From Fibrobacter sp. (GTDB lineage Bacteria; Fibrobacterota; Chitinivibrionia; Chitinivibrionales; Chitinispirillaceae): a stretch of 64,000 nucleotides of DNA. The notes beneath the pieces were generated by a model. That model did not search any database and was not told the origin of the DNA. It saw only the letters and a program-made list of their open reading frames with translations. The position numbers and the translations under genes are program-made. Below, piece by piece: positions 1 through 64,000 of the stretch (positions are counted from its first letter, which is position 1; every line of letters starts with the position of its first letter). The stretch lies in NCBI GenBank assembly GCA_012523595.1, contig JAAYIG010000197.1:1-64000 (forward strand), given 5' to 3'.

Positions 1-22
1 CTACCAGTTTCGCCACTTCGGC
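1..22 (-). tRNA. tRNA-Leu, 5' part only (cut by window edge)
   Basis: On the minus strand this reads GCCGAAGTGGCGAAACTGG followed by TAG. That is the usual first part of a bacterial tRNA-Leu: acceptor strand GCCGAAG, then the D-arm start GTGGCGAAA.TGGTAG. The gene runs off the left end, so the anticodon cannot be read. The sequence is seen directly; the isotype is inferred from the typical leucine 5' consensus. Confidence 0.75.
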
Positions 23-75
23 GGACTGTTTAAACTAATATTTCCAGAAACTTATTGCAACCATCTTTATTGCCT

Positions 76-330
76 TCATTGCTCTTCGTAGTCAAACCAC
101 TGATCATCCTTCCCTTCAACATCCTCCTGATCCGGAGATTCATCAGCACTGTTTATCTGATCTATTGTTTCCTCAATAATACAGCCTGAGTTTACTTCCA
201 GGAATTCACAAATATCATCAGAACTGGCGTTTCTATGCTCTTTAAGGTATTCATATACCGAAAGCCCTGTAGAAACTATGATGTTGTGCACTAAGTTTTC
301 ATCGTATAGCCTGCAATGCTTACTACCCAT
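76..330 (-). CDS. small acidic hypothetical protein (84 aa)
   Basis: The function is not recognised. The ATG is preceded by AAAGGATGGATC, a good ribosome binding site, which supports a real gene. Residues about 25-50 (VYEYLKEHR..SSDDICEFLEV) could form two helices like the start of a winged-helix domain. The last 25 residues are very acidic (DESPDQEDVEGKDDQW). There is no signal peptide or membrane segment. It lies alone between the tRNA-Leu and an intergenic repeat region. A small regulator or adaptor is possible, but that is speculative. Confidence 0.6.
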   Translation of the reverse strand: MGSKHCRLYDENLVHNIIVSTGLSVYEYLKEHRNASSDDICEFLEVNSGCIIEETIDQINSADESPDQEDVEGKDDQWFDYEEQ

Positions 331-634
331 GATCCATCCTTTTAAAAAAAATAGGGCAAATGATTATCAATTTCAGATCGACTCTTAATTATATAGCCAG
401 ATTCCATTCCGGTCAACAGCGGATATTTCTGCCCAATCGGAGTCGGAATCAGAATCGGAATCGGCATCGAAAAAGCACATTTGTATTTCTATATACAAAT
501 AAAAACAAACCTTTTCGATCCTGATGGCTATGCCTGTTCCGACACAAAAGGACTGCCGTTAAAACTTACCGGATGTAACCGAAATGGAGGATAAAAAGGC
601 ACAAAAATGTGGTTAGAAATGAGGAAATTTCCGC
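331..634. other. intergenic region with hexamer repeat
   Basis: No convincing gene is seen. The stretch contains the degenerate hexamer array at 435-470. Otherwise it holds only the leader of the small acidic gene (its ribosome binding site lies just above position 330) and the 3' flank of tsaC. No clear terminator hairpin with a T-run was found. Confidence 0.6.
435..470. repeat. degenerate hexamer tandem repeat (RATCGG)n, 6 units
   Basis: Six consecutive 6-base units read aatcgg, agtcgg, aatcag, aatcgg, aatcgg, catcga. The same unit occurs in the opposite orientation at 3858-3887, on the other side of the purD/purE/tsaC/queF block. The repeat is seen directly; no function is known. Confidence 0.8.
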
Positions 635-1264
635 TCAGAAACCCATTTCCTTTAAAAACTGATCAATTACACTTTTCCTCACAGCGCCTTCCCTTACAGG
701 CGATATTTCATTATTACGTCCAGCTTTAATCACCGTCGACGGAGGAGATGGCGGGAGAAAACCGGCATCGATCATGAAATCAACTTTATCCCTGAAGATT
801 TCAAAGATATGCTCCGGGTCCGGATCGTAAGATTGACCGCTGAGATTGGCGCTGGTTGAGATTAGCGGGGTTTCTATAAGCGAAAAAATCGCGGAGATAA
901 AAGGGTGATCCGATACACGTATCGCGATTCCCTCCAAACTCTTATCCGATGGAAGCACGAAGGTTAAAAGCCCCGGCCAGAATTTTTTCATGAGAGTCTC
1001 TGCTGCCGGGGTATAGTGAAGTCCTAAAGGAGAAAAACACTCTTTCCTTGAAGCAATCAGTATAACCGATTTAACCGCTGGACGATTTTTAGCCTCATAA
1101 ACCCGATCCATTACTGACTGCAGATCTGATCTCCCCCCTATCCCGTAAATTGTTTCTGTGGGATAGATAAAAACCGCTCCATCCTGAATCAAACGGGCAA
1201 CACGGGAGAGTTCTTCGATGGAGTCTAAAACTGATTGAAGCAGTATTCTCTCAGCTCTCATCAT
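635..1264 (-). CDS. tsaC: threonylcarbamoyl-AMP synthase (Sua5/YciO/YrdC family)
   Basis: This enzyme makes threonylcarbamoyl-AMP from threonine, bicarbonate and ATP for the t6A37 modification of ANN-decoding tRNAs, in the cytoplasm. The family motifs are visible: YPTETIYG at residues 34-41, KNRP at 59-62 and STSAN at 136-140. At 209 aa it is the short single-domain form, without the C-terminal Sua5 domain. It overlaps the end of purE by 14 bases (ATGATGAGAGCTGA), so it is translationally coupled and the last gene of a purD-purE-tsaC unit. The second Met is an equally possible start. Confidence 0.93.
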
Positions 1265-1703
1265 CCCCGAACTGTTTGCGGTATTCTATTAATTTCGCCT
1301 TCAGAGATGAGTCTTTACAGCCCAGAATCTGCACAGCAAGCAGCGCGGCATTCTTTGAATTCCCTATTCCCACACAGGCTACCGGAATTCCGGCAGGCAT
1401 CTGAACTATCGACAACAGCGCGTCTTCACCACTGAGCGGTCCGCCATCAGCCGGTACACCTATCACAGGAAGCACTGTCATACTAGCGATCACTCCCGGA
1501 AGATGAGCTGCCAGTCCGGCTATAGCTATGATTATATCATAGTTCTCGTGAGCCCTGAGACAGAATTTACGGATCTTATTTGGATTCCTGTGTGCTGAAA
1601 TAACATGAGTTTCAAATTCTACACCGAAATCCTTAAAGACGGCTTCTGCTTTTTCCGCTAAATTCATGTCAGATTTGGACCCGATCACAACTGCTGCTTT
1701 CAT
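1251..1703 (-). CDS. purE: N5-carboxyaminoimidazole ribonucleotide mutase PurE
   Basis: It catalyses rearrangement of N5-CAIR to CAIR in de novo purine synthesis. The 150 aa length is normal for class I PurE. GSKSD at residues 8-12 binds the phosphate. SAHRNP at 36-41 holds the conserved active-site His; the usual Thr of SAHRTP is Asn here. The [16 protein letters not shown] and [10 protein letters not shown] stretches are typical. The start is preceded by AAAGGAAAAA. It lies 18 bases downstream of purD and overlaps tsaC. Confidence 0.95.
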
Positions 1704-1721
1704 TTTTTCCTTTCCGGATAC

Positions 1722-3068
1722 TTATCTACTGCCAACTTGTTTTTCTAATTTCCCGCTGCTGTTCTCTGTCATCTGGATTCTTGCCAACCCCTTAGCCGCG
1801 ATATCGCAACGATAGTGTTTTCCTTCGAAATCAATCCCATCTACAGCCTGGTAGGCTATTTTGATCGCCTTTTCCAGAGTGTCATCCCATGCACTCACAG
1901 CCAGCACCCGGCCGCCATTTGTTACAAGCTGCTCCTGGTTATTCAGAGCCGTTCCGCTATGGTAAATATCCACATTGCTTTTTTCACGCTCGGTCTCCTC
2001 GATACCAGTGATCACTTTACCCTTTTCAAAATTTCCCGGATAACCCTGGGAAGCAAGTATCACAGAAACACAGTATCCGGGGTTTATTGTCCAGGAGGAA
2101 GATGTCATCTTGCCGTTTGCACATGATTTAAACAGCTCATACCAGTCACAGCTCACCAGAGGAAGTACTGCCTGAGTCTCCGGATCACCGAACCTGCAAT
2201 TAAATTCCACCACCTTGGGGCCATCAGATGTAACCATAATGCCATAATAGAGAAGCCCCTGGTATTTCCGCCCCTCAAGTTCCATGGCTTTAAGTACTGG
2301 TTTTATGATCTCTTTTTCGATCTGCAGAAGCAGCTTGTCATCAACCAGAGGCGCTGGAGCATAAGCCCCCATCCCGCCGGTATTCGGGCCTGTATCTCCA
2401 TCTCCCACTGCTTTGTGATCCTGTGACACAGGAAGAATACGGTACTTTTTACCATCGGTAATTACAAATACCGATGCTTCCTCACCGATCATCTTTTCCT
2501 CAATGACCACCCTGGTCCCAGCCACACCAAACCGCTTGTCATCAAAAATCTCCACAAGCGCTTTCTCTGCTTCTTCTTTGGTATCGCAAACGATAGCGCC
2601 TTTTCCCCCAGCCAGCCCGCTTACCTTTACGACTACAGGTGCGTCCTTTTCGTGAACAAAAGAAAGAGCGGATTCCTTATTGTCAAATATGCTGAAATCT
2701 GCTGTGGGAATTTTATACTTTTTCATCAGGTCCTTTGCAAAAGCCTTACTTCCCTCAATTTCAGCAGCTGCTTTGGCAGGACCAAATATAGTCAGGTTTT
2801 CCTTCCTGAAAATATCAACTACACCATCAACAAGAGGCGCTTCCGGACCAACTATTGTAAGATCAATTTCATTCTCTGAAGCCCAGTCTGCAAGATCGTT
2901 CCAGTTTTTGATTTCACGATCAACCAGCATGCAGCCATCCCGCTCCATACCCGGATTCCCCGGATAGGCATACATACAAAGCGGCCGGTCTGACCTGAGC
3001 AATGCCTTGAGGATTGCGTGCTCCCGTCCTCCACTTCCGATTATAAGAACTGAATTCATGAAATCCAA
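1722..3068 (-). CDS. purD: phosphoribosylamine-glycine ligase PurD
   Basis: An ATP-grasp enzyme joining phosphoribosylamine and glycine in the second step of de novo purine synthesis. The N-terminal GSGGREHA motif, the ATP-grasp segment with KVSGLAGGKGA, and the C-terminal NCRFGDPETQ signature are all present; 448 aa is slightly longer than usual. The start is TTG at 3068: AGGAGG lies 6 bases upstream of TTG but 15 bases upstream of the in-frame ATG (3060), so TTG is preferred. It is the first gene of purD-purE-tsaC. Confidence 0.95.
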   Translation of the reverse strand: MDFMNSVLIIGSGGREHAILKALLRSDRPLCMYAYPGNPGMERDGCMLVDREIKNWNDLADWASENEIDLTIVGPEAPLVDGVVDIFRKENLTIFGPAKAAAEIEGSKAFAKDLMKKYKIPTADFSIFDNKESALSFVHEKDAPVVVKVSGLAGGKGAIVCDTKEEAEKALVEIFDDKRFGVAGTRVVIEEKMIGEEASVFVITDGKKYRILPVSQDHKAVGDGDTGPNTGGMGAYAPAPLVDDKLLLQIEKEIIKPVLKAMELEGRKYQGLLYYGIMVTSDGPKVVEFNCRFGDPETQAVLPLVSCDWYELFKSCANGKMTSSSWTINPGYCVSVILASQGYPGNFEKGKVITGIEETEREKSNVDIYHSGTALNNQEQLVTNGGRVLAVSAWDDTLEKAIKIAYQAVDGIDFEGKHYRCDIAAKGLARIQMTENSSGKLEKQVGSR

Positions 3069-3311
3069 TTGATGCCTCCTCTATTTACGCCTGCTGTAAG
3101 CAGGACAATTAATAAACTTTGATCGGGAATCGCAATGCACTCAAATCTGCTCATCTATACTAAATCAGACTAAATAAAAAAATACCATTGGATTGGTAAA
3201 CAATGCAATAACGCCTCGCTTCGCTTAACCTGATAATTCAGAGTTTAATTGTGATAATGGCTGTAATGAACTCCCGACTTTTTGAAGTAGACATCAGATA
3301 CCTGAGAAACC

Positions 3312-3773
3312 TTATAAGCCAGCTTCCTTGAATCGGGGTTCAAGACGCCCTACAAGCAGGTCGGCTCCATCCGGACGGTTCCCATATTCAAATACTACCG
3401 TTGTATCCACATTTCCCCGGGGATAGAAATCACCGGTAACAAGCAGCCATTTTGGTTCAAGGAGCTTTTTAATGGTCTCAAAAAGATGCCAGGTGACAGT
3501 CTCGTGGAAAGTTCCAACCATGCGGAAAGCATTCAGATAAAGCTTCCATGACTTCAATTCAAGGCACAGCTTATCCGGTAGATAGTAAAGACCAATAGCC
3601 GCAAAGTCCGGGTAGCCGGTTTTTGGACAAACGCAGGTAAATTCAGGAAAGATAATCCTTATAACCCCGCTGCCGGTGGATGCGGAATTGTAAGGGCAGT
3701 CAAATGTTTCGAGTGAAGGAAATCGACTTTGCTTAAGAGCTTCTTCCAATGAAACAACATTTTCAAAAAACAT
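3312..3773 (-). CDS. queF: NADPH-dependent 7-cyano-7-deazaguanine reductase QueF (type I)
   Basis: It reduces preQ0 to preQ1 in queuosine biosynthesis. The 153 aa length matches the short unimodular (type I) form. FTCVCPKTGYPDFA at residues 45-58 carries the catalytic Cys49 that forms the thioimide with preQ0. ELKSWKLYL (72-80) and FHE (89-91) are the substrate-binding and NADPH-site motifs of the family. It is monocistronic here, with no queCDE in the window. No preQ1 riboswitch was recognised upstream; the upstream region instead holds a hexamer repeat. Confidence 0.95.
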   Translation of the reverse strand: MFFENVVSLEEALKQSRFPSLETFDCPYNSASTGSGVIRIIFPEFTCVCPKTGYPDFAAIGLYYLPDKLCLELKSWKLYLNAFRMVGTFHETVTWHLFETIKKLLEPKWLLVTGDFYPRGNVDTTVVFEYGNRPDGADLLVGRLEPRFKEAGL

Positions 3774-3857
3774 ATTTTCCGGTCCCGAAATTGTAAAAGG
3801 AAAGTACTATCACTTATTATCCAAATCAAAAATACATCATCTGTAAGGAATGATGCT

Positions 3858-3887
3858 TCGATACCGATTCCGATGCCGATACCGATT
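3858..3887. repeat. degenerate hexamer tandem repeat (CCGATN)n, 5 units
   Basis: Units read tcgata, ccgatt, ccgatg, ccgata, ccgatt. Read on the minus strand, this is the same (RATCGG) hexamer as at 435-470. It lies between the end of gnd and the start of queF. The sequence is seen directly; its role is unknown. Confidence 0.75.
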
Positions 3888-3901
3888 TAGAAAAAACAAA
3901 G

Positions 3902-5320
3902 TCATACCCATTCGGTATGGAAGTACTCCCCCCTGGGTCTGTCTATTCTCTCATAGGTATGCGCCCCGAAGTAATCTCTTTGTGCCTGGATAAGATTTGC
4001 TGGAAGCCGGCTGCAGCGATACCCATCATAAAAAGAGAGCGCTGATGAAAGAGCTGGTATTGGTATGCCCATCTTAAAAGCTGCAGCGACTACATTTCGC
4101 CAGGATTCAAGGCAGCCGTCTATCACCTCTTTGAAATATTTATCGATTAGGAGGCTGCGAAGAACATTGTTTCTATCAAATGCCTCCTTGATCTGTCCCA
4201 GAAAAGCACTGCGTATGATACAGCCGCCACGCCAGATCAGAGCTATGTTCCCGAAGTCAAGCTTCCATTGATATTTCTCAGAGGCTGCACGCATCAACAT
4301 GAATCCCTGAGCGTAAGAGACTATCTTCGAAGCAAGTAGCGCCTTTCTTATATTCTCAATGAACTCCTCTGTGTTCCCATCCCACTTTTTTACAGAATCC
4401 CCCAGAATCCTCCCAGCCTCCATACGTTCATCTTTCAGACCGGAAAGACTTCTGGCATATACAGCCTCTGTAATAAGGGTCAGTGGAACCCCGAGCTTCA
4501 GTGAGCTATCGCTTGTCCAAATACCGGTTCCTTTCATCTCAGCAGAATCGAGGATTTTTTCTACCAGCGGTTCACCATCAGAGTCTTTTCGGGCAAGGAT
4601 ATCTGCAGTGATCTCAATTAGATAACTGTCAAGCTCTGTTTTATTCCAGTCTGAAAATATCCCGCTTATCCGCTGGTTTTCCAGCCCCACCCCGTTTCTC
4701 ATCAGATGGTAAGTTTCTGCAATAAGCTGCATATCTCCATATTCTATTCCGTTGTGAATCATCTTTACATAGTGCCCGGCTCCATTCTCCCCTATCCATT
4801 CACAGCATGGACTCCCGTCAGGAGTTCTTGCAGCTATGTCCTTAAAAAGCTTCTCCACAAGAGGCCAGGCTTCAGGTGACCCGCCCGGCATAATCGATGG
4901 TCCATTCCTTGCACCTTCCTCACCGCCAGATATGCCTGTCCCGATAAAGAGTATCCCTCTTTCATCGAGAAACTTTGCACGTCGGATCGAATCAGAGTAA
5001 TGCGAATTGCCACCATCAATAATGAGATCACCGGGTTCAAGGAAAGGAATAAGAGCCTCGATAAAGTGATCCACTGCCGGTCCAGCCTTAACCATCAATA
5101 ATATTTTCCTGGGCCTCTTGAGCTTCTGCACCAGTTCCTCTATACTGTGAGCACCGCTTATGTTATCCCTTCCCTGCGCAGGACCTACCAGAAACTCATC
5201 GATCCTCGACAGAGTGCGGTTATAAACGACTATGCTGTAAGCATGGTCGCTCATGTTGAGCACAAGATTCTGTCCCATCACAGCCAACCCGATTAAGCCG
5301 ATATCCGCCCCTGTTTGCAT
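3902..5320 (-). CDS. gnd: 6-phosphogluconate dehydrogenase, decarboxylating
   Basis: It oxidises 6-phosphogluconate to ribulose-5-phosphate with NADP(+) in the pentose phosphate pathway. The N-terminal Rossmann motif is GLAVMGQNL. GISGGEEGARNGPSIMPGG and the catalytic-Lys region GHYVKMIHNGIEYGDMQ are textbook. The reading frame stays open up to a GTG at 5395, but that GTG sits directly on an AGGAG. The ATG at 5320 has GGAGG 10 bases upstream and gives 472 aa, the normal family length, so 5320 is chosen. It appears to be a single-gene unit. Confidence 0.95.
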   Translation of the reverse strand: MQTGADIGLIGLAVMGQNLVLNMSDHAYSIVVYNRTLSRIDEFLVGPAQGRDNISGAHSIEELVQKLKRPRKILLMVKAGPAVDHFIEALIPFLEPGDLIIDGGNSHYSDSIRRAKFLDERGILFIGTGISGGEEGARNGPSIMPGGSPEAWPLVEKLFKDIAARTPDGSPCCEWIGENGAGHYVKMIHNGIEYGDMQLIAETYHLMRNGVGLENQRISGIFSDWNKTELDSYLIEITADILARKDSDGEPLVEKILDSAEMKGTGIWTSDSSLKLGVPLTLITEAVYARSLSGLKDERMEAGRILGDSVKKWDGNTEEFIENIRKALLASKIVSYAQGFMLMRAASEKYQWKLDFGNIALIWRGGCIIRSAFLGQIKEAFDRNNVLRSLLIDKYFKEVIDGCLESWRNVVAAAFKMGIPIPALSSALSFYDGYRCSRLPANLIQAQRDYFGAHTYERIDRPRGEYFHTEWV

Positions 5321-5580
5321 TCCGATCTGTCCTCCGGTTTTATAGAGGTTAATGCTCTCACTTTGTAAAATACGATATCTTTCCCGCTGCTTCACCTCCT
5401 GGATAACCAGGAGAATCCTGATATAAAATTAATTCAGAAAATAGCAATGGCCTGCAAAATCTGCCGTTGCCCTTTCCAATTTTATAAAAAAACAACCCTC
5501 AGCAAGCCTTTAAGAAACCATATTTATTACCTGGCGAAGAGTTGCCTGAAACAGACAGTGTTATTATTCATGGAGGGTTA

Positions 5581-7251
5581 ATGAAAGGTTCTGTTTTTTT
5601 CTGCACATGCATCCTTACGGCGATCTATTCACTATATGCTGAAGAACTGGTTGTGAAAACAAAGATCTCCTCTGTAACAGTTTTCCGGGACAGGGCTCAG
5701 GTGACCCGAACCTTCACCGGAGAGCTTAGCGAAGGTGAAAAAGATCTCATCTTCGATAATCTTCCGGAAAATATCGAATCCCAGAGTGTAATTGTAAACG
5801 GTACCGGTAACGGTGAACTAAAGGATATAAAGGTCCGACGCAAAGAATTCGCAGGCAGTAATGATTCGATTTCCAGTTATCTTAACAGGCGAAAGGAACT
5901 ATATCAGGATTCCATCCTGCTGGTTGAGGACATACTGAAGAGATGCAGCAGTGAAAGGCAGTTTGTGGAAAACATCGCAGCCAAAGTAACAGAGCGCGGG
6001 GCGGCGGAACAGATCTCCGCTCCGGAACTTGACAAGAACAAATGGCTTAATATGGTTGAATTCTACAGAAACCGTCTGGAATCTCTCAGCAGTGAAATGC
6101 GCTCTGCATCAAAACGCAAACAGGCTCTGAGTGATACCCTTGCGTTAATAGAACGACGCCTGAGAGATCTTAACCGCGATGAACGTTCGGAAAGGAACCA
6201 GGCAGTTGTATCACTCACGATGAAAAAGGCAGGAAAAATCGAACTTGACCTAAGCTATATCGTCTATGGTCCCTCATGGACTCCTGCTTATGAAATGCGG
6301 GTACTCAGCGATAAAAAAGTATTGCTTATGACCTACAAAGGCTCTTTGCGCCAGAGCACAGGTGAGGACTGGAAAGATGCAAATGTCAAGCTTTCGACAG
6401 CCACTCCGCATATCGGGGGAAACCAGCCTGAACTCACCCCCTGGTATATAAGAATCGATGAGCCTCAAATGGATTTACCTGTAAGGAGCAAACGTTTAAG
6501 CAAATCTGCAGTTCCTGCAATGATGAACCAGATGATGGTCATGGATGCCGAATTGGAATATAAGAAAAAAGAGATTACGGAAGCCGCTCCTATGGTTTTC
6601 AGGGAAGCAGAAGTGGAATCCGGAGCAACCGCAGTCGTATTTACCATACCCGGTTTAAATACAATAAACAGTGATAGCGAGGAACACACAGTTACTATCA
6701 TGACCACAGAATTTCCGGCACATTTCAGATATTCTGCGGTACCTAAACTGTCTCAATACGCCTATCTAAAGGCAAAAGTCAAAAACACAACATCATTCCC
6801 GCTCCTTCCCGGCTCCTCCAGTATCTTTCTGGATAACTCCTTTGTATCCAGAAGTGAAATGAAACTTGTCGCTCCAGAGGAGGAGTTCTGGACCTTTCTG
6901 GGTGTCGATGAGGCTGTAAAGATAGAATACAAGCTGATTAACCGTAAGCGGCGTAATGAAGGTGTAATAGCTAAAAAGGATAGAATTGTTTTCGAATACC
7001 AGATCAATGTGACAAATAATCGCAAAAGCGAAGAGGAAATAGTCATCTGGGATCAGTTGCCCATATCAGGCAGTGAAGAGATCAAGGTGGAACTGATCGA
7101 ACCCAAATGGAAAGAGAACTCTTCTTCACTGAAAAAGAATGAGCACGAATTTCTGGAGTGGTACTATAAACTCAAAGCGGGCGAATCGGTAAAAATTCCC
7201 TTCAAGTTTGCAGTTGAATTCCCAAACGGGAAAAATATCAGTGGATTATAA
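5581..7251 (+). CDS. MuiA-type protein with DUF4140/DUF4139 domains
   Basis: A secreted or periplasmic protein of unknown biochemical role; family members are named after mucoidy inhibition in Streptomyces. The start at 5581 is preceded by GGAGGGTTA and begins a signal peptide (MKGSVFFCTCILTAIYSLYA). Residues about 25-120 match the DUF4140 N-terminal domain (SVTVFRDRAQVTR). A charged helical, probably coiled-coil, stretch follows. The remainder is the beta-rich DUF4139 domain (YGPSWTPAYEMRV, TGEDWKDANVKLSTATP). The mature chain is about 535 aa. It stands alone, with a possible terminator just downstream. Confidence 0.85.
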   Translation: MKGSVFFCTCILTAIYSLYAEELVVKTKISSVTVFRDRAQVTRTFTGELSEGEKDLIFDNLPENIESQSVIVNGTGNGELKDIKVRRKEFAGSNDSISSYLNRRKELYQDSILLVEDILKRCSSERQFVENIAAKVTERGAAEQISAPELDKNKWLNMVEFYRNRLESLSSEMRSASKRKQALSDTLALIERRLRDLNRDERSERNQAVVSLTMKKAGKIELDLSYIVYGPSWTPAYEMRVLSDKKVLLMTYKGSLRQSTGEDWKDANVKLSTATPHIGGNQPELTPWYIRIDEPQMDLPVRSKRLSKSAVPAMMNQMMVMDAELEYKKKEITEAAPMVFREAEVESGATAVVFTIPGLNTINSDSEEHTVTIMTTEFPAHFRYSAVPKLSQYAYLKAKVKNTTSFPLLPGSSSIFLDNSFVSRSEMKLVAPEEEFWTFLGVDEAVKIEYKLINRKRRNEGVIAKKDRIVFEYQINVTNNRKSEEEIVIWDQLPISGSEEIKVELIEPKWKENSSSLKKNEHEFLEWYYKLKAGESVKIPFKFAVEFPNGKNISGL

Positions 7252-7282
7252 ATCACAACCTGAAACAGGGCTGAATTTCTCA

Positions 7283-7316
7283 GGATCCGGGTAAAAATCC
7301 CTCCCGGGTCTTGATT
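7283..7316 (+). terminator. possible terminator after the MuiA-type gene
   Basis: GATCCGGG (7284-7291) and CCCGGGTC (7303-7310) pair in 7 of 8 positions across an 11-base loop and are followed by TTGATT. The T-run is weak, so factor-independent termination is uncertain. Confidence 0.45.
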
Positions 7317-7452
7317 CATACTTCTCCCTAACGTATCATTGTATTTTAAGAATGAAAAACCGGAAGAGAATTAAATGCAGATGAATTTTATACCTCTTTT
7401 TTCTTTTGCGGTTTTCTGAAACAAACCTGCATACAGCACGGAAAATAACTGC

Positions 7453-8391
7453 ATGAAACCAATTCACATACGAGACTATGATCTTCTGGTAATCGGTGAG
7501 TGTTATGTAGAATTCAGATGTGATGGAGATCTGAGTCTCTGCAATACTTTCGACAAAGACATCGGTGGAGCCGACATTGTCACCGCTGTTACCGCTGCAC
7601 GTCTGGGATCGGGAGTTTCGCTTTTGTCAGCAGTTTCCCGCGATCCTTTCCATGGGATGATAAGAGAGCGTCTTCTGGCACAGGGTATCAATATCGACCA
7701 TGTTGTCACAAGCCAGGGTTATAACGGCATCTATTTTACAAGTTCACGATATCCCGAACAAAGAGAATATCTGGTGCACAGACCTGGAACCGCTGCTCAA
7801 TCGATCGCACCTTCTATGATCTACGAAGACCTTATCGAGAATTGTAAAATTGTATACGCGTCCAGCGAGCTTCAGTCTGTCTCCAGAGCAGCACGTCACT
7901 CGGTTTTCAAGGCGTTCCATTTCGCACACAGCAACGATATAATGGTTGCTTACGATCCCAACCTCAGGCTCCAGCGCTGGTCACTGGATGATGCTAAAGA
8001 GAGTCTGTGGAGTGTTCTCCCGCTGATAGATGTAATCTTTCCATCTGCTCCGGATGAGTCCAAAGCACTTTTCGGATACGAGCGTCCCCTCGATGTCATC
8101 GGTTTCCTCTGGGACAGAGGTGTCTCAATCGTGGTTGTTAAAATCGGAGCAAACGGATGCATGATCGGTTATGATGGCAAAGTTGAAGAATTCAAGCAGC
8201 AGGAGCACACAGATACTGTCAAAGACCTTACCCTTATCGGCAGTGCTTTCAACGGAGGTTTCATCCATTGCGTGGCCAGAGGGTACGATCCTTTTACAGC
8301 CGCTCAGTTCGCCAATTCGGTAGCCCTTTTCAAAGGCCTGAAAGGCGGAGGTATCTGCTCACTTCCCGCGGCAGGTGATCTCGCTGCATGA
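7453..8391 (+). CDS. PfkB-fold carbohydrate kinase-like protein lacking the catalytic Asp
   Basis: The ribokinase/PfkB fold is clear from the N-terminal GECYVEF and the GGAD..TAVTAARLG segment, from YDPNLRLQRW mid-protein, and from the C-terminal signature. In active family members the anion hole and catalytic base read GAGD(A/S)F. Here residues 261-270 read LIGSAFNGGF, so Ser264 sits where the Asp should be and the first Gly-Ala is Leu-Ile. From established mechanism this should abolish phosphotransfer, so it may be a binding or regulatory pseudokinase. The 312 aa length is normal and the frame is intact. It is coupled by an ATGA overlap to the next gene, a glycosyltransferase. Confidence 0.82.
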   Translation: MKPIHIRDYDLLVIGECYVEFRCDGDLSLCNTFDKDIGGADIVTAVTAARLGSGVSLLSAVSRDPFHGMIRERLLAQGINIDHVVTSQGYNGIYFTSSRYPEQREYLVHRPGTAAQSIAPSMIYEDLIENCKIVYASSELQSVSRAARHSVFKAFHFAHSNDIMVAYDPNLRLQRWSLDDAKESLWSVLPLIDVIFPSAPDESKALFGYERPLDVIGFLWDRGVSIVVVKIGANGCMIGYDGKVEEFKQQEHTDTVKDLTLIGSAFNGGFIHCVARGYDPFTAAQFANSVALFKGLKGGGICSLPAAGDLAA

Positions 8392-9383
8392 TTAATCAGC
8401 GATGGTTCATGGCAATTCCTCCTGTGGGAGCAGCCCGCCTGGTAGCGCTTCACACAAAAGAAGCGCTCGACAACGAGCTTGGTTCCGAGAATGTCAAGGT
8501 ATTCGATTTTCTGGCATACCAGAATGGTTTCGCCCAGATCCTTAAAACAGATGACCAAACAATTGCTGTTGACCTGATAAACCAGTCACTTCTGGTTTCA
8601 TGTCTGGATTTCGGAGCTACACACTTCCTCTCCGGCGCACTCAGCCCTGTAACCCTGTTTACTCTGAATCTCCTTAAGAAACAAAATATCAAAACACTGC
8701 ACTGGTTCTACGAAAGCTACAGAAGAGTACCCTACTGGAAAGAGGTTGTCCCTGGATATGATCACTTCTTTGCGATTCAGAAAGGACCTCTTCCTGAATT
8801 TTGCAGTCTCAATGGCTCAAGTTACCATTTTCTGCCGACAGCCTGCAGTTTCTTTGACACTGACACCCCCTCCCCGCAACGTGATTACGATGCAGCTTTC
8901 ATTGGAATTCCAAGTAAATACAGAATAGGGATTCTGGAGTCGCTCGCAGAACAGGGTTTTACACTGGCGATTGCAGGAAGCGGATGGAAAAGCTACAGCG
9001 GTCCACTTCGTGGTATGATCCTTTGCGATAGCTGGACCGATGAAAAGCAGTCAGCGGACATTCTCAAAAATTCCCGTGTCGGACTGAATCTATCAGTTGA
9101 CAGTCCAGAGGGAGATAATGATACGCATATCAGTCCGCGTGTCTACGATATTCTGACCGCTGGATGCGTTCTTCTGACAGAAAATGTTCCTCTCATCTAC
9201 GATTCTATTCCGGGATGTCATTTTCACGTGTTCAGTGAAAGAGAAAATCCCGGAATAAAGCTCAGATCAATACTGGACAACTACAGTGAAGAATTCAGTT
9301 ACGCAGATCTTAACAGAAGTATCATACAGAAGTCACACACTTATCAAAACCGGGTCAGCGAGCTTATAAATCTGGCAGAATAG
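8388..9383 (+). CDS. CgeB-like glycosyltransferase family protein
   Basis: Residues about 235-300 (HISPRVYDILTAGCVLLTE) match the C-terminal nucleotide-sugar-binding half of CgeB/spore-maturation type glycosyltransferases (Glyco_trans_1_2-like). The N-terminal half is a divergent Rossmann-like domain. There is no signal peptide, so it should act in the cytoplasm, perhaps on a surface glycan or protein. The start overlaps the PfkB-like stop (ATGA), so the two proteins are probably made together and may be functionally linked. Donor and acceptor cannot be deduced. Confidence 0.7.
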   Translation: MINQRWFMAIPPVGAARLVALHTKEALDNELGSENVKVFDFLAYQNGFAQILKTDDQTIAVDLINQSLLVSCLDFGATHFLSGALSPVTLFTLNLLKKQNIKTLHWFYESYRRVPYWKEVVPGYDHFFAIQKGPLPEFCSLNGSSYHFLPTACSFFDTDTPSPQRDYDAAFIGIPSKYRIGILESLAEQGFTLAIAGSGWKSYSGPLRGMILCDSWTDEKQSADILKNSRVGLNLSVDSPEGDNDTHISPRVYDILTAGCVLLTENVPLIYDSIPGCHFHVFSERENPGIKLRSILDNYSEEFSYADLNRSIIQKSHTYQNRVSELINLAE

Positions 9384-9420
9384 TATCCAGGGTTACATCT
9401 GTTTATTCCCTACCCTGTCC

Positions 9421-10995
9421 TTACAGTTCCTCATCAAATTCAAACGGATAATTGACTGTTAGCTCTCCAAGACTGTCCGGAACTGCTTTGAATCTCCAGG
9501 TTGAAATCCGCTCCACAATGCTCTTTTCAAACTCCTTATCACCCATGTTTGACTGAATCAGATTAACACCAGTAACATGTCCGTTTGCGGCTATTTTGAT
9601 CGCCACAAGCATCCTGCCGGAGAGTTTGGTTCCGGAACGGAGTTTTTTATTGTATATGTATTTCAGTTCGCTTGTGTGGCCGTCTATCTCCTTCTTCAAT
9701 GCACTGGGACGTCGGTAGGGATTTTGAGCTACAGCCTGCCTCCTCTCGAACTCCTTTATCTCTGCAGTAGAAAGCTTACCCTGCTCGATAAGCGTCTTCT
9801 TCATCTGCTCGGCTTGAACCCGTTTGGCCTCCTCTTCACCGGTCAAATCGAGATTGCCTATCTGGTTGATCAGATTGAGTATACTGTCATTGGCCCTTGC
9901 TTTTACAGTCCCCTGATTTTCCGGACCTTTCAGAAGCTCACCCTTCAATGAGCTCGGAGAAAGGAAATTTTTATACTTTTCTACGTTATCAAGAAACATC
10001 TGATCCTGATAAGCCTTAAGTTGTTTTTTCGCCTCCTCGGCAATACTTTTCTGCTGCTCATAAAACTCTCCGAGCATAAGCATTCTGCGATGTGCCTGAC
10101 GAGCCCAGGTTTTTGATTTGTCCAGTTTAATGACGGTCTTATACTCCATGATCGCTTCTTCAATTTCCCCAAGCTCCTCATGGGATCTGCCTTTATATAA
10201 GTGAGCCTCCGCCTTCAGAGCAGCAGGCACCTTTTTTCCCAGAAACAGAGAGAAATTCTTGATGGAATTACGAAAATCCATCAGCAGATAAAACTGTTTT
10301 GCCCTCTCCATCTCGCTTATATTGGCATGTTCAAGATTAGAGCGTTCCTTTTCCAATGAATTGATAAAATCTATCAGTTTCCAGGCAAGAATACCGGCCT
10401 CAGTATTAGGGAATTTCGCAATCACCGCCTCATAAACCTCTTTGGACTTACCGTAATTGCTCAGCATTGAATAGCAAAATGCTTTATGTACCATTACGGC
10501 AGCTTCAACTTCGGGATCTATAAGGTTTGCTGTTTTCAATACTTCATCATAAACCTTCAGTGCTTCTAGATATCTTCGGTTCCTTTCCCAGAAGTATCCG
10601 ATTTCAATAACTTTGAAAATCTTGTCGTCTTCTTTTGGGTTGATAATTTTCTTACCAAGGAGAATTCTTATGGTATTCAGCACCATCCGAACCGGAGTCC
10701 TGTAGAATTTACTGCTCCAATTATCATCATTCGTGAGATGCTCACCGGATGTAAGCGCCTGTATCTTGGCTTCCAGTTCGTAACTGGTCACATTCTCTTC
10801 GCCATAAGCGATTCTGTGTTTGATCAGTTCATATTTTGCGACAATTCCGAAAGTATTTGACATATCTTCCTGGGAAGCAATGGTACCCAGAAGATACCGG
10901 ATCTCCTCAAAACGAATGTCGACCAACCCGACATTGAAAAGTCCGGTAAATGCTAATAGAAGAATTACTCCGGTGAATTTCAGAAAAGTTCTCAT
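9421..10995 (-). CDS. membrane-anchored TPR protein with TonB-like C-terminal domain
   Basis: The N-terminal hydrophobic segment (residues about 7-25) is a signal anchor. Residues about 130-330 are helical repeats with TPR character (RRYLEALKVYDEVL, NYGKSKEVYEAVIAKFP, GEIEEAIMEYKTVIKLD). The last 75 residues (MLVAIKIAANGHVTGVNLI...ERISTWRFKAVP) match the AgmX/PglI or TonB C-terminal type domain found in gliding and energy-transduction proteins. It overlaps the upstream diguanylate cyclase gene by 4 bases. It could link the inner membrane to envelope partners; no ExbB/ExbD is nearby. Confidence 0.75.
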   Translation of the reverse strand: MRTFLKFTGVILLLAFTGLFNVGLVDIRFEEIRYLLGTIASQEDMSNTFGIVAKYELIKHRIAYGEENVTSYELEAKIQALTSGEHLTNDDNWSSKFYRTPVRMVLNTIRILLGKKIINPKEDDKIFKVIEIGYFWERNRRYLEALKVYDEVLKTANLIDPEVEAAVMVHKAFCYSMLSNYGKSKEVYEAVIAKFPNTEAGILAWKLIDFINSLEKERSNLEHANISEMERAKQFYLLMDFRNSIKNFSLFLGKKVPAALKAEAHLYKGRSHEELGEIEEAIMEYKTVIKLDKSKTWARQAHRRMLMLGEFYEQQKSIAEEAKKQLKAYQDQMFLDNVEKYKNFLSPSSLKGELLKGPENQGTVKARANDSILNLINQIGNLDLTGEEEAKRVQAEQMKKTLIEQGKLSTAEIKEFERRQAVAQNPYRRPSALKKEIDGHTSELKYIYNKKLRSGTKLSGRMLVAIKIAANGHVTGVNLIQSNMGDKEFEKSIVERISTWRFKAVPDSLGELTVNYPFEFDEEL

Positions 10996-12386
10996 ACAGG
11001 ACGGCCGGAATTGGGATCAAGTGCTTGCTGAACAGTGGCTCTGTTTATCATCTGTGTGGGACTCACAGAGCCGGTTCTCCGGTCAATTGCATAACATGAC
11101 CCGTCCATGCTCTTTACATACTTTTTCACTTCCGCAGCAACGGCAATCATCTCAGCAGTGCGCCTGAAAGGCCGGTTTCTGTTTGAGACAACTGCAACAG
11201 AAACGCTCATAAGAGGGAAACGCTGCCTTTCACCGCGACGATTTACGGACTCTATGAAGCCGTTTCTGGCATCAATACTGTTATAGAACTGAAAAATTCC
11301 ACGATCAAAGGATGTGATGAAAGATTTGGCGAAAATTTCCCAGTGTTCAAATTCGGTGACCACCACAAAATCATCGCCACCCTCATGCCCCACAAATACG
11401 TTTCTGATATCCTTTCGTTTTGCAGCAGTCAGCAGGCAATCTCTTGTGTAAAGAATGGCTTCGTCGCCCTTTGTGAAACCGTACTTATCATTATATGCTT
11501 TAAAATTGTCAAGGTCACAGTACAGAACACAGATAATCTTTCCCTTGTTCAAACAATCGTCTATGTAGCTTGCTATGGTTATGTTGCCTGGTAAGCCACT
11601 CAGCGGATTTGCACCCTTTGCCTCATCGCGCATTCTCTGCAGCGCAACACTCATTTCGTTAAAAGATGAAGCGAGCTGCCCGATCTCATCCAGCCTTACG
11701 ATCGGAACCCTGATATCAAGTTTGCCCTGGGCGATCATGTGTGTCGCTTCATTCAATTCCCTTATAGGAACAAGGATCATCTTGGAAAAAAGGAAAGCAA
11801 ATCCGATATGAACCACTACTACAAGAAGTCCGATCAGCAGACATTGACGATAGAGATAGCCCATTTGACGATCGATATCCTTCATGACCACTTTTATTGC
11901 CGCCACACCTAATTTATCTGTGGCATAAGTAAAGGGTAAATACAGGGAAATCGATTTATCCTTGCGGTCAACATTATGATGAAAAAGCTTGTCTTCAAAC
12001 CCCTGCTTGGTGATAGCCATATTTATCATCCTCAGTTCATCTACATCTGCTACCTCCTTCTCGACAAGCTTGTTGTTAACCATATTTACAAAAACTTTTC
12101 CGCCTTCACTGAACAGCGTCAGATTGCTTATACCCAGTGCACCTGCATCCTTGAGAATTTTGTTTATAATGACGTTTGTAATGTCGTTCTCGGCCCCTAT
12201 TGCACTGTCGATACGGTATTTAAGACCGGTACCTTTATGCTGGCTGTTAAGGATGGCATTCTCAGCGATTAAGTCGAGCTGGTTCTCAAATACCATCAGG
12301 ATGAAAATGGAAACATTGAGAATGGTGAGAATAACATACGCGACAGCGGTCTTGACATTAATCGAATTGGTGTTGAAACCCCTCAT
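10992..12386 (-). CDS. membrane diguanylate cyclase (sensor-HAMP-GGDEF)
   Basis: Predicted to make cyclic di-GMP from two GTP. TM1 lies at residues about 13-33, followed by an extracytoplasmic sensor region to about 190 and TM2 near 195-215. A HAMP linker follows (ILVPIRELNEATHMIAQGKLDIRVP), then a GGDEF domain starting with NPLSGLPGN. The active-site loop reads GGDDF, with Asp replacing the usual Glu, and no clear RxxD inhibitory site is visible before it. DLDNFKAYNDKYGF, the metal/GTP-binding segment, is intact, so activity is plausible. The start has AGAGGA upstream. It forms a two-gene operon with the TonB-C/TPR protein. Confidence 0.85.
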   Translation of the reverse strand: MRGFNTNSINVKTAVAYVILTILNVSIFILMVFENQLDLIAENAILNSQHKGTGLKYRIDSAIGAENDITNVIINKILKDAGALGISNLTLFSEGGKVFVNMVNNKLVEKEVADVDELRMINMAITKQGFEDKLFHHNVDRKDKSISLYLPFTYATDKLGVAAIKVVMKDIDRQMGYLYRQCLLIGLLVVVVHIGFAFLFSKMILVPIRELNEATHMIAQGKLDIRVPIVRLDEIGQLASSFNEMSVALQRMRDEAKGANPLSGLPGNITIASYIDDCLNKGKIICVLYCDLDNFKAYNDKYGFTKGDEAILYTRDCLLTAAKRKDIRNVFVGHEGGDDFVVVTEFEHWEIFAKSFITSFDRGIFQFYNSIDARNGFIESVNRRGERQRFPLMSVSVAVVSNRNRPFRRTAEMIAVAAEVKKYVKSMDGSCYAIDRRTGSVSPTQMINRATVQQALDPNSGRPV

Positions 12387-12425
12387 ATACAGGTCCTCTG
12401 TTCTGAAAACTTAAACTTCACCCCT

Positions 12426-12437
12426 CTGACATGTCAG
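12426..12437. promoter_or_regulatory. 12-bp perfect palindrome upstream of the cyclase gene
   Basis: CTGACATGTCAG lies 40-50 bases upstream of the diguanylate cyclase start, in the 173-base gap after the sigma-54 activator gene. It could be an operator, but one copy is weak evidence. Confidence 0.3.
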
Positions 12438-12559
12438 CCGCAGCCTGATATTTTCAGGGCTACTCCTGCTCCTGTTTACCGTTTTGTGAAGGCAGAATCA
12501 GTGCGTTTCTTAACAGATATTATTAATCTTATAGTAAAACAGCGGCTAATTCAAGCCCA

Positions 12560-13906
12560 TCATTCCATATTGTATTCATTGAGCTTGTTTCTGAGAGTCC
12601 TGATTGAAATTCCCAGCATTTCTGCGGCTTTTGTACGGTTCTGGTTGCAGTGCTCAAGAGTCTCAAGAATCAGCTTTTTTTCCATCTCTGCGACAGTCAT
12701 TCCGGCCTGAACCACCTGAGCGTTTCCCGATGAATGCTGCAAAGGTGACCGAAACTGGAAAATTTCCGGTTTTATCTGACCAGTCCGGGTAAGAACAACC
12801 GCCCGCTCAACAGCATTCTCCAACTCCCTTATATTTCCCGGCCAGTTGTGGCTGCAAAGTACCCGCAGAGAATCATCAGTAAGTCCCTCTACGCTGAAAC
12901 CGTTCTCATCGTTGAATTTTTTTATGAAATGTTCAGCCAGTTTAGATATGTCATCTTTTCTCTCTCTAAGAGGAGGAAGGTGAATATGGATAACATTGAG
13001 CCGGTAATAAAGATCTTCCCTGAATTCCCCCTTACTTACCGCTTCCTCAAGGTCCCTGTTGGTGGTAGCAACCACCCGAACATCAACCTCTATTGGATCA
13101 TCACCACCCACTTTGTTTATCTCTCTCTCCTGAAGCACCCGCAGCAGCTTCGCCTGTGCCACCATCGGCATCTCCCCTATCTCATCGAGAAGAAGAGTTC
13201 CCCCGGAAGCAGCTTCGAATTTTCCCTTCTTGTGCTTTATCGCGCCTGTAAACGCACCCTTTTCATGTCCGAAAAGCTCAGATTCAATCAACCCTTCCGG
13301 AAGTGCGGCACAGTTGACCTTCACAAAAGGCCCGTTACTCCGGCGGCTTTGATAGTGAATGGAACGGGCGATCAGCTCCTTTCCGGTCCCCGATTCCCCG
13401 GTAACCAGAACCGTAGAGCGGCTCTCTGCCACCGAAGCGATAAGAGTCCTTATCTCATCCATGCAGGAACCGTCTCCGATGAAGTTCCATTGGCCACAAA
13501 GCTCTGATTTAAGCCTTCTGTTCTCCTGAAGAAGAGATTGATACTGCAGAGTACGACTTACTGTCAATTCAAGCTCATCTATCAGGTTATCCGTCTTCTG
13601 AATGAAATCAAATGCCCCTTTCTTCATCGCTTCCACCGCTGTTTCTATTGCCCCGTAAGCGGTGATTATGAGAAAAGGGACTTCCGGATTTATCTGCTTT
13701 ACTTTATCAAGCAGCTCGATACCAGACATTCCAGGCATTTTCATGTCGGAAACAACCAGATCAAAACAGGATGCTGAAAACTGCTCGATCGCCTCATAAC
13801 CATCACGGGCAGACTCGATTTCACAGCCCAGCCTGCGCAGAGTCTCCACTATCGATTCCCTGAACAAATCATTGTCATCAACGACCAGAATTCTTTTCTT
13901 CTCCAT
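12560..13906 (-). CDS. sigma-54-dependent response regulator (FlrC/FleR/NtrC type)
   Basis: A three-domain activator. The receiver has Asp54 in SDMKMPGMSG. The AAA+ domain has Walker A GESGTGKE, the sigma-54-contacting GAFTGA loop and GGTLLLDEIGEMP. A Fis-type helix-turn-helix ends the protein (NRTKAAEMLGISIRTLRNKL). The frame extends upstream to 13975, but the ATG at 13906 has GGAG 9 bases before it and starts cleanly after the kinase stop. Its operon carries fapA and a FlgN-like gene, and the flgB operon in this window has a sigma-54 promoter. A flagellar class III activator is therefore the best inference. Confidence 0.9.
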   Translation of the reverse strand: MEKKRILVVDDNDLFRESIVETLRRLGCEIESARDGYEAIEQFSASCFDLVVSDMKMPGMSGIELLDKVKQINPEVPFLIITAYGAIETAVEAMKKGAFDFIQKTDNLIDELELTVSRTLQYQSLLQENRRLKSELCGQWNFIGDGSCMDEIRTLIASVAESRSTVLVTGESGTGKELIARSIHYQSRRSNGPFVKVNCAALPEGLIESELFGHEKGAFTGAIKHKKGKFEAASGGTLLLDEIGEMPMVAQAKLLRVLQEREINKVGGDDPIEVDVRVVATTNRDLEEAVSKGEFREDLYYRLNVIHIHLPPLRERKDDISKLAEHFIKKFNDENGFSVEGLTDDSLRVLCSHNWPGNIRELENAVERAVVLTRTGQIKPEIFQFRSPLQHSSGNAQVVQAGMTVAEMEKKLILETLEHCNQNRTKAAEMLGISIRTLRNKLNEYNME

Positions 13907-13919
13907 CGATAATTCTCCG

Positions 13920-15179
13920 TTATTCCTTGAGAAGCGGAAGAAAAACCTTGACAGCCGTTCCTTTTCCGGGTGCACTTTTTACATCTATGAATCCCGAATG
14001 GGATTCCACGAATCGCTTTACAATGGCAAGACCGAGTCCGGTTCCGTTCTCCTTAGTAGTAAAAAAAGGATCAAAAATCTTGCTAATCTTCTCTTTTTCT
14101 ATGCCGCACCCCGAATCGGAAACGGAAAAACAGACATAACCGGCATTTTTCCTCTCCCCCATTTCCATCGAAACAGTGATCTGCCCGCCCTCAGAGATAG
14201 CCTGCACAGAGTTTAGACATATGTTCATCACTACCTGACCGATTTTCTCGGGATCAGCAAGCACATACACCGGCTCCTTCTCCCAGTTCTTCTTCAGGTC
14301 GATTTTCCGGCCAAGCCTCTCAATCTCTATCTGCACAAAATCAACTATCTCCTCGAGAATGGTATCGAGCTGGACTTTCCTGAACTCAGCTTTGATCGGA
14401 CGGGTGTAAACAAGAAGATTGGAAACAATCTTGTTTAATCTTGACAAACCCTCTATAATCTTTCCCAGTGTCTTTCTTCTGGGATCCTCAGCAGAGAGAT
14501 CCCTTTCAAGCAGACCCGCCCACATGCCCATAGCCCCCAGCGGATTGCGTATCTCATGGGCAACCGTAGCAGACATCTCTCCAAGAGCTGCCATCGTCTT
14601 TGCCTGCTGCATCTCTTTCTCAAGCGCCTTTATACGGGAAATATCACTGAAGATCTCAACAGCCCCAAGCCTGCGCCCGTTTTTATCCTTAAGAAGCTCA
14701 GTCTGATAGGAAACAGGCACAGGATGACCGTCTTTGTGCCAGATCACCTTCTCATCACGTTTAAGCCCCCGCCCGGTATGCAGAACCTGATAAATTGCCG
14801 GCTCACCTTCAGTACCTCCCTTGAACAGATCGATATAGGGTTTGTCAAATACTTCGGATTGATCAAAACCGGTAATCTCCGATGCGGCGCGGTTAAAGTT
14901 TGTTATTCTTCCCAGATCATCAACACCAACGACCCCGTTATCCATACTCTCCAGGATACTGTTGAGATAGGTGCGCATCTCCTCCTGCTTGGCCAGACTC
15001 TGCTCAAGTTCTGAGTTTTTTCTGTCAAGTTCAATGTTGATTTTTCTGAAGTCTTCCTGCATGCGGGCGTAGGCACTGCTTAACTGCTCCGCTCTGAGCT
15101 GGAAATCATTGAAGGCTCTCTGGAGGGATTCGAAAAGCTCTACTGAAATGGTTGAGGTCCCTGTTTCACCTGCACTCAT
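13920..15179 (-). CDS. soluble PAS sensor histidine kinase (FlrB/FleS type)
   Basis: The N-terminal coiled coil (residues about 15-75) is followed by a PAS domain (about 75-185, VVGVDDLGRITNFNRAASEITGF). Next comes HisKA with the phospho-acceptor His in TVAHEIRNPLGAMG, then an HATPase domain with the N box (NICLNSVQA) and G boxes (SDSGCGIEKE, GTGLGLAIVKRF). No membrane segment is seen, as in FlrB/FleS, which sense flagellar assembly from the cytoplasm. The cognate regulator follows 13 bases downstream. The flagellar assignment rests on context and architecture. Confidence 0.88.
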   Translation of the reverse strand: MSAGETGTSTISVELFESLQRAFNDFQLRAEQLSSAYARMQEDFRKINIELDRKNSELEQSLAKQEEMRTYLNSILESMDNGVVGVDDLGRITNFNRAASEITGFDQSEVFDKPYIDLFKGGTEGEPAIYQVLHTGRGLKRDEKVIWHKDGHPVPVSYQTELLKDKNGRRLGAVEIFSDISRIKALEKEMQQAKTMAALGEMSATVAHEIRNPLGAMGMWAGLLERDLSAEDPRRKTLGKIIEGLSRLNKIVSNLLVYTRPIKAEFRKVQLDTILEEIVDFVQIEIERLGRKIDLKKNWEKEPVYVLADPEKIGQVVMNICLNSVQAISEGGQITVSMEMGERKNAGYVCFSVSDSGCGIEKEKISKIFDPFFTTKENGTGLGLAIVKRFVESHSGFIDVKSAPGKGTAVKVFLPLLKE

Positions 15180-15233
15180 AAGACCCGCCCCGTAAATTTT
15201 TCATATGTCTTATAGTGGATTTTTTCCTGCCAT

Positions 15234-15623
15234 TTACCTGGCAGCTCCCCTCTCCTCTTTCTTGATGATACTTTCAAGGTATTTTTCAAGCTGCTTTTCT
15301 TCATCGAGAAATTCCTGTATCGCTCTGCCGGTCTGTTCCAGAACATCTTCCAGCATTGCAGTTTTTTCCTCTACTCCAATCAAACCTTTGCGGCTCTGCC
15401 ATCTCTCAACAAGATCCGCCGAGCGGTTCCTTTCATCCTCAATTTTATCCAGAAGAGCTTTTTTATGCTCAAACCCGGTGATCACCCCCGATGTATCTCC
15501 TCTGGAAAGCACGAGCCGGCCCAGAATCTTCCTTACCAGGTCCCGCAACTGCCTGTACCACTGGAGTTGACGACTGAAAGAATCCGTAAGATCCTGAATC
15601 AGAATTGTATCATTTTCATCCAT
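15234..15623 (-). CDS. FlgN-like coiled-coil protein
   Basis: About 129 aa, all helical and charged, with the layout of FlgN-type chaperones: an N-terminal helix with QLQWYRQLRDLV, then a central FEHKKALLDKIEDERNRSADLVERW resembling the FlgN motif (E..K..LL..L). FlgN binds hook-junction proteins FlgK/FlgL before export. ATG at 15623 is taken as the start; a TTG three codons upstream is possible. It sits between a TPR protein and the PAS kinase in the fapA operon, which supports a flagellar role. Sequence similarity alone is too weak to be sure. Confidence 0.5.
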   Translation of the reverse strand: MDENDTILIQDLTDSFSRQLQWYRQLRDLVRKILGRLVLSRGDTSGVITGFEHKKALLDKIEDERNRSADLVERWQSRKGLIGVEEKTAMLEDVLEQTGRAIQEFLDEEKQLEKYLESIIKKEERGAAR

Positions 15624-15664
15624 GCATTTCAACTTAAGTTTAGGTTTTCCGACATCACTAGCAA

Positions 15665-17617
15665 CTACTTGAGTACTGCCCTGTATTCATTCTCCCAGAT
15701 AGCATCCTCCATCTTCCACTTCGCCTGCTTTGCCCAGTAATCATCGGGGTATTTGCGTACAAGATCCTTGAAAGCATTCACAGCGTCCTGGTAGCGTTTC
15801 AGATTCTTGTGAATACTTCCTATCTGAAACAACCCCCAGGGAGTCTCCTGAAAAGCAGGATACTTACGGGTAACCTTTGTGTAATATCTTAAAGCCCCCT
15901 CATAATCCTTCCCCTTGTACTTCTCGTCGGCTATACGATAATAAGAATCAGGAACCCTGTAGTAAATGTCATGTTTCTCTCCAAGGTCAATAGCCGATTT
16001 GAATGCCTCCTGTGCTCTGATGGAATTGCCGATCTGCTGATAAACCGTACCAGCTTTGAAATAGGCACAAACCCTGTCTAAATTCTTCCCTTTTAATGCC
16101 GCCTGCTGATAGGCATCTATAGCTTTCTTTGGCTGCTCCATACTCTCGTAGCATTCGCCAAGTTTCTCAAAGGCTTTTCCAGCCCATTCGTGATCACGGT
16201 TCTTCTGAATGAAATCTCTGAACAGTTTCTCAGCCGTCATTGGTTCGTCACGCTCCAGATATGTCAGTGCCTTTAAAAAAAGACACTGTGGTGCAACCTT
16301 CTGATTTGCATACCTGTCAAGAATCTGCTGGAACTGATTCTCAGCCTCCTTGAAAAGACCAAGCTTGAAATAGCAGACTCCTGTATTGTAGATGCAATGT
16401 ACCGGCGTAACACCATCAGGATGAGCCACCATCACCTTTTTAAACTCCCTTATGGAGGCATCATAGTTTCCCCTCTTAAATTCATGAATCCCCAGAAGAA
16501 GCTTCTGCCCGAGATCTGTAAGCGTATCAACGGTCATCATCGACAACAAAGAATCAATCCGCATCTCAAAAACAGCATACTTTTCCTGCTGTATCGGCTC
16601 AACCGAAGAGGAGCCGGAGAGCTGAGAAGATGCTTCTTTAACCGCTGGACCGCTGACCTTTTTTTCTGTTTTCTTCGTCTGTGTGCTCTTTACGCTTTTT
16701 AAAGCCCCCGGATCTTTTTTCAGCTTTTCCAGAAGATCCCTGGCTTCTTTCTTTCCCGGTTCGTAAGTTGACTTTTCTATATACCGGGAAAGATGCTTTA
16801 TCGCCTCTGCGGTGTTTCCATTTTCGGCATAAATTTTCCCCAGATAAAAATGACTGTTTTGTCCCAGTTGCGGAAAATTTACTGCTTTGAGAAAATTTAT
16901 CCTCGCCATTTCCGACTGACCCTTTTTATTTCTGATCAACCCCGCATAGTAATAAGCCCCGGAATGATTTGGCTTAGACTTCAGCAGCGTGCGAATCTCC
17001 GAGAGAGCCTGATCTAATTTCCCTTTTTCATAAAGGTCAACAATTTTCCTAAGATCCTGATCGGCAGATTCCAACACATTTCCTCTACCCGCTCCTGTTG
17101 ATGAGGTATCCCTGATTTCCTGATCCTTCTTTTGTACCCCCCCCCCGACAGGCTTGCCCACAATTTTTGCTATCCTGTCGATCTGCTTCTGCAGACTATC
17201 CCGCTCTGTCGGGTCGCATGACTGCTGATAGTTCTGCAGCTCAATTACAGCATTCTGTAACTGTCCGTCTTTTTCATAAGCTGTTGCAAGCATCTTGTGA
17301 GCTTTGCCCCACCCCGGATTGTATGCAAGAGCCTTTTTTAAATTGTAAATAACAAGGCGGTACCGATCCTGAGCCATACGGATCTCTGCCATATGCATGT
17401 AGGCATTGTAATTATCCGGGTATGCCGAGAGAACCTTCCTGAATTCATCTATTGCCTTGTCATATTTTTTCTCGTTCTTGAACTTGACACCAAGACGGTA
17501 ATGGATGTAATCACCGGTTTCGGCGGCAAAATTATCCAGTGCTAAAAGGAAAGATATTACACAAAACAGCGTTAACTTACTCCAATATGATCCTTTCACT
17601 TTGAAAATCTTATTCAT
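15665..17617 (-). CDS. secreted or periplasmic TPR-repeat protein with an internal G10 tract
   Basis: An N-terminal signal peptide (residues about 12-30, LTLFCVISFLLALDNFAAE) is followed by TPR units from about residue 35 to the end, in two blocks separated by a low-complexity linker (about 290-345). Typical units are KKYDKAIDEFRKVLSAYPDN and GLFKEAENQFQQILDRY. At 17137-17146 the coding strand carries ten consecutive G bases inside GGGV, a slippage-prone site that could switch the frame. It overlaps fapA by 4 bases. It probably scaffolds an envelope complex; the partner is unknown. Confidence 0.75.
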   Translation of the reverse strand: MNKIFKVKGSYWSKLTLFCVISFLLALDNFAAETGDYIHYRLGVKFKNEKKYDKAIDEFRKVLSAYPDNYNAYMHMAEIRMAQDRYRLVIYNLKKALAYNPGWGKAHKMLATAYEKDGQLQNAVIELQNYQQSCDPTERDSLQKQIDRIAKIVGKPVGGGVQKKDQEIRDTSSTGAGRGNVLESADQDLRKIVDLYEKGKLDQALSEIRTLLKSKPNHSGAYYYAGLIRNKKGQSEMARINFLKAVNFPQLGQNSHFYLGKIYAENGNTAEAIKHLSRYIEKSTYEPGKKEARDLLEKLKKDPGALKSVKSTQTKKTEKKVSGPAVKEASSQLSGSSSVEPIQQEKYAVFEMRIDSLLSMMTVDTLTDLGQKLLLGIHEFKRGNYDASIREFKKVMVAHPDGVTPVHCIYNTGVCYFKLGLFKEAENQFQQILDRYANQKVAPQCLFLKALTYLERDEPMTAEKLFRDFIQKNRDHEWAGKAFEKLGECYESMEQPKKAIDAYQQAALKGKNLDRVCAYFKAGTVYQQIGNSIRAQEAFKSAIDLGEKHDIYYRVPDSYYRIADEKYKGKDYEGALRYYTKVTRKYPAFQETPWGLFQIGSIHKNLKRYQDAVNAFKDLVRKYPDDYWAKQAKWKMEDAIWENEYRAVLK

Positions 17618-18966
17618 TTCACTTTCTTCCCTGGATGAAAAACCAATCTTTCAGTTTTCTCTGCAATCATCTTCTCTCCGGATCCGTATTTGATCAGTGT
17701 GTTGGGATACGCGGTTCCGATCATTACTCCCGGATCAGCTTTGCAGTTTTTCTGAAGCATCTCGATTTCCTTTACACGCGATTGCAGCTTCAGACAGGCA
17801 TCATTTACTTCAATTATTTTCTGCTTCAGTTTTTCGAGATTTTTCTCCTCTTCAGAAGGCATATAGCCGTTTTCATCCATTACATCCTTAACACAAGAAT
17901 AAATCTGCTGTTTCAGAGAAACAAACTCGTTGACGTTGAAGACAAGTTCCTTGAGCAGTAAATGACGCTCCTGGATAAGCATCAGTTCTCTTCCTACATC
18001 CAGAACGGTTTTAGTTTCTGCACCACTGCCCACGACATCTGCATCAATCTCCACAGCGACTACGCTGCCTCCAATAATCTGCCTTGCTCTGACTTTCCCC
18101 CCGGAAATCACATTGCTGTGCATTATTTCCTCACCGATCAGAACATCACCGTCAGCCTCGACAGGAAAATTTTCTATATGGGATGCACGGAATCTGCCTC
18201 TGCATTGAATTTTCCCATTTCCCGATCCCATAGCCCCGCCCCTTACTTCAAGGTTTCCGCCACACTTTACTGTTGCGTCTTCGATATTGCCGCCAACCTT
18301 GAGATCCCCCACTGTCTCAACTATAAAGCCGGAACGAATAGACCCCTTAATACAGAGATGACCGCAGAAAGAGATATTCCCGGTAGAGTAATCAATATCT
18401 CCGTTTAATACTTTCTCGTTCCTTACTTCAACATTCCCCTCATCATCCACCCCCAGAGCTCCGTCAATATCAGCCACCAGAAGATCCGGATCAGCCTCAG
18501 AAATGCAAGTCCCGACACCGGGACGAAGCACCACATCACTGACCGGAGGAACTGGAATCGGTTTACCGAAAACACTTTTACCCTCGGTTCCAGGCCTGGG
18601 ATGAATTTTACGGGCAAGAATGGTACCTTTCTTGACATTTACTACAAGACCCAGATCGCGATGGTCCACACGGCCGTCAGAGAGCGTTTTGGGCTTTCCC
18701 ATTCCCGATGTGTCAATAAGCATCTGGATATGACCCGGCACACCGGGCCTGGGCGGTACCCCCCTGGCCACTTCAATGCGGTTCTTAACTCCGCCATTGG
18801 AGATCTCTATAAGAGCCTCATCAATTATTCCGTAAATTATGCCCTTACGGTTTAAGAACTGACGCAGATCATCGGGAGTTATCTTCCTGGCTGTACCCTG
18901 AAAGTGTATCTGTATAAAAGCCCTGAGACCGTCGGGAGTATGCAGAACCGAAATCTCAGACATCAC
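17614..18966 (-). CDS. fapA: FapA/DUF342 family flagellar assembly protein
   Basis: The N-terminal 170 residues form the FapA N domain (DLGLVVNVKKGTILARKIHPRPG). The central part is the right-handed beta-helix of DUF342 with repeated short turns (GDLKVGGNIEDATVKCGGNLEVRGG...GGKVRARQIIGGSV). The last 110 residues are a coiled coil. In Vibrio, FapA takes part in flagellar assembly and localisation. The product is cytoplasmic. It overlaps hldD upstream and the TPR gene downstream by 4 bases each. The family assignment is strong; the gene symbol is used as the family name. Confidence 0.85.
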   Translation of the reverse strand: MMSEISVLHTPDGLRAFIQIHFQGTARKITPDDLRQFLNRKGIIYGIIDEALIEISNGGVKNRIEVARGVPPRPGVPGHIQMLIDTSGMGKPKTLSDGRVDHRDLGLVVNVKKGTILARKIHPRPGTEGKSVFGKPIPVPPVSDVVLRPGVGTCISEADPDLLVADIDGALGVDDEGNVEVRNEKVLNGDIDYSTGNISFCGHLCIKGSIRSGFIVETVGDLKVGGNIEDATVKCGGNLEVRGGAMGSGNGKIQCRGRFRASHIENFPVEADGDVLIGEEIMHSNVISGGKVRARQIIGGSVVAVEIDADVVGSGAETKTVLDVGRELMLIQERHLLLKELVFNVNEFVSLKQQIYSCVKDVMDENGYMPSEEEKNLEKLKQKIIEVNDACLKLQSRVKEIEMLQKNCKADPGVMIGTAYPNTLIKYGSGEKMIAEKTERLVFHPGKKVK

Positions 18967-19955
18967 TCACCATGCCTTTCGGGATCGAGATAGAAATGAG
19001 GCTGAAGATAATTGCAGACGTAATCACGAACCGATTCCTCCAGTTCCATGCACTGCGTATTACACCCGGTCGCCTTGAGCTTCGAGAGATCTGCTTCGGT
19101 GAAATACTGGTACTTGTCTTTTAGCTGCTCAGGCATGGGGATATATTCTATTACCGGTTCTTTACCCAGCGCACTGAAAATCGCCTTCGCCAGGTCATTC
19201 CAGGAACGCGCCTTGCCCGTACCTATATTGTATACACCTCCAATATCAGGATTGTCCATAAAAAACAGCGTCATCCTTACAGCATCTTTCACATAGATAA
19301 AATCTCTCACCTGCTCTCCATTACCGTACTCAGGCCTGTACGATTCAAAAAGTGAGATCACTCCCTCATCTCTGGCCCTTGCAAAAGCCTTGTTTACTAC
19401 ACTTCTCATGTCACCCTTGTGATACTCATTAGGGCCGAAAACATTGAAATATTTAATCCCGATGATTTTTTCAAGCCAGCCCTGCCTCAGTGCGAAAAGA
19501 TCAAACATCTGCTTTGAATACCCATACATGTTGAGCGGGCGCAGCTTCGGGATAATTTCCATATCATCAACATATCCCATGCCGCCATCTCCATAGGTTG
19601 CCGCACTTGAGGCATAAATAAAGCGGGTGCCGGGATGCTTTTCCCACCATTTCCCGATCCGTATTGAATACTGGTAATTGTTGCGGATAAGATAGTCTGC
19701 ATCTTTTTCTGTTGTTGATGAACAGGCGCCAAGGTGAAATATCACCTCTATATCCCCGCCGAAAAAACCCTCTTCAAGCTTTTCTATGAAATCTTCTTTG
19801 TCAATATAATCGGCAAAGCGAAGCGGAACCAGATTCCGCCATTTCTCTTCATTTCTGAGCCTGTCAACTACTATTATATCACTTTTCCCTCGTTTGTTGA
19901 GTTGCCAGACAATAGCACTCCCTATGAATCCGGCACCACCTGTTACAACAATCAT
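18963..19955 (-). CDS. hldD: ADP-L-glycero-D-manno-heptose 6-epimerase
   Basis: An NADP-dependent short-chain epimerase making the heptose precursor of the lipopolysaccharide inner core. GGAGFIGSAIVWQLN is the cofactor loop, SSAATYGDG and YGYSKQMFD carry the catalytic Ser/Tyr/Lys, and NVFGPNEYHKGDMRS is typical of HldD. The frame extends to 20012, but ATG 19955 with GGAGGAAAT immediately upstream is clearly the start, giving 330 aa. Oddly, it is the first gene of the operon continuing into fapA and the two-component pair. Confidence 0.93.
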   Translation of the reverse strand: MIVVTGGAGFIGSAIVWQLNKRGKSDIIVVDRLRNEEKWRNLVPLRFADYIDKEDFIEKLEEGFFGGDIEVIFHLGACSSTTEKDADYLIRNNYQYSIRIGKWWEKHPGTRFIYASSAATYGDGGMGYVDDMEIIPKLRPLNMYGYSKQMFDLFALRQGWLEKIIGIKYFNVFGPNEYHKGDMRSVVNKAFARARDEGVISLFESYRPEYGNGEQVRDFIYVKDAVRMTLFFMDNPDIGGVYNIGTGKARSWNDLAKAIFSALGKEPVIEYIPMPEQLKDKYQYFTEADLSKLKATGCNTQCMELEESVRDYVCNYLQPHFYLDPERHGE

Positions 19956-20084
19956 ATTTCCTCCAGATTTTGTCTGTTTTAAAATAGTATCTTTTTGTAC
20001 AGATATTTTCACTTATATTTCGAATTCGGCTGCATCCTGATTTATTTTTCATCCTCAACCATCAGGGCACCAGGAGAAATTAAC

Positions 20085-20825
20085 GTGAACTGCTACCGTT
20101 GTGGATACACAACAGACAGCCCTCCGCCATCTTATGCATGCCCGGCATGCGGTGGAATTCTCTCTGCTCCTGTTACTCAGGGCAGTTGCAATCCGCGATT
20201 TCTCTTCTGGGAATCACCCTCAGCCGCCAACAATCCTCTCAAGGCTCTTGTTGACACATTACAAGAAATTCTGTTCAGGCCTGCAAAATTTTTCCAGACT
20301 GTGAAAAACACCACATCCCCTGTTTTCCCGGCACTGCTCTTCGGACTTGTAACCGGAAGCTTTGGAATCACCATTTCTTTTCTATGGTCTCTGGTCATAC
20401 CCGAAGCTGCTTCAGAATTTCAGTACAGTTCTGCTGACTTGTCTTCTTCCGCACTGATTTCTGCACCCCTGTATATCCTTCTTCAGATCATGCTTCCGGC
20501 AGTTTATGCACAAATAATTATGCTGATTACCCGTTCAGCAGACGCTCCGTTTTACTCGACATTAAAAGCTGCATGTTACAGTGAAAGCGCGGTAATCCTT
20601 AACGCGATTCCGGCTGTCGGCTCGATTCTCTCCCCTGTTGTATGGGTGTATCTCTTTATCACCGGAGTAAGTGCAATTCATTCAAAAAGCTGGACTAAAA
20701 CCTTCCTTATCCTGTCAATTCCTTTAATTCTACTCTTTTTGTTTGCCTTTCTCGTATTGTCAGCTGCACTGGCAGGCAGACTTGCCGCTACAGGGATTGG
20801 AGATTTCCTGCCGGCTTTCCAATAA
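20085..20825 (+). CDS. zinc-ribbon and Yip1-like membrane protein
   Basis: The start is GTG 20085, preceded by CAGGAGAAATTAAC. The N-terminus is a zinc ribbon with two CxxC pairs (CYRCG and CPACGG). About four to five hydrophobic segments follow in the Yip1-domain pattern (lipid-facing bundle with a TSPVFPALLFGLVTGS first helix). The product is 246 aa in the inner membrane. The function of bacterial Yip1-like proteins is unknown. It diverges from hldD and precedes fliN on the same strand. Confidence 0.65.
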   Translation: MNCYRCGYTTDSPPPSYACPACGGILSAPVTQGSCNPRFLFWESPSAANNPLKALVDTLQEILFRPAKFFQTVKNTTSPVFPALLFGLVTGSFGITISFLWSLVIPEAASEFQYSSADLSSSALISAPLYILLQIMLPAVYAQIIMLITRSADAPFYSTLKAACYSESAVILNAIPAVGSILSPVVWVYLFITGVSAIHSKSWTKTFLILSIPLILLFLFAFLVLSAALAGRLAATGIGDFLPAFQ

Positions 20826-20915
20826 AAAACTCTCTTGAAAAGCCCTGAAATGAATTGTAGCATTTAATTGTCAGTCTCTTTCTTCTATGGTTTACAGCTT
20901 AAATAAAAGGCTTCA

Positions 20916-21176
20916 ATGGGAAAAAAAATCAACATGCTTCTGGACGTCAGCATTCCAATTGCGGTCCAGCTCGGTCAAACCAGAATGACAATTCGTGAAC
21001 TACTGAACCTTAAAAAAGGCTCTGTTGTAAAGCTTAACCGGATGGCCGGTGAACCAATCGATATTTTCCTGAGCAAAAAACTGGTCGCCAAAGGAGAAAT
21101 CACCGTTGTCGATGACAAATTGTCGGTACGTGTCGGTCAGCTCTACGGTGAACAGGAAAGATTCAAGCATCTCTGA
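20916..21176 (+). CDS. fliN: flagellar motor switch protein FliN
   Basis: 86 aa consisting of the SpoA (C-ring) domain only: LLDVSIPIAVQLGQTRMTIRELLNL, then GSVVKLNRMAGEPIDIF and a terminal VDDKLSVRVGQL. FliN forms the base of the C ring and binds FliH and CheY-type partners. The long acidic N-terminal extension of many FliN proteins is absent. AAAGG precedes the ATG by 5 bases. It lies outside the main flagellar operon, near the fapA operon; fliM and fliG are not adjacent. Confidence 0.92.
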   Translation: MGKKINMLLDVSIPIAVQLGQTRMTIRELLNLKKGSVVKLNRMAGEPIDIFLSKKLVAKGEITVVDDKLSVRVGQLYGEQERFKHL

Positions 21177-21182
21177 TTGAGC

Positions 21183-22220
21183 TTATAGAACTATCCCCAT
21201 AGTCAATCTGATATAAGACAAGTCAATTTCATCGAATCTGAAGGCATAATCCATATAATATTGCTTGTAGTGGATCCCTGCACCCAATGTCGGTGTTCTT
21301 CCTGAAAATCCGGCACGAAAAGAAACCGTATTCCAGAATTCCGCCTCTATTCCCCCATGATAGGAAGTCCCGTACCTTTTTTCCAGGGCTAATGCTATAG
21401 TCCAGTTCCCCACCAGATCTCCGCTCTTATCCTGATATGCAATGCCGTAATACTGGGAAAGCCTGAATGGCTCTCTGTAATTTCGCATTGAATTGATCCA
21501 TACTATCTCGCCTGGAAGAAAATCTCTGAGTGAAATCCCCAGTATCAGATTTCGGCACACTTCTTTCTTTTTAAGATCATAGTCCAGTCCGATCCTGCCA
21601 AGCAATCCGGCATCCAGATTAGCACCCATTCCAAGCCGTTTTACATTCTCAGGATTCATGCTCTGGAAAAATCCTTTGAAGTTAATACCTGCCGCTATTT
21701 CGAGAGGCAAAGGAACCCCGGTTCCCGGTGTTCGCGGAAGATAAAACGAGAACAGTTTTCCCAGCGACAAAACGACATAGTGCTGGTTGTTGCGGAAAAA
21801 TCCCTGTGGTTGACCATCAGAACGCGCTCCAGGATCCATAATGCGTTCCTGATATGTGCCTTCAAGAGTATCGTAAAAAGGAATCTCACCGCTGAAAAAT
21901 GGCATGTAAATAAGCGAGGCTCCGATATTACCCTGAACAGGAATGTGCCCGGAAAAACAGGCCTGCCTTGAAAGCCCATGATAAAGATCTGCGACCTCTG
22001 CGGAAAACTCATACCTCTGCTGAAGTGAAGAGGCCGCAGGATTCCAAAGGGATGCTGTCGCTCTCAATGGGAGAACCACACCCGCATCGCCCATAGAGGC
22101 AATATCACTTCCCGCCGGAAGATAAGTCATCTCTGCGGTATAGCGGATCTGCTCCTGAGCAGAGGCAAAAAAACAGCAGATGAGTATTGCAATAATGAGC
22201 AATCTAGTGCAATGGGCCAT
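21183..22220 (-). CDS. PorV/PorQ-like outer-membrane beta-barrel protein
   Basis: The signal peptide at residues 1-22 ends at ASAQEQ. The N-terminal motif (LPAGSDIASMGDAGVVLPLRA...LWNPAA) is typical of PorV/PorQ or UPF0164 barrels. Alternating hydrophobic beta-strands continue to the end. Such proteins serve as outer-membrane shuttles or porins in FCB bacteria. It shares one base with the upstream yjbQ (TAATG). A similar gene lies at 42069-43112. The exact function is unknown. Confidence 0.7.
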   Translation of the reverse strand: MAHCTRLLIIAILICCFFASAQEQIRYTAEMTYLPAGSDIASMGDAGVVLPLRATASLWNPAASSLQQRYEFSAEVADLYHGLSRQACFSGHIPVQGNIGASLIYMPFFSGEIPFYDTLEGTYQERIMDPGARSDGQPQGFFRNNQHYVVLSLGKLFSFYLPRTPGTGVPLPLEIAAGINFKGFFQSMNPENVKRLGMGANLDAGLLGRIGLDYDLKKKEVCRNLILGISLRDFLPGEIVWINSMRNYREPFRLSQYYGIAYQDKSGDLVGNWTIALALEKRYGTSYHGGIEAEFWNTVSFRAGFSGRTPTLGAGIHYKQYYMDYAFRFDEIDLSYIRLTMGIVL

Positions 22221-22627
22221 TACTCTCCCATCAAAGTGATCCAGACAGATCTGCTCCTGGGTCCATCAAACTCACAGAAGTATATTGATTGCCAGGTCCC
22301 AAGCAGCAAATCGTTACCTTTTATTGCAACCTGAACACTGAATCCTACCAGCGCGGCTTTTATATGGCTGTCAGAATTTCCCTCACTATGACGGAAACCC
22401 GAATCTCTGGGTATAAGCTGGGAGAGCTTGCTGAAGAAATCGATCCCCACATCAGGATCTGCATTCTCATTGATCGTGACCGCAGCAGTTGTATGTAAAC
22501 TGTTTACCGTGCAGATACCATTGCTAATCCCCGATGATGAGACTACCCTGCGGATTTCTTCTGTAATATCAATCCATTCCGAGCGCTGCCCGGTCCTGAG
22601 CGGAATCTGAATCTGCTTAACAGTCAT
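22220..22627 (-). CDS. YjbQ/UPF0047 family protein
   Basis: 135 aa with the family signature LHTTAAVTINENADPDVG, and conserved His and Asp/Glu residues toward the C-terminus (GTWQSIYFCEFDGPRSR). Members bind metal and can show a weak secondary thiamin-phosphate synthase activity; the physiological role is unsettled. It is cytosolic. It is coupled to the PorV-like gene downstream by a TAATG junction. Confidence 0.88.
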   Translation of the reverse strand: MTVKQIQIPLRTGQRSEWIDITEEIRRVVSSSGISNGICTVNSLHTTAAVTINENADPDVGIDFFSKLSQLIPRDSGFRHSEGNSDSHIKAALVGFSVQVAIKGNDLLLGTWQSIYFCEFDGPRSRSVWITLMGE

Positions 22628-22658
22628 AGAGGAATTTTACACTAAAGGAAGAATATCG

Positions 22659-23591
22659 TCAATCAACGATAACATCTGAGGGCAGAATATAGCTGAAAGG
22701 ATTTACATTCCTCCCGGCCATTCTGACTTCATAATGAAGATGGGGTCCGGTGCTTCTGCCGCTGTTGCCCATATACCCGATCAGTTCTCCCCTCCTGACC
22801 ATCTTTCCCTGGCTGGTAACGAACTGATGAAGGTGAGCGTAAACTGTTTCACTGTTACTCCCCGGATGTTCAATAATAATCACCCTGCCGAAGTATTCTT
22901 TGACACCCGCGAATTTTACAACACCGTTGGCAGTAGCATATACCGGCGTCCATATCTTATTTGCTATGTCAATGCCATCATGGAAGAGATTATGCTTTGA
23001 GATTGGATGAAAGCGATAACCGAATGAAGAAGTGATTCGTCCGTGAGTAGGCCAGATTGAGGGAAGTTGTGACCAGCGGGTACGCTGCAATGAAACCAGG
23101 TTCGAAGTCTGACTCAATGTAGAATCCTGAAGTTCAGCCTTTCTCAGCAAGACGATGATGCTCTCCTTAACCGCTTCAGCCCGCATCAGCACCGGGTCCA
23201 GCATGGTTGCTATCAGCATCTCCTCTCTGCTTGGCCTTCCACCGACTCCAGCCTGACGAACATCATCACTGATTCGATTTAACCCATACTGCAGCCGTAT
23301 CTTATCCTCAAAAGAAACCAGCACATCCAGACGATCAGATTCCTTCAGGATATATCTGTCCAGCGTCTTTACATTCTGAAGCAGTCTGTTGTTTTCACGC
23401 CTGGCTTCATTTACTCCAAACTTTGCAATTGCGTATGATGTGGAAAACCAGACAAGACGAAACAGCCCGAATAATCCAGCCAAAGATAATATTGTAAAAA
23501 CAAGTAGAGCATTTATACCCAGATATGTTTGACGCACCCTGGATAAAGATTTGGGGGTTATTAAAACAAAATGCCACCCCTTCTTTTTCAT
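22659..23591 (-). CDS. membrane-anchored M23 (LytM-type) peptidase
   Basis: One transmembrane segment at residues about 27-50, a coiled-coil linker (about 60-170), then a peptidase M23 domain. The domain carries HDGIDIA (zinc His and Asp), YAHLH and GPHLHYEV, so all metal ligands are present and it should cleave peptidoglycan cross-bridges as an endopeptidase in the periplasm. The N-terminal basic stretch MKKKGWHFVLITP resembles that of other cell-shape M23 proteins. It appears to be a single-gene unit. Confidence 0.9.
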   Translation of the reverse strand: MKKKGWHFVLITPKSLSRVRQTYLGINALLVFTILSLAGLFGLFRLVWFSTSYAIAKFGVNEARRENNRLLQNVKTLDRYILKESDRLDVLVSFEDKIRLQYGLNRISDDVRQAGVGGRPSREEMLIATMLDPVLMRAEAVKESIIVLLRKAELQDSTLSQTSNLVSLQRTRWSQLPSIWPTHGRITSSFGYRFHPISKHNLFHDGIDIANKIWTPVYATANGVVKFAGVKEYFGRVIIIEHPGSNSETVYAHLHQFVTSQGKMVRRGELIGYMGNSGRSTGPHLHYEVRMAGRNVNPFSYILPSDVIVD

Positions 23592-23775
23592 CAGTTCCGG
23601 ATTCTCCCTTCTCTAATAAATTGTAGATTCCGGACTTAAAACATTTCAATTTAATTTACGCGCTATAGCTGTAACAAAAAATTAGTAAAAGATGCCCCTT
23701 CCCTGACAAAAAAACTGTACCTGAATTTTATCCAGGTACAGAGTTTCTCATGAAATACCCCAAAAAATTCTATAC

Positions 23776-25065
23776 TCAGCTTACAACCGGTATGATCAGA
23801 CGAAAATCAGAACCTTTGCCGCTGCTACTCTCGAATTCTATGTAACCGCCATGAGATTTGATACAATCCCGCACACTCGCCAGACCCAGCCCTAATCCTT
23901 TCCCCACCGCCTTGGTGGTGAAAAAAGGTTGAAACAGATGATCCTGGGTTTCTTTGTCCATGCCTATACCGGTGTCGGAGATAGAGAGAATAATGAATTT
24001 CCCGGGGTGAACTTTGGCCTGTTTGGCTTCCTCTTTGTTCAGAATAATATTTCTGGTGGCAAATTTCAGGTCCCCGGTTCCGAAAGGCATAGCATCGCAG
24101 GCATTAGTCACAACATTCAGTATCGCATTCTGCAGGTGATTGGGATTGCCATTTATGATAAAATCAGTTGCGCTAAAATCAGTCGTTACAATTATGCTGC
24201 CCTCAATAGTGGGTTTGACCAATTCGAGTACATTTTCGACAACCTGGTTAAGTGAAAGCTTTATCATTGTATGGTCATCTTTACGGCTGAATTCCATCAG
24301 CCTGTTTGATAACTCGGCAGCATGTTTTGACGCAGAGATAATGGTGTCTATGTAAGCCATCTCTTCTTTTGAAGAGATGAAGTCCTGCCGCATGATTTCA
24401 GCACACCCCAGAATACTGCCCAATTTGTTATTAAGGTCGTGAGCAACTTTGCCCGAAAGCCGCCCAATTGCATCCATTTTCTGAGTCTCAAAGAGCCGCC
24501 GCTGCAACTCCATTCTCTCTTTTTCTGCTTTCTTGTACTTTGTAATATCAAAGATGATTCCCTGGCTGCCTAAAAATGCATTGGAGTGGTTTTTACCATC
24601 GATCATCTTTCGATCATAGGCACCCTCTACTGCAATAATCCCGGTCACATCTCCTACCAGAATCTTTATTCCATGGCGTCCTTTAGTGACAAGACGGACC
24701 TCGAGATTTTTTGTTCTCCGCTCTCCAGTCCTCCGCTCATCGAAGAGCTTGGGAGCCTTTTCAACACCAGTTTTTTTTCCGGCAAATTTAGGCAAAACTA
24801 CCGCACGCGCTACCCTATCATACTCTTCCCGGGACATGATGGTCGAGAAATGCTTCCCAATCAGTTCTTCCGGTTTATAATGCAGTATTTCATCTACTGC
24901 TTTGTTTATGAAAACAAAATGACCATTTACATCGAGTATATAAATAATTGCAGCGGTTATTTCCGTTATCCTGCCAAGCCGTTCGCTAAGGTATTGGTTT
25001 TCATAACGAAGTCTTTCGACCTCTTCTTTAAGTGCAGCGCTGTTTCTCCCTTTGCTCAACATCAA
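23776..25065 (-). CDS. orphan soluble PAS sensor histidine kinase
   Basis: The PAS domain at residues about 30-190 starts with the leucine-rich coiled coil YENQYLSERLGRITEIT. HisKA follows with the acceptor His in KVAHDLNNKLGSILG, then the HATPase domain with SDTGIGMDKETQ and GLGLGLASVRDCI. It is of the hybrid-kinase-like HATPase-4/NtrB class. No membrane segment and no neighbouring response regulator are seen, so its partner lies elsewhere. The start may be either of two adjacent Met codons. Confidence 0.85.
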   Translation of the reverse strand: MMLSKGRNSAALKEEVERLRYENQYLSERLGRITEITAAIIYILDVNGHFVFINKAVDEILHYKPEELIGKHFSTIMSREEYDRVARAVVLPKFAGKKTGVEKAPKLFDERRTGERRTKNLEVRLVTKGRHGIKILVGDVTGIIAVEGAYDRKMIDGKNHSNAFLGSQGIIFDITKYKKAEKERMELQRRLFETQKMDAIGRLSGKVAHDLNNKLGSILGCAEIMRQDFISSKEEMAYIDTIISASKHAAELSNRLMEFSRKDDHTMIKLSLNQVVENVLELVKPTIEGSIIVTTDFSATDFIINGNPNHLQNAILNVVTNACDAMPFGTGDLKFATRNIILNKEEAKQAKVHPGKFIILSISDTGIGMDKETQDHLFQPFFTTKAVGKGLGLGLASVRDCIKSHGGYIEFESSSGKGSDFRLIIPVVS

Positions 25066-25264
25066 TAAATCTCCTCACCGCTTGTCAGGCTTAAAAACAC
25101 TTTCAGAACAGGAATAATTATACCATTGCATATTCTTTTGTTCAATGTCTCTGCAGATTCGGGAAATAATTACAGATAAGTCTGACTGAGGATTTCTGAC
25201 CAACAGGGTAAAGAGTTACTGTATCAGGCTGTTTCCTACAAACAAAAAAAAAGTGGAAAATCTG

Positions 25265-25304
25265 AAGAGAAAAGGAGGAGGCAGAATCCAATCCTGAAGC
25301 CTCC
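25265..25304 (-). terminator. possible terminator downstream of pspC-like gene
   Basis: On the minus strand GGAGGC and GCCTCC (25304-25299 and 25282-25277) form a 6-bp stem with a 16-base loop, followed by the T-rich CTCCTTTTCTC. It lies 20 bases beyond the pspC-like stop. The T-run is interrupted, so confidence is moderate. Confidence 0.5.
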
Positions 25305-25323
25305 CCCGGATAATTCTAAGAGA

Positions 25324-25548
25324 TTATACGCCCTCTTTTATGCTCTCAGGTGATTCAGGGTGCTCCCTTTCCGGAATGAGATACCAGCCAACCAGATATG
25401 TGACTACCCCAGGCCAGACAGCAGTCAGAATCGTGGCAAACACAAAAGCAAGGCGGACAATTGTAACATCCCAGTTGTAGCTGTCTGCAAGACCGGCACA
25501 AATCCCGGCAATTTTCCTGCCTTCTTTAAGTCTATAAAGCTTTTTCAT
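25324..25548 (-). CDS. PspC-domain small membrane protein
   Basis: 74 aa. LYRLKEGRKIAGICAGLADSYNWDVTIVRL is the PspC signature (split here: KIAGICAGLA, DVTIVRLAF), followed by a hydrophobic span at about 35-57. PspC proteins act in envelope stress responses as toxin-buffering or signalling membrane proteins. There is no pspA or pspB nearby. GGAGG precedes the start. Confidence 0.9.
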   Translation of the reverse strand: MKKLYRLKEGRKIAGICAGLADSYNWDVTIVRLAFVFATILTAVWPGVVTYLVGWYLIPEREHPESPESIKEGV

Positions 25549-25603
25549 TATACCTCCTCCTTTACTTGAAAAGCGTAAACCATAATTGATAACAGTCGAG
25601 TGA

Positions 25604-26410
25604 TTAACTATACAGATCCTTCCGCCGATGCTGCCAGAGCGGAAGACGATTTCTGGTCACTTCCAGTAATTCTGGATTAATATCAGCAATTAATAATTCC
25701 TCTCCTGATCCACCTTCCACCAAAATATCCCCCCATGGTGATACTACCATTGAATGGCCATAGGCATTGTATGAAGAGTTGATGTTTTGCCCCTGCGAAA
25801 TAGCTGCCAGAAAAACCTGATTCTCTACAGCCCTGCTGCGCATGGTTATATGCCAGTGAGCAGGCCCGGTAATATTGTTAAAAGCCGCAGGCACCAGGAG
25901 CATTTCCGCCCCCTTCATGGCAGAAAGCCTGGCCATCTCCGGAAAACGGATATCATAGCAAATCAGAATCCCAATGCACCCCAGGCTCGTATTGGCAACT
26001 TCCACTCTGTCTCCAGGAGTAAACACTTCAGATTCCCGGACTTTCAGCCCTCTGAAATCCACATCGAATAGGTGGCATTTACTGTAAGATAAGATTTCCT
26101 CCCCGGAAGGATCTATCAGAAATGATCTGTTATAGATATACTCTCCCTCTCTGCAGGCAATCGATCCTGTACAGAGGAAAATTTCCGCTCTTGACGAAGC
26201 ATCTCTGAGTTGGTCCAGTGTCCCTTCCCATTCATCAGCAGCCTCCCTGAGAGAATGCACTTCAAAGGGGTAATAAAACATCTCAGGCAAAACAGCAAGA
26301 GAAGCCCCCCTCAAAGCAGCTTCTTTTATCATCGATGAAGCGCGGATAATGTTCTCTGATCGATCATACCCGGGGGTCAACTGACAAATCGCTAATTTAA
26401 ACTGTTTCAC
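25604..26410 (-). CDS. nitrilase-superfamily amidase (Nit2/omega-amidase-like)
   Basis: A carbon-nitrogen hydrolase with the full Glu-Lys-Cys triad: Glu in LPEMFYYP, Lys in YSKCHLFDV and Cys in GILICYDIRFPE. The 268 aa length and the FDVDFRGLKVRES loop are close to omega-amidase/Nit2 or deaminated-glutathione amidase members, which repair transamination side products. The substrate cannot be fixed from the sequence. The product is cytoplasmic. It diverges from the ABM monooxygenase gene. Confidence 0.85.
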   Translation of the reverse strand: MKQFKLAICQLTPGYDRSENIIRASSMIKEAALRGASLAVLPEMFYYPFEVHSLREAADEWEGTLDQLRDASSRAEIFLCTGSIACREGEYIYNRSFLIDPSGEEILSYSKCHLFDVDFRGLKVRESEVFTPGDRVEVANTSLGCIGILICYDIRFPEMARLSAMKGAEMLLVPAAFNNITGPAHWHITMRSRAVENQVFLAAISQGQNINSSYNAYGHSMVVSPWGDILVEGGSGEELLIADINPELLEVTRNRLPLWQHRRKDLYS

Positions 26411-26585
26411 AATGCCTGTTCCATTGACACCAGTGTACTCTTATCTGGTAAAAGATAAATATAAGAATAGAAAACCAGTTCTCCTAATTTTCCTTGGGGA
26501 TCAGGGACTTTATTATTTATCTTAATTTTCAGTTCTGTACCATCTCCGGAAACTTTAAATACAAAAATCCCCAAAAGGAGTGTAT

Positions 26586-26876
26586 ATGGTAGTTGCTACG
26601 GTATTTGTACAGGTAAAACCCGAGCACATAAAAGATTTTATCGAAGAGACTATGAAAAATCACCAGGAATCCATTAAAGAACCTGGAAATATGCGCTTTG
26701 ATGTACTCCAGAGTTCTGATGATCCTGCATCATTTCTTCTTTACGAAGCATACGATTCAGAGGACTCCGCTGCAGCGCATAAAAAAACCGCACACTATCT
26801 GGCATGGCGTGATACGGTTGCAGACTGGATGGCTGAACCAAGGAAAGCTGTCAAATATAAAGCAATACATCCCTGA
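26586..26876 (+). CDS. antibiotic biosynthesis monooxygenase (ABM) domain protein
   Basis: 96 aa. The dimeric ferredoxin-like ABM fold is clear from VVATVFVQVKPEHIKDF, EPGNMRFDVLQSSDDPASFLLYEAY and HKKTAHYLAWRD. Such proteins include LsrG-type and quinol monooxygenases that work without cofactors. ATG 26586 is chosen because AGGAG lies 5 bases upstream; an earlier GTG at 26580 overlaps that site. It is followed after 28 bases by an iron alcohol dehydrogenase. Confidence 0.88.
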   Translation: MVVATVFVQVKPEHIKDFIEETMKNHQESIKEPGNMRFDVLQSSDDPASFLLYEAYDSEDSAAAHKKTAHYLAWRDTVADWMAEPRKAVKYKAIHP

Positions 26877-26904
26877 TAAACCCTTTACAATCCGGCAGAA
26901 AACA

Positions 26905-28089
26905 ATGATACTTCCAAACTTCCAGTTCTACCATACACCACAAATTCTTTTCGGGCCTGGACAGAGGTCAAAACTGGGCCCCATTGCCCGTGCATTCGGA
27001 AAAAACGCTCTGGTTATAAGCGGAGCACGATCTCTGAGTGAATCCGGAGAGAAAGAGAAACTCCGGGCTCAGCTTGAAAAATCCGGCATTATGATTACTG
27101 AATATCAGTTCTCAGGAGAACCCTCACCTGAGATAATCGATGATCTGGTTTCAGGAAATCTCAACAGAGAAATTGACGTGGTAATCGCTATCGGTGGTGG
27201 AAGCGTAATTGATGCAGGAAAAGCTGTTTCTGCAATGCTTACCATTGGAGAAAAAGTCATAGATTACCTGGAAGTCGTGGGTACCAAGACGCATCCCGGA
27301 ACCAAGATCCCGTTTATTGCCATCCCTACGACATCCGGAACAGGAAGTGAGGCAAGCGCCAATGCGGTGCTGAGCCGTACAGGTCCTGATGGCTTCAAAC
27401 GATCCCTGCGTCACCCCAATTTCGTTCCTGATCTGGCAATAGTTGATCCGGAACTCACTATCTCCTGCCCACCCCGGATTACCGCAGCATGTGGTCTGGA
27501 TGCTCTGACTCAGCTTCTGGAATCCTATGTGTCTCCTGAGGCATCTCCATTTACAGATGCTCTGGCGGAAAGCGCTCTCCCTCTAATCAGGGATAATCTT
27601 CTTTCAGCCTCTTCAGGAGATGGAGAGAATATTAAAGTGAGATCCGCTCTGGCATATTCATCGATGGTTTCAGGTATCACCCTGGCAAATGCGGGCCTGG
27701 GAGTAATCCATGGACTCGCCTCCGCCATTGGTGGATTCTTCCCTGTTCCCCATGGGGTAATCTGCGGAGCCCTCCTTTACAGTGCTACAAAGAAAAACAT
27801 CGAAAAGCTTCAATCCACCGATCCGGAATCAACTGCACTGAAAAAGTATGCCCGTGCAGGATTTTTCCTCTCAGGTGACACAAAGTCAGATGCAAAAAGT
27901 GGGCTTGATCTGCTGTGCAGAGAACTCAGTGCTCTCACCAGCAGGCTAGAGATACCATTACTTTCCGAATATGGAATCACTACCGCAGATCTGGGCAGAA
28001 TAATCCGGGAAAGCGGCAATAAAAACAATCCCGTAACCCTTGAGGATAAAGAGATCTGTGAAATCCTGATGGAAAGAGTTGCCTCCTGA
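26905..28089 (+). CDS. iron-containing alcohol dehydrogenase
   Basis: 394 aa from the ATG at 26905. The NAD-binding part has AIGGGSVIDAGKAV and PTTSGTGSEASANAV. The metal site includes D in AACGLDAL and His residues in HGLASAIGGFFPVPHG. Fe-ADHs interconvert alcohols and aldehydes; the substrate is unknown. The frame is open much farther upstream into the ABM gene, but that part is another gene's shadow. The ribosome binding site is weak, so translation may be coupled to the ABM gene. Confidence 0.92.
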   Translation: MILPNFQFYHTPQILFGPGQRSKLGPIARAFGKNALVISGARSLSESGEKEKLRAQLEKSGIMITEYQFSGEPSPEIIDDLVSGNLNREIDVVIAIGGGSVIDAGKAVSAMLTIGEKVIDYLEVVGTKTHPGTKIPFIAIPTTSGTGSEASANAVLSRTGPDGFKRSLRHPNFVPDLAIVDPELTISCPPRITAACGLDALTQLLESYVSPEASPFTDALAESALPLIRDNLLSASSGDGENIKVRSALAYSSMVSGITLANAGLGVIHGLASAIGGFFPVPHGVICGALLYSATKKNIEKLQSTDPESTALKKYARAGFFLSGDTKSDAKSGLDLLCRELSALTSRLEIPLLSEYGITTADLGRIIRESGNKNNPVTLEDKEICEILMERVAS

Positions 28090-28193
28090 AATTCTACCGT
28101 ACAATATGTATATTTTCTTGATTTGGCAATTCTTCAACACCCATAACGTACTTTGATTGATCTTTCAATCAATAACCTGGAGATATAAACGTC

Positions 28194-29693
28194 ATGAGAA
28201 TTCTTTTTTCTGTAATGCTGCTGTCCCTCTTTTCAGCGGCTGCCGCAAACGACCTCCAGATACCGGTCCACTATGACACCCTGGGAAACGGCCTGAGAAT
28301 AATTGTCGTTCCGGATACAAATGTCGCAGTAGTCTCATGCAGACTCTACTACTTTGTAGGGTCCATGTATGAAGGTCCGGGAACCACCGGTCTGTCTCAT
28401 ATGTATGAACACATGATGTTCAAGGGTACAAAAAGACTCGGAACCAAAAATTATCAGAAAGAAATCCCTCTCATGCGTTCCATCGATTCTCTTGCTGAAA
28501 AGATGGAAAAAGAGAGATTGCTTGGCAGAGAGCAATCCGACTCCCTGATACAGCATTATCGCGCAAGCATTTTCAGTCTGCTTGAAAAGCAGAGAAATCA
28601 TATAAAGAAGGATGAAATATGGGAACTGTACCAGAATAACGGCGGTACCAGTCTTAACGCATGGACGTCCGATGACATGACAGCCTATATAGTTACACTG
28701 CCGAAAAACAAAGTAGAGCTGTTTTACTGGATCGAAGCAGACAGAATGAGAAATCCGGTGCTGCGTGAATTCTACAGTGAACGGGACGTAGTTACCGAAG
28801 AGCGCAGAATGAGATACGATAACCGCCCTGTAAACCGCTACTGGGAAAGACTCAACTCCCTCTTCTACGTGGCTCATCCCTACCGGAATCCCACCATTGG
28901 ATGGATGTCTGATATTCAGGCATATACACGTGAGAAAATGGAAAACCATGTGCGGCGTTTTTACACACCTGATAATGCTCTGCTGGTGCTGGTGGGAAAT
29001 ATCGACAGCAAAAAAGCTATGAGGGATATAAAGAGCTATTTCGGGACGATACCCAGAGCATCAGTCCCCAAACAGGAGGTTGTAACAAGAGAACCCGAAC
29101 CTGTCGGTGTAACCAGATTTACCATGCATGAACAGGGAAAGCCGCGTATCGACATACTTTTCCACACCCCGGGATATCCCAATGATGATCTTTACAAGCT
29201 TGATATTGTTGAGGGGATCTTCTCAGGCCGCAGCGGCCGGCTTTACAGACGTCTGGTTGACAAAGAGGGCCTCTGTACCAATGCGGGCGCGCAGAATAAT
29301 TTCAGGATTCAGGATGGAGAATTCCACGTGTGGGCGGAACTTAAAAATGATGCAGATCCTGAAAAGGTGGAACAGATTATTCTTGAGGAATTAAGGAAAA
29401 TAGCGAATGAGAAGCCAAGCGGTAAAGAGATGATGAGAATTACAAATGGGATCAGAATGTCATTTGTCAGCGGGTTAAAGAGCCTTGAGGGTATCTCGGA
29501 TCGTCTGGCATACTTTGAACGGCTCAGAAGCTGGAAAGATCTCCTCACCTACCCGGAAAAAATCGCCGTACTTAAACCCGATGAGATTCCCGCTGCTGCA
29601 AAAAAATGGCTCGATCCCGAAAAGATGACCATAGGACAGTTGCTGCCAGTAAAAGCCAAAAAACCAGTCAAGAATCAGCCAGTAAAGAAATAA
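28194..29693 (+). CDS. M16-family zinc protease (active subunit)
   Basis: Signal peptide at residues 1-19, then the M16 peptidase fold. The inverted zinc motif HxxEH is present as HMYEH within GLSHMYEHMMFKGT, with the distal Glu in the DVVTEERRMR region. A long helical insertion (about residues 95-145) separates the motif from the NGGTSLNAWTSDDMT segment. It probably degrades peptides in the periplasm or at the outer membrane. The next gene is an M16 homologue without the zinc motif, so the two likely form a heterodimer. Confidence 0.92.
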   Translation: MRILFSVMLLSLFSAAAANDLQIPVHYDTLGNGLRIIVVPDTNVAVVSCRLYYFVGSMYEGPGTTGLSHMYEHMMFKGTKRLGTKNYQKEIPLMRSIDSLAEKMEKERLLGREQSDSLIQHYRASIFSLLEKQRNHIKKDEIWELYQNNGGTSLNAWTSDDMTAYIVTLPKNKVELFYWIEADRMRNPVLREFYSERDVVTEERRMRYDNRPVNRYWERLNSLFYVAHPYRNPTIGWMSDIQAYTREKMENHVRRFYTPDNALLVLVGNIDSKKAMRDIKSYFGTIPRASVPKQEVVTREPEPVGVTRFTMHEQGKPRIDILFHTPGYPNDDLYKLDIVEGIFSGRSGRLYRRLVDKEGLCTNAGAQNNFRIQDGEFHVWAELKNDADPEKVEQIILEELRKIANEKPSGKEMMRITNGIRMSFVSGLKSLEGISDRLAYFERLRSWKDLLTYPEKIAVLKPDEIPAAAKKWLDPEKMTIGQLLPVKAKKPVKNQPVKK

Positions 29694-29716
29694 CGACAAA
29701 GAGAGGATTTCTGAGA

Positions 29717-31177
29717 ATGAGATTCAGTGACAAAAATAACGCTTTCCTGTTTATAATACTCCTTCTGACTTTTTCTGTACATGCTCAGAAGAACTCCAGA
29801 ATTCCATCTCATCCCTCAGGGCTAAAATATGATTCACTTGGCTGGAGCATCCCATCCGGTGAACCATATCGTCTGCAGATGGAAAATGGTATGATAGTTT
29901 ATATCGCAGAAGACTCACTTTTACCCCTTGTTCAGATTTCAGGGTTTGTCAGGTACGGATCACTTAACGATCCAGCGGGTAAAGAGGGGCTTTCTTCCCT
30001 TCTGGCAACACTGATGCGTTCGGGAGGTACAAAAAAGTACCCTGCTGATACCCTGGTTGAACTGATCGATCTCATGGCAATGAAATTCAATCTCTCAGCA
30101 GGTGAAACACAGTTCACCTTCAGTGCCTCCTTCCTTTCTGAATACACAAAAGAAGCGCTGGATATTCTTGAGCAGATTCTCTTTCATCCAGCATTCGATG
30201 AAAAAAAACTGGAAAAAGAGAGAAAGATTTTTCTGGAAGCCATTTTACACCGCTTTGACAACCCTGCTCCAACACTGAATGCTGCGTACAAAAAAGTGAT
30301 GTACCCCGGAGAAGAATCATCCAGAATGGCAACAGCGAAATCGATAAAAAGCATTACCAGAGATGATCTTGTAAAGCTGCATAAAAAGATAATCTTTCCA
30401 GCGAACATAATCTTCTCAGCTGCCGGCAGTTTGAAAAAAGACACTCTGATCAAGAATCTCGAATCTGCTTTTCCTCGATCAACAAAGAAGAACGAATCAG
30501 GTTTTCCAACCGTTGAAGTCAAACCATCTATTAAGTGTCTGCTTGTGAATAAAAAGATCTCTCAGGCCTATGTTCGTCTTGCACTTCCTCTGTTCAAACG
30601 CCCTCATCCTGATTACTATGCAGTATCCGTTATGAATATGATACTGGGTGGTGGTGGTTTCACTTCGAGGCTTGGAACAAAAATCCGCTCTGATGCAGGT
30701 TTGACTTACTCCATTTACTCACATGCAGAATCAAACTACAACTATCCCGGAACTTTCTTAATTGACTTCTACACTAAAAACTCCAGTTTTGCACAGGCTG
30801 TAGCTCTGACCATAGATGAGGTGAGAAAAATAGCGGAAAATGGAGTAACCGAAGAAGAAATAACAAATGCCAAATCATCACTTATCGGAGAACTCCCCTC
30901 CATGTTCCGGTCACCTTTTGATATCGTTTCCACTTATGCCTGGAACGAGTACTATGGACGCCAGCCGGATCATTACAAAGTATATGCGGAAAAAATCAGC
31001 AAATTGACGAGAGATGATATTTTAAGGGTCGCTAAACAATACCTGGTCCCTGAAAATCTCACATTCGTAGTGGTTGGTGATATCGATGCGCTTATGAAGG
31101 TAAAAGACGACCAATTCTCTCTTTCCGGGATGAAAAGCAAGACAATTCCTGCAGACTCCATTCCGGCTCTTCCCTGA
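29717..31177 (+). CDS. M16-family protease homologue lacking the zinc motif
   Basis: 486 aa from ATG 29717, which starts a signal peptide (AFLFIILLLTFSVHAQ). The fold is M16 (LVQISGFVRYGSLNDPAGKEGLSSLLATLM), but the position of HxxEH reads SSLLA, so catalysis is not expected. The C-terminal half keeps GGGGFTSRLGTKIRSDAGLTYSIYS, the R/Y substrate-handling motif of inactive partner subunits. Located 23 bases after the active subunit, it should be its structural partner. Confidence 0.9.
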   Translation: MRFSDKNNAFLFIILLLTFSVHAQKNSRIPSHPSGLKYDSLGWSIPSGEPYRLQMENGMIVYIAEDSLLPLVQISGFVRYGSLNDPAGKEGLSSLLATLMRSGGTKKYPADTLVELIDLMAMKFNLSAGETQFTFSASFLSEYTKEALDILEQILFHPAFDEKKLEKERKIFLEAILHRFDNPAPTLNAAYKKVMYPGEESSRMATAKSIKSITRDDLVKLHKKIIFPANIIFSAAGSLKKDTLIKNLESAFPRSTKKNESGFPTVEVKPSIKCLLVNKKISQAYVRLALPLFKRPHPDYYAVSVMNMILGGGGFTSRLGTKIRSDAGLTYSIYSHAESNYNYPGTFLIDFYTKNSSFAQAVALTIDEVRKIAENGVTEEEITNAKSSLIGELPSMFRSPFDIVSTYAWNEYYGRQPDHYKVYAEKISKLTRDDILRVAKQYLVPENLTFVVVGDIDALMKVKDDQFSLSGMKSKTIPADSIPALP

Positions 31178-31196
31178 AATAGAAAGGAACTCTCTT

Positions 31197-31670
31197 ATGA
31201 GAATTGCGATAGTTTTACACACACAGTCCGGCCATACGATGCAATTCGCACGCACTATTGCCGCCAGGTTCAACGAAAATGGACACGATTGCGAAATTAT
31301 GCTTCTGCGGACTACGGGTACTGTTACTCCCAGTGGCGGTAAATTTACACTGAGAAATCCGCCGGAAATTTATGAATTCGATGCTGCAATCTTCGGAGGA
31401 CCGGTATGGGCCTTCTCTGCTTCACCGGTAATCATGTCGTACCTTGCACAGTTGAAAAATCTTAAAGGCAAAAAGGTTATGAGTATCGCGACCAAAGGCC
31501 TTCCTTTCGACTGGACCGGAGCAGCCCAGGCGATCAAAAAAATGGATCTGGAACTCGAGACCTCCGGTGGCACAGTGCTTCCTGGAGAAGTCCTCCATTT
31601 TTTCTTCAAATTTAACGAGGAAAAACTGAAATCTGCTGTGGAACGAATTTACAAAGCATTTACATCGTGA
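31197..31670 (+). CDS. flavodoxin-like protein
   Basis: 157 aa. The FMN phosphate loop reads HTQSGHTMQFA and the second loop GGPVWAFSASP, both diagnostic for flavodoxin or WrbA-like folds. It should carry electrons in the cytoplasm. It follows the M16 pair by 19 bases and converges on larE; there is no dedicated reductase nearby. Confidence 0.85.
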   Translation: MRIAIVLHTQSGHTMQFARTIAARFNENGHDCEIMLLRTTGTVTPSGGKFTLRNPPEIYEFDAAIFGGPVWAFSASPVIMSYLAQLKNLKGKKVMSIATKGLPFDWTGAAQAIKKMDLELETSGGTVLPGEVLHFFFKFNEEKLKSAVERIYKAFTS

Positions 31671-31692
31671 AGCAGCTGACAATGCAGCATAT

Positions 31693-32517
31693 TTAATCAG
31701 CCGCACCAGGCTGAATATTCCCGGCCTGGTTTAACGCCTCATTCATCGCGCCTGTTCTGTAGCCTCTCAGATCAAGTGCTGCAAAGGTAAACCCCGCTTC
31801 CCTGCACACTCTTTCCATTTCACCCCTCATTGCCCAGGCCATATCCATCTGACTGCTCTCAATTTCTATTCTGGCAAGATCACCATGGCTGCGGACCCTG
31901 AACTGGTGAAACCCGAGTTTTATCAGAGAATCTTCTGCTTTTCCCACTCTGGAAAGCTTATCACCTGTTATTTTTTCCCCATAGGGGAACCTTGACGCAA
32001 GGCAGGCAAAAGAGGGTTTTGATGCAGTAGACAGGCCCATTTTTGCCGAGATATCCCTGATTTCCTGTTTTGTAAAACCCGCTTCACACAGGGGCGAGAT
32101 AATTCCCAGCTCTCTCAGCGCTCTTCTGCCCGGACGATAATCATGCACATCATCAGCATTGCTTCCGTCAAACACCACAGCGTACCCCTCCTCAGAGGCT
32201 ATCTGTGTAATTTTCCTGAAGAGTTCCAGCTTGCAGTAATAGCACCTGTCCGGATTATTCTCGGAAAATCCCGCTATGTCAAGTTCCTCGGAAACAATTA
32301 CCCTGTGCTTCATATTCAACGATAAAGCCAGTTTCCTTGACTCCTCAAGCTCCCGTACAGGATAGGTACTTGAAGATGCGGTCACCAGAAGAACATTGTT
32401 CCCTGTTACATCTGCTGCAATCCTTGCAAGAAATGTGCTGTCTACCCCTCCAGAAAAGGCGATCACAGCAGAATCATATCTGCTCAATATCTCTTGTAAT
32501 TTTGATAATTTTTCCAT
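31693..32517 (-). CDS. larE: LarE-type ATP-dependent sulfur transferase
   Basis: A PP-loop enzyme (SGGVDS, residues 22-27) of the LarE family, which adenylylates and sulfurises a nicotinate-derived precursor of the nickel-pincer cofactor of lactate racemase. Cys92 and Cys95 (RCYYCK) and Cys172 (ACLASRFPYG) form the three-cysteine pattern of the Fe-S-cluster type of LarE rather than the single sacrificial Cys type. No larA, larB or larC is seen in the window. 274 aa is the usual length. Confidence 0.87.
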   Translation of the reverse strand: MEKLSKLQEILSRYDSAVIAFSGGVDSTFLARIAADVTGNNVLLVTASSSTYPVRELEESRKLALSLNMKHRVIVSEELDIAGFSENNPDRCYYCKLELFRKITQIASEEGYAVVFDGSNADDVHDYRPGRRALRELGIISPLCEAGFTKQEIRDISAKMGLSTASKPSFACLASRFPYGEKITGDKLSRVGKAEDSLIKLGFHQFRVRSHGDLARIEIESSQMDMAWAMRGEMERVCREAGFTFAALDLRGYRTGAMNEALNQAGNIQPGAAD

Positions 32518-32835
32518 ATATTGAAAATATATCTCCAGGCATTGGAAGAATCTGCCGGAATTTCCGGTAATGTGGGACAGTTTTGTTCAAATTACAATAT
32601 CCTCACGTTAAAATTCGGAATTATTAATCAATAAATTGCTCCGATTTCAGAGTGACAGGTTTTTCAAACCTTGTCTTTAGTGTGAGTTTTGTATTATAAT
32701 ATTCTAACCCGGTATCCGGATTTCTGTTTTCAGCATAAAAACTTAATTGCTCAGTTTGAATTAGATTCCAATTTTACTGTTAATCTATAGTTTAGCGACC
32801 GGTCCAAACCGGCCGAACCGGAGGTTTTTTTTAAA
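32518..32835. other. divergent control region between larE and greA
   Basis: This 318-base AT-rich gap separates two divergent genes. It contains a good sigma-70 promoter for greA (32671-32700). Just before greA there is a leader with three ACCGG repeats and an eight-T run between the Shine-Dalgarno and the start codon. No small gene is convincing. Confidence 0.5.
32671..32700 (+). promoter_or_regulatory. sigma-70-type promoter for greA
   Basis: TTGTCT (32671-32676) and TATAAT (32695-32700) are separated by 18 bases. Transcription would start near 32707, giving a leader of about 130 bases before greA. Confidence 0.65.
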
Positions 32836-33306
32836 ATGGAAAAAGTGTATCTCTCCAAAGATGGATACGACAAAATGATGGCGGATCTTGAATTCCTGAA
32901 AACATCCAAAAGAAGGGAGATAGCCAAACAACTCGACCTCGCCCGCTCTTTTGGTGATCTGAGGGAAAACGCAGAATATGAAGCAGCAAAGCAGGCGCTT
33001 GCACTGAATGAGATTCGGATAAGAGAACTCGAAGAGAAGATCTCCCGTGCCGAAATTATCAAACCGGAATCTGTTCAAACTGATAAAGTATTTCTGGGAT
33101 CAAAAGTCACCCTTTGGGATATGACCTACGAAGAAGAAGTGGTCTTTGAACTGACCGGATCTGATGAAGCAGATCCCGCTGAAGGCAGGATTTCTATAAA
33201 CTCACCTGTAGCAACAGCACTTTTAGGCCATAGTGTCGGTGAAACAGTTGAAGCCAAAGCTCCAAGAGGGGTTCAGAAGTACAAAATCCTCAAGATCTCC
33301 CGGTAA
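32836..33306 (+). CDS. greA: transcription elongation factor GreA
   Basis: 156 aa. The N-terminal coiled coil (to about residue 75) carries the tip acidic pair in DLRENAEYEAAKQ. The C-terminal FKBP-like domain ends with NSPVATALLGHSVGETVEAKAP. GreA rescues backtracked RNA polymerase by stimulating transcript cleavage. GGAGG precedes the start by 11 bases across a T8 tract. It is monocistronic and converges with the following oxidoreductase gene after 5 bases. Confidence 0.95.
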   Translation: MEKVYLSKDGYDKMMADLEFLKTSKRREIAKQLDLARSFGDLRENAEYEAAKQALALNEIRIRELEEKISRAEIIKPESVQTDKVFLGSKVTLWDMTYEEEVVFELTGSDEADPAEGRISINSPVATALLGHSVGETVEAKAPRGVQKYKILKISR

Positions 33307-33311
33307 AGCGC

Positions 33312-34379
33312 TTAGCCGACAATTTCTGGCTCCAGAACGCCCCTTTTCTCCGGAATTCCTGACTTGTAGATCATCTCTACCAGTTCTACAGTTTTAATAC
33401 TCTCTTCCGGAGGACATGAGGGAGTCGTTCCATTTTTTATAGAGGCCACAAAATCAACGATCTCCTCCTCAAAAGGGTCTGATTCCTGAAGAAGCGGAGT
33501 GCTGTCAACCGGTACTCCGTTGTGCTCAGTATAGATCTCAAGCGGAACCAACCTTGCCCCACCCCGCTCTCCCCATATCTCCATATTGAATTCCTCTCCC
33601 TTTACATGTCCAGCCCAACTGCACTGAAGTTGCAACGATGATCCACCGGCAAAGTTGATCTGAGCAAATACGTAATCATCTACATCAAACAGAAAATCCT
33701 TTTCATTGTTAATCGCCGGATACGATACACTGGCACCCTTTCCCTTTACTCCGAATTTACTTCCCCAGGATGAAATCACCTGTAGAGGATCGGGAAAATT
33801 CAGAAACCACATAGAAAGATCCAGTAAGTGTACACCGATATCCAGCAGCGCACCTCCTCCAGACTTCTCTTTCCTTGTAAACCATCCCCCCAGCCCCGGT
33901 ATTCCCCTTCTTCTTACCCAGTATGCCCTGACGTGATAGATCTCCCCAAAATCGCCAGCAGAGATAAGCTTTTTCAGGTACTGCGCCTGAGGACTGAAAC
34001 GCTGCTGATGAGCAACCATAAGCATGCCGCTACTGCGTCTCGAGACTTCAATCATTCTTTCAGCATCAGATACAGATGTCGCCATTGGCTTCTCACAAAG
34101 GACATGCTTTCCCTTCTCCAGCGCCTTTATAGCCATCCCGGCGTGAAGATAATTCGGGGTGCAGATACTTACTATATCCAGCCCACCTTTCTCCAGCATC
34201 TCGTCAAATGATTGATATCGATCTGGGATTTCATATTGATCGGCTGTCTTATCAAGCTTTTGCTTATTCTGATCACAAAGAGCCACAAGCTCAACATCTG
34301 CCGATTTTTTGTAGCCCCTGATATGCTGCCACGCCGGCCAACCAGCGCCAGTGACACCTGCACGCAGTTTTTTTGCCAT
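33312..34379 (-). CDS. Gfo/Idh/MocA family oxidoreductase
   Basis: An NAD(P)-dependent sugar or inositol dehydrogenase-like protein, 355 aa. The Rossmann loop GVTGAGWPAWQHIRG is near the start. CEKPMA holds the conserved catalytic Lys, and GGGALLDIGVHLLDL holds the Asp and His of the active site. The substrate is unknown. The start follows GGAGAATCCA. It diverges from the TreT/GalT genes across a region with palindromes. Confidence 0.88.
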   Translation of the reverse strand: MAKKLRAGVTGAGWPAWQHIRGYKKSADVELVALCDQNKQKLDKTADQYEIPDRYQSFDEMLEKGGLDIVSICTPNYLHAGMAIKALEKGKHVLCEKPMATSVSDAERMIEVSRRSSGMLMVAHQQRFSPQAQYLKKLISAGDFGEIYHVRAYWVRRRGIPGLGGWFTRKEKSGGGALLDIGVHLLDLSMWFLNFPDPLQVISSWGSKFGVKGKGASVSYPAINNEKDFLFDVDDYVFAQINFAGGSSLQLQCSWAGHVKGEEFNMEIWGERGGARLVPLEIYTEHNGVPVDSTPLLQESDPFEEEIVDFVASIKNGTTPSCPPEESIKTVELVEMIYKSGIPEKRGVLEPEIVG

Positions 34380-34410
34380 TGGATTCTCCAGAATTGTCCT
34401 TTCATTGTTT

Positions 34411-34423
34411 CACCTTTAAGGTG
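34411..34423. promoter_or_regulatory. 13-bp palindrome in divergent promoter region
   Basis: CACCTT-T-AAGGTG is a perfect inverted repeat about 30 bases upstream of the Gfo/Idh start. It could be an operator for a dimeric regulator. Confidence 0.35.
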
Positions 34424-34441
34424 ATTTTATGACTTCACAAC

Positions 34442-34482
34442 TTAAGCCACGATTTCATCCTCGAAGTAAATCTGTGGCTTAA
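34442..34482. promoter_or_regulatory. 9-bp inverted repeat, possible operator or hairpin
   Basis: TTAAGCCAC (34442-34450) and GTGGCTTAA (34474-34482) are perfect inverted copies 23 bases apart. A third partial copy AAAGCCAC follows at about 34488-34495. It lies between the divergent Gfo/Idh and TreT genes, so binding of one regulator at three half-sites is possible. Confidence 0.4.
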
Positions 34483-34565
34483 TATGTAAAGCCACTTTTC
34501 ACCCCCGGGGAGAGAATCTAAACTAATAAAATAACCAAACCCCGGCCTCAGAAACCATATCTTAC

Positions 34566-34580
34566 CGGCACAAAAATTGC
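34566..34580 (+). promoter_or_regulatory. sigma-54-like -24/-12 element upstream of treT-like gene
   Basis: CGGCAC-N5-TTGC, with the GG and GC dinucleotides at the required spacing, lies about 60 bases before the gene start. The first base of TGGCAC is C, so this is an imperfect match. Confidence 0.4.
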
Positions 34581-34640
34581 CACCTCTAAATACCATCGAT
34601 CACCAGCATGAACAATCAGTTCAAATAAAAGGAAATGGAA

Positions 34641-35873
34641 ATGGAAGACGAACTGTTTAATAAGCTTTCTATTCCCAAACTTGAGGACTATGAAAAATTT
34701 GTAGGAGCAGAAACAATTGATCGGATCTTCAAAAAAGCCGAGCTTCTCAAGGGAATGCATATCACAAACATAAGCTCCACATATTACGGCGGGGGGGTAG
34801 CCGAACTTCTCTCATCACTTACCCTGTTAATGAATGCTACAGGGATTAACACCGGATGGAGAATTATTCAGGGATCATCCGATTTTTTCTCCATCACCAA
34901 AAAGATGCACAATGCACTGCAGGGCAGCGAAATCCACCTCACAGATCGCAAAGAACAGATTTACGAACATATCAACTACCAGAACGTCATAAGAAACCAC
35001 ATCCGGCATGACTTTGTCGTTGTACATGATCCTCAACCCCTGCCCATGATCCGTCACTACAAAAAGAAAGGGCCATGGCTCTGGAGATGCCACATTGATC
35101 TCTCTTCACCCAATAAAATGATGTGGGATTACCTGGTACCCTTTATTGAGTTGTACGATGGAGTAATATTGAGTATTCCCGAATACAAGCAGAGTCTTTC
35201 AACACCACAGTTCTTTGTCATGCCTGCCATAGACCCTTTTGCCATTAAAAACAAAGAGCTCTCTGATCAGGAGATGGAGGAAAGGCTCAGACACTACGAT
35301 ATCCCCACCGATTTGCCTCTGGTTGTCCAGATCTCCAGGTTTGATGCCTGTAAAGATCCGGAAGGAGTAATCAGGGCTTTTATGATTGCCAGGAAAAAAG
35401 TCGATGCCACCCTGGTACTTCTGGGGGCGCCAGCCACTGATGATCCTGAGGGAGAACGCATTTACGATTCTCTGCTTCACCACCGCGATGAACGGATCAT
35501 CATAATGAGCCATGAGGATACTGCACTTGTAAACGCTCTTCAGAGTAAAGCCAGTGTCGTTCTGCAGAAATCAATAAGAGAGGGCTTCGGACTGACAGTC
35601 ACCGAGGCGATGTGGAAAGGCACTCCGGTTATAGGCGGAAATGTGGGTGGAATCAAATACCAGATTCAGGACGGTGTAAATGGTTTTCTGGTCTCAAGCA
35701 TCGAAGAGACTGCGGATAGAATTGTACAACTGCTGAAGAACCCGGATCTGGCACACAGAATGGGAAAACTTGCCAGACAAACAGTGAAAGAGAAATTTCT
35801 TCTCACCCGCCTGCTCGAACAGGAAATAGACATCTTTAACTCCTTTGAGACTATTTACCGAATCAAGACCTGA
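34641..35873 (+). CDS. treT: TreT-like trehalose glycosyltransferring synthase (GT4)
   Basis: A GT-B family 4 glycosyltransferase that in characterised members makes trehalose from an NDP-glucose and glucose. The N-terminal NISSTYYGGGVAELLSSL, VHDPQPLPM and WRCHIDLSSPN, and the C-terminal REGFGLTVTEAMWKGTPVIGGNVGGI, follow the TreT pattern. ATG 34641 is preferred over 34635 because AAAGG then lies 8 bases upstream. The product is 410 aa and cytosolic. galT follows after 11 bases, suggesting shared sugar-nucleotide metabolism. Confidence 0.8.
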   Translation: MEDELFNKLSIPKLEDYEKFVGAETIDRIFKKAELLKGMHITNISSTYYGGGVAELLSSLTLLMNATGINTGWRIIQGSSDFFSITKKMHNALQGSEIHLTDRKEQIYEHINYQNVIRNHIRHDFVVVHDPQPLPMIRHYKKKGPWLWRCHIDLSSPNKMMWDYLVPFIELYDGVILSIPEYKQSLSTPQFFVMPAIDPFAIKNKELSDQEMEERLRHYDIPTDLPLVVQISRFDACKDPEGVIRAFMIARKKVDATLVLLGAPATDDPEGERIYDSLLHHRDERIIIMSHEDTALVNALQSKASVVLQKSIREGFGLTVTEAMWKGTPVIGGNVGGIKYQIQDGVNGFLVSSIEETADRIVQLLKNPDLAHRMGKLARQTVKEKFLLTRLLEQEIDIFNSFETIYRIKT

Positions 35874-35884
35874 GCAGATCAACA

Positions 35885-36904
35885 ATGAGCAATAAAAAAA
35901 GAATCAACTGTATGCGGCAGGACCCCATCAGTAAAGAATGGGTCATTTTCTCTTCCGCACGTAAATCCAGACCCCATCACGTCAAAACTGACTCTGCCAA
36001 TCATCAGCTTCCCAGATACGATCCCAATTGTCCTTTCTGCCCCGGAAACGAAAAAATGCTCCCGGGCATCCTCTTTGAAACTCTGGGTATAGGTGATCAG
36101 CAGTGGAGTACCCGTTCAGTCCCCAACCTCTACCCTGCCCTCAGTCCTGAGGGCAATATAGAGAGGGAAAAAACCGGCTTTTACCTCTGCATGGGAGCCT
36201 ACGGCCACCATGAGGTAATCATCGATCACCCCCGCCATAACAAAGGAGTCCATCAGTTTGAATACCAGCAGATGCAATCCCTTATTGAAACGTACCATAC
36301 CAGGTACAAAGAATTGATGAAAGATCCAAATGTTGTGATGGTAACCATTTTCAGAAATCATGGGAAACGCGCCGGAACATCACTTCCCCATCCCCATTCC
36401 CAGATTGTAGCCTCCCCCACAGTACCCAGGTCTATCCGGCTGCAGGAGATCAGAGCCGAGGAGTATTTCGACGACATGGGAAGCTGTATTTATTGTGACC
36501 TGATGCATACTGAAATAGATGCATCAGAAAGAATCATAGCACTAAATGATTCCTTTGTCTCATTTATCCCCTACGCTGCAAAGGTACCTTACGAAATCTG
36601 GACACTGCCCAGAAGACACACTGCCGATTTCGGCAGCATCTCTGAAAAAGAGAAAGAAGACCTCTCTGTGATGATGCGGGATCTGATTTCACTACTTTAC
36701 AACCATCTCGGGGATCCGGATTATAATTATCTTATTCACTCCTACACCAGATTCAAATCCGAAGAACCCCACCTCCACTGGTATATCCAGACAATCCCCA
36801 GGATTCTAACCAGAGCTGGTTTTGAAATGGGTTCCGGATTCTTCATCAATCCCGACCTTCCCGAGGAAAACGCTCGTTTACTGAAAATTCAGCAGCAAGA
36901 CTGA
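35885..36904 (+). CDS. galT: galactose-1-phosphate uridylyltransferase
   Basis: It exchanges UMP between UDP-glucose and galactose-1-phosphate in the Leloir pathway. The nucleophilic His lies in LPHPHSQIVASP. CPFCPGNE and CIYCDL are the metal-binding Cys pairs, and HLHWYIQTIPR is the C-terminal histidine motif. 339 aa is normal. No galK or galE is in the window. The ribosome binding site is weak, consistent with coupling to the upstream TreT-like gene. A broader sugar-1-P nucleotidylyl-transferase activity is possible. Confidence 0.9.
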   Translation: MSNKKRINCMRQDPISKEWVIFSSARKSRPHHVKTDSANHQLPRYDPNCPFCPGNEKMLPGILFETLGIGDQQWSTRSVPNLYPALSPEGNIEREKTGFYLCMGAYGHHEVIIDHPRHNKGVHQFEYQQMQSLIETYHTRYKELMKDPNVVMVTIFRNHGKRAGTSLPHPHSQIVASPTVPRSIRLQEIRAEEYFDDMGSCIYCDLMHTEIDASERIIALNDSFVSFIPYAAKVPYEIWTLPRRHTADFGSISEKEKEDLSVMMRDLISLLYNHLGDPDYNYLIHSYTRFKSEEPHLHWYIQTIPRILTRAGFEMGSGFFINPDLPEENARLLKIQQQD

Positions 36905-37003
36905 GAAGTGCAGTTCCTCAATAAATTTACCTGCTTAAACGAATTACAAAGGAGTAATTACCGGAACAAGATCGATTCAGCATAATTTATTTTAAACAGG
37001 ATT

Positions 37004-37495
37004 ATGTGGAACCAGGACGATACATCACGGGAAGTCTTTTACAATACCAGAATCCTTCGTAAACCAATCTCCGGTATCATCTCCGGATACCATCAGCTTT
37101 CATACATTCTTATTTCCCCTGATGATGAAAATCCGTCCCGTACTGTTGAAATTAGCGGAAAGATCAATGTCTCTCCCAAGTTTCTTATATCTCCTTATGC
37201 ACTGCAGGAAACATTCAAAGATATTTTTGACCCTGAAACATTCGATAAAGAGATTCAGGGACGAGTTTTCTCATTTGTACACGGCGGAAGAAGTAATCTT
37301 AAAGTCAAAAGTGAATTATTCCAAATAGATAACTATGAAACCAGTCCGGAGGAACACCTGGATAAGATCAATGATCAACTCATGCAGCAGGAAAACACCA
37401 GAACCGGCCTGATATTCGGGCCCAGATTCCAGTATTATCCTGTCTCTATCGACCGCTTCCTCTCGGAAATCATAGACCGAGAATTCAACGCATAA
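37004..37495 (+). CDS. hypothetical protein (163 aa)
   Basis: Not recognised. It is soluble with mixed alpha/beta character; notable segments are SYILISPDDENPSRTVEISGKINVSPKF (a beta-rich domain) and a charged helical C-terminal part. There is no signal peptide or cysteine pattern. It begins 99 bases after galT, and two further unknown genes follow closely on the same strand. Confidence 0.65.
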   Translation: MWNQDDTSREVFYNTRILRKPISGIISGYHQLSYILISPDDENPSRTVEISGKINVSPKFLISPYALQETFKDIFDPETFDKEIQGRVFSFVHGGRSNLKVKSELFQIDNYETSPEEHLDKINDQLMQQENTRTGLIFGPRFQYYPVSIDRFLSEIIDREFNA

Positions 37496-37509
37496 CCCGG
37501 GTTGCTCAG

Positions 37510-37797
37510 GTGTACGAAAAACCGCAATATCCAACTCCCAATGGCTACAGGAGAATGTCGGAGAACCCGTGCAGAAAAGGTTCCAAGAGCAGGGATATCG
37601 CAGATTTCCTGGCCAGAAATAGCCATTTGAGAGAATCAGTACAGGCCAAACAGGAACCAAAATCTCACTCTTCTCTCAAACCCGGGATTAATCCGAATGC
37701 AGCCAGAATACTGAAATGCAGAGAAAAACCCGGAATAAGTGATGAGGCTGCAAAACTTATTGCCGCTTCTATAAAAAGCCTCCTGCAGAGCAAATAA
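37510..37797 (+). CDS. hypothetical protein (95 aa, GTG start)
   Basis: Not recognised. It is basic and low in hydrophobic residues for the first 60 positions, then has a helix ISDEAAKLIAASIKSLLQ. The GTG at 37510 is 14 bases after the previous stop. It is probably a member of a three-gene unit with its neighbours. Confidence 0.5.
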   Translation: MYEKPQYPTPNGYRRMSENPCRKGSKSRDIADFLARNSHLRESVQAKQEPKSHSSLKPGINPNAARILKCREKPGISDEAAKLIAASIKSLLQSK

Positions 37798-37802
37798 ACA
37801 GT

Positions 37803-38234
37803 ATGAGATTTACAGGCTTCTATCGGTTATACTTGTCAATTCTTGCCGGAGCTCTGGCATACTACTTAATAAAACCCCGCTGGTGGATATGGGTTGCCGG
37901 ATCTATTCTTTTCCGCATCATCTGGTTTTTCATAGAAAAACAGGTAGAGAATCTCCGGACCGAAAAATGGTTCAACGCGCATTCAGCCCAGTTTAAAGAA
38001 CTGCTTGGTCCTTATGGTATAAGGATGATAAACAAAGCTGAACAAGACCCCGGTGTACGAAAAAGCCTCTCCGAGGTCTTTACTCCTGATCTGAAAAAGC
38101 TTAAAAGCACCGTCGATCAACTGGAAATGATGGATACACTTTTCAAAGCGGGAATGCAACCCGATGCAGACACCTACCAGTTGCATGATCTGAAGCTAAA
38201 ATACGGTAAATACCGGGTGGAGAAAGAATCCTGA
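37803..38234 (+). CDS. hypothetical small membrane protein (143 aa)
   Basis: Not recognised. Two hydrophobic segments lie at about residues 8-22 and 28-43, followed by a cytoplasmic helical region with SEVFTPDLKKLKSTVDQLEMMDTLF. It starts 5 bases after the preceding gene, so the two are co-translated. It ends just before an AT-rich, apparently foreign patch. Confidence 0.6.
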   Translation: MRFTGFYRLYLSILAGALAYYLIKPRWWIWVAGSILFRIIWFFIEKQVENLRTEKWFNAHSAQFKELLGPYGIRMINKAEQDPGVRKSLSEVFTPDLKKLKSTVDQLEMMDTLFKAGMQPDADTYQLHDLKLKYGKYRVEKES

Positions 38235-38289
38235 TATAGACAGACCATGCCTTTGGTGTTACATTGGAGAAACCTTGGAGGATTGAGAA

Positions 38290-38361
38290 ATGAGTGCTAT
38301 AAGATTCTCAAAAGGTAACATTACACATTATCTGCGAGCGCAGATAAAAATCCATATTTGA
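38290..38361 (+). CDS. very short ORF with strong ribosome binding site (23 aa)
   Basis: Reads MSAIRFSKGNITHYLRAQIKI plus two residues. GGAGG sits 8 bases before the ATG, but nothing else supports it. It could be a leader peptide or the remnant of a truncated gene in the AT-rich stretch 38235-38867. Confidence 0.2.
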   Translation: MSAIRFSKGNITHYLRAQIKIHI

Positions 38362-38393
38362 TTTCAGATTCTGTATGAAATGGATCGTTTAAT

Positions 38394-38759
38394 ATGCGAA
38401 AGGCTATTTTAACTTTTCTTTTGGGAATCACATTGGGAATAATTATTACATATAATTTCATGCAAAATCGAATAGCAAAAGATTTCGCATTTTTGAAAAA
38501 ATTCCCAGTTTTACTTTAGAAGAAAACAAATTTATCAGGGAACACATATGTGAAATTTACAGAAACATAGATGAACCTGAAAAACTATATAAGTCATATA
38601 ATGTTAGGTGATAGTGTTGTAGTTGAAGTGACAATTCTTGGCTCTCTTCGAGACGGTTCGAATTCAAATCAAAATGTTATTTCAACCTCATTTGATCAGT
38701 CAATTAGTTTGACGTTTACTAAGAATGGCGACTTAATATCGAAATGTTGTAAATATTAA
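38394..38759 (+). pseudogene. frameshifted gene for a small membrane-anchored protein
   Basis: ATG 38394 opens a signal-anchor sequence (MRKAILTFLLGITLGIIIT) that ends at a stop at 38517. Slipping frame at the A6 run 38496-38501 continues as IPSFTLEENKFIREHICEI and on to a stop at 38609. Returning to the first frame gives GDSVVVEVTILGSLRDGSN up to 38759. The three pieces read as one protein of about 120 aa with two compensating shifts. The stretch is clearly more AT-rich than its neighbours, suggesting transfer and decay. Sequencing error is the main alternative. Confidence 0.5.
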
Positions 38760-38766
38760 TGATTGT

Positions 38767-38792
38767 GCTCACTTAGCATAGCCTAAGCGAGC
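38767..38792 (+). terminator. hairpin after the frameshifted gene
   Basis: GCTC-A-CTTAG (38767-38776) pairs with CTAAG-C-GAGC (38783-38792) with a single A-C mismatch and a 6-base loop. A T7 run follows 13 bases later. It is a terminator candidate, although the T-run is distant. Confidence 0.45.
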
Positions 38793-38867
38793 TTCTCTGA
38801 TACCACTTTTTTTAATAAATCCCCGATTCCAATTGCCTGTAAAGCAGATTTGCAGGAACAAAAAGAC

Positions 38868-39836
38868 TCATTTTTTCCCACTGTCCACAGGAGGCACATA
38901 TACCAGCGATGTGTCTTTGTAACGGATATCTGCCTGTGAAATCAGCTTGTCAACATATGAAGTGACAAATTCATTCTTCTGCCTCAATTCAAGGGAAATC
39001 CGGATACGATCCTTGACCTCATCAAACGAAAGAGGTTTTCCAGGTTCTTCATCTGTTTTCTTCAGAATATGAAATCCAGCTTCTGTCGGAACAAGATCAC
39101 TGACTTCACCAGTTTTCAATTTTGCGATTATTGTATCAAGTTCAGGTTTCAGATCTCCCCGCTTGAACCACCCGATATCACCACCCGAAAATCTGGTTGC
39201 TGTTTTGGAAAAATCCGCCCCACCCCTTATCTGATCCAGCACTTTCTGCGCCTCAGCCCTTTTTTTCTCCCTCGTTGCTGTGGAGGTATCTGATGAAAAG
39301 AATATCTGGCTCACCCGTGACTTCGGAGGATTCAAGTACCTGGTTCGATTTTCCTCATAAAATGTCTTGCAGTCCTCTTCTTTTATGGAATCGATATCTT
39401 TCAGTACTGTTTTCAAGAGAGTATCAACCAGTGCACCTTTCTGCATCTCACCCTTTATCCCCTCCTCAGTCTGCCCCATCGCTGCCAATTCACGCTTAAA
39501 AGTGGCATCATCACCAAACCTGCCCTTGAATTGTTTAAACGCACTGTCCACCATCATACTGTCAAAAGAGAGCTTGCGCCTGTCAGCCTCCTTCAGCAGA
39601 AGCTCATTGGCAATAAGCTGTCTGGCAGCACCTTTCAACAATTCTGGTGAGACCCCTTCAAAGGCTTTTGTGGGAAACATGCTTACCATGCTCTTGTGAA
39701 TAAGATCAGCAGCCTCTTCGACCTGTTTACGGGTAATCGTTTTGCCCTCCACAATTACCGCCGCATCCTTGTTTTCACCCTTGCCACAGAACAGCCCAAA
39801 ACAGCAGATCGCCGTCAGAATGATTCTCTTATCCAT
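38868..39836 (-). CDS. parvulin-type peptidyl-prolyl isomerase (SurA/PpiC-like)
   Basis: The N-terminal signal sequence ends in a Cys (GLFCGKG), possibly a lipoprotein, though the lipobox is not canonical. A helical SurA-N-like domain (residues 30-175) precedes the parvulin domain (about 185-275: SRVSQIFFSSD, SGGDIGWFKRGDL, GFHILKK). A chaperone role in the periplasm for outer-membrane proteins is expected. It reads toward the AT-rich patch and is followed upstream by a phosphodiesterase-type gene on the same strand. Confidence 0.87.
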   Translation of the reverse strand: MDKRIILTAICCFGLFCGKGENKDAAVIVEGKTITRKQVEEAADLIHKSMVSMFPTKAFEGVSPELLKGAARQLIANELLLKEADRRKLSFDSMMVDSAFKQFKGRFGDDATFKRELAAMGQTEEGIKGEMQKGALVDTLLKTVLKDIDSIKEEDCKTFYEENRTRYLNPPKSRVSQIFFSSDTSTATREKKRAEAQKVLDQIRGGADFSKTATRFSGGDIGWFKRGDLKPELDTIIAKLKTGEVSDLVPTEAGFHILKKTDEEPGKPLSFDEVKDRIRISLELRQKNEFVTSYVDKLISQADIRYKDTSLVYVPPVDSGKK

Positions 39837-40016
39837 TTTTTTCCTCTCTGAGCCGGATGAAACCGGCGCGGATGTTGGGGATTTTTTTATGCTGGTGCTA
39901 TACTTAGGATCTGATATCTATGTTTCTGTAAAGATACTTCAGATACAAAAATGAAGCAGTAAAAATCTTTCCTTATGGTTAAAGCCGCCACTGAAGCAGC
40001 TCTGATTCCTGTGATT

Positions 40017-42035
40017 TTATACTTCCTGTCTCTGGGATTGTTCCATTTCGTCAAGCGATGAATTCTCATCAAGCCAGTTTTTCCGTGAAGCGACCCTGAG
40101 AAATGCCTTGATGACAATTGGATCAAACTGCTTCCCGCTTCCTTCAATCAGACGTTTTATAGCTTCTTTCTTTCCCAGACTGTCTCTGTAAGGTCTGTTG
40201 GAAGTCATCGCCTCGAAAGCATCGGCAACATGCAAAATTCTTGCACCTATCGGAATCTGATCTTCCTTGAGATTATCAGGATAGCCGCCGCCGTTATAAT
40301 GTTCGTGATGATGAAGTATAAGGTCATGAAGATCATGAAGGAATGGAACATCTTTGACTATATTGGCACCCAGAGTACTGTGAGTCTTCATGATGCCATT
40401 GAATTCCTCGTATGTCAAAGGGCCCGGCTTATTGAGAATATATCCCGGGATTCCTATCTTTCCTATGTCATGAAGCAGTCCGGCATCACGGATAATCCCT
40501 ACATTTTTCTCGTCAATCCTCATCTCCCGGGCGATCTCTTCTGCAATGTTCATCACATTTTCCGAATGCCCGTGAGTATAGGTGTCTTTAGCGTCTACAG
40601 CGATCGCAAGAGCCTTGATTGTGCGGATATAATTCTCCTTCATGTCACTGTAAAGCTTTGAATTTGTCAGGGCAATTCTTGTTTGACTTACAAGACTGGA
40701 CAGAAGTGCCTTCTTTTCGGACTCTCCCGGCATCTCTCTTGATGATCCAAAGAAAATGGCGCCGAACTTAAGGTCCTCCCATACAACCGGCATCACGTAC
40801 CTGAACGCCAATGGAAGTTTCAGATACCCGGATGTCTTCGTTGAAAGCTGTATCCTTCTGATAAAAACTTTACGTTCGCTTATGTGTCCGGAAACTGCAG
40901 TGTTAAAACTCTCTATAACCTCTCTGCGAATCTCCCTCACTATGTCATCTTCCACCTCTCCCCTTGACCAGTACATAAACTCATGAGTTCTGCGCTGAGC
41001 CACCAGAAAGCCCATGAAATCGAGGGGGAAGTTGCGAATCGCGGTCTCATAAAGACACCTTATCACATCGTATTTATCAACCAGTCCCATAAGCCGTTCG
41101 GAATAGCTGGATATGAGCATCAGCTCATCGAGCTTCTGATTGATGGAATGGTAAAGATTGGCATTGTTGATAGCTACACCGGCCTGTGATGCCAGTACAT
41201 CGATAACGCTCTTATTGAAAAGATTAAAGGGAGGAGACTTGCTGGTACGGTTCAGATTCACTACACCTATAGTTTCTCCTGAAACTTTAATAGGCACTGA
41301 AAGGGCTGACGATATGTCCTGTCTCGAGAAATTCAGTCCAGTTTCAGGAGTAGTCTTACCATCCGCCAGCAGAAGCGATTTTCCATTAGTAAACACCCAC
41401 TTGGAAATAGTCCATTCTGTCAGGTCAGCAAGCGATGATCGGACACTTGATGAATTGATGGCTTTCTGCCTCACCATGACCAGTTCCTGATTCTCTCTAT
41501 CTATAAGCTGAAGAGATCCGCTCTCGGCCTCTGATACCTCAAGGCAGAACTGAAATGTGATATCAAGTAATTCGTCAAGGTTGTGGGTTGTGGTAAGCCT
41601 GGTTGTGATATCGTAAAGAGAAACCATCTCGTTGAGCATGAAATTCTCACGCATCAAACGGGTAGATTTAATAGCCTGGTTTATCTTCTGAAGGAGCAGT
41701 TCAAACTGATAGGGTTTGAGGATGTAATCATAGGCACCACTCTGGACTGTTTTCACCGCTACATCGAGATCTGGATCGAGTGCGGTAATAATAACCGGTG
41801 TAGTGGAAATCATCTTCCCGGCATTCTTAAGAAATTCCAGCCCGTCCATCTTCGGCATCTTCAGGTCCGCAACAACTACATGAGGCCTGATCTGCTCCAG
41901 CATCTCCATCGCCTGCAAACCATCATAAGCCAAAGCTGTCTTGATTCCAACAGAAGAGAGGTATTTTGAAACGGCCGAACAGAGGCTCTGATCATTATCG
42001 GCCAGTAAGACAAGGCATTCTTCTTGAAGGCTCAT
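40017..42035 (-). CDS. receiver-GAF-HD-GYP protein (predicted c-di-GMP phosphodiesterase)
   Basis: 672 aa with a receiver domain (residues 7-125, Asp in VVADLKMPKMDG), a GAF domain (about 150-310), a second sensory region (about 320-460) and a C-terminal HD-GYP domain. The HD-GYP domain has GLLHDIGKIGIP and HHEHYNGGGYP, where the GYP motif is kept, plus DAFEAMTSNRPYR. It should hydrolyse c-di-GMP in response to phosphorylation. No kinase is adjacent. It ends near the parvulin gene and follows the barrel gene by 33 bases. Confidence 0.92.
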   Translation of the reverse strand: MSLQEECLVLLADNDQSLCSAVSKYLSSVGIKTALAYDGLQAMEMLEQIRPHVVVADLKMPKMDGLEFLKNAGKMISTTPVIITALDPDLDVAVKTVQSGAYDYILKPYQFELLLQKINQAIKSTRLMRENFMLNEMVSLYDITTRLTTTHNLDELLDITFQFCLEVSEAESGSLQLIDRENQELVMVRQKAINSSSVRSSLADLTEWTISKWVFTNGKSLLLADGKTTPETGLNFSRQDISSALSVPIKVSGETIGVVNLNRTSKSPPFNLFNKSVIDVLASQAGVAINNANLYHSINQKLDELMLISSYSERLMGLVDKYDVIRCLYETAIRNFPLDFMGFLVAQRRTHEFMYWSRGEVEDDIVREIRREVIESFNTAVSGHISERKVFIRRIQLSTKTSGYLKLPLAFRYVMPVVWEDLKFGAIFFGSSREMPGESEKKALLSSLVSQTRIALTNSKLYSDMKENYIRTIKALAIAVDAKDTYTHGHSENVMNIAEEIAREMRIDEKNVGIIRDAGLLHDIGKIGIPGYILNKPGPLTYEEFNGIMKTHSTLGANIVKDVPFLHDLHDLILHHHEHYNGGGYPDNLKEDQIPIGARILHVADAFEAMTSNRPYRDSLGKKEAIKRLIEGSGKQFDPIVIKAFLRVASRKNWLDENSSLDEMEQSQRQEV

Positions 42036-42068
42036 TCAGATTCTCAGAAACAAAATCAAAGATGTTTT

Positions 42069-43112
42069 TTACCAACGGTAAGTTAAACTGATCTGACTTG
42101 CTCCGGCAAACGCCATCACAGATGAATAGGCAAAATCAAGCCCTGCCCGTCCGCCAAACAGATTAACTCCGGCTCCGAAACTGAATTTCCCCTGAGTCAA
42201 ACCCACCCTCAAAGCAAGCCTGCTCATAATGGTATACTCCAGTCCGTATCTGCCTGCCGTAAAAAGCATCGATGGATTCCTGGACACCCTGCGGAATTCA
42301 GGTCCCTCGATACCAACACCGTCGGCTAATTCATCACTCCCAATATAGTTAATTCCCTCATTGGACAGAAGATCCGGCGTGCAATACACGATCAGCACCT
42401 TTCCGTAAATATAAGGGAATTCCCTCTCCCAGCCTATCCCCACCCTGATATGGGGAGAAACTCTCTGACGATAAGATTCGCTCCAATACACAACACTTCT
42501 CACTATATTTTCAAAAGAAATCGCCAGAGATATCCCGGGATCACTGAAGAGTACCCTGGTCCCAAGGTCCATCCCAATGCTATATCCACGGTATTCTGAA
42601 AGGTTTACCCGCCCCCCGTTAATTGCCCCGCCTGCCGCTATTATGACAGACTTGTTAAGATGATACTTCCACCCCAATCCAGCACGAAAATAGATCCTCG
42701 ACAGAGAGATTATCTCCGGGTCATAAACCGGATCACCGTTTTCGCTTGTATCTGAGTTGGCGGTTATCTCCACATCAGGCAAAAATGTGTACCCCAGGGT
42801 AACTCCATATCCAATATTTTCTCCTGCTTGTGAACTGAATGAAAGCAGCGAAGTACTGAAGGTGTTATGGAAATAATTGGCATAGGAGAGCGATAGAGTG
42901 TTAAGAGAATCAAAAGCCAGATTTGCAGGAGTGCTTGCAGGAAAGATTCCGGAACTAGTGCCTAAATCTGCACCTGCAAGAGCTTCGGAATAAGGAGCGT
43001 TCATCAAATAATCATTTATATCCGAGTAAAATCCGAAACTTGACCGGGCATCACCCGTTGTAAAAAGGGCGGCTGCTAAAACCGCGATTCCGGATTCTAT
43101 CAGGCTCCTCAT
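42069..43112 (-). CDS. second PorV/PorQ-like outer-membrane barrel
   Basis: The signal peptide is at residues 1-22 (AVLAAALFTTGDARS). EALAGADLGTSSGIFPASTPANLAF resembles the PorV-family N-terminal motif. Regularly alternating beta-strands follow, and the C-terminus ends in an aromatic residue (ISLTYRW), a typical outer-membrane barrel end. It may share a transcript with the receiver-GAF-HD-GYP gene. The function is unknown. Confidence 0.7.
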   Translation of the reverse strand: MRSLIESGIAVLAAALFTTGDARSSFGFYSDINDYLMNAPYSEALAGADLGTSSGIFPASTPANLAFDSLNTLSLSYANYFHNTFSTSLLSFSSQAGENIGYGVTLGYTFLPDVEITANSDTSENGDPVYDPEIISLSRIYFRAGLGWKYHLNKSVIIAAGGAINGGRVNLSEYRGYSIGMDLGTRVLFSDPGISLAISFENIVRSVVYWSESYRQRVSPHIRVGIGWEREFPYIYGKVLIVYCTPDLLSNEGINYIGSDELADGVGIEGPEFRRVSRNPSMLFTAGRYGLEYTIMSRLALRVGLTQGKFSFGAGVNLFGGRAGLDFAYSSVMAFAGASQISLTYRW

Positions 43113-43333
43113 GTCAGTATTTACCTGTCCCCATTAAATAAAGATCTTACCATAAAATAACTTCTTATCCTCTGCATTACCATAGATTTGCACTTTAAAT
43201 CATAAACCGGAAAGGTATGATCGACCACTGCATATCCAGACCGAAAAGACAATTATACAATAAAGCACTGTATAACTGCACCAATCTTGATCAAAGACGA
43301 AATAATCGTTTTGCGGTTTAGTACCAAAAAAGA

Positions 43334-43362
43334 TTGACTCTTTTGTATAACCGTTCTATTTT
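43334..43362 (+). promoter_or_regulatory. sigma-70 promoter of tRNA-Val
   Basis: TTGACT (43334-43339), 17 bases, TATTTT (43357-43362). The predicted start at about 43369 is a few bases before the mature tRNA. Confidence 0.75.
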
Positions 43363-43374
43363 ATGCAGTTCCCC

Positions 43375-43448
43375 GGGCGCATGGCTCAGTTGGTTAGAGC
43401 GCCGCGTTCACATCGCGGAGATCGCTGGTTCGAGTCCAGCTGCGCCCA
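43375..43448 (+). tRNA. tRNA-Val (anticodon CAC)
   Basis: The acceptor GGGCGCA pairs with TGCGCCC. The D-arm has GCTCAGTTGGTTAGAGC, the anticodon stem CCGCG/CGCGG encloses TTCACAT, and the T-arm GCTGGTTCGAGTCCAGC is intact. CAC reads GUG codons. The 3' CCA is not encoded. Confidence 0.95.
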
Positions 43449-43573
43449 TTTCTCATTCAAAAAAAACCCGCCTCAATTATAAGCTCAACAATATTACTCT
43501 AAATGCTTTCTAATAACAAAATCGCTTATTATTTTAAGCTTATCCGAATATTCTTTCCAAGAGGAATCTTTTA

Positions 43574-45013
43574 ATGAATTCCGGCTTAATTTTCAGAAAC
43601 AATTTAGCCTGTCTGTTACTCATCTCCCTGTTCTCAATAGCCTCCTCACAGGAATCTATCAGCTTTACCCTGCCTGAGCAAGGATTGCTTATAAATACCC
43701 CCATCTGTACACTACTGGTGGAATCTGATTCCAGAATAAGAAGAGTCGAATTTCAAGCCCGATATACGAATGCCAAAGACTCAGCAGTGATTATTGACCT
43801 GGGCGCAGTCTCAAAAGCTCCTTTCCAAACGGTGTGGGATATTTCAAAAATCCCTAACCAGCTCATCTCCGGTGTCTCTCTTCTTGCCATAGCCACTATG
43901 GGTAACTGGAAAGAAGTGGAAACCAAAAGAGAAGGCGTATTCTTTGTTCATCACCCAATTAAAAGGCCTTTGAAAACTATCCACTACGATCATAAAGGCA
44001 CAAAAAAAATCAAATCAGATACAATCTCTTTAAAATATGCCCGCTCTCCAGGCACCGTAACCTCATCTCTATATTGGAATGAGAATGATATAACAGTTTT
44101 GCTTGAGGTTAAAGACCCCCTGTTTTATGCCAATGTGACACGTGAAGAGCTCGCAGGTATGGGTATGGAAATAATGCTCGACCCATCCATGAGTAGAAAA
44201 CCTTACCCAGACAAAGATATCCTCTCCTATGCAGTTCCTCTCTACGGAAAGCCCTACAGAATCATCTATAATCCTCAATTTGATTCCAGCGGAAGCTTTA
44301 AACTCACTACCAGCACTGAACCCTGTGATTTTAGACACCAGGTGACCAAAGTGGATTTCAAGGGTTTTAAGATCTATTTCTCAATTCCTCTGGAAAAAAT
44401 CGCAACTCCTCTACCCGAAGAAATTGCCTGTAATCTGGTGGTTAAAACACTTGTAGGAAACAACATTGTCAGGAGTCCATGGATCAACCACGGCCCTGCA
44501 GCATCCTACAGCCCCTTTGTCTGGGGATCTGTCAAATTCCATCCAAAGCCATTTTATAAAAACCGGTTGCTGATTGGGGGTATCTCTTTCGGTTCCGGAT
44601 TCATGTTAACACTCCTGGTTCAATTGCTCATCTTTTCTCTTAAAAAAACCAGTACAGGCGGGACCACTAGAAGATCTGAAGTTGATGAAAAAGCATTTGA
44701 GAGGATAAAAGAAGCGATGGAGAAGCGAATTACCCAGAAAAATGCAGCCAAAGAAGACATTGCAAAAGACCTTAAGATCTCTGCCAAAAAACTTAACAAA
44801 CTGATAAAATCATTTACAGGATTGTCATTCCAAAACTACCTGATGTATAACCGCACCGAAATAGCAAAGGAAAGACTGCGCTCCTCTCATTGCAATGAAG
44901 CTACTGTGGCAGAAGCGTGCGGCTTTCAGAATGCCCAGGAAATGGAGAAATATTTCCTGAAATTCCACCGTACAACACCCGGAAAATTCCGCTCAGAGCA
45001 ACAGGTCGCCTGA
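43574..45013 (+). CDS. membrane-spanning AraC-type regulator with extracytoplasmic CBM9-like domain
   Basis: The architecture is unusual. A signal peptide (residues 1-25) leads to a beta-sandwich region with an Ig-like N-part (about 28-125) and a part resembling the CBM9/DOMON carbohydrate-binding fold (about 140-325, LYWNENDITVLLEVKDPLF, GMEIMLDPS). A transmembrane helix lies at about 338-362 (IGGISFGSGFMLTLLVQLLIF). The cytoplasmic AraC helix-turn-helix pair lies at about 380-475 (AAKEDIAKDLKISAKKLNKL, VAEACGFQNAQEMEKYF). This implies one-component sensing of an external ligand, perhaps a glycan, coupled directly to transcription. The CBM9 assignment is by eye only. Confidence 0.75.
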   Translation: MNSGLIFRNNLACLLLISLFSIASSQESISFTLPEQGLLINTPICTLLVESDSRIRRVEFQARYTNAKDSAVIIDLGAVSKAPFQTVWDISKIPNQLISGVSLLAIATMGNWKEVETKREGVFFVHHPIKRPLKTIHYDHKGTKKIKSDTISLKYARSPGTVTSSLYWNENDITVLLEVKDPLFYANVTREELAGMGMEIMLDPSMSRKPYPDKDILSYAVPLYGKPYRIIYNPQFDSSGSFKLTTSTEPCDFRHQVTKVDFKGFKIYFSIPLEKIATPLPEEIACNLVVKTLVGNNIVRSPWINHGPAASYSPFVWGSVKFHPKPFYKNRLLIGGISFGSGFMLTLLVQLLIFSLKKTSTGGTTRRSEVDEKAFERIKEAMEKRITQKNAAKEDIAKDLKISAKKLNKLIKSFTGLSFQNYLMYNRTEIAKERLRSSHCNEATVAEACGFQNAQEMEKYFLKFHRTTPGKFRSEQQVA

Positions 45014-45022
45014 TTTCAAACC

Positions 45023-45688
45023 TTAATGCAGGTATTGTATATACCAGTCAACCGCCAGCCGTGCGACTTCATCCAATGCTCCCGGCTCCTCGAACAGATG
45101 CGTGGCTCCGGGAACTATCTCCAGTTTTTTAGCCGGAACCCTGATAGCCTCAAGTGCCCTTCGGTTCAGCTCTAAAACCTGATAATCATCACCACCCACA
45201 ATCAGAAGAATCGGCGCACTGATCCTGCCCAGATCAATACCTGCCATATCTGGCCTGCCTCCTCTGGAGACAATCGCTTTTACGTCTGTACGACCCACAG
45301 AGGCTGAAATGGCTGCAGCAGCACCAGTACTCGCTCCGAAATAACCAAGGGGAAGAGTCTTCAGATCGGGTTGTGAAGCAACCCAGTCACTTGCAGCACT
45401 TAAACGCCTGGCAAGAAGATCTATGTCAAAGCGAAGGTTTGCACTTATCAGATCAGCAGCCTCCTCAGATCGGGTCAGCAGATCAAAGAGAAGTGTCGCG
45501 TAAGCACCATTATTAAGATACTGAGCAACAAACCTGTTTCTTGGACTGAACCTGCTGCTCCCAGAACCATGTACAAACAAAACCAGACCCTGGGCAGTCT
45601 CCGGTATGTAGAGACTCCCGCTGAGATTGACATCATCAGAAAGTATCGGAATGCGCACCTCGTGTTCCATCTCTCTCTCAAAAGCCAT
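45023..45688 (-). CDS. alpha/beta hydrolase (dienelactone hydrolase-like)
   Basis: 221 aa. The oxyanion segment FVHGSGSSR precedes a nucleophile elbow YFGASTGAAAA (catalytic Ser), then Asp in VGGDDYQVL and His in PGATHLF. This subfamily is often encoded beside RtcB, archease or phosphoribosyltransferases in stress-linked clusters, as here. AGAGG precedes the start. It converges on the AraC regulator gene. The substrate is unknown. Confidence 0.87.
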   Translation of the reverse strand: MAFEREMEHEVRIPILSDDVNLSGSLYIPETAQGLVLFVHGSGSSRFSPRNRFVAQYLNNGAYATLLFDLLTRSEEAADLISANLRFDIDLLARRLSAASDWVASQPDLKTLPLGYFGASTGAAAAISASVGRTDVKAIVSRGGRPDMAGIDLGRISAPILLIVGGDDYQVLELNRRALEAIRVPAKKLEIVPGATHLFEEPGALDEVARLAVDWYIQYLH

Positions 45689-45729
45689 ATCAAACCCCTC
45701 TATCGCAAATTTATTCTGCCCGACATCTG

Positions 45730-45757
45730 CCGTTTGTCAAAGATGTTTTACAAACGG
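45730..45757. other. intergenic hairpin between archease and hydrolase genes
   Basis: CCGTTTGT (45730-45737) and ACAAACGG (45750-45757) form a perfect 8-bp stem with a 12-base loop. There is no T-run on either side, so it may be a processing or weak termination element. It lies directly beside a 16-bp tandem repeat. Confidence 0.5.
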
Positions 45758-45763
45758 TTCCTC

Positions 45764-45811
45764 ATACCCTGCCATCACAATACCCTGCCATCACAATACC
45801 CTGCCATCACA
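45764..45811. repeat. three perfect copies of a 16-bp tandem repeat
   Basis: ATACCCTGCCATCACA occurs three times head to tail without spacers, between the archease stop and the hydrolase start. Being upstream of the hydrolase (minus strand), it could be a set of regulator sites or a recent slippage expansion. Confidence 0.9.
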
Positions 45812-45825
45812 CCGTAGAAATCAGA

Positions 45826-46257
45826 TTAAACATCAAGCACAACAACAGCCTCCCACCCCGAACCGGTCTCCTTTACCTGAAAATGGTGCAGAGTAACAGC
45901 TTTTACATCCACTGCCAGATTATGCCTGGTGTCATCTATCTCCTCTCCAACAGCCATTCCTTCAAAAACAATCGATTCTCCGCGCCTCTCAATTGAAACA
46001 TTCTTGAGCCGCATCAACAGCCGGAAGGCATCCTTTAAATAGATTAGCTCCTGAAGAACCTGGAAAAGCAGCATCTCTTCAGAATTGTCCTCGACTTTCA
46101 CAGAGCGAATCTCTTTTTCTCCAACAGAATCAATATCCTCCACCATCAGGTTTGTGGTAGCATCAAAAGCAGCCGTGAAAAGCTCCTCCAACGTCTTTCC
46201 CCAGGCCCTGAATGCAGCATCAGAAGTAGTTATATCTTCCAGATATTCATAGGGCAT
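45826..46257 (-). CDS. archease (RtcB activator)
   Basis: 143 aa. The N-terminal YEYLEDITTSDAAFRAWGKTLEELF, mid-protein DNSEEMLLFQVLQELIYLKD and C-terminal AVDVKAVTLHHFQV match the bacterial archease subfamily, which promotes multiple turnover and guanylylation of RtcB. The His of the classical DHTAD motif is Asp here. It lies 3 bases downstream of rtcB on the same strand, which confirms the partnership. Confidence 0.92.
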   Translation of the reverse strand: MPYEYLEDITTSDAAFRAWGKTLEELFTAAFDATTNLMVEDIDSVGEKEIRSVKVEDNSEEMLLFQVLQELIYLKDAFRLLMRLKNVSIERRGESIVFEGMAVGEEIDDTRHNLAVDVKAVTLHHFQVKETGSGWEAVVVLDV

Positions 46258-46260
46258 CGT

Positions 46261-47712
46261 TCAGCCTTTCACATTTCCTATCGGTGAGAAACGCACAATC
46301 GGGCGGCTTATCTGCGCCAGACTGGCAGCCTCAACCACCTCATCGATATTTTTATACGCACCTCCGGCCTCTTCAGCCAGTGCGGAATAGGAACTGGTTC
46401 TGGTATAGATCCCCTTCTCTGCCATCTTCTCCTGAAGCTCTTTGCCCCTGAAAAGCTTCTTTGCTGCCTTACGACTCATCACACGACCACTCCCATGTGT
46501 TGTGGAGTAAAAACTCCGGGCTCCCTCAGAAACCCCGGTCAAAAGATAAGAACCAGTCTCCATGCTTCCACCTATTATGACCGGCTGCCCGGTTTCCCTG
46601 TACACCTCCGGTACCCCCTCCATCCCGGGACCAAACGCCCTGGTAGAACCCTTTCTATGAACCAGAAGCCTCTTTGCTACTCCGTCAACCACATGAGTCT
46701 CCAGCTTGGCGGTGTTATGAGCAACATCATATACCTGATGCATTCCTAAATCCTCAGCACTCCTTCCGAAAATCTCAGAGAAGGCTTTGCGGACTTGATG
46801 AAGGATGATCTGTCGATTGGCAAAAGACATATTTATAGCACATTTCATCGCCTCAAAATAGGCCTGTCCTTCAGATGAATTGAATGGTGCACAGGCTAGT
46901 TCCCTGTCAGGAGCAGTGATTTTGTATTTGCCCATGGCATTGAGAAATACCCGTATGTAATCGGTTGCCATCTGATGCCCGAATCCACGGCTCCCGCAAT
47001 GAAACATCACTACCACCTGCTCTGTTCGAATCCCAAGCAGTGAAGCTATATGCTGGTTAAAAATGTGCTGAGGCCTGACAACCTGAATCTCCAGATAGTG
47101 ATTTCCAGATCCCAGACTCCCAAGCTGATGAATTCCGCGCTCAATTGCCCTCTCACTTACCCTGGATGGTTCCGCACCCTCTATGCAACCGTTTTCTTCT
47201 GTCCTTTGCAGATCCTCCTGCCACCCATATCCGTTCTTAACACACCATCTTGCCCCCTCTACCGCAACTCTCATGAACTCCCGCTTGTCTACCTTTATCT
47301 TCCCCCTGCTTCCTACTCCCGAAGGCACATCTTTAAACAGCCGGTCTACAAGCATCCCAAGCCTCGGTTGAACCTCACTGTAAGTAAGATTTGTCAGCAC
47401 AAGTCTCATCCCGCAATTAATATCGAACCCTATTCCCCCGGGAGAGATCACCCCTTCATCAACATCCATCGCAGCCACCCCCCCTATGGGAAAACCATAC
47501 CCCCAATGCCCATCGGGCATACAAAGGGAGTATTTGACTATGCCGGGAAGCATGGCAACATTTGCGACCTGGTTGAAGACACCCTCATCCATCTCATCGA
47601 TCAGCTTCTCTGTCGCGTAGATACGGGCCGGGACTCTCATGCCTGGTTTAAAACCGGACGGAAGTTCCCAAATGGTGTCGGTAATCTTCTGAAGCTGGGA
47701 AGGACGGGTCAT
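46261..47712 (-). CDS. rtcB: RtcB family 3'-phosphate RNA ligase
   Basis: It joins 2',3'-cyclic phosphate or 3'-phosphate RNA ends to 5'-OH ends using GTP and Mn. Metal ligands are visible in GGIGFDINCGMR (Cys100), GSGNHYLE and FHCGSRGFGHQ. The guanylylated His lies in TTHGSGRVMSR near residue 400. 483 aa is normal. It is followed at 3 bases by archease and preceded by a BON-domain gene (15-base gap), consistent with a stress or RNA-repair operon. No RtcR-type sigma-54 regulator is nearby. Confidence 0.95.
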   Translation of the reverse strand: MTRPSQLQKITDTIWELPSGFKPGMRVPARIYATEKLIDEMDEGVFNQVANVAMLPGIVKYSLCMPDGHWGYGFPIGGVAAMDVDEGVISPGGIGFDINCGMRLVLTNLTYSEVQPRLGMLVDRLFKDVPSGVGSRGKIKVDKREFMRVAVEGARWCVKNGYGWQEDLQRTEENGCIEGAEPSRVSERAIERGIHQLGSLGSGNHYLEIQVVRPQHIFNQHIASLLGIRTEQVVVMFHCGSRGFGHQMATDYIRVFLNAMGKYKITAPDRELACAPFNSSEGQAYFEAMKCAINMSFANRQIILHQVRKAFSEIFGRSAEDLGMHQVYDVAHNTAKLETHVVDGVAKRLLVHRKGSTRAFGPGMEGVPEVYRETGQPVIIGGSMETGSYLLTGVSEGARSFYSTTHGSGRVMSRKAAKKLFRGKELQEKMAEKGIYTRTSSYSALAEEAGGAYKNIDEVVEAASLAQISRPIVRFSPIGNVKG

Positions 47713-47727
47713 CTCATACTCCTCTAA

Positions 47728-48387
47728 TCATGCCAGGATAAGTTCGTTGATAACATTTTTAACTCCCCGGGTGTTTTTTGCAGCATACTCTGCTGAGTAG
47801 TAAGAGTTCCAGTGCGGAACCTTTCCGCTTAAAGTGACCACCCCCTGTTCAACCTTCACAGTAACCGCCTCCAGATCCAGCATATTCATCCTGTCAAGAA
47901 CATCACTGATCTCAGTGGCAATCTGATCATCAGAAACATTGTGGGTGGGAACAACTGTAAGCTCATTTATTACCTGAAGAACTCCATCGATCTCCGAAGC
48001 AATCTCTGCGCACCTCTCCTTTCCCCAGAAAGAATCAACCGATCCCCTCAGTGTCACCATCCCCTCCTCTACATACACCCGCACAAAATCCTGATAAATG
48101 TTTCGGTCAAGAGCTAAAGCACTGCGGAGAGACTCTGCGACCTTTTCATCAGTTATTCTCCTGCTGAACCCGGGGTACTCTATTTTAAGCCTGTTTTCTA
48201 CTCTCCTGACTCCCTCAACACTCCTTGCTGCATCTTCAGCAGAATTCAACGCAGCAAGATTTTGCACAACCCCGCTAAGGATCACACGGCTATCCTCCAC
48301 CTCCACATTGACACGCGACTCGTCTATTCTTGTGTCGGATCGAAGCTGCGCCTTGACATTGCGCAGTATCTCCTCATTACCTGCCAT
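47728..48387 (-). CDS. triple BON-domain protein
   Basis: 219 aa with three BON domains at about residues 5-70, 75-145 and 148-218, each with the VTLxGxV core (RVILSGVVQN, MVTLRGSVDS, VVTLSGKVPH). There is no signal peptide, so it appears cytosolic, unlike OsmY. BON domains bind phospholipid or other ligands in osmotic and envelope stress. It lies upstream of rtcB on the same strand, 15 bases apart. Confidence 0.9.
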   Translation of the reverse strand: MAGNEEILRNVKAQLRSDTRIDESRVNVEVEDSRVILSGVVQNLAALNSAEDAARSVEGVRRVENRLKIEYPGFSRRITDEKVAESLRSALALDRNIYQDFVRVYVEEGMVTLRGSVDSFWGKERCAEIASEIDGVLQVINELTVVPTHNVSDDQIATEISDVLDRMNMLDLEAVTVKVEQGVVTLSGKVPHWNSYYSAEYAAKNTRGVKNVINELILA

Positions 48388-48435
48388 CCTCTGCTCCTCT
48401 CAAACTTCTTTGTTCACCATTAATAAAATACGTTC

Positions 48436-48846
48436 TCATTCCGGAAGTGATGACGGGGAAAGAGGGGTCAGGGGCTTCTGGCCAAAGAGCTCAGCATACT
48501 CCCCGGGAAGAGATGAGAGAATCTGCGACAGGAGACCCTCTGTAACAGCTATACCAAGAACACTCATCACCACCCTGGAGTACCCGACAGCATCCTTATA
48601 CCCTGTCCCTGCCCTTGCACCGACCCTGTTGTAATACTCCTCAAGATTAAACAGGTCACCGGGCTGTCTCTCATGTAAAACCGCTTTCAGTTCCTTTGGA
48701 AGCTGAGCACCCAGGCTCTCCCTGTCTGCAGACTTCAGCCGCTCTCCCAGAGTTGACAAAGAGGCATCCACTATCGCCGCCGCAGCCGATTCATCCGCAA
48801 GCTCCGCTCTTTTCTTAACCTCCTGAAGAAATTCATCGTAGTGCAT
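48436..48846 (-). CDS. DUF2267 family protein
   Basis: 136 aa. The helical DUF2267 pattern is clear: MHYDEFLQEVKKRAELADESAAAAIVDASLSTLGERL, then LPKELKAVLHER and SRVVMSVLGIAVTEGLLSQI. The function is unknown; the family is commonly found in stress or dormancy clusters with BON and hydrolase genes. It lies 48 bases upstream of the BON gene. Confidence 0.85.
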   Translation of the reverse strand: MHYDEFLQEVKKRAELADESAAAAIVDASLSTLGERLKSADRESLGAQLPKELKAVLHERQPGDLFNLEEYYNRVGARAGTGYKDAVGYSRVVMSVLGIAVTEGLLSQILSSLPGEYAELFGQKPLTPLSPSSLPE

Positions 48847-48926
48847 TATAGTGCCCCTGAAAATTTGTGATTCTGATACACGTATAAGGTTGAGAGCAAA
48901 ATCAGGACCCGTTTCAGGTGAAGCAC

Positions 48927-48942
48927 TGGCATTCTTATTGCG
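48927..48942 (+). promoter_or_regulatory. sigma-54-like promoter upstream of the 113-aa membrane protein
   Basis: TGGCAT-N5-TTGC followed by G, at exactly the -24/-12 spacing, about 40 bases before the ATG at 48983. This is a good match (consensus TGGCAC-N5-TTGC). Confidence 0.55.
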
Positions 48943-48982
48943 ATACTAACCATAAAGCACACCCCAAAGAAAGGAACCAGAT

Positions 48983-49324
48983 ATGACAGATGTCAAAAGG
49001 AACATCACTTACACAGCAATCCCGCTTACAGTGCTTGCGGTTGCGGGCATTATCATGAGAAAAATGGCCTCAAAAGATATGGAATCAAAAAAAGAGATAA
49101 AAGGAACCATTTCCGAAGCCTTCAGGGAAATCGATGACACGGTTAGCGAGCTTAAAACCGGCATGGAAGACAAATCTGCATCACAACTGGAACGCTCGCT
49201 GGACTCCCTTCTTGAGACCGCAAAAAAAAATCTGGATCGGATCAGCTCTTCCATAAAAACCAAAATCCACGACCTGAAAAACAGAGATACCGAGAGCCCT
49301 CCGGCCTCTGCCGTTTCAACCTGA
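48983..49324 (+). CDS. small membrane-anchored coiled-coil protein
   Basis: 113 aa with one hydrophobic segment at about residues 9-26 (YTAIPLTVLAVAGIIMR) and a charged helical tail. It is similar in layout to YtxH-type stress proteins, but that is a weak comparison. AAAGGAACC precedes the ATG and a sigma-54-like promoter lies upstream. An A9 run at 49222-49230 makes it slippage prone. Its last 9 bases overlap the convergent ferritin-like gene. Confidence 0.6.
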   Translation: MTDVKRNITYTAIPLTVLAVAGIIMRKMASKDMESKKEIKGTISEAFREIDDTVSELKTGMEDKSASQLERSLDSLLETAKKNLDRISSSIKTKIHDLKNRDTESPPASAVST

Positions 49325-49828
49325 CTGAGAAGCACGGTGAGTTATCGGAATCGGCGATACCGGAACTGCTGACACCGATAACTTCCCAGGCATTAGAAAC
49401 CCTGATCCACCCGGGACAAACTCTTCCAAATACTCTATATGATCCAGCTCATCTTCATAGTTTTCCTCTATTTGAGCTCGTAATTCGGCTTCCATGCTAT
49501 ATCCCAGTAAAAATTCATACCTCCTCCCGATATAACGCTCATTCTCAAGCAAAACCTCCAGGCACTCCTTCCCTCCCAACGTCCTCACTACCCCAGGCAA
49601 TGTCCCATCAAGCTCCTGGTTCAGACAAAAACTCATATCCCGAGATATGCGGCTTATCTCATCTAAAAAGCTCTCAAGATGTTCACTGTGATCCAGACGG
49701 AAATTCTCAAGAGCCGCTCTTATTCCAGGGTCACTGATCTCCGGAATCGCTTCACCATAACAACAAAGTAAATCCACCTCCAACCTGCTTAAACTAATCA
49801 GTTCCTCCCAGATTTTCAGGGTCTTCAT
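49316..49828 (-). CDS. ferritin-like four-helix protein
   Basis: 170 aa from ATG 49828, preceded by GGGAGACATA. Helices carry Glu and ExxH-type ligands in LEVDLL, LDHSEHLESF, LLENERYIGRRYE and EDELDHIEYLEEF, the pattern of ferritin-like/DUF2383 diiron proteins. It could store iron or detoxify peroxide and fits the stress cluster. An upstream extension of the frame to 50068 is rejected, since it holds a sigma-28 promoter and the FlgM start. The proline-rich end is outside the bundle. Confidence 0.72.
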   Translation of the reverse strand: MKTLKIWEELISLSRLEVDLLCCYGEAIPEISDPGIRAALENFRLDHSEHLESFLDEISRISRDMSFCLNQELDGTLPGVVRTLGGKECLEVLLENERYIGRRYEFLLGYSMEAELRAQIEENYEDELDHIEYLEEFVPGGSGFLMPGKLSVSAVPVSPIPITHRASQSG

Positions 49829-49915
49829 TATGTCTCCCTCATCTCCCAAAGCTAAACAGAAAACAGCAATGAGCATACCAAAGGGCAGAAATCTTGGATA
49901 TTTCAGATACAAAAC

Positions 49916-49942
49916 TAAAGTGTACCCCTGTATTACCGATAT
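49916..49942 (+). promoter_or_regulatory. sigma-28 (FliA) promoter of flgM
   Basis: TAAAGTGT-N11-ACCGATAT, matching the flagellar consensus TAAAGTTT-N11-GCCGATAA in 13 of 16 fixed positions with perfect spacing. Transcription would start near 49950, leaving a leader of about 115 bases before flgM. Confidence 0.75.
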
Positions 49943-50066
49943 ATAGAATGAAAGCACAAGTTTATCTCCCACGGATGACGGGAGACAAAAACAAAGGGGA
50001 GAGGTCCAGGGAGGGATCAGACTTCCAGGGATGGAAGCAAGCCCCTGAAAGAAAGGCAGGTAAGCC

Positions 50067-50360
50067 ATGAATATCCAGTCTGTTGTTTCGGCTTACGGGG
50101 CCAAACCTTATGAACCCTCTGCCAAGAGCGGAAAAAAGGCAGCCCCGGAAAACACGACGGCTGTTCTTGAAAAGGAGCAGGTTGAGTTCTCTGATACTTC
50201 TCTCAACCTTCAGAAGATGCGCAATCTGATCGATGATATTCCTGATGTGCGCATCGCAAAAGTGGAAGAGATCAAGTTGAAGATCAAGTACAATGGTTAC
50301 CCAATGGAAACCAACCTGTACAAAGCTGTTAAGCACATGGTCGAACAGCGGATCTTATGA
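50067..50360 (+). CDS. flgM: FlgM-like anti-sigma-28 factor
   Basis: 97 aa. The C-terminal region (VEFSDTSLNL, then IDDIPDVRIAKVEEIKLKI and YPMETNLYKAVKHMVEQRI) matches the FlgM sigma-28-binding domain (VRxxKVxxIKxxI..G.Y). The N-terminal half is disordered-like, as expected for an exported anti-sigma factor. FlgM holds FliA inactive until it is secreted through the hook-basal body. A sigma-28-type promoter lies upstream and a terminator downstream. fliA is not in the window. Confidence 0.8.
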   Translation: MNIQSVVSAYGAKPYEPSAKSGKKAAPENTTAVLEKEQVEFSDTSLNLQKMRNLIDDIPDVRIAKVEEIKLKIKYNGYPMETNLYKAVKHMVEQRIL

Positions 50361-50385
50361 TCCCCTCTTAAGCTACGGTCACCAC

Positions 50386-50424
50386 ACCCTTGGCGGATCG
50401 CATGTGATCTGTTGAGGGTTTTTT
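50386..50424 (+). terminator. factor-independent terminator of flgM
   Basis: ACCCT (50386-50390) pairs with AGGGT (50415-50419), with an inner GATC/GATC stem, followed by a T-run to 50424. Confidence 0.75.
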
Positions 50425-50467
50425 CTTGCCTTTTAAAATTACTTAACCCATTTTTACTCTCTTTAAT

Positions 50468-50553
50468 GCCCAGGTGGCGGAATAGGTAGACGCTACGGAC
50501 TTAAAATCCGTTGACCGGTAACGGTCGTGCCGGTTCGATTCCGGCCCCGGGCA
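50468..50553 (+). tRNA. tRNA-Leu (anticodon TAA)
   Basis: 86 bases with a long variable arm. The acceptor GCCCAGG/CCCGGGC has one A-C mismatch. The anticodon stem ACGGA/TCCGT encloses CTTAAAA, and the T-arm GCCGGTTCGATTCCGGC is intact. TAA reads UUA codons. The 3' CCA is not encoded. Confidence 0.93.
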
Positions 50554-50920
50554 TTTTTAGTTTTCTCCATTGATAATCCCTGCCCTGACCCCAGACTAGA
50601 CAGATAAGATTTCCCAAAAATCATGACGAGTGTACAGGTCTGACTTCCAAATATTCCAAAATAATCGGATCAGATCTCTTTATTCGACGTGCAAAAAAAT
50701 ATTCCTCTACTTGCGTTTTTAGATTGACTTTTAGATTTTTTTATGATTTAATTAAATTATAATCCTGTTGACCGGTAACAGTCATGCCATTCCGATTCCG
50801 GCCCGGGATTATAATAACACCCCCTCTCTTCACAAAAAGTTTCTTGCAAAATCACCCTGTTTGTGGTAAAATCTTCTTTCTGGCCAGAAGTCTTTCTGGA
50901 CGTGAAGTAAAGAAAGCATT
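50554..50920. other. AT-rich intergenic stretch after tRNA-Leu
   Basis: No gene is supported in 367 bases. It holds T-runs directly after the tRNA, a partial direct repeat TTTTAGATT (near 50727 and 50742), and the decayed copy of the tRNA-Leu 3' end. The composition is more AT-rich than the flanking genes. Confidence 0.6.
50761..50810 (+). repeat. degenerate duplicate of the tRNA-Leu 3' half (att-site-like scar)
   Basis: About 50 bases align with 50504-50552 of the intact tRNA-Leu, with six or seven substitutions, one inserted base and one deleted base; GTTGACCGGTAAC and CGATTCCGG are identical. The copy starts inside the anticodon stem and covers the variable and T arms plus the 3' end. A duplicated tRNA 3' end is the classic product of site-specific integration, but it might also be a truncated tandem tRNA pseudogene. 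Confidence 0.7.
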
Positions 50921-51859
50921 ATGGACTCTAAAAAAGACAACTCCTCAGTCGGCACTCTCCCCGATCTTCGTGAATTGTTCCTGATAGAACAGCAAAAAAA
51001 CCAGGAGCTTAAAAACATAATCGAAATCCAGCAGGTGCAAATAAAAACATACGCACGCCAGCTAAGCGGAATCTATCAGCAGTCAAAGCTTAAACGTAAA
51101 CAGATCATTGACACTAACCATCAACTGGAAACCTACTCCTCAGAGTTGCGCAACACTATCGCCAACCTCAAACAAGCACATCACGATCTTCAGGATGCCT
51201 ACAGGGACACTATTTACAGACTGGTACTGGCATCAGAATACAAAGATAACGACACCGGAAACCACATCACCCGTATCGGCAGATACTGCATGCTGCTGGC
51301 GGAAAAACTTGGCTTCCCAAGCCAGGAGATTGAAAACATTGGCCTGGCTTCCCCCATGCACGATGTCGGCAAAATCGGCATCCCAGACAGTATCATTCTA
51401 AAAAACGGTATGCTTACAGATGAGGAGTTTTCAATCATTAAAACTCACACCACAATAGGGGCTGTTATTCTGGATAACTCCAAAGCTGCAGTGCTCCAGA
51501 GTGCCCGTCTGATCGCCCTCTCGCATCATGAACACTGGGATGGAAACGGATACCCGAATAAACTCGCAGGAGAAAACATTCCATTCAACGCCAGAATCGT
51601 GGCGCTCACAGATACTTTCGACGCACTCACGTCCAAACGGCCTTATAAAGAGCCATACCCTATTGAGGTGGCCTGCGAAATCATCAAAAAGCAACGGGGA
51701 AAACAATTCGACCCACAAATCGTGGATGCCTTCCTGAATAACCTTGATGAGTTAGTGGAAATAAAGCGAAGTATCGATAATGAGGACCCGGTAATCGCAC
51801 AGCATAAGTTTATCTGGAGTGAACGGGACCGAAAATCTGCTCCCATGGCAAACGCGTAG
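50921..51859 (+). CDS. HD-GYP domain protein with N-terminal coiled coil
   Basis: 312 aa. Residues about 20-110 form a long coiled coil (QQKNQELKNIIEIQQVQIKTY). The HD-GYP domain follows, with ASPMHDVGKIGIPD, HHEHWDGNGYP (GYP retained) and DTFDALTSKRPYK. A c-di-GMP phosphodiesterase is predicted; the regulatory input is not obvious since there is no receiver or GAF domain. It is cytosolic. It converges on the large secreted-protein gene. Confidence 0.9.
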   Translation: MDSKKDNSSVGTLPDLRELFLIEQQKNQELKNIIEIQQVQIKTYARQLSGIYQQSKLKRKQIIDTNHQLETYSSELRNTIANLKQAHHDLQDAYRDTIYRLVLASEYKDNDTGNHITRIGRYCMLLAEKLGFPSQEIENIGLASPMHDVGKIGIPDSIILKNGMLTDEEFSIIKTHTTIGAVILDNSKAAVLQSARLIALSHHEHWDGNGYPNKLAGENIPFNARIVALTDTFDALTSKRPYKEPYPIEVACEIIKKQRGKQFDPQIVDAFLNNLDELVEIKRSIDNEDPVIAQHKFIWSERDRKSAPMANA

Positions 51860-51867
51860 CTTCTCGC

Positions 51868-54800
51868 TTATCTAACAATTATAAGCTTCCCTTTTATCAG
51901 CACTTTGCCTTTCATATTCGATATGGAGTAAAGATATAATCCTGAATTGACAAGTTCCCCAGCCTGATTGCGGGTATCCCAGAACCACTGCGGCTTGAAA
52001 AGTGAATTTCCAGGCTCCAGATGGATCCGCTCCCCTGCTTTGTGAGAATCAAAAACCGGATGAGCATTGATATTGTATATCTTTATTCTCAGATCTGTTG
52101 AAGATGGCCTGAGATTGTGAAGGTTCTTGAACCAGATTCCGCATGGACCGCTGTTTCTGCAGTGACGGGGGTCTTTACCGGGTTTGTAAGGGTTAGGATA
52201 AGTGTAAAAACCCATATTTGTCGAATAATACTGCCAGTCCCTTTTCGAAAATACAGACACAGTATCAGCAGGCAGATTTACCGATCTGCCGTAACGATAA
52301 TCGGATGCAAAACCGCTGAATGTACAATTAATCACGTCCCCACTGAAATAGCTGACTTTTGGCTGAATGGTCACAGAAAAACTGTCCCGCGAAAACTCTA
52401 TCGAACTGAAACCCGACCTTTCACTGCTGTATAAGGTCGAGAAGATAAAGCTTCTGTTTGACGGTAAGGTATCGGAGTCGATGGTTCCTGGAAGAATTCG
52501 CTCAGAAAAACGAAGTGTCACGCGTGGAAAACTGTCCTTAACAACTGTCCCATCTTCCGGTGTGACATCAACAATCTCTATACCCTTTACCTTGTAACTC
52601 CATTTCACATCCTCAAGTGTGGAACTTGAATCAAAAAGCGTTGATGGAATACCGTCACCGTCATTGTCAGCCGGAAACCCCATCAGATCCCTTGCACTTA
52701 CCCCTCTGTATGTACACCACATGCTGTCATTATAAAAAAGTCTCTCCGCTATCCGGAAAGTCACCCGGTTTGAACTAATGCCAATGCTGTCAAAGGAAAG
52801 AGGTGCACTACCGCTATACCTGGAGTGCACTCTCAGGAAACGATTGTTTTTATGGGAAGTATCAATTGAAGAAGCGTACACAGGTGATGAAAAAACCAGT
52901 GTAATCGAGGGTTTCAGCCCAAGCACACTGTCTGGCCGGGGAATTATTCCCAGAAGGCTGAAACCGATGCTGTCAACTCTCATTCCCCTCTTCTGCTGAC
53001 CGGTGCTGTCTCTTCGGAAATCATTGTTGATATCCAGGCGATTAGGCCCCTGAGAGGTGCGAGCCACATCGGTCAGATCAACAGTCATGACAACCTCAAG
53101 GGAATCTGTAGGGATAAAAAGCCCCTCAGGAGGGAAAAAACCGAACCGCGGGCTGGCTTTTTGGTATGATGGAGTAAGGTTGAGCCTGGTATTGTTCTGG
53201 CTCCATGTGTAATTGTATCCGATCGGATCATCTTTTCCTGTAAACTCTCTGTCAAGAACACTGCAAAGGTGAACTCCACTCCTTGTCAACGCTGTATCCA
53301 TCGGCTCCGAAAAGGAAATCTGTATTGTCGCATGCGGGGGAAATCTGTACAAAAGACGCTTACCCAGTGGTTTATAAGGAACATTGGCAATAAAATCAGG
53401 GTTTACAGAGATCACACGGGGAAGATCGTTGTACTCCAGAAATACTGGAATTGTATCGGAGGGATGGCGGGGATCACTGGTAAAAAGTATCACGGTGTCG
53501 GATAGTATCCCGTCACCGAGCAGTCTCTCTACGGAGAAAATAAAACTGCAGGTCAGAGGCTGGTATGGCGGAAGAAGAAGCGGCTTGAAACCCGATGAGT
53601 TTTCTGAAGTAAATACGACATCCTGACTGTCCTGTGGAATAACTACCGAAAGCCACCTGGAACTGTTACCCTTAAAAACGATTCCAGTGACATGCATTGT
53701 ATCTGTACCGCTGTTAAGAAGAGGCAGATCAATGGTGTCTTTCTCCCCGGATCCCACTATCAGCGATGCTGCATTGGAGAGAGAGTCTATGGCTGAGAGA
53801 TAGTGGGTAGTATCAATTGAAAACCAGGGATATCTGACTGAAAACCTTAGCGTATCGGATCTTCCGAATATATCGGAACAAATAACCGTTAAAAGTGAAT
53901 CGCCTCTCTCAGGCCTGTACTGATGCGAAAAGCTGTTTCCGGTTAACCGTGAACTGTAAGTGGAATCTCTGTTGACAAAACGATAAGTAAGAGTATCCCA
54001 GAATGTGCAGTCCGTATCAGAAACCGTAGTCTGAATCGTTATGCCATTTCCCGGTACTGCCCTCAGCACTTCTCCATCACTGACACTCCTCCCCCCCACC
54101 TTCAAGCCAATAATACGGGGAGAATGGTTAATTCTGATTCTTGTTACGCATAAAATGCTGGTGTCCGGGTCTCTGGCAACAACCGAAACAGTAAATGAAT
54201 CTACTATGGAAAGCGTATCACCGCGGATAACATATCTGCCCTGCTCCCCCATCCCGACAGAATCTACCCTGAAGGATTTTTCTCTGCTTCCAAGTTCAAT
54301 AAATCCCCTGACGAGCACCTGATCATTTGTATCACTTACAGAATAGAAAAACTCCAGAGAATCATCCTCTTGAAGATCATACCTGCTTGGTTTCCCCAAT
54401 TCTATCGTATCCCGCTTGCCCAGAGGAGATGTAAATACCATCGACGCATTTATACTCGGAACTGAATTACGGCCGAAAAGAGTCAGAGTTTTTGATACTG
54501 CTTTCCATCCCTGGTTGTCGACTGCATTAAGCGTACAGATAACGGCCGTATCTGATCTTTCCAGTGGAAGCAGTGTTAATACTGTATCAAAACCGGACTG
54601 CGACACAACAGACAGACTCTGTTTGACAGCAGGGAATGCAGTACTCAGGGTAAGTGTATCTTCATTGTTGTAGTCAAATAGATTTACATACAACAATGCC
54701 GAATCACTCCTGGAGTGCATGTATACTGTATCACCGAAAGAAATCGTCGGATATCTTTTCTTCCCTGTTCTCAAAGAATCGATACCCTCAATTATGGGCT

Positions 54801-56460
54801 GTCCGTTCCAGGGAATTGTTACCGACTTTATCGAAGGAGTGGAAAGTGAATCAACACTGAACCCGGGGTTACGAACTATCTCCATTCTGTATTGAAAAAA
54901 CCTGGCGTCGCCAGGAAGAAATGCCATCGCAGAACTGTCGTGCATGGAAATCCAGGAATTACTCCTGCACTCCGTCACAGTACGACCGATTCTTATAGAA
55001 TCAAGCATCCTCCAATCTGTCAATGTGGAAACATCCACGATTCCAGGGTAGAATCGAATCGAATCACCTGTGGAAACTGGAAGGGAATCAACCGGGGATG
55101 TCCAGAATCCCCTCTGGAAGCGCACCCCCCTGTACCCAAAAGTTGTTCCCTTCAGATAACCTTGAGCATGGGGACTGCTGCTCCAGGTCACTCCGAAATC
55201 TCCCCAACTGTTTATGACACAGTTAACTGCGGCTTTATAACGATCCACTGTGTCAACCGGCACCTCCGAATTGGAATACACAAATGTCTCTGCTGCTCCC
55301 AGCACCCCCTCGGAAACAGGATACCTGAACCCCTCAATTGAGGCCACACCGTCGTTATTGAGATCCCCCTTTACAGCTATTAATAAAAAATTCGAATTGG
55401 ATGATGCGGCACAATACCGGGCTCCCGCTGTGTTGCTTATCTGATCGGGAATTAAATTGACAACTCCATTGTCAATCTCAAGCTGATGCATCAGAATCCC
55501 GCTGCTGTTCCAGAACACAACCGCAAACTTCCCCTCTCCATAGGGTGCCACCCCTGCATCATCGTAAAATGAAAAACGGCTGTCACCTGCTTTTTCCGCA
55601 AAAGCACCCGAAGGGCCACCATCGAGATTCCTGCTGAAAAAGCGGTAATTAAGATACTTGTCACTGCTCGGCTTTCCCCTTGTCCATATTACCAGAACAT
55701 TGCCATACCCATCATAGGAAACAGAGCTGTTAAGAAGATACATCCCATCACTTCCGGTTTCCGAGGTCACCTCGACACTACCCGCTACCTTAAGCGTGTT
55801 CCCGGAAGAATAGATTTTTCTGAGCATTACCTTATTGGCATCGACACTGTTCACAACCAGGAAAGTATCTTCCTCCATGTGACATTGGGATGGAAAAAGC
55901 CATCCGCTGTTAATCACCGAATCAACAGCAAGACTGCAAACCCCGTTATGAAGCATCAGTGAACGTTTGGTGATATTTTCTCTATTTACAAAAGATATCA
56001 GTGTACCACTCTCCCCCTTGTCTGCGTGCAGATAGCAGTCCAGCGGTGCTTTTATTTCACAGAATTTCCTGGGAGCAAGAGCCGTGGCGCTTGTGGTGTT
56101 AAGCTTTACTTCTGTACAGAAAACATATCTGTCAAGTGAGTCTATATAGAAAAAGTAGAAGGTATCAGAAGCCCCGGCAGTTATATCTGTGTAGTTTAAT
56201 ACTTTTGCCCCGGCTGGGACAGAATCACCGAAGAGCTTTATTGTCTCCCTGTATTTAACAGCCAGGCCGATTCCACTGTCCGTGATGGTTATATTGGAAT
56301 CATTGACTCCATCATTACTGACAATAAAATCAGAACGCACATAATTTCCGCAGTAGGCGGAAAATGCTATCAGCAGAACAGCAGCCGCAATTGCCGATAA
56401 AGCAGGCTCAGCCTTTCTGCGATTGCACTTTTCTGATAAACCCCTGCTGCGATACATCAT
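51868..56460 (-). CDS. large secreted protein (1530 aa) with Ig-like repeats and FlgD-like C-terminus
   Basis: An N-terminal signal anchor (residues about 20-38, ALSAIAAAVLLIAFSAYC) follows a basic stretch. Residues about 40-450 are beta-rich and possibly propeller-like. The central region is a series of Ig-type folds. Three SbsA/Big_5-like repeats (about 1035-1430) each start like PEDGTVVKDSFPRVTLRFSE, and a Ca-binding-like DNDGDG lies in the second. The last 100 residues resemble the FlgD Ig or type-IX-like sorting domain (TYPNPYKPG, NSGLYLYSIS). The start overlaps fliJ by 53 bases, so it belongs to the flagellar transcript, in the position often used by fliK/flgD. Confidence 0.75.
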   Translation of the reverse strand: MMYRSRGLSEKCNRRKAEPALSAIAAAVLLIAFSAYCGNYVRSDFIVSNDGVNDSNITITDSGIGLAVKYRETIKLFGDSVPAGAKVLNYTDITAGASDTFYFFYIDSLDRYVFCTEVKLNTTSATALAPRKFCEIKAPLDCYLHADKGESGTLISFVNRENITKRSLMLHNGVCSLAVDSVINSGWLFPSQCHMEEDTFLVVNSVDANKVMLRKIYSSGNTLKVAGSVEVTSETGSDGMYLLNSSVSYDGYGNVLVIWTRGKPSSDKYLNYRFFSRNLDGGPSGAFAEKAGDSRFSFYDDAGVAPYGEGKFAVVFWNSSGILMHQLEIDNGVVNLIPDQISNTAGARYCAASSNSNFLLIAVKGDLNNDGVASIEGFRYPVSEGVLGAAETFVYSNSEVPVDTVDRYKAAVNCVINSWGDFGVTWSSSPHAQGYLKGTTFGYRGVRFQRGFWTSPVDSLPVSTGDSIRFYPGIVDVSTLTDWRMLDSIRIGRTVTECRSNSWISMHDSSAMAFLPGDARFFQYRMEIVRNPGFSVDSLSTPSIKSVTIPWNGQPIIEGIDSLRTGKKRYPTISFGDTVYMHSRSDSALLYVNLFDYNNEDTLTLSTAFPAVKQSLSVVSQSGFDTVLTLLPLERSDTAVICTLNAVDNQGWKAVSKTLTLFGRNSVPSINASMVFTSPLGKRDTIELGKPSRYDLQEDDSLEFFYSVSDTNDQVLVRGFIELGSREKSFRVDSVGMGEQGRYVIRGDTLSIVDSFTVSVVARDPDTSILCVTRIRINHSPRIIGLKVGGRSVSDGEVLRAVPGNGITIQTTVSDTDCTFWDTLTYRFVNRDSTYSSRLTGNSFSHQYRPERGDSLLTVICSDIFGRSDTLRFSVRYPWFSIDTTHYLSAIDSLSNAASLIVGSGEKDTIDLPLLNSGTDTMHVTGIVFKGNSSRWLSVVIPQDSQDVVFTSENSSGFKPLLLPPYQPLTCSFIFSVERLLGDGILSDTVILFTSDPRHPSDTIPVFLEYNDLPRVISVNPDFIANVPYKPLGKRLLYRFPPHATIQISFSEPMDTALTRSGVHLCSVLDREFTGKDDPIGYNYTWSQNNTRLNLTPSYQKASPRFGFFPPEGLFIPTDSLEVVMTVDLTDVARTSQGPNRLDINNDFRRDSTGQQKRGMRVDSIGFSLLGIIPRPDSVLGLKPSITLVFSSPVYASSIDTSHKNNRFLRVHSRYSGSAPLSFDSIGISSNRVTFRIAERLFYNDSMWCTYRGVSARDLMGFPADNDGDGIPSTLFDSSSTLEDVKWSYKVKGIEIVDVTPEDGTVVKDSFPRVTLRFSERILPGTIDSDTLPSNRSFIFSTLYSSERSGFSSIEFSRDSFSVTIQPKVSYFSGDVINCTFSGFASDYRYGRSVNLPADTVSVFSKRDWQYYSTNMGFYTYPNPYKPGKDPRHCRNSGPCGIWFKNLHNLRPSSTDLRIKIYNINAHPVFDSHKAGERIHLEPGNSLFKPQWFWDTRNQAGELVNSGLYLYSISNMKGKVLIKGKLIIVR

Positions 56461-56866
56461 CTACAAAACTCTGTTCCTCGGTACGATATTCCTTTTTCCA
56501 TTCCGCAAGCCTGCGTTCCTTCACCAGCTCTATGGCCCGGCGGTCCCTGGTTGCTGTAACCAGCGTCTTGCGGACTCTGGCCATCTCCCCCCTTATTTCA
56601 TCCACCTTTTTTCCAGCCTGAAGCAAGTCTTCTTTCAGCTTGAAACGATAGGAGACAGAATGACGCAGCATCATTATACTCTCATTTGATACACGCCTTT
56701 CCCTCTCGGAATTCTGAAGTTCCTTCAACTGGTCATGGATACTGTTCACTTTCCTCTGAGCCTCAATATACTGACGGTTTTTCTCAGCGAGGCGCAGCTT
56801 TATCTCATCCTCCTTACGTTTACGGATATCAAGAAGAGTGTCAAGACGGAACCTGAATTTTTTCAT
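56408..56866 (-). CDS. fliJ: flagellar export protein FliJ
   Basis: 152 aa, entirely coiled coil, beginning MKKFRFRLDTLLDIRKRKED, the FliJ-family start. FliJ is the central stalk in the FliI ATPase ring and promotes escort of export chaperones. It follows fliI directly: the fliI stop and the fliJ start share one base at 56866. Its end overlaps the large secreted-protein gene. Confidence 0.9.
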   Translation of the reverse strand: MKKFRFRLDTLLDIRKRKEDEIKLRLAEKNRQYIEAQRKVNSIHDQLKELQNSERERRVSNESIMMLRHSVSYRFKLKEDLLQAGKKVDEIRGEMARVRKTLVTATRDRRAIELVKERRLAEWKKEYRTEEQSFVDDVSQQGFIRKVQSQKG

Positions 56867-58194
56867 CAGCTTATCCCCACAGCTCTGACCAGTTCAATAA
56901 GATTCCTGTTGCTCTCCTCAAATTCAGACTTCTCATTTCGATCCTGGCGTAAAAATTCATTGAGAGGACCGTTCAATTTAATGGCCTTATCAACTCTTTC
57001 ACTGCTTCCGGCAGCATAAGCTCCAATCTGAATCAGATCCTCATTTTCCCTGTAAGCAGCCATGTAGTCCTTTACCATAGTACTTATTTTGGACTGTGCT
57101 CCGCTTATCACATCCGGCATGCACCTGGAAATGCTCTCCAGAACATCGATTGCAGGGAAATGATTTTTGTGAGCCAGTTTACGCGAAAGAACAATGTGAC
57201 CATCAAGAATACTTCGCGCAGCATCGGCTATGGGCTCATCCATGTCGTCTCCTTCCACCAGCACTGTAAAAAGACCGGTAATGGAGCCCTTTTCAGATGT
57301 CCCCGCACGCTCCAGGAACTGAGGAAGCATGGAGAAAACAGATGGAGTATAGCCCTTTGTTGCAGGTGGCTCTCCAATAGCAAGCCCAATCTCCCGCTGT
57401 GCCATCGCAAGCCGGGTCACAGAATCTACCAGTAAAAGAACATCTTTACCAAGATCCCGGAAATACTCCGCTATTGAGGCCGCAATCATGGCGCCCTTTA
57501 TCCTGATCAGCGCAGGCTGATCCGATGTAGCCGTGACCACTACCGAACGGGCAAGCCCTTCCTCACCAAGATCCCTCTCCAGAAACTCCCGCACCTCTCT
57601 TCCCCGCTCACCTATCAGGGCGATAACATTTACATCTGCCCTGCAGTTTCTGGCCATCATCCCAAGAAGCACGCTTTTTCCCACACCGCTTCCTGCAAAG
57701 ATCCCCATCCGCTGGCCTTTGCCGATCGTAATAAGAGAATCTATGGCCCTGATACCCGTATGGAATGGCTGGGAGATTCTCTTTCGCTGAAGTGGATTGG
57801 GAATAGAGGAGAAGATCGAACGATAACACTCAGCCTTTATCGCTCCTTTTCCATCAAGAGGATTTCCAAGCCCATCGAGCACCCTTCCCAGCAATTGACG
57901 CCCCGCCCCCACCATCAGAGGACGCTTGGTTCCCTCAACTGTCAATCCAGCATGAATTCCCTCGATAGGCCCCAGGGGCATCAGAAGTGTACGGTCCCGG
58001 CGAAAACCAACCACCTCTGCCCGGCCCACCTCTTCCCCGTTCTTCTCGATAAGACACAGATCTCCCACCGATGCAGCAGGACCGGTCGACTCTATAAGAA
58101 GACCGATCACCTCTGCAATCTTTCCATGCACCCTGATCGGTTCCGCATTGGTAACGGCATTTAAATAAGGCTGGATTCTTAACTGAAGATTCAT
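56866..58194 (-). CDS. fliI: flagellum-specific ATP synthase FliI
   Basis: 442 aa. The F1-beta-like ATPase energises type III export. Walker A reads GIFAGSGVGKS, Walker B is in VLLLVDSVTRLAMAQREIGLA, and GEPPATKGYTPSVFSMLPQFLERAG is highly conserved. It acts on the cytoplasmic side of the export gate with FliH and FliJ. The start lies 53 bases after fliH. Confidence 0.95.
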   Translation of the reverse strand: MNLQLRIQPYLNAVTNAEPIRVHGKIAEVIGLLIESTGPAASVGDLCLIEKNGEEVGRAEVVGFRRDRTLLMPLGPIEGIHAGLTVEGTKRPLMVGAGRQLLGRVLDGLGNPLDGKGAIKAECYRSIFSSIPNPLQRKRISQPFHTGIRAIDSLITIGKGQRMGIFAGSGVGKSVLLGMMARNCRADVNVIALIGERGREVREFLERDLGEEGLARSVVVTATSDQPALIRIKGAMIAASIAEYFRDLGKDVLLLVDSVTRLAMAQREIGLAIGEPPATKGYTPSVFSMLPQFLERAGTSEKGSITGLFTVLVEGDDMDEPIADAARSILDGHIVLSRKLAHKNHFPAIDVLESISRCMPDVISGAQSKISTMVKDYMAAYRENEDLIQIGAYAAGSSERVDKAIKLNGPLNEFLRQDRNEKSEFEESNRNLIELVRAVGIS

Positions 58195-58247
58195 TTCTGT
58201 GCGTCGTTTACCGGAGAGAATAATTAATTATACCTGAAAAAGCACTA

Positions 58248-59126
58248 TCAGGAATTATCAGCCAAATCAACAGTCCGGGGATCCCTCAGTGAAGAGTTGA
58301 TATTCTCCCAGACACTCTCAACCAATCCGGAAATCTCCTCAAACTGCACTCCCAGACGGGCATCGACTACACCGGAATTGGACTCTATGATGCATCCACC
58401 TCTTGACACCCGCTCATCACTCTCCACACTCACGTTTTTAAGGCTCTCCGCAACAGGAACCCAGAAATCCTTCCTGCCGGAAACTGTCTCGAAATCATCG
58501 GGTGAAACCCTCACAACAAGCCGCTCACGATCACCAATATATGTCAGAGCCTTTTTAAGCACCGACAGAATGATATTCTGATTTACAGTCACTTCAGTGG
58601 AAATTACCTTCCTCACCATCTCACAGCAGAGACGGAGAAGTAAGTGCTCTGAACCTGAAAAAACAGTCCTCCTCGATTCATCAAACTGACGTATAATTGA
58701 CTCGATTTTCTGCTGCAGTTGATCGATCTTCTTCTCGTAAACCTCAGTTGTCTCCTCACGTCCCCTGGCGAGTCCCTCCTCAAGCCCCTCAGTACGCCCC
58801 TTTACAAAAGCGGCCTGCACCGCCTGACGGGCTGACTCCTTCTGCTTTTCGAGCCTCCCCTCCAGATCAATCACCTTTTTCTCAAGCTCAAGAATCCTCT
58901 GCTCATCCTCACTAAGCACCCTTGACTTTCGCTCCGGAGTATCAAACTCCTCCGCAGCAGGAGAATAAACAGAAAAATTCCTCTCCTGTTCCGTATTTTT
59001 ACGCAGTATTTTGCGTAACCCCACAGTGGCAGGATCCTTTGATTTGAGGATATTATCGATAAAAGAGGATACCTCCTCCCGGGAAAGAGATCCTGTGTTC
59101 ATGTGAGAATTTCCCATATCAGACAA
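58248..59126 (-). CDS. fliH: flagellar assembly protein FliH
   Basis: 292 aa. A central coiled coil (residues 70-160, ILELEKKVIDLEGRLEKQKE) is followed by the FliH/HrpE C-terminal domain (LCCEMVRKVISTEVTVNQNIIL to RGGCIIESNSGVVDARLGVQ). It regulates FliI and links the export ATPase to the C ring. It overlaps the fliG end by 8 bases. The longer than usual N-terminus is typical of non-enteric FliH. Confidence 0.92.
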   Translation of the reverse strand: MSDMGNSHMNTGSLSREEVSSFIDNILKSKDPATVGLRKILRKNTEQERNFSVYSPAAEEFDTPERKSRVLSEDEQRILELEKKVIDLEGRLEKQKESARQAVQAAFVKGRTEGLEEGLARGREETTEVYEKKIDQLQQKIESIIRQFDESRRTVFSGSEHLLLRLCCEMVRKVISTEVTVNQNIILSVLKKALTYIGDRERLVVRVSPDDFETVSGRKDFWVPVAESLKNVSVESDERVSRGGCIIESNSGVVDARLGVQFEEISGLVESVWENINSSLRDPRTVDLADNS

Positions 59127-60216
59127 CTATATCTTCCTCTCCACCACGACCACTGATAATAATCTCGCCCTCTTCCTCCAGACGACGCACAATGTCCACA
59201 ATTCTCTGCTGGACCTCCTCCACATCCTTCAGACGGATGGGTCCCATGTACTCCATATCCTCCTTGATCATCTCCGCTGCCCGGGAAGACATATTGCGGA
59301 AGAATTTCTCCTGAAGCTCCTCCGATGCACCTTTCAGAGCCATTGACAAATCCTTGGTATCGATCTCCTTGAGCACTCTCTGCATCGAACGGTCGTCCAG
59401 AAGAAGAACATCCTCGAACACAAACATGAGATTCTTGATCTCGGTTGCCAGTTCAGGATTTTCTCTCTCCAGATTACCAAGGATATTCTTCTCTGCTCCC
59501 CTGTCAACATTATTGAGCACCTCGGCAACCGCCTTGACACCACCGATCTCGGATACATCTCCACCGAAGAGCGATTTTATCTGACTCACAAGCACCTCTT
59601 CCACATGATCAAGAGTCTCAGGAGAGATGCTCTCCATGGTAGCAATTCGGGTTGCTACATCCACCTGGAGCTCCTGGGGAAGCGCAGAGATTATAGGAGC
59701 GGCATTCTTGGGCTCCATGTGCGCAAGGAGCAGAGCAATTGTCTGAGGATGCTCTTTCTGAATGAAATTGACAATCTGCTTGGGATCGATATTCTCCAGA
59801 AGGTTGAATCCTGTGGTTCTGATTGTCTGCTGAACTTTCTCCAGAATCTCCTTTGCCTTGCGGGGACCAAGCGCAGACTCAAGAATCTCCCGCGCATAAT
59901 CTATACCCCCCTGGGTAATATACTGGTGTGCCAAAGCGATATTATGAAACTCTTCAAGCACAAGTTCCCTGGCTTCAGGTGAAATATTATCCAGACGTGC
60001 AATCTCAGTTGACAATCGTTCGACTTCGGCTTCCTCGAGATTCTTGAAAATCTGAGATGATGCCGAAGAACCGAGAGCAACCATTACTATTGCGGCTTTG
60101 GTAGGTCCGGGGATGGAATCTATATCCACAGAGTTTGAAGAATTGGGATCGTATTTTTCCCGGTAAAAACCGGTCTTGTCCGCCCCACCACCACCTTCAT
60201 TTTTTACAGCAGGCAT
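59119..60216 (-). CDS. fliG: flagellar motor switch protein FliG
   Basis: 365 aa with an N-terminal extension of about 35 residues before GPTKAAIVMVALGSS. The middle EHPQTIALLLAHM motif and the C-terminal charged torque helix (VFEDVLLLDDRSMQRVLKEID) are complete. It binds FliF and MotA and sets the rotation direction. A strong hairpin lies in the 106-base gap upstream. Confidence 0.95.
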   Translation of the reverse strand: MPAVKNEGGGGADKTGFYREKYDPNSSNSVDIDSIPGPTKAAIVMVALGSSASSQIFKNLEEAEVERLSTEIARLDNISPEARELVLEEFHNIALAHQYITQGGIDYAREILESALGPRKAKEILEKVQQTIRTTGFNLLENIDPKQIVNFIQKEHPQTIALLLAHMEPKNAAPIISALPQELQVDVATRIATMESISPETLDHVEEVLVSQIKSLFGGDVSEIGGVKAVAEVLNNVDRGAEKNILGNLERENPELATEIKNLMFVFEDVLLLDDRSMQRVLKEIDTKDLSMALKGASEELQEKFFRNMSSRAAEMIKEDMEYMGPIRLKDVEEVQQRIVDIVRRLEEEGEIIISGRGGEEDIVV

Positions 60217-60254
60217 AAGTCTTATCCCGGAAATCGGTTTCTAAAAGGATTGCA

Positions 60255-60278
60255 CGGTCACCCTGAAACAGGTGACCG
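60255..60278 (-). promoter_or_regulatory. strong intercistronic hairpin between fliF and fliG
   Basis: CGGTCACC (60255-60262) and GGTGACCG (60271-60278) form a perfect 8-bp stem with an 8-base loop, in the longest gap of the flagellar operon. There is no T-run on the minus strand. It may set transcript processing or relative fliF/fliG dosage. Confidence 0.6.
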
Positions 60279-60322
60279 CATTTCTGAGCAAATTATATAA
60301 CTCCTTGTGGCGTCTTTCAAGC

Positions 60323-61867
60323 TCAGCGTTTCTTTTTCTTGTTTGGATTCACCGGCTCTGAAAGCCATTGACGAATTATAGCGGCGATATTCACAGGTTC
60401 CTCGCGGGTAAGCATTTCCACCCGCTCCAGAATCTCAGAACTGCGGCGCATGTCTTCAGGAAGCTCCTGCGTCACAGGTTCCTCTACCCCAAACTTCTCC
60501 AGTGCCGGAACAGGCGGGTTCATTGCATCAGCAATGGTCCGGGCCAGATACCTGAGAAATATCAGGAACAAAATAGCGATGAAGAATATCAAACTGTATT
60601 TGGCAATTGCAGTATAAAGCTCCCATTTCTCCCTGGAACGCATCTCCTGCTGCTCTTTTCTGAGGAACTCATTGTCAAACTGCACATTTGAAACTGTAAT
60701 CTGATCCCCGCGGGTCAGATCGTACCCAACCGCATTTTTCACCAGATCCTCTATGTTCTGAAGCTCCTCTGCGCTGCGGGGCTTAAAAACACTCTTCTGT
60801 TCCTTATCAACATCATACCTGCCGTCAACAGCAACAGAAATTGTAAGCCGCTTGACATTTCCAACTTCCTGTACCAGGCGCTGCACGGTTTTGTCAATCT
60901 CGTAATTGATAAGCGACCGCTCCTTCTGGTTGTCACCATCAGGAGCATTTTTCTTAGACTCCTCAATTCGCTCTTCTGAGCGGATAACACGGCTCTCCGG
61001 ATCGTACTTCTCAAGCGTCTGTTCAACCCTGTCAAAATCAAGATCACAGGCAACCTTTACATAAGCTTTCGACGGACCAAGGACATTGGTCAGTATCTGA
61101 TTAGCCTTGCCCTCAATATAACGCTCCACATTCTGCTGAAGCTCCATATTTCTGGAGCCGGCCAGAGCCTCTGTGTCCTCTCCGAACGGATTGGAAAGAA
61201 GCTTCCCCCCGTAGTCAATTACAGATATATTCTCAGGTTTAAGACCATCAACACTCGATGAGATAAGATGGGTTATTCCCCTGATCTGACCCTTGCCAAG
61301 CTCCCTGCCGTGCGCACACTTGACAACTACAGATGCCTTGGCGTCCTTCTGCTGATCAAGGAAAATTGTGGGTTCTGGAATTACGATGTGCACCCGGGCA
61401 CTCTTTACTTCGTCAAGACCCTCTATCGTCCTCTGTATCTCCCCCTCCAGCGCTCTTCTGGCATTAAGCTTCTGAACATAATCGGTCATGCCGAAATTAG
61501 CTTTGTCAAAAAGCTCATATCCAAGGCCCCGTTTCCTGGGCAGTCCCTCCCTGGCAAGCGCCATTCTTATTTCGTACAACTGTTTGACATCTACGGTAAT
61601 GGTGCGGCCGTTGTTTTCAAGCTTGTACTTGTAGTTACCCTTCTGAAGCTGTTCGGTAATCGATGCCGCCTCTTCCAGATCAAGATCAGAGTACAGTACC
61701 TTGAACCCAGACTCGTGTCTTGAGCCACTCGATGACCACACAAGGAGCCCGGCCATGCCAAGCACCATAAAAGCTATCAGAGATGTGGTTACTATTTTTT
61801 GCTGTAAAGATAACCTGCGCCAGATCGCAGACAACTGCATTATGAGCTGTTTGAAAAACTCAGGCAT
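60323..61867 (-). CDS. fliF: flagellar M-ring protein FliF
   Basis: 514 aa. TM1 is at about residues 24-46 (IVTTSLIAFMVLGMAGLLVW) and TM2 at about 437-460. The periplasmic ring-building motifs lie between them (GYELFDKANFGMTDYVQKLN, ARVHIVIPEPTIF), and the cytosolic FliG-binding tail ends the protein. It forms the MS ring. AAGGGGAGAAC is the ribosome binding site, and a small GGCGG/CCGCC hairpin precedes it. Confidence 0.95.
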   Translation of the reverse strand: MPEFFKQLIMQLSAIWRRLSLQQKIVTTSLIAFMVLGMAGLLVWSSSGSRHESGFKVLYSDLDLEEAASITEQLQKGNYKYKLENNGRTITVDVKQLYEIRMALAREGLPRKRGLGYELFDKANFGMTDYVQKLNARRALEGEIQRTIEGLDEVKSARVHIVIPEPTIFLDQQKDAKASVVVKCAHGRELGKGQIRGITHLISSSVDGLKPENISVIDYGGKLLSNPFGEDTEALAGSRNMELQQNVERYIEGKANQILTNVLGPSKAYVKVACDLDFDRVEQTLEKYDPESRVIRSEERIEESKKNAPDGDNQKERSLINYEIDKTVQRLVQEVGNVKRLTISVAVDGRYDVDKEQKSVFKPRSAEELQNIEDLVKNAVGYDLTRGDQITVSNVQFDNEFLRKEQQEMRSREKWELYTAIAKYSLIFFIAILFLIFLRYLARTIADAMNPPVPALEKFGVEEPVTQELPEDMRRSSEILERVEMLTREEPVNIAAIIRQWLSEPVNPNKKKKR

Positions 61868-61891
61868 GTTCTCCCCTTGTGCTCTTTATCA

Positions 61892-61911
61892 AGGCGGCTT
61901 CCCCTCCGCCT
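61892..61911 (-). other. small hairpin between fliE and fliF
   Basis: AGGCGG (61892-61897) pairs with CCGCCT (61906-61911) with an 8-base loop, in the 48-base gap before fliF. Confidence 0.4.
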
Positions 61912-61915
61912 CTCC

Positions 61916-62215
61916 TTACAATCTGATCCTCATTATTTCCTGGTAAGCGTCCATGACCTTGTTCCTGATCTCCATCATCATGTTAAAAGCCACATTCGCT
62001 TCCTCAACACTGCTCATCACCTGATGAACATCTGTAATCTCTCCAGCAGCCATCTTCTGTATCGACTGGTCCGCCTTCTTCTGCATCGCATTGACATCAC
62101 TGAGAAAATTCTGAAACGTCTCCTTAAAAGACGCACCGCTTTTCTGCTTTGCACCCGGAGCCTTTTCAATGGAACCACCCGACTGAATCGGGCCAATGGA
62201 ATTGATCTGGTTCAT
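61916..62215 (-). CDS. fliE: flagellar hook-basal body protein FliE
   Basis: 99 aa. It shows the FliE pattern FKETFQNFLSDVNAMQKKADQSIQKMAAGE followed by DVHQVMSSVEEANVAFNMMMEIRNKVMDAYQEIMRI. FliE connects the MS ring to the rod. It starts 36 bases after the 77-aa gene. Confidence 0.93.
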   Translation of the reverse strand: MNQINSIGPIQSGGSIEKAPGAKQKSGASFKETFQNFLSDVNAMQKKADQSIQKMAAGEITDVHQVMSSVEEANVAFNMMMEIRNKVMDAYQEIMRIRL

Positions 62216-62251
62216 TTATGTCTCCTGTTATACAGGTATAGTCTACATCTA

Positions 62252-62485
62252 TTATGCATAGGCGTCAAACAATCCGCCAAGAATTCTTCCCTTTTCCCTC
62301 GGCTCAGCAGTGGAAAATGACACCCCCCTTGAGGGAACTGCCGCTGCAGGTATGGTCTTTTCCCGTTCAGGAGCGGAAACACGCTCCCCCCGCACCACAA
62401 ATCCACTGTTGCGCAGACGTGCTTCCTGCGTCAATTTCATAAACTGAGCCCACGCATCCCTGTTTCCAACCGCTTGAGTATTCAC
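62252..62485 (-). CDS. 77-aa hypothetical gene inside the flgC-fliE gap
   Basis: Not recognised. It lies in the operon direction, 18 bases after flgC and 36 bases before fliE, so it should be translated. The N-terminal AWAQFMKLTQEARLRNSGFV could form a helix, the middle is low complexity, and the end reads KGRILGGLFDAYA. It could be a small rod or export accessory protein, but no such function is established. Confidence 0.6.
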   Translation of the reverse strand: MNTQAVGNRDAWAQFMKLTQEARLRNSGFVVRGERVSAPEREKTIPAAAVPSRGVSFSTAEPREKGRILGGLFDAYA

Positions 62486-62503
62486 CTTCTACCGCCTCCC
62501 GCT

Positions 62504-63010
62504 CTACAACTGCAACGCCTGATTGTACATACCCTTCAGGGCGTTAAAAGCTGTAACATTGGCCTCATAAGCCCTGGTTGCAGCTATCATATCTGTCATC
62601 TCCTCAACTACATTTATGTTAGGCATAGCCACATACCCGCTTTCATCCGCATCAGGATGAGATGGATCGTATACCATCCTGGGCGGACGCGAATCTTCCC
62701 TGATCTCAGCCACATTTACCCCATTACCGAAAAACCGCTCATCACGAGGGAAATTCTCCGCCGGTACAGGCAGATGCTTATCGTTACTTACCATTCCGCT
62801 AAGCCCCGGCTGTTTGTTAAGCAAACGTACATCCCTGCTGTCACTGTCAGCCGTAAATACTACGAACTGACGGCGGTAGGGCCCTCCCTTGTCTGTCCTG
62901 GTAGTCTCCATATTGGCCAGATTCGAGGAAATTGCATTCTGCCTTATCCTCTGCGCTCTCATTCCCGATGCACTGATCTGAAAACCCGAAAAAATCCCCG
63001 ATAACGGCAT
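62504..63010 (-). CDS. flgC: flagellar proximal rod protein FlgC
   Basis: 168 aa. The N-terminus FQISASGMRAQRIRQNAISSNLANMETTRT is the FlgBCEFGK family start. The C-terminus has GYVAMPNINVVEEMTDMIAATRAYEANVTAFNALK. It builds the rod with FlgB. It lies 20 bases after flgB. Confidence 0.95.
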   Translation of the reverse strand: MPLSGIFSGFQISASGMRAQRIRQNAISSNLANMETTRTDKGGPYRRQFVVFTADSDSRDVRLLNKQPGLSGMVSNDKHLPVPAENFPRDERFFGNGVNVAEIREDSRPPRMVYDPSHPDADESGYVAMPNINVVEEMTDMIAATRAYEANVTAFNALKGMYNQALQL

Positions 63011-63030
63011 ATTTCACCTCTGGTCAATTG

Positions 63031-63450
63031 TTATTGAAGTGACTTCCCCTGGATCGCGGCGTTAAGCTTCTTGAAAACCCCCTGCCCAAAACGAACCGCG
63101 TAATTGTACGTAATCTGAGTCTCTGCAAGCTTGGCCATCTCCATGTCGATATCCACATTGTTCACCCCGCTTGGAAGAGTAGGATCGTATGGATGATATG
63201 CCTCGGCATTTACTCCACTTAAATCCTTTCTCCCCATCGCCAGATGCTTCTCATCGGTGCGCGTACCCTTGAGCTTTGTACGGTCTAAAGCACTTCTGAG
63301 TTCCTCTTCAAAAGCAACCTCAACCCGACGGTACCCGGGAGTATTTACATTGGCAATATTGTTTGCGATCACTCTCCCCCGCAGCATCGCAGTATCCATC
63401 ATTTTTTGCGTAAGAGGAAGATTGGTCCGGGATAACATCTCACCCAGCAT
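63031..63450 (-). CDS. flgB: flagellar proximal rod protein FlgB
   Basis: 139 aa. RVIANNIANVNTPGYRRVEVAFEEEL is the rod-protein N-terminal signature, and VDIDMEMAKLAETQITYNYAVRFGQGVFKKL the C-terminal one. It is the first gene of the flgB-flgC-orf77-fliEFGHIJ operon. AAGGAACTGAAA precedes the ATG, and a perfect sigma-54 promoter lies 47-62 bases upstream. Confidence 0.95.
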   Translation of the reverse strand: MLGEMLSRTNLPLTQKMMDTAMLRGRVIANNIANVNTPGYRRVEVAFEEELRSALDRTKLKGTRTDEKHLAMGRKDLSGVNAEAYHPYDPTLPSGVNNVDIDMEMAKLAETQITYNYAVRFGQGVFKKLNAAIQGKSLQ

Positions 63451-63496
63451 TTTCAGTTCCTTTTCCAGTGAGAAATTGTTTTCGCATAAGATTCAA

Positions 63497-63512
63497 AGCA
63501 AGGCAAGTGCCA
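63497..63512 (-). promoter_or_regulatory. sigma-54 (-24/-12) promoter of the flgB operon
   Basis: On the minus strand the sequence is TGGCAC-TTGCC-TTGCT, an exact match to TGGCAC-N5-TTGC(A/T). Transcription would begin near 63486, about 36 bases before flgB. It needs a sigma-54 activator such as the one at 12560-13906. Confidence 0.85.
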
Positions 63513-63628
63513 ATATCTGCAAAACCGAGTTGTTTCACCTCCAGCCCGTTTCCTCTCTCTAAGTCACTGAATTTTCCTCAGTTACAATCTCCCATTCCGT
63601 AAATTGACTCTCCGCGCTATTTTTCCTC

Positions 63629-63656
63629 TAAAGTAAGCGGCAAATCCTGCCGATAT
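63629..63656 (+). promoter_or_regulatory. sigma-28-like promoter on the plus strand, no gene downstream
   Basis: TAAAG (63629-63633) and GCCGATAT (63649-63656) have 16 bases between TAAA and the -10, close to the usual 15. It points away from flgB, toward the hairpin at 63661 and the 3' end of the STAS gene. Confidence 0.35.
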
Positions 63657-63660
63657 AACG

Positions 63661-63697
63661 AGGAAATTTTTTCCCACTCAGGGAGAAAAAAATTCCT
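63661..63697. terminator. large imperfect hairpin, possible terminator of the STAS gene
   Basis: AGGAAATTTTTTCCC pairs with GGGAGAAAAAAATTCCT around a 5-base loop, 80 bases beyond the STAS gene stop. It may stop transcription coming from the right. Confidence 0.45.
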
Positions 63698-63776
63698 ACC
63701 CCCAGCGCGAAACGTACGCCTGAAGAAACAGGTAAACTGTTAAGGAAAGAAGGATTCCGATACCCTGAGATGTGTA

Positions 63777-64000
63777 CTAAATGCAGATCTCTTCCACCAG
63801 GCGATGATCCTGAGGAAGACTGTCCTCTGAGTCGTAAATCGGAATCAAGGCATCGATTCCCATTTGACAGAGAAGATCAACCATCTCGGACTTGGGCTCC
63901 AGAAGACAGAGATCACCATTGGCATCCCTCACCAGCTTGTAACAACTGACAAGTACAGCAATGGCACCGCTGTAAAGATAGGAAGCATCACTGAAATGAA
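63777..64000 (-). CDS. STAS-domain protein, C-terminal part (cut by window edge)
   Basis: 74 codons read on the minus strand to a TAG at 63777-63779. The segments SDASYLYSGAIAVLVSCYKLV, LCLLEPKSEMVDLLCQMGID and ALIPIYDSEDSL follow the SpoIIAA/anti-anti-sigma STAS pattern (FIDSSGL-type loop, then L...P.V...L...G). The start lies beyond the window. It could belong to a partner-switching regulator, perhaps of motility. Confidence 0.65.
   Translation of the reverse strand, partial: HFSDASYLYSGAIAVLVSCYKLVRDANGDLCLLEPKSEMVDLLCQMGIDALIPIYDSEDSLPQDHRLVEEICI

Follow-up and report, generated by a model that had tools for sequence, protein, structure and literature searches.

In the present study, we analysed the window, a stretch of 64,000 nucleotides of Fibrobacter sp. 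DNA (contig JAAYIG010000197.1, positions 1 to 64,000). At its centre of interest lies a single uninterrupted open reading frame with an ATG start and 479 codons, flanked by a tRNA gene and a divergent set of genes. The features of the locus are as follows.

43574..45013, plus strand: Ig-CBM9-TM-AraC regulator, 479 aa in a single open reading frame (Pfam, AlphaFold2, Foldseek, orthologues)
43574..43648, plus strand: signal peptide, about residues 1-25 (sequence, model helix 6-20, hydropathy)
43661..43948, plus strand: Ig-like domain of Big_7 type, about residues 30-125 (orthologue Pfam matches, model)
43979..44548, plus strand: CBM9-like beta-sandwich, residues 136-325 (Pfam in orthologues, Foldseek, profile)
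44564..44641, plus strand: single transmembrane helix, residues 331-356 (model, hydropathy; followed by basic residues on the side presumed to be cytoplasmic)
44759..44995, plus strand: AraC-type double helix-turn-helix, residues 396-474 (Pfam HTH_18, Foldseek)
43375..43448, plus strand: tRNA-Val (CAC), directly upstream of the regulator
43153..43184, minus strand: candidate promoter/operator box of the divergent gene, TATGGNAA-N16-TTATTTTA (conserved pattern, putative function)
42069..43112, minus strand: PorV/FadL-like outer-membrane barrel, conserved divergent neighbour and proposed target (synteny, family model, structure model)
40017..42035, minus strand: REC-GAF-HD-GYP protein, next gene of the divergent pair (orthologue L022)
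38868..39836, minus strand: SurA/PpiC-like peptidyl-prolyl isomerase, often the third of the divergent set (orthologue L023)

The domains of the regulator were assigned by Pfam, profile comparison and structure prediction. HTH_18 was detected at residues 396-474 of the window protein with an E value of 5.9e-14. CBM9_1 was sub-threshold in the window protein alone (E 0.22) and was matched in 22 of the 34 orthologues (best E 6.6e-10), and the bacterial Ig domain Big_7 was matched in four of them. The CBM9-region profile of the window family retrieved only CBM9 structures from the PDB, with E values of 1e-12 for 1i82 and 4.5e-4 for 7nwn. The AlphaFold2 model, built from a 34-row alignment, had a mean pLDDT of 89.5 and revealed two beta domains (about residues 31-138 and 151-322), followed by a helix at 331-356 and the AraC helices. 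When the model was compared with the PDB using Foldseek, the top matches were the CBM9 structures 7nwn, 7nwo and 1i82 (E about 1e-8, TM-score by target 0.67-0.71), and the AraC domains 3lsg, 3oio and 6swi came next. These results indicated that the protein contains a domain of CBM family 9 by both beta-sandwich fold and sequence profile, together with the double helix-turn-helix DNA-binding domain of the AraC/XylS family. Hydropathy analysis revealed the signal peptide, one transmembrane segment and nothing else, and seven Lys or Arg residues were found within the 24 residues after this segment. The first-pass annotation had described a signal peptide, a sugar-binding-like beta-sandwich, one transmembrane helix and an AraC helix-turn-helix in one chain, and both this build and the predicted fold of the ectodomain were confirmed. 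With a sensor, one transmembrane helix and a DNA-binding domain, and with neither kinase nor receiver, the protein belongs among the membrane-integrated one-component regulators according to its predicted topology. In the Ig-like domain, Cys45 was invariant across the 34 orthologues. Most orthologues carry three cysteines in this domain (present in 30, 34 and 27 of 34), and the window protein (43655-43735, residues 28-54) keeps only Cys45.

The distribution of the family was examined by a search of the phylum. An orthologue match was found in 37 of the 40 genomes of the order, the exceptions being G014, G029 and G038; the G026 orthologue was split across two contig ends, and the G024 orthologue (L058:9341-9814) was a 157-aa open reading frame with the transmembrane helix and helix-turn-helix only, its ectodomain absent. 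At the orthologue-search level, no match was reported from the other families of the phylum, except in G041 and G043. There was nearly always one orthologue per genome in the order, including small genomes of 2-3 Mb, and more than 30 orthologues from independent assemblies were single full-length frames with no internal stops. Most f1 genomes also encode a second, paralogous family of the same Ig-CBM9-TM-AraC build, as does the window's own genome, whose member (L060:8643-10157, G000:C198) is 504 aa long and ends in an acidic tail, with a helix-turn-helix that is more divergent. The conserved downstream neighbours of this paralogue include an exopolysaccharide polyprenyl glycosylphosphotransferase (TIGR03025). 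Seven proteins of G041 and G043 formed a third set with the same architecture. In the 54-row tree, each of the three sets was one clade (support 100/100, 100/100 and 99/96), and their CBM9 regions aligned by profile. The window clade broadly tracked family-level taxonomy, and vertical inheritance of the gene in this order is the best reading. The window's own genome encodes four HTH_18 domains in total, two of them in proteins of the Ig-CBM9-TM-AraC build, and its sole CBM9 match at E 1e-3 or better is the paralogue. A search of plasmids matched only AraC-domain stretches, never 80% of the query, a search of viral contigs found no relatives, and a scan of genome contigs found one relative, in a MAG labelled Fibrobacter. 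Membrane AraC sensors have expanded in G041 and G043, which encode additional TM-AraC proteins, 555-738 aa long, with ectodomains of other kinds (L070, L071, L072, L074, L077 and L078).

The architecture was then compared with known systems. Membrane-bound factors account for less than 3% of bacterial one-component transcription factors (PMC2386152), and the 2008 genome paper of Saccharophagus degradans reported that 16 of its 31 AraC regulators are membrane-bound, several of them beside cellulase or xylanase genes, and suggested a role for them in the detection of polysaccharides outside the cell (PMC2386152). The novelty claimed by the first-pass annotation was thus overstated: membrane-bound AraC regulators beside cellulase genes are already known, and what is new is the Ig-CBM9-TM-AraC combination. 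The S. degradans regulators resemble the window protein in their membrane-borne AraC domain and lineage-specific paralogues; however, they are tabulated with two or six to seven transmembrane regions, whereas the window protein has one, the account given of them there mentions no CBM9 ectodomain, and some adjoin CAZyme genes, which the window gene does not (PMC2386152). In the Bacteroides hybrid two-component systems, an extracytoplasmic sensor, a transmembrane segment and an AraC-type output also share one chain, but a histidine kinase and a receiver stand between the membrane and the helix-turn-helix, and Pfam matched neither domain in the window protein. The ToxR-like regulators (CadC, ToxR and TcpP) share with the window protein a single chain, one transmembrane helix, an extracytoplasmic sensor and a DNA-binding domain at the membrane. 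Their OmpR-type winged helix is N-terminal and their periplasmic sensor C-terminal; in the window protein this order is reversed, and an AraC helix-turn-helix takes the place of the winged helix. The YesS/YtdP-type AraC regulators of Firmicutes also combine a membrane sensor with a C-terminal AraC domain, and are believed to have two transmembrane helices flanking a Cache-like domain; a literature search on YesS and YtdP found nothing. By title or abstract, no description of a CBM9-AraC fusion or of the Ig-CBM9-TM-AraC build was found in the literature searched, and the Chitinispirillum genome paper does not mention AraC.

The gene neighbourhood was conserved in several respects. The tRNA-Val gene was upstream in 27 of the 34 orthologues, and two of the seven without it sit at contig starts. 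At L031, a degenerate tRNA-Val-like stretch for which ARAGORN made no call occupies the usual position of the intact tRNA. Of the 32 orthologue loci that offered 1.3 kb or more of room, 17 carried a homologue of 42069-43112 divergently upstream, in addition to the window, and these belonged to families f1, f2, f3, f5, f6 and f7. The barrel gene was often followed by the REC-GAF-HD-GYP gene, and often by the SurA-like isomerase gene as well. The regulator occurred with no adjoining barrel gene in genus g11 and several other f1 genomes. Downstream, a hybrid histidine kinase, a metallo-beta-lactamase-fold protein, an uncharacterised protein and a patatin-Omp85 protein were found in many genomes. 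Recurrent glycan-use genes (CAZymes or sugar transport) were looked for near the orthologues and were not found, so the locus does not show the linkage of a glycan cluster. By eye, adjacent archease-like and RtcB-like (RNA ligase) genes were seen downstream in the window at 45826-47712, a block that, of the loci compared, only the same-genus genome has in common with the window. Further on, 51868-56460 encodes a 1530-aa secreted protein whose C-terminus resembles a type 9 secretion sorting tail.

The product of 42069-43112 had no Pfam match and matched the NCBIfam PorV family below the cut-off. The closest structures to its model (pLDDT 81) were those of the type 9 translocon PorV (8gl6_F, E 2e-16; 6h3i_F, E 1.4e-13), followed by FadL. 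In the window's own genome, T9SS sorting tails gave 59 matches and the PorV model gave 11. A TRTGG box precedes, by 24 bases, the -10-like TTATTTT upstream of the PorV-like gene in six genomes of family f1 (the window, L022, L023, L024, L027 and L030), and a similar arrangement was present at L049 (f5). The exact pattern TATGGNAA-N16-TTATTTTA had a single occurrence in the window genome and another single one in G008, each of them at the PorV-like gene promoter; the search of the window genome for a regulon returned only this promoter, and no regulon was drawn. The box overlaps the expected -35 site and the -35 element is poor, which fits an activator-dependent promoter. The candidate box may also be just an ordinary promoter whose -35 element is poor.

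The sugar-binding residues of the CBM9 domain were compared with those of characterized modules. The sugar is flanked by Trp71 and Trp175 in TmCBM9-2 and by Tyr89 and Trp191 in CkCBM9.3, whereas CBM9.1, which lacks the expected residues, bound none of the natural carbohydrates tested; CBM9 modules with altered aromatics can bind (PMC8280721). The window domain has the same fold as the Thermotoga and Caldicellulosiruptor xylanase modules (1i82 and 7nwn) but is not part of an enzyme, and in the profile alignment Trp71 and Trp175 of 1i82 correspond to its Leu193 and Ser311. Across the 34 orthologues, the first clamp column was occupied by L, I or M along with a few polar residues, the second by M, T, I, L and other residues, and Trp, Tyr or Phe was found at neither column, so the aromatic clamp of CBM9 is absent. 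Tyr312, one residue from the second clamp position, was kept in 28 of the 34, and might possibly take some aromatic role and thus allow glycan binding by the window protein. The loss of the clamp suggested that the ectodomain most likely senses the state of the envelope, a partner protein or some uncommon ligand, and not the free ends of polysaccharides used as food.

These observations bear on whether the protein is an extracellular polysaccharide sensor, in which saccharide binding to the CBM9 domain would switch on glycan-use genes, as the first-pass annotation had proposed. The true CBM9 fold and the S. degradans regulators beside cellulase genes (PMC2386152) speak for such a role. So do the G041 and G043 relatives, near which GH10, GH30 and GH44 domains and one chondroitinase-B-like protein scored over the Pfam cut-offs, with two more of the latter below; ten control genes from four arbitrary G041 regions included no glycoside hydrolase or lyase and one glycosyltransferase, in a comparison that was small and whose neighbours were chosen for annotation after being read. 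The association of these relatives with glycan-degradation genes is suggestive, and by a by-eye count in the alignment five of the seven have an aromatic residue at the first clamp position, with none at the second; L079 and L080 of G043 retain one Trp of the clamp. The expectation of adjacent glycan genes in other genomes thus held for these relatives and failed for the window orthologues. Against a polysaccharide sensor stand the missing clamp aromatics, conserved neighbours that are non-glycan genes (the PorV-like barrel, the REC-GAF-HD-GYP protein, the SurA-like isomerase, the hybrid kinase and the patatin-Omp85 protein), and the retention of one copy in nearly all genomes, small ones among them, which is unlike an accessory sugar sensor. 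Glycan sensing by the window orthologue is weakened by the clamp loss and the neighbours, and we consider this role unlikely here; for the distant relatives, it is possible.

We instead favour, with a probability of roughly one half, a single-pass, membrane-tethered one-component regulator with an envelope-reading, CBM9-derived sensor, which probably controls the PorV-like/HD-GYP operon. According to the predicted topology, the Ig-like and CBM9-like domains would lie outside the cytoplasmic membrane and one helix would cross it. The CBM9-derived sensor would read an envelope signal, and the AraC double helix-turn-helix would bind DNA at the inner membrane face, probably controlling the divergent operon of the PorV/FadL-like barrel and the REC-GAF-HD-GYP protein. 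A divergent neighbour is not necessarily a target, and chance may preserve synteny at a locus that is anchored by a tRNA.

Signal-controlled proteolysis was also considered, in which the ectodomain would serve quality control and a protease would free the AraC domain to bind DNA away from the membrane. The linker at 360-366 after the transmembrane helix was of low confidence in the model and could be cleaved, and the membrane transcription factor TcpP is reported to undergo proteolysis (PMC11323476). However, no recurrent protease gene was found in the conserved neighbourhood, and single-pass CadC is reported to bind DNA while membrane-integrated (PMC6320335), and release by cleavage appeared improbable, to about the same degree as polysaccharide sensing. 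That the DNA-binding half is non-functional and the protein an envelope structural protein is far less probable. The paralogue family, with its more divergent helix-turn-helix and acidic tail, would suit such a role; in the window family, however, conservation along the chain was highest in the second helix-turn-helix and the connecting helix, in keeping with DNA binding that has been retained, and the truncated G024 protein keeps the transmembrane helix and helix-turn-helix beside the same PorV-like barrel gene. An assembly or gene-calling artefact joining two genes, which the first-pass annotation had named as a danger, was ruled out by the full-length orthologues of independent assemblies and the existence of a full-architecture family, and has nothing in its favour.

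For the membrane-tethered regulator and its relatives, we tentatively propose a family-wide account, held somewhat less firmly than the reading of the window protein itself. The Fibrobacterota Ig-CBM9-TM-AraC family may use a carbohydrate-binding fold mainly as a signal receptor and may have expanded beside glycan-degrading genes in some lineages. The window's order would hold two vertically inherited regulators: that of the window, which lacks the sugar clamp, tied to a PorV-like/HD-GYP operon, and the other tied to an exopolysaccharide-glycosyltransferase region. In this way, a carbohydrate-binding module would have been turned into a sensor of the envelope that binds DNA while at the membrane. 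Signalling in this phylum has received little study, and the present analysis provides from it a defined and testable AraC regulator that is tethered to the membrane and whose sensor fold is known. If the CBM9 domain did turn from sugar binding to envelope sensing, the family would be a clear case of carbohydrate-module recruitment into signalling, and it may offer a way to study how PorV-like barrels of the type 9 secretion kind are controlled outside Bacteroidota.
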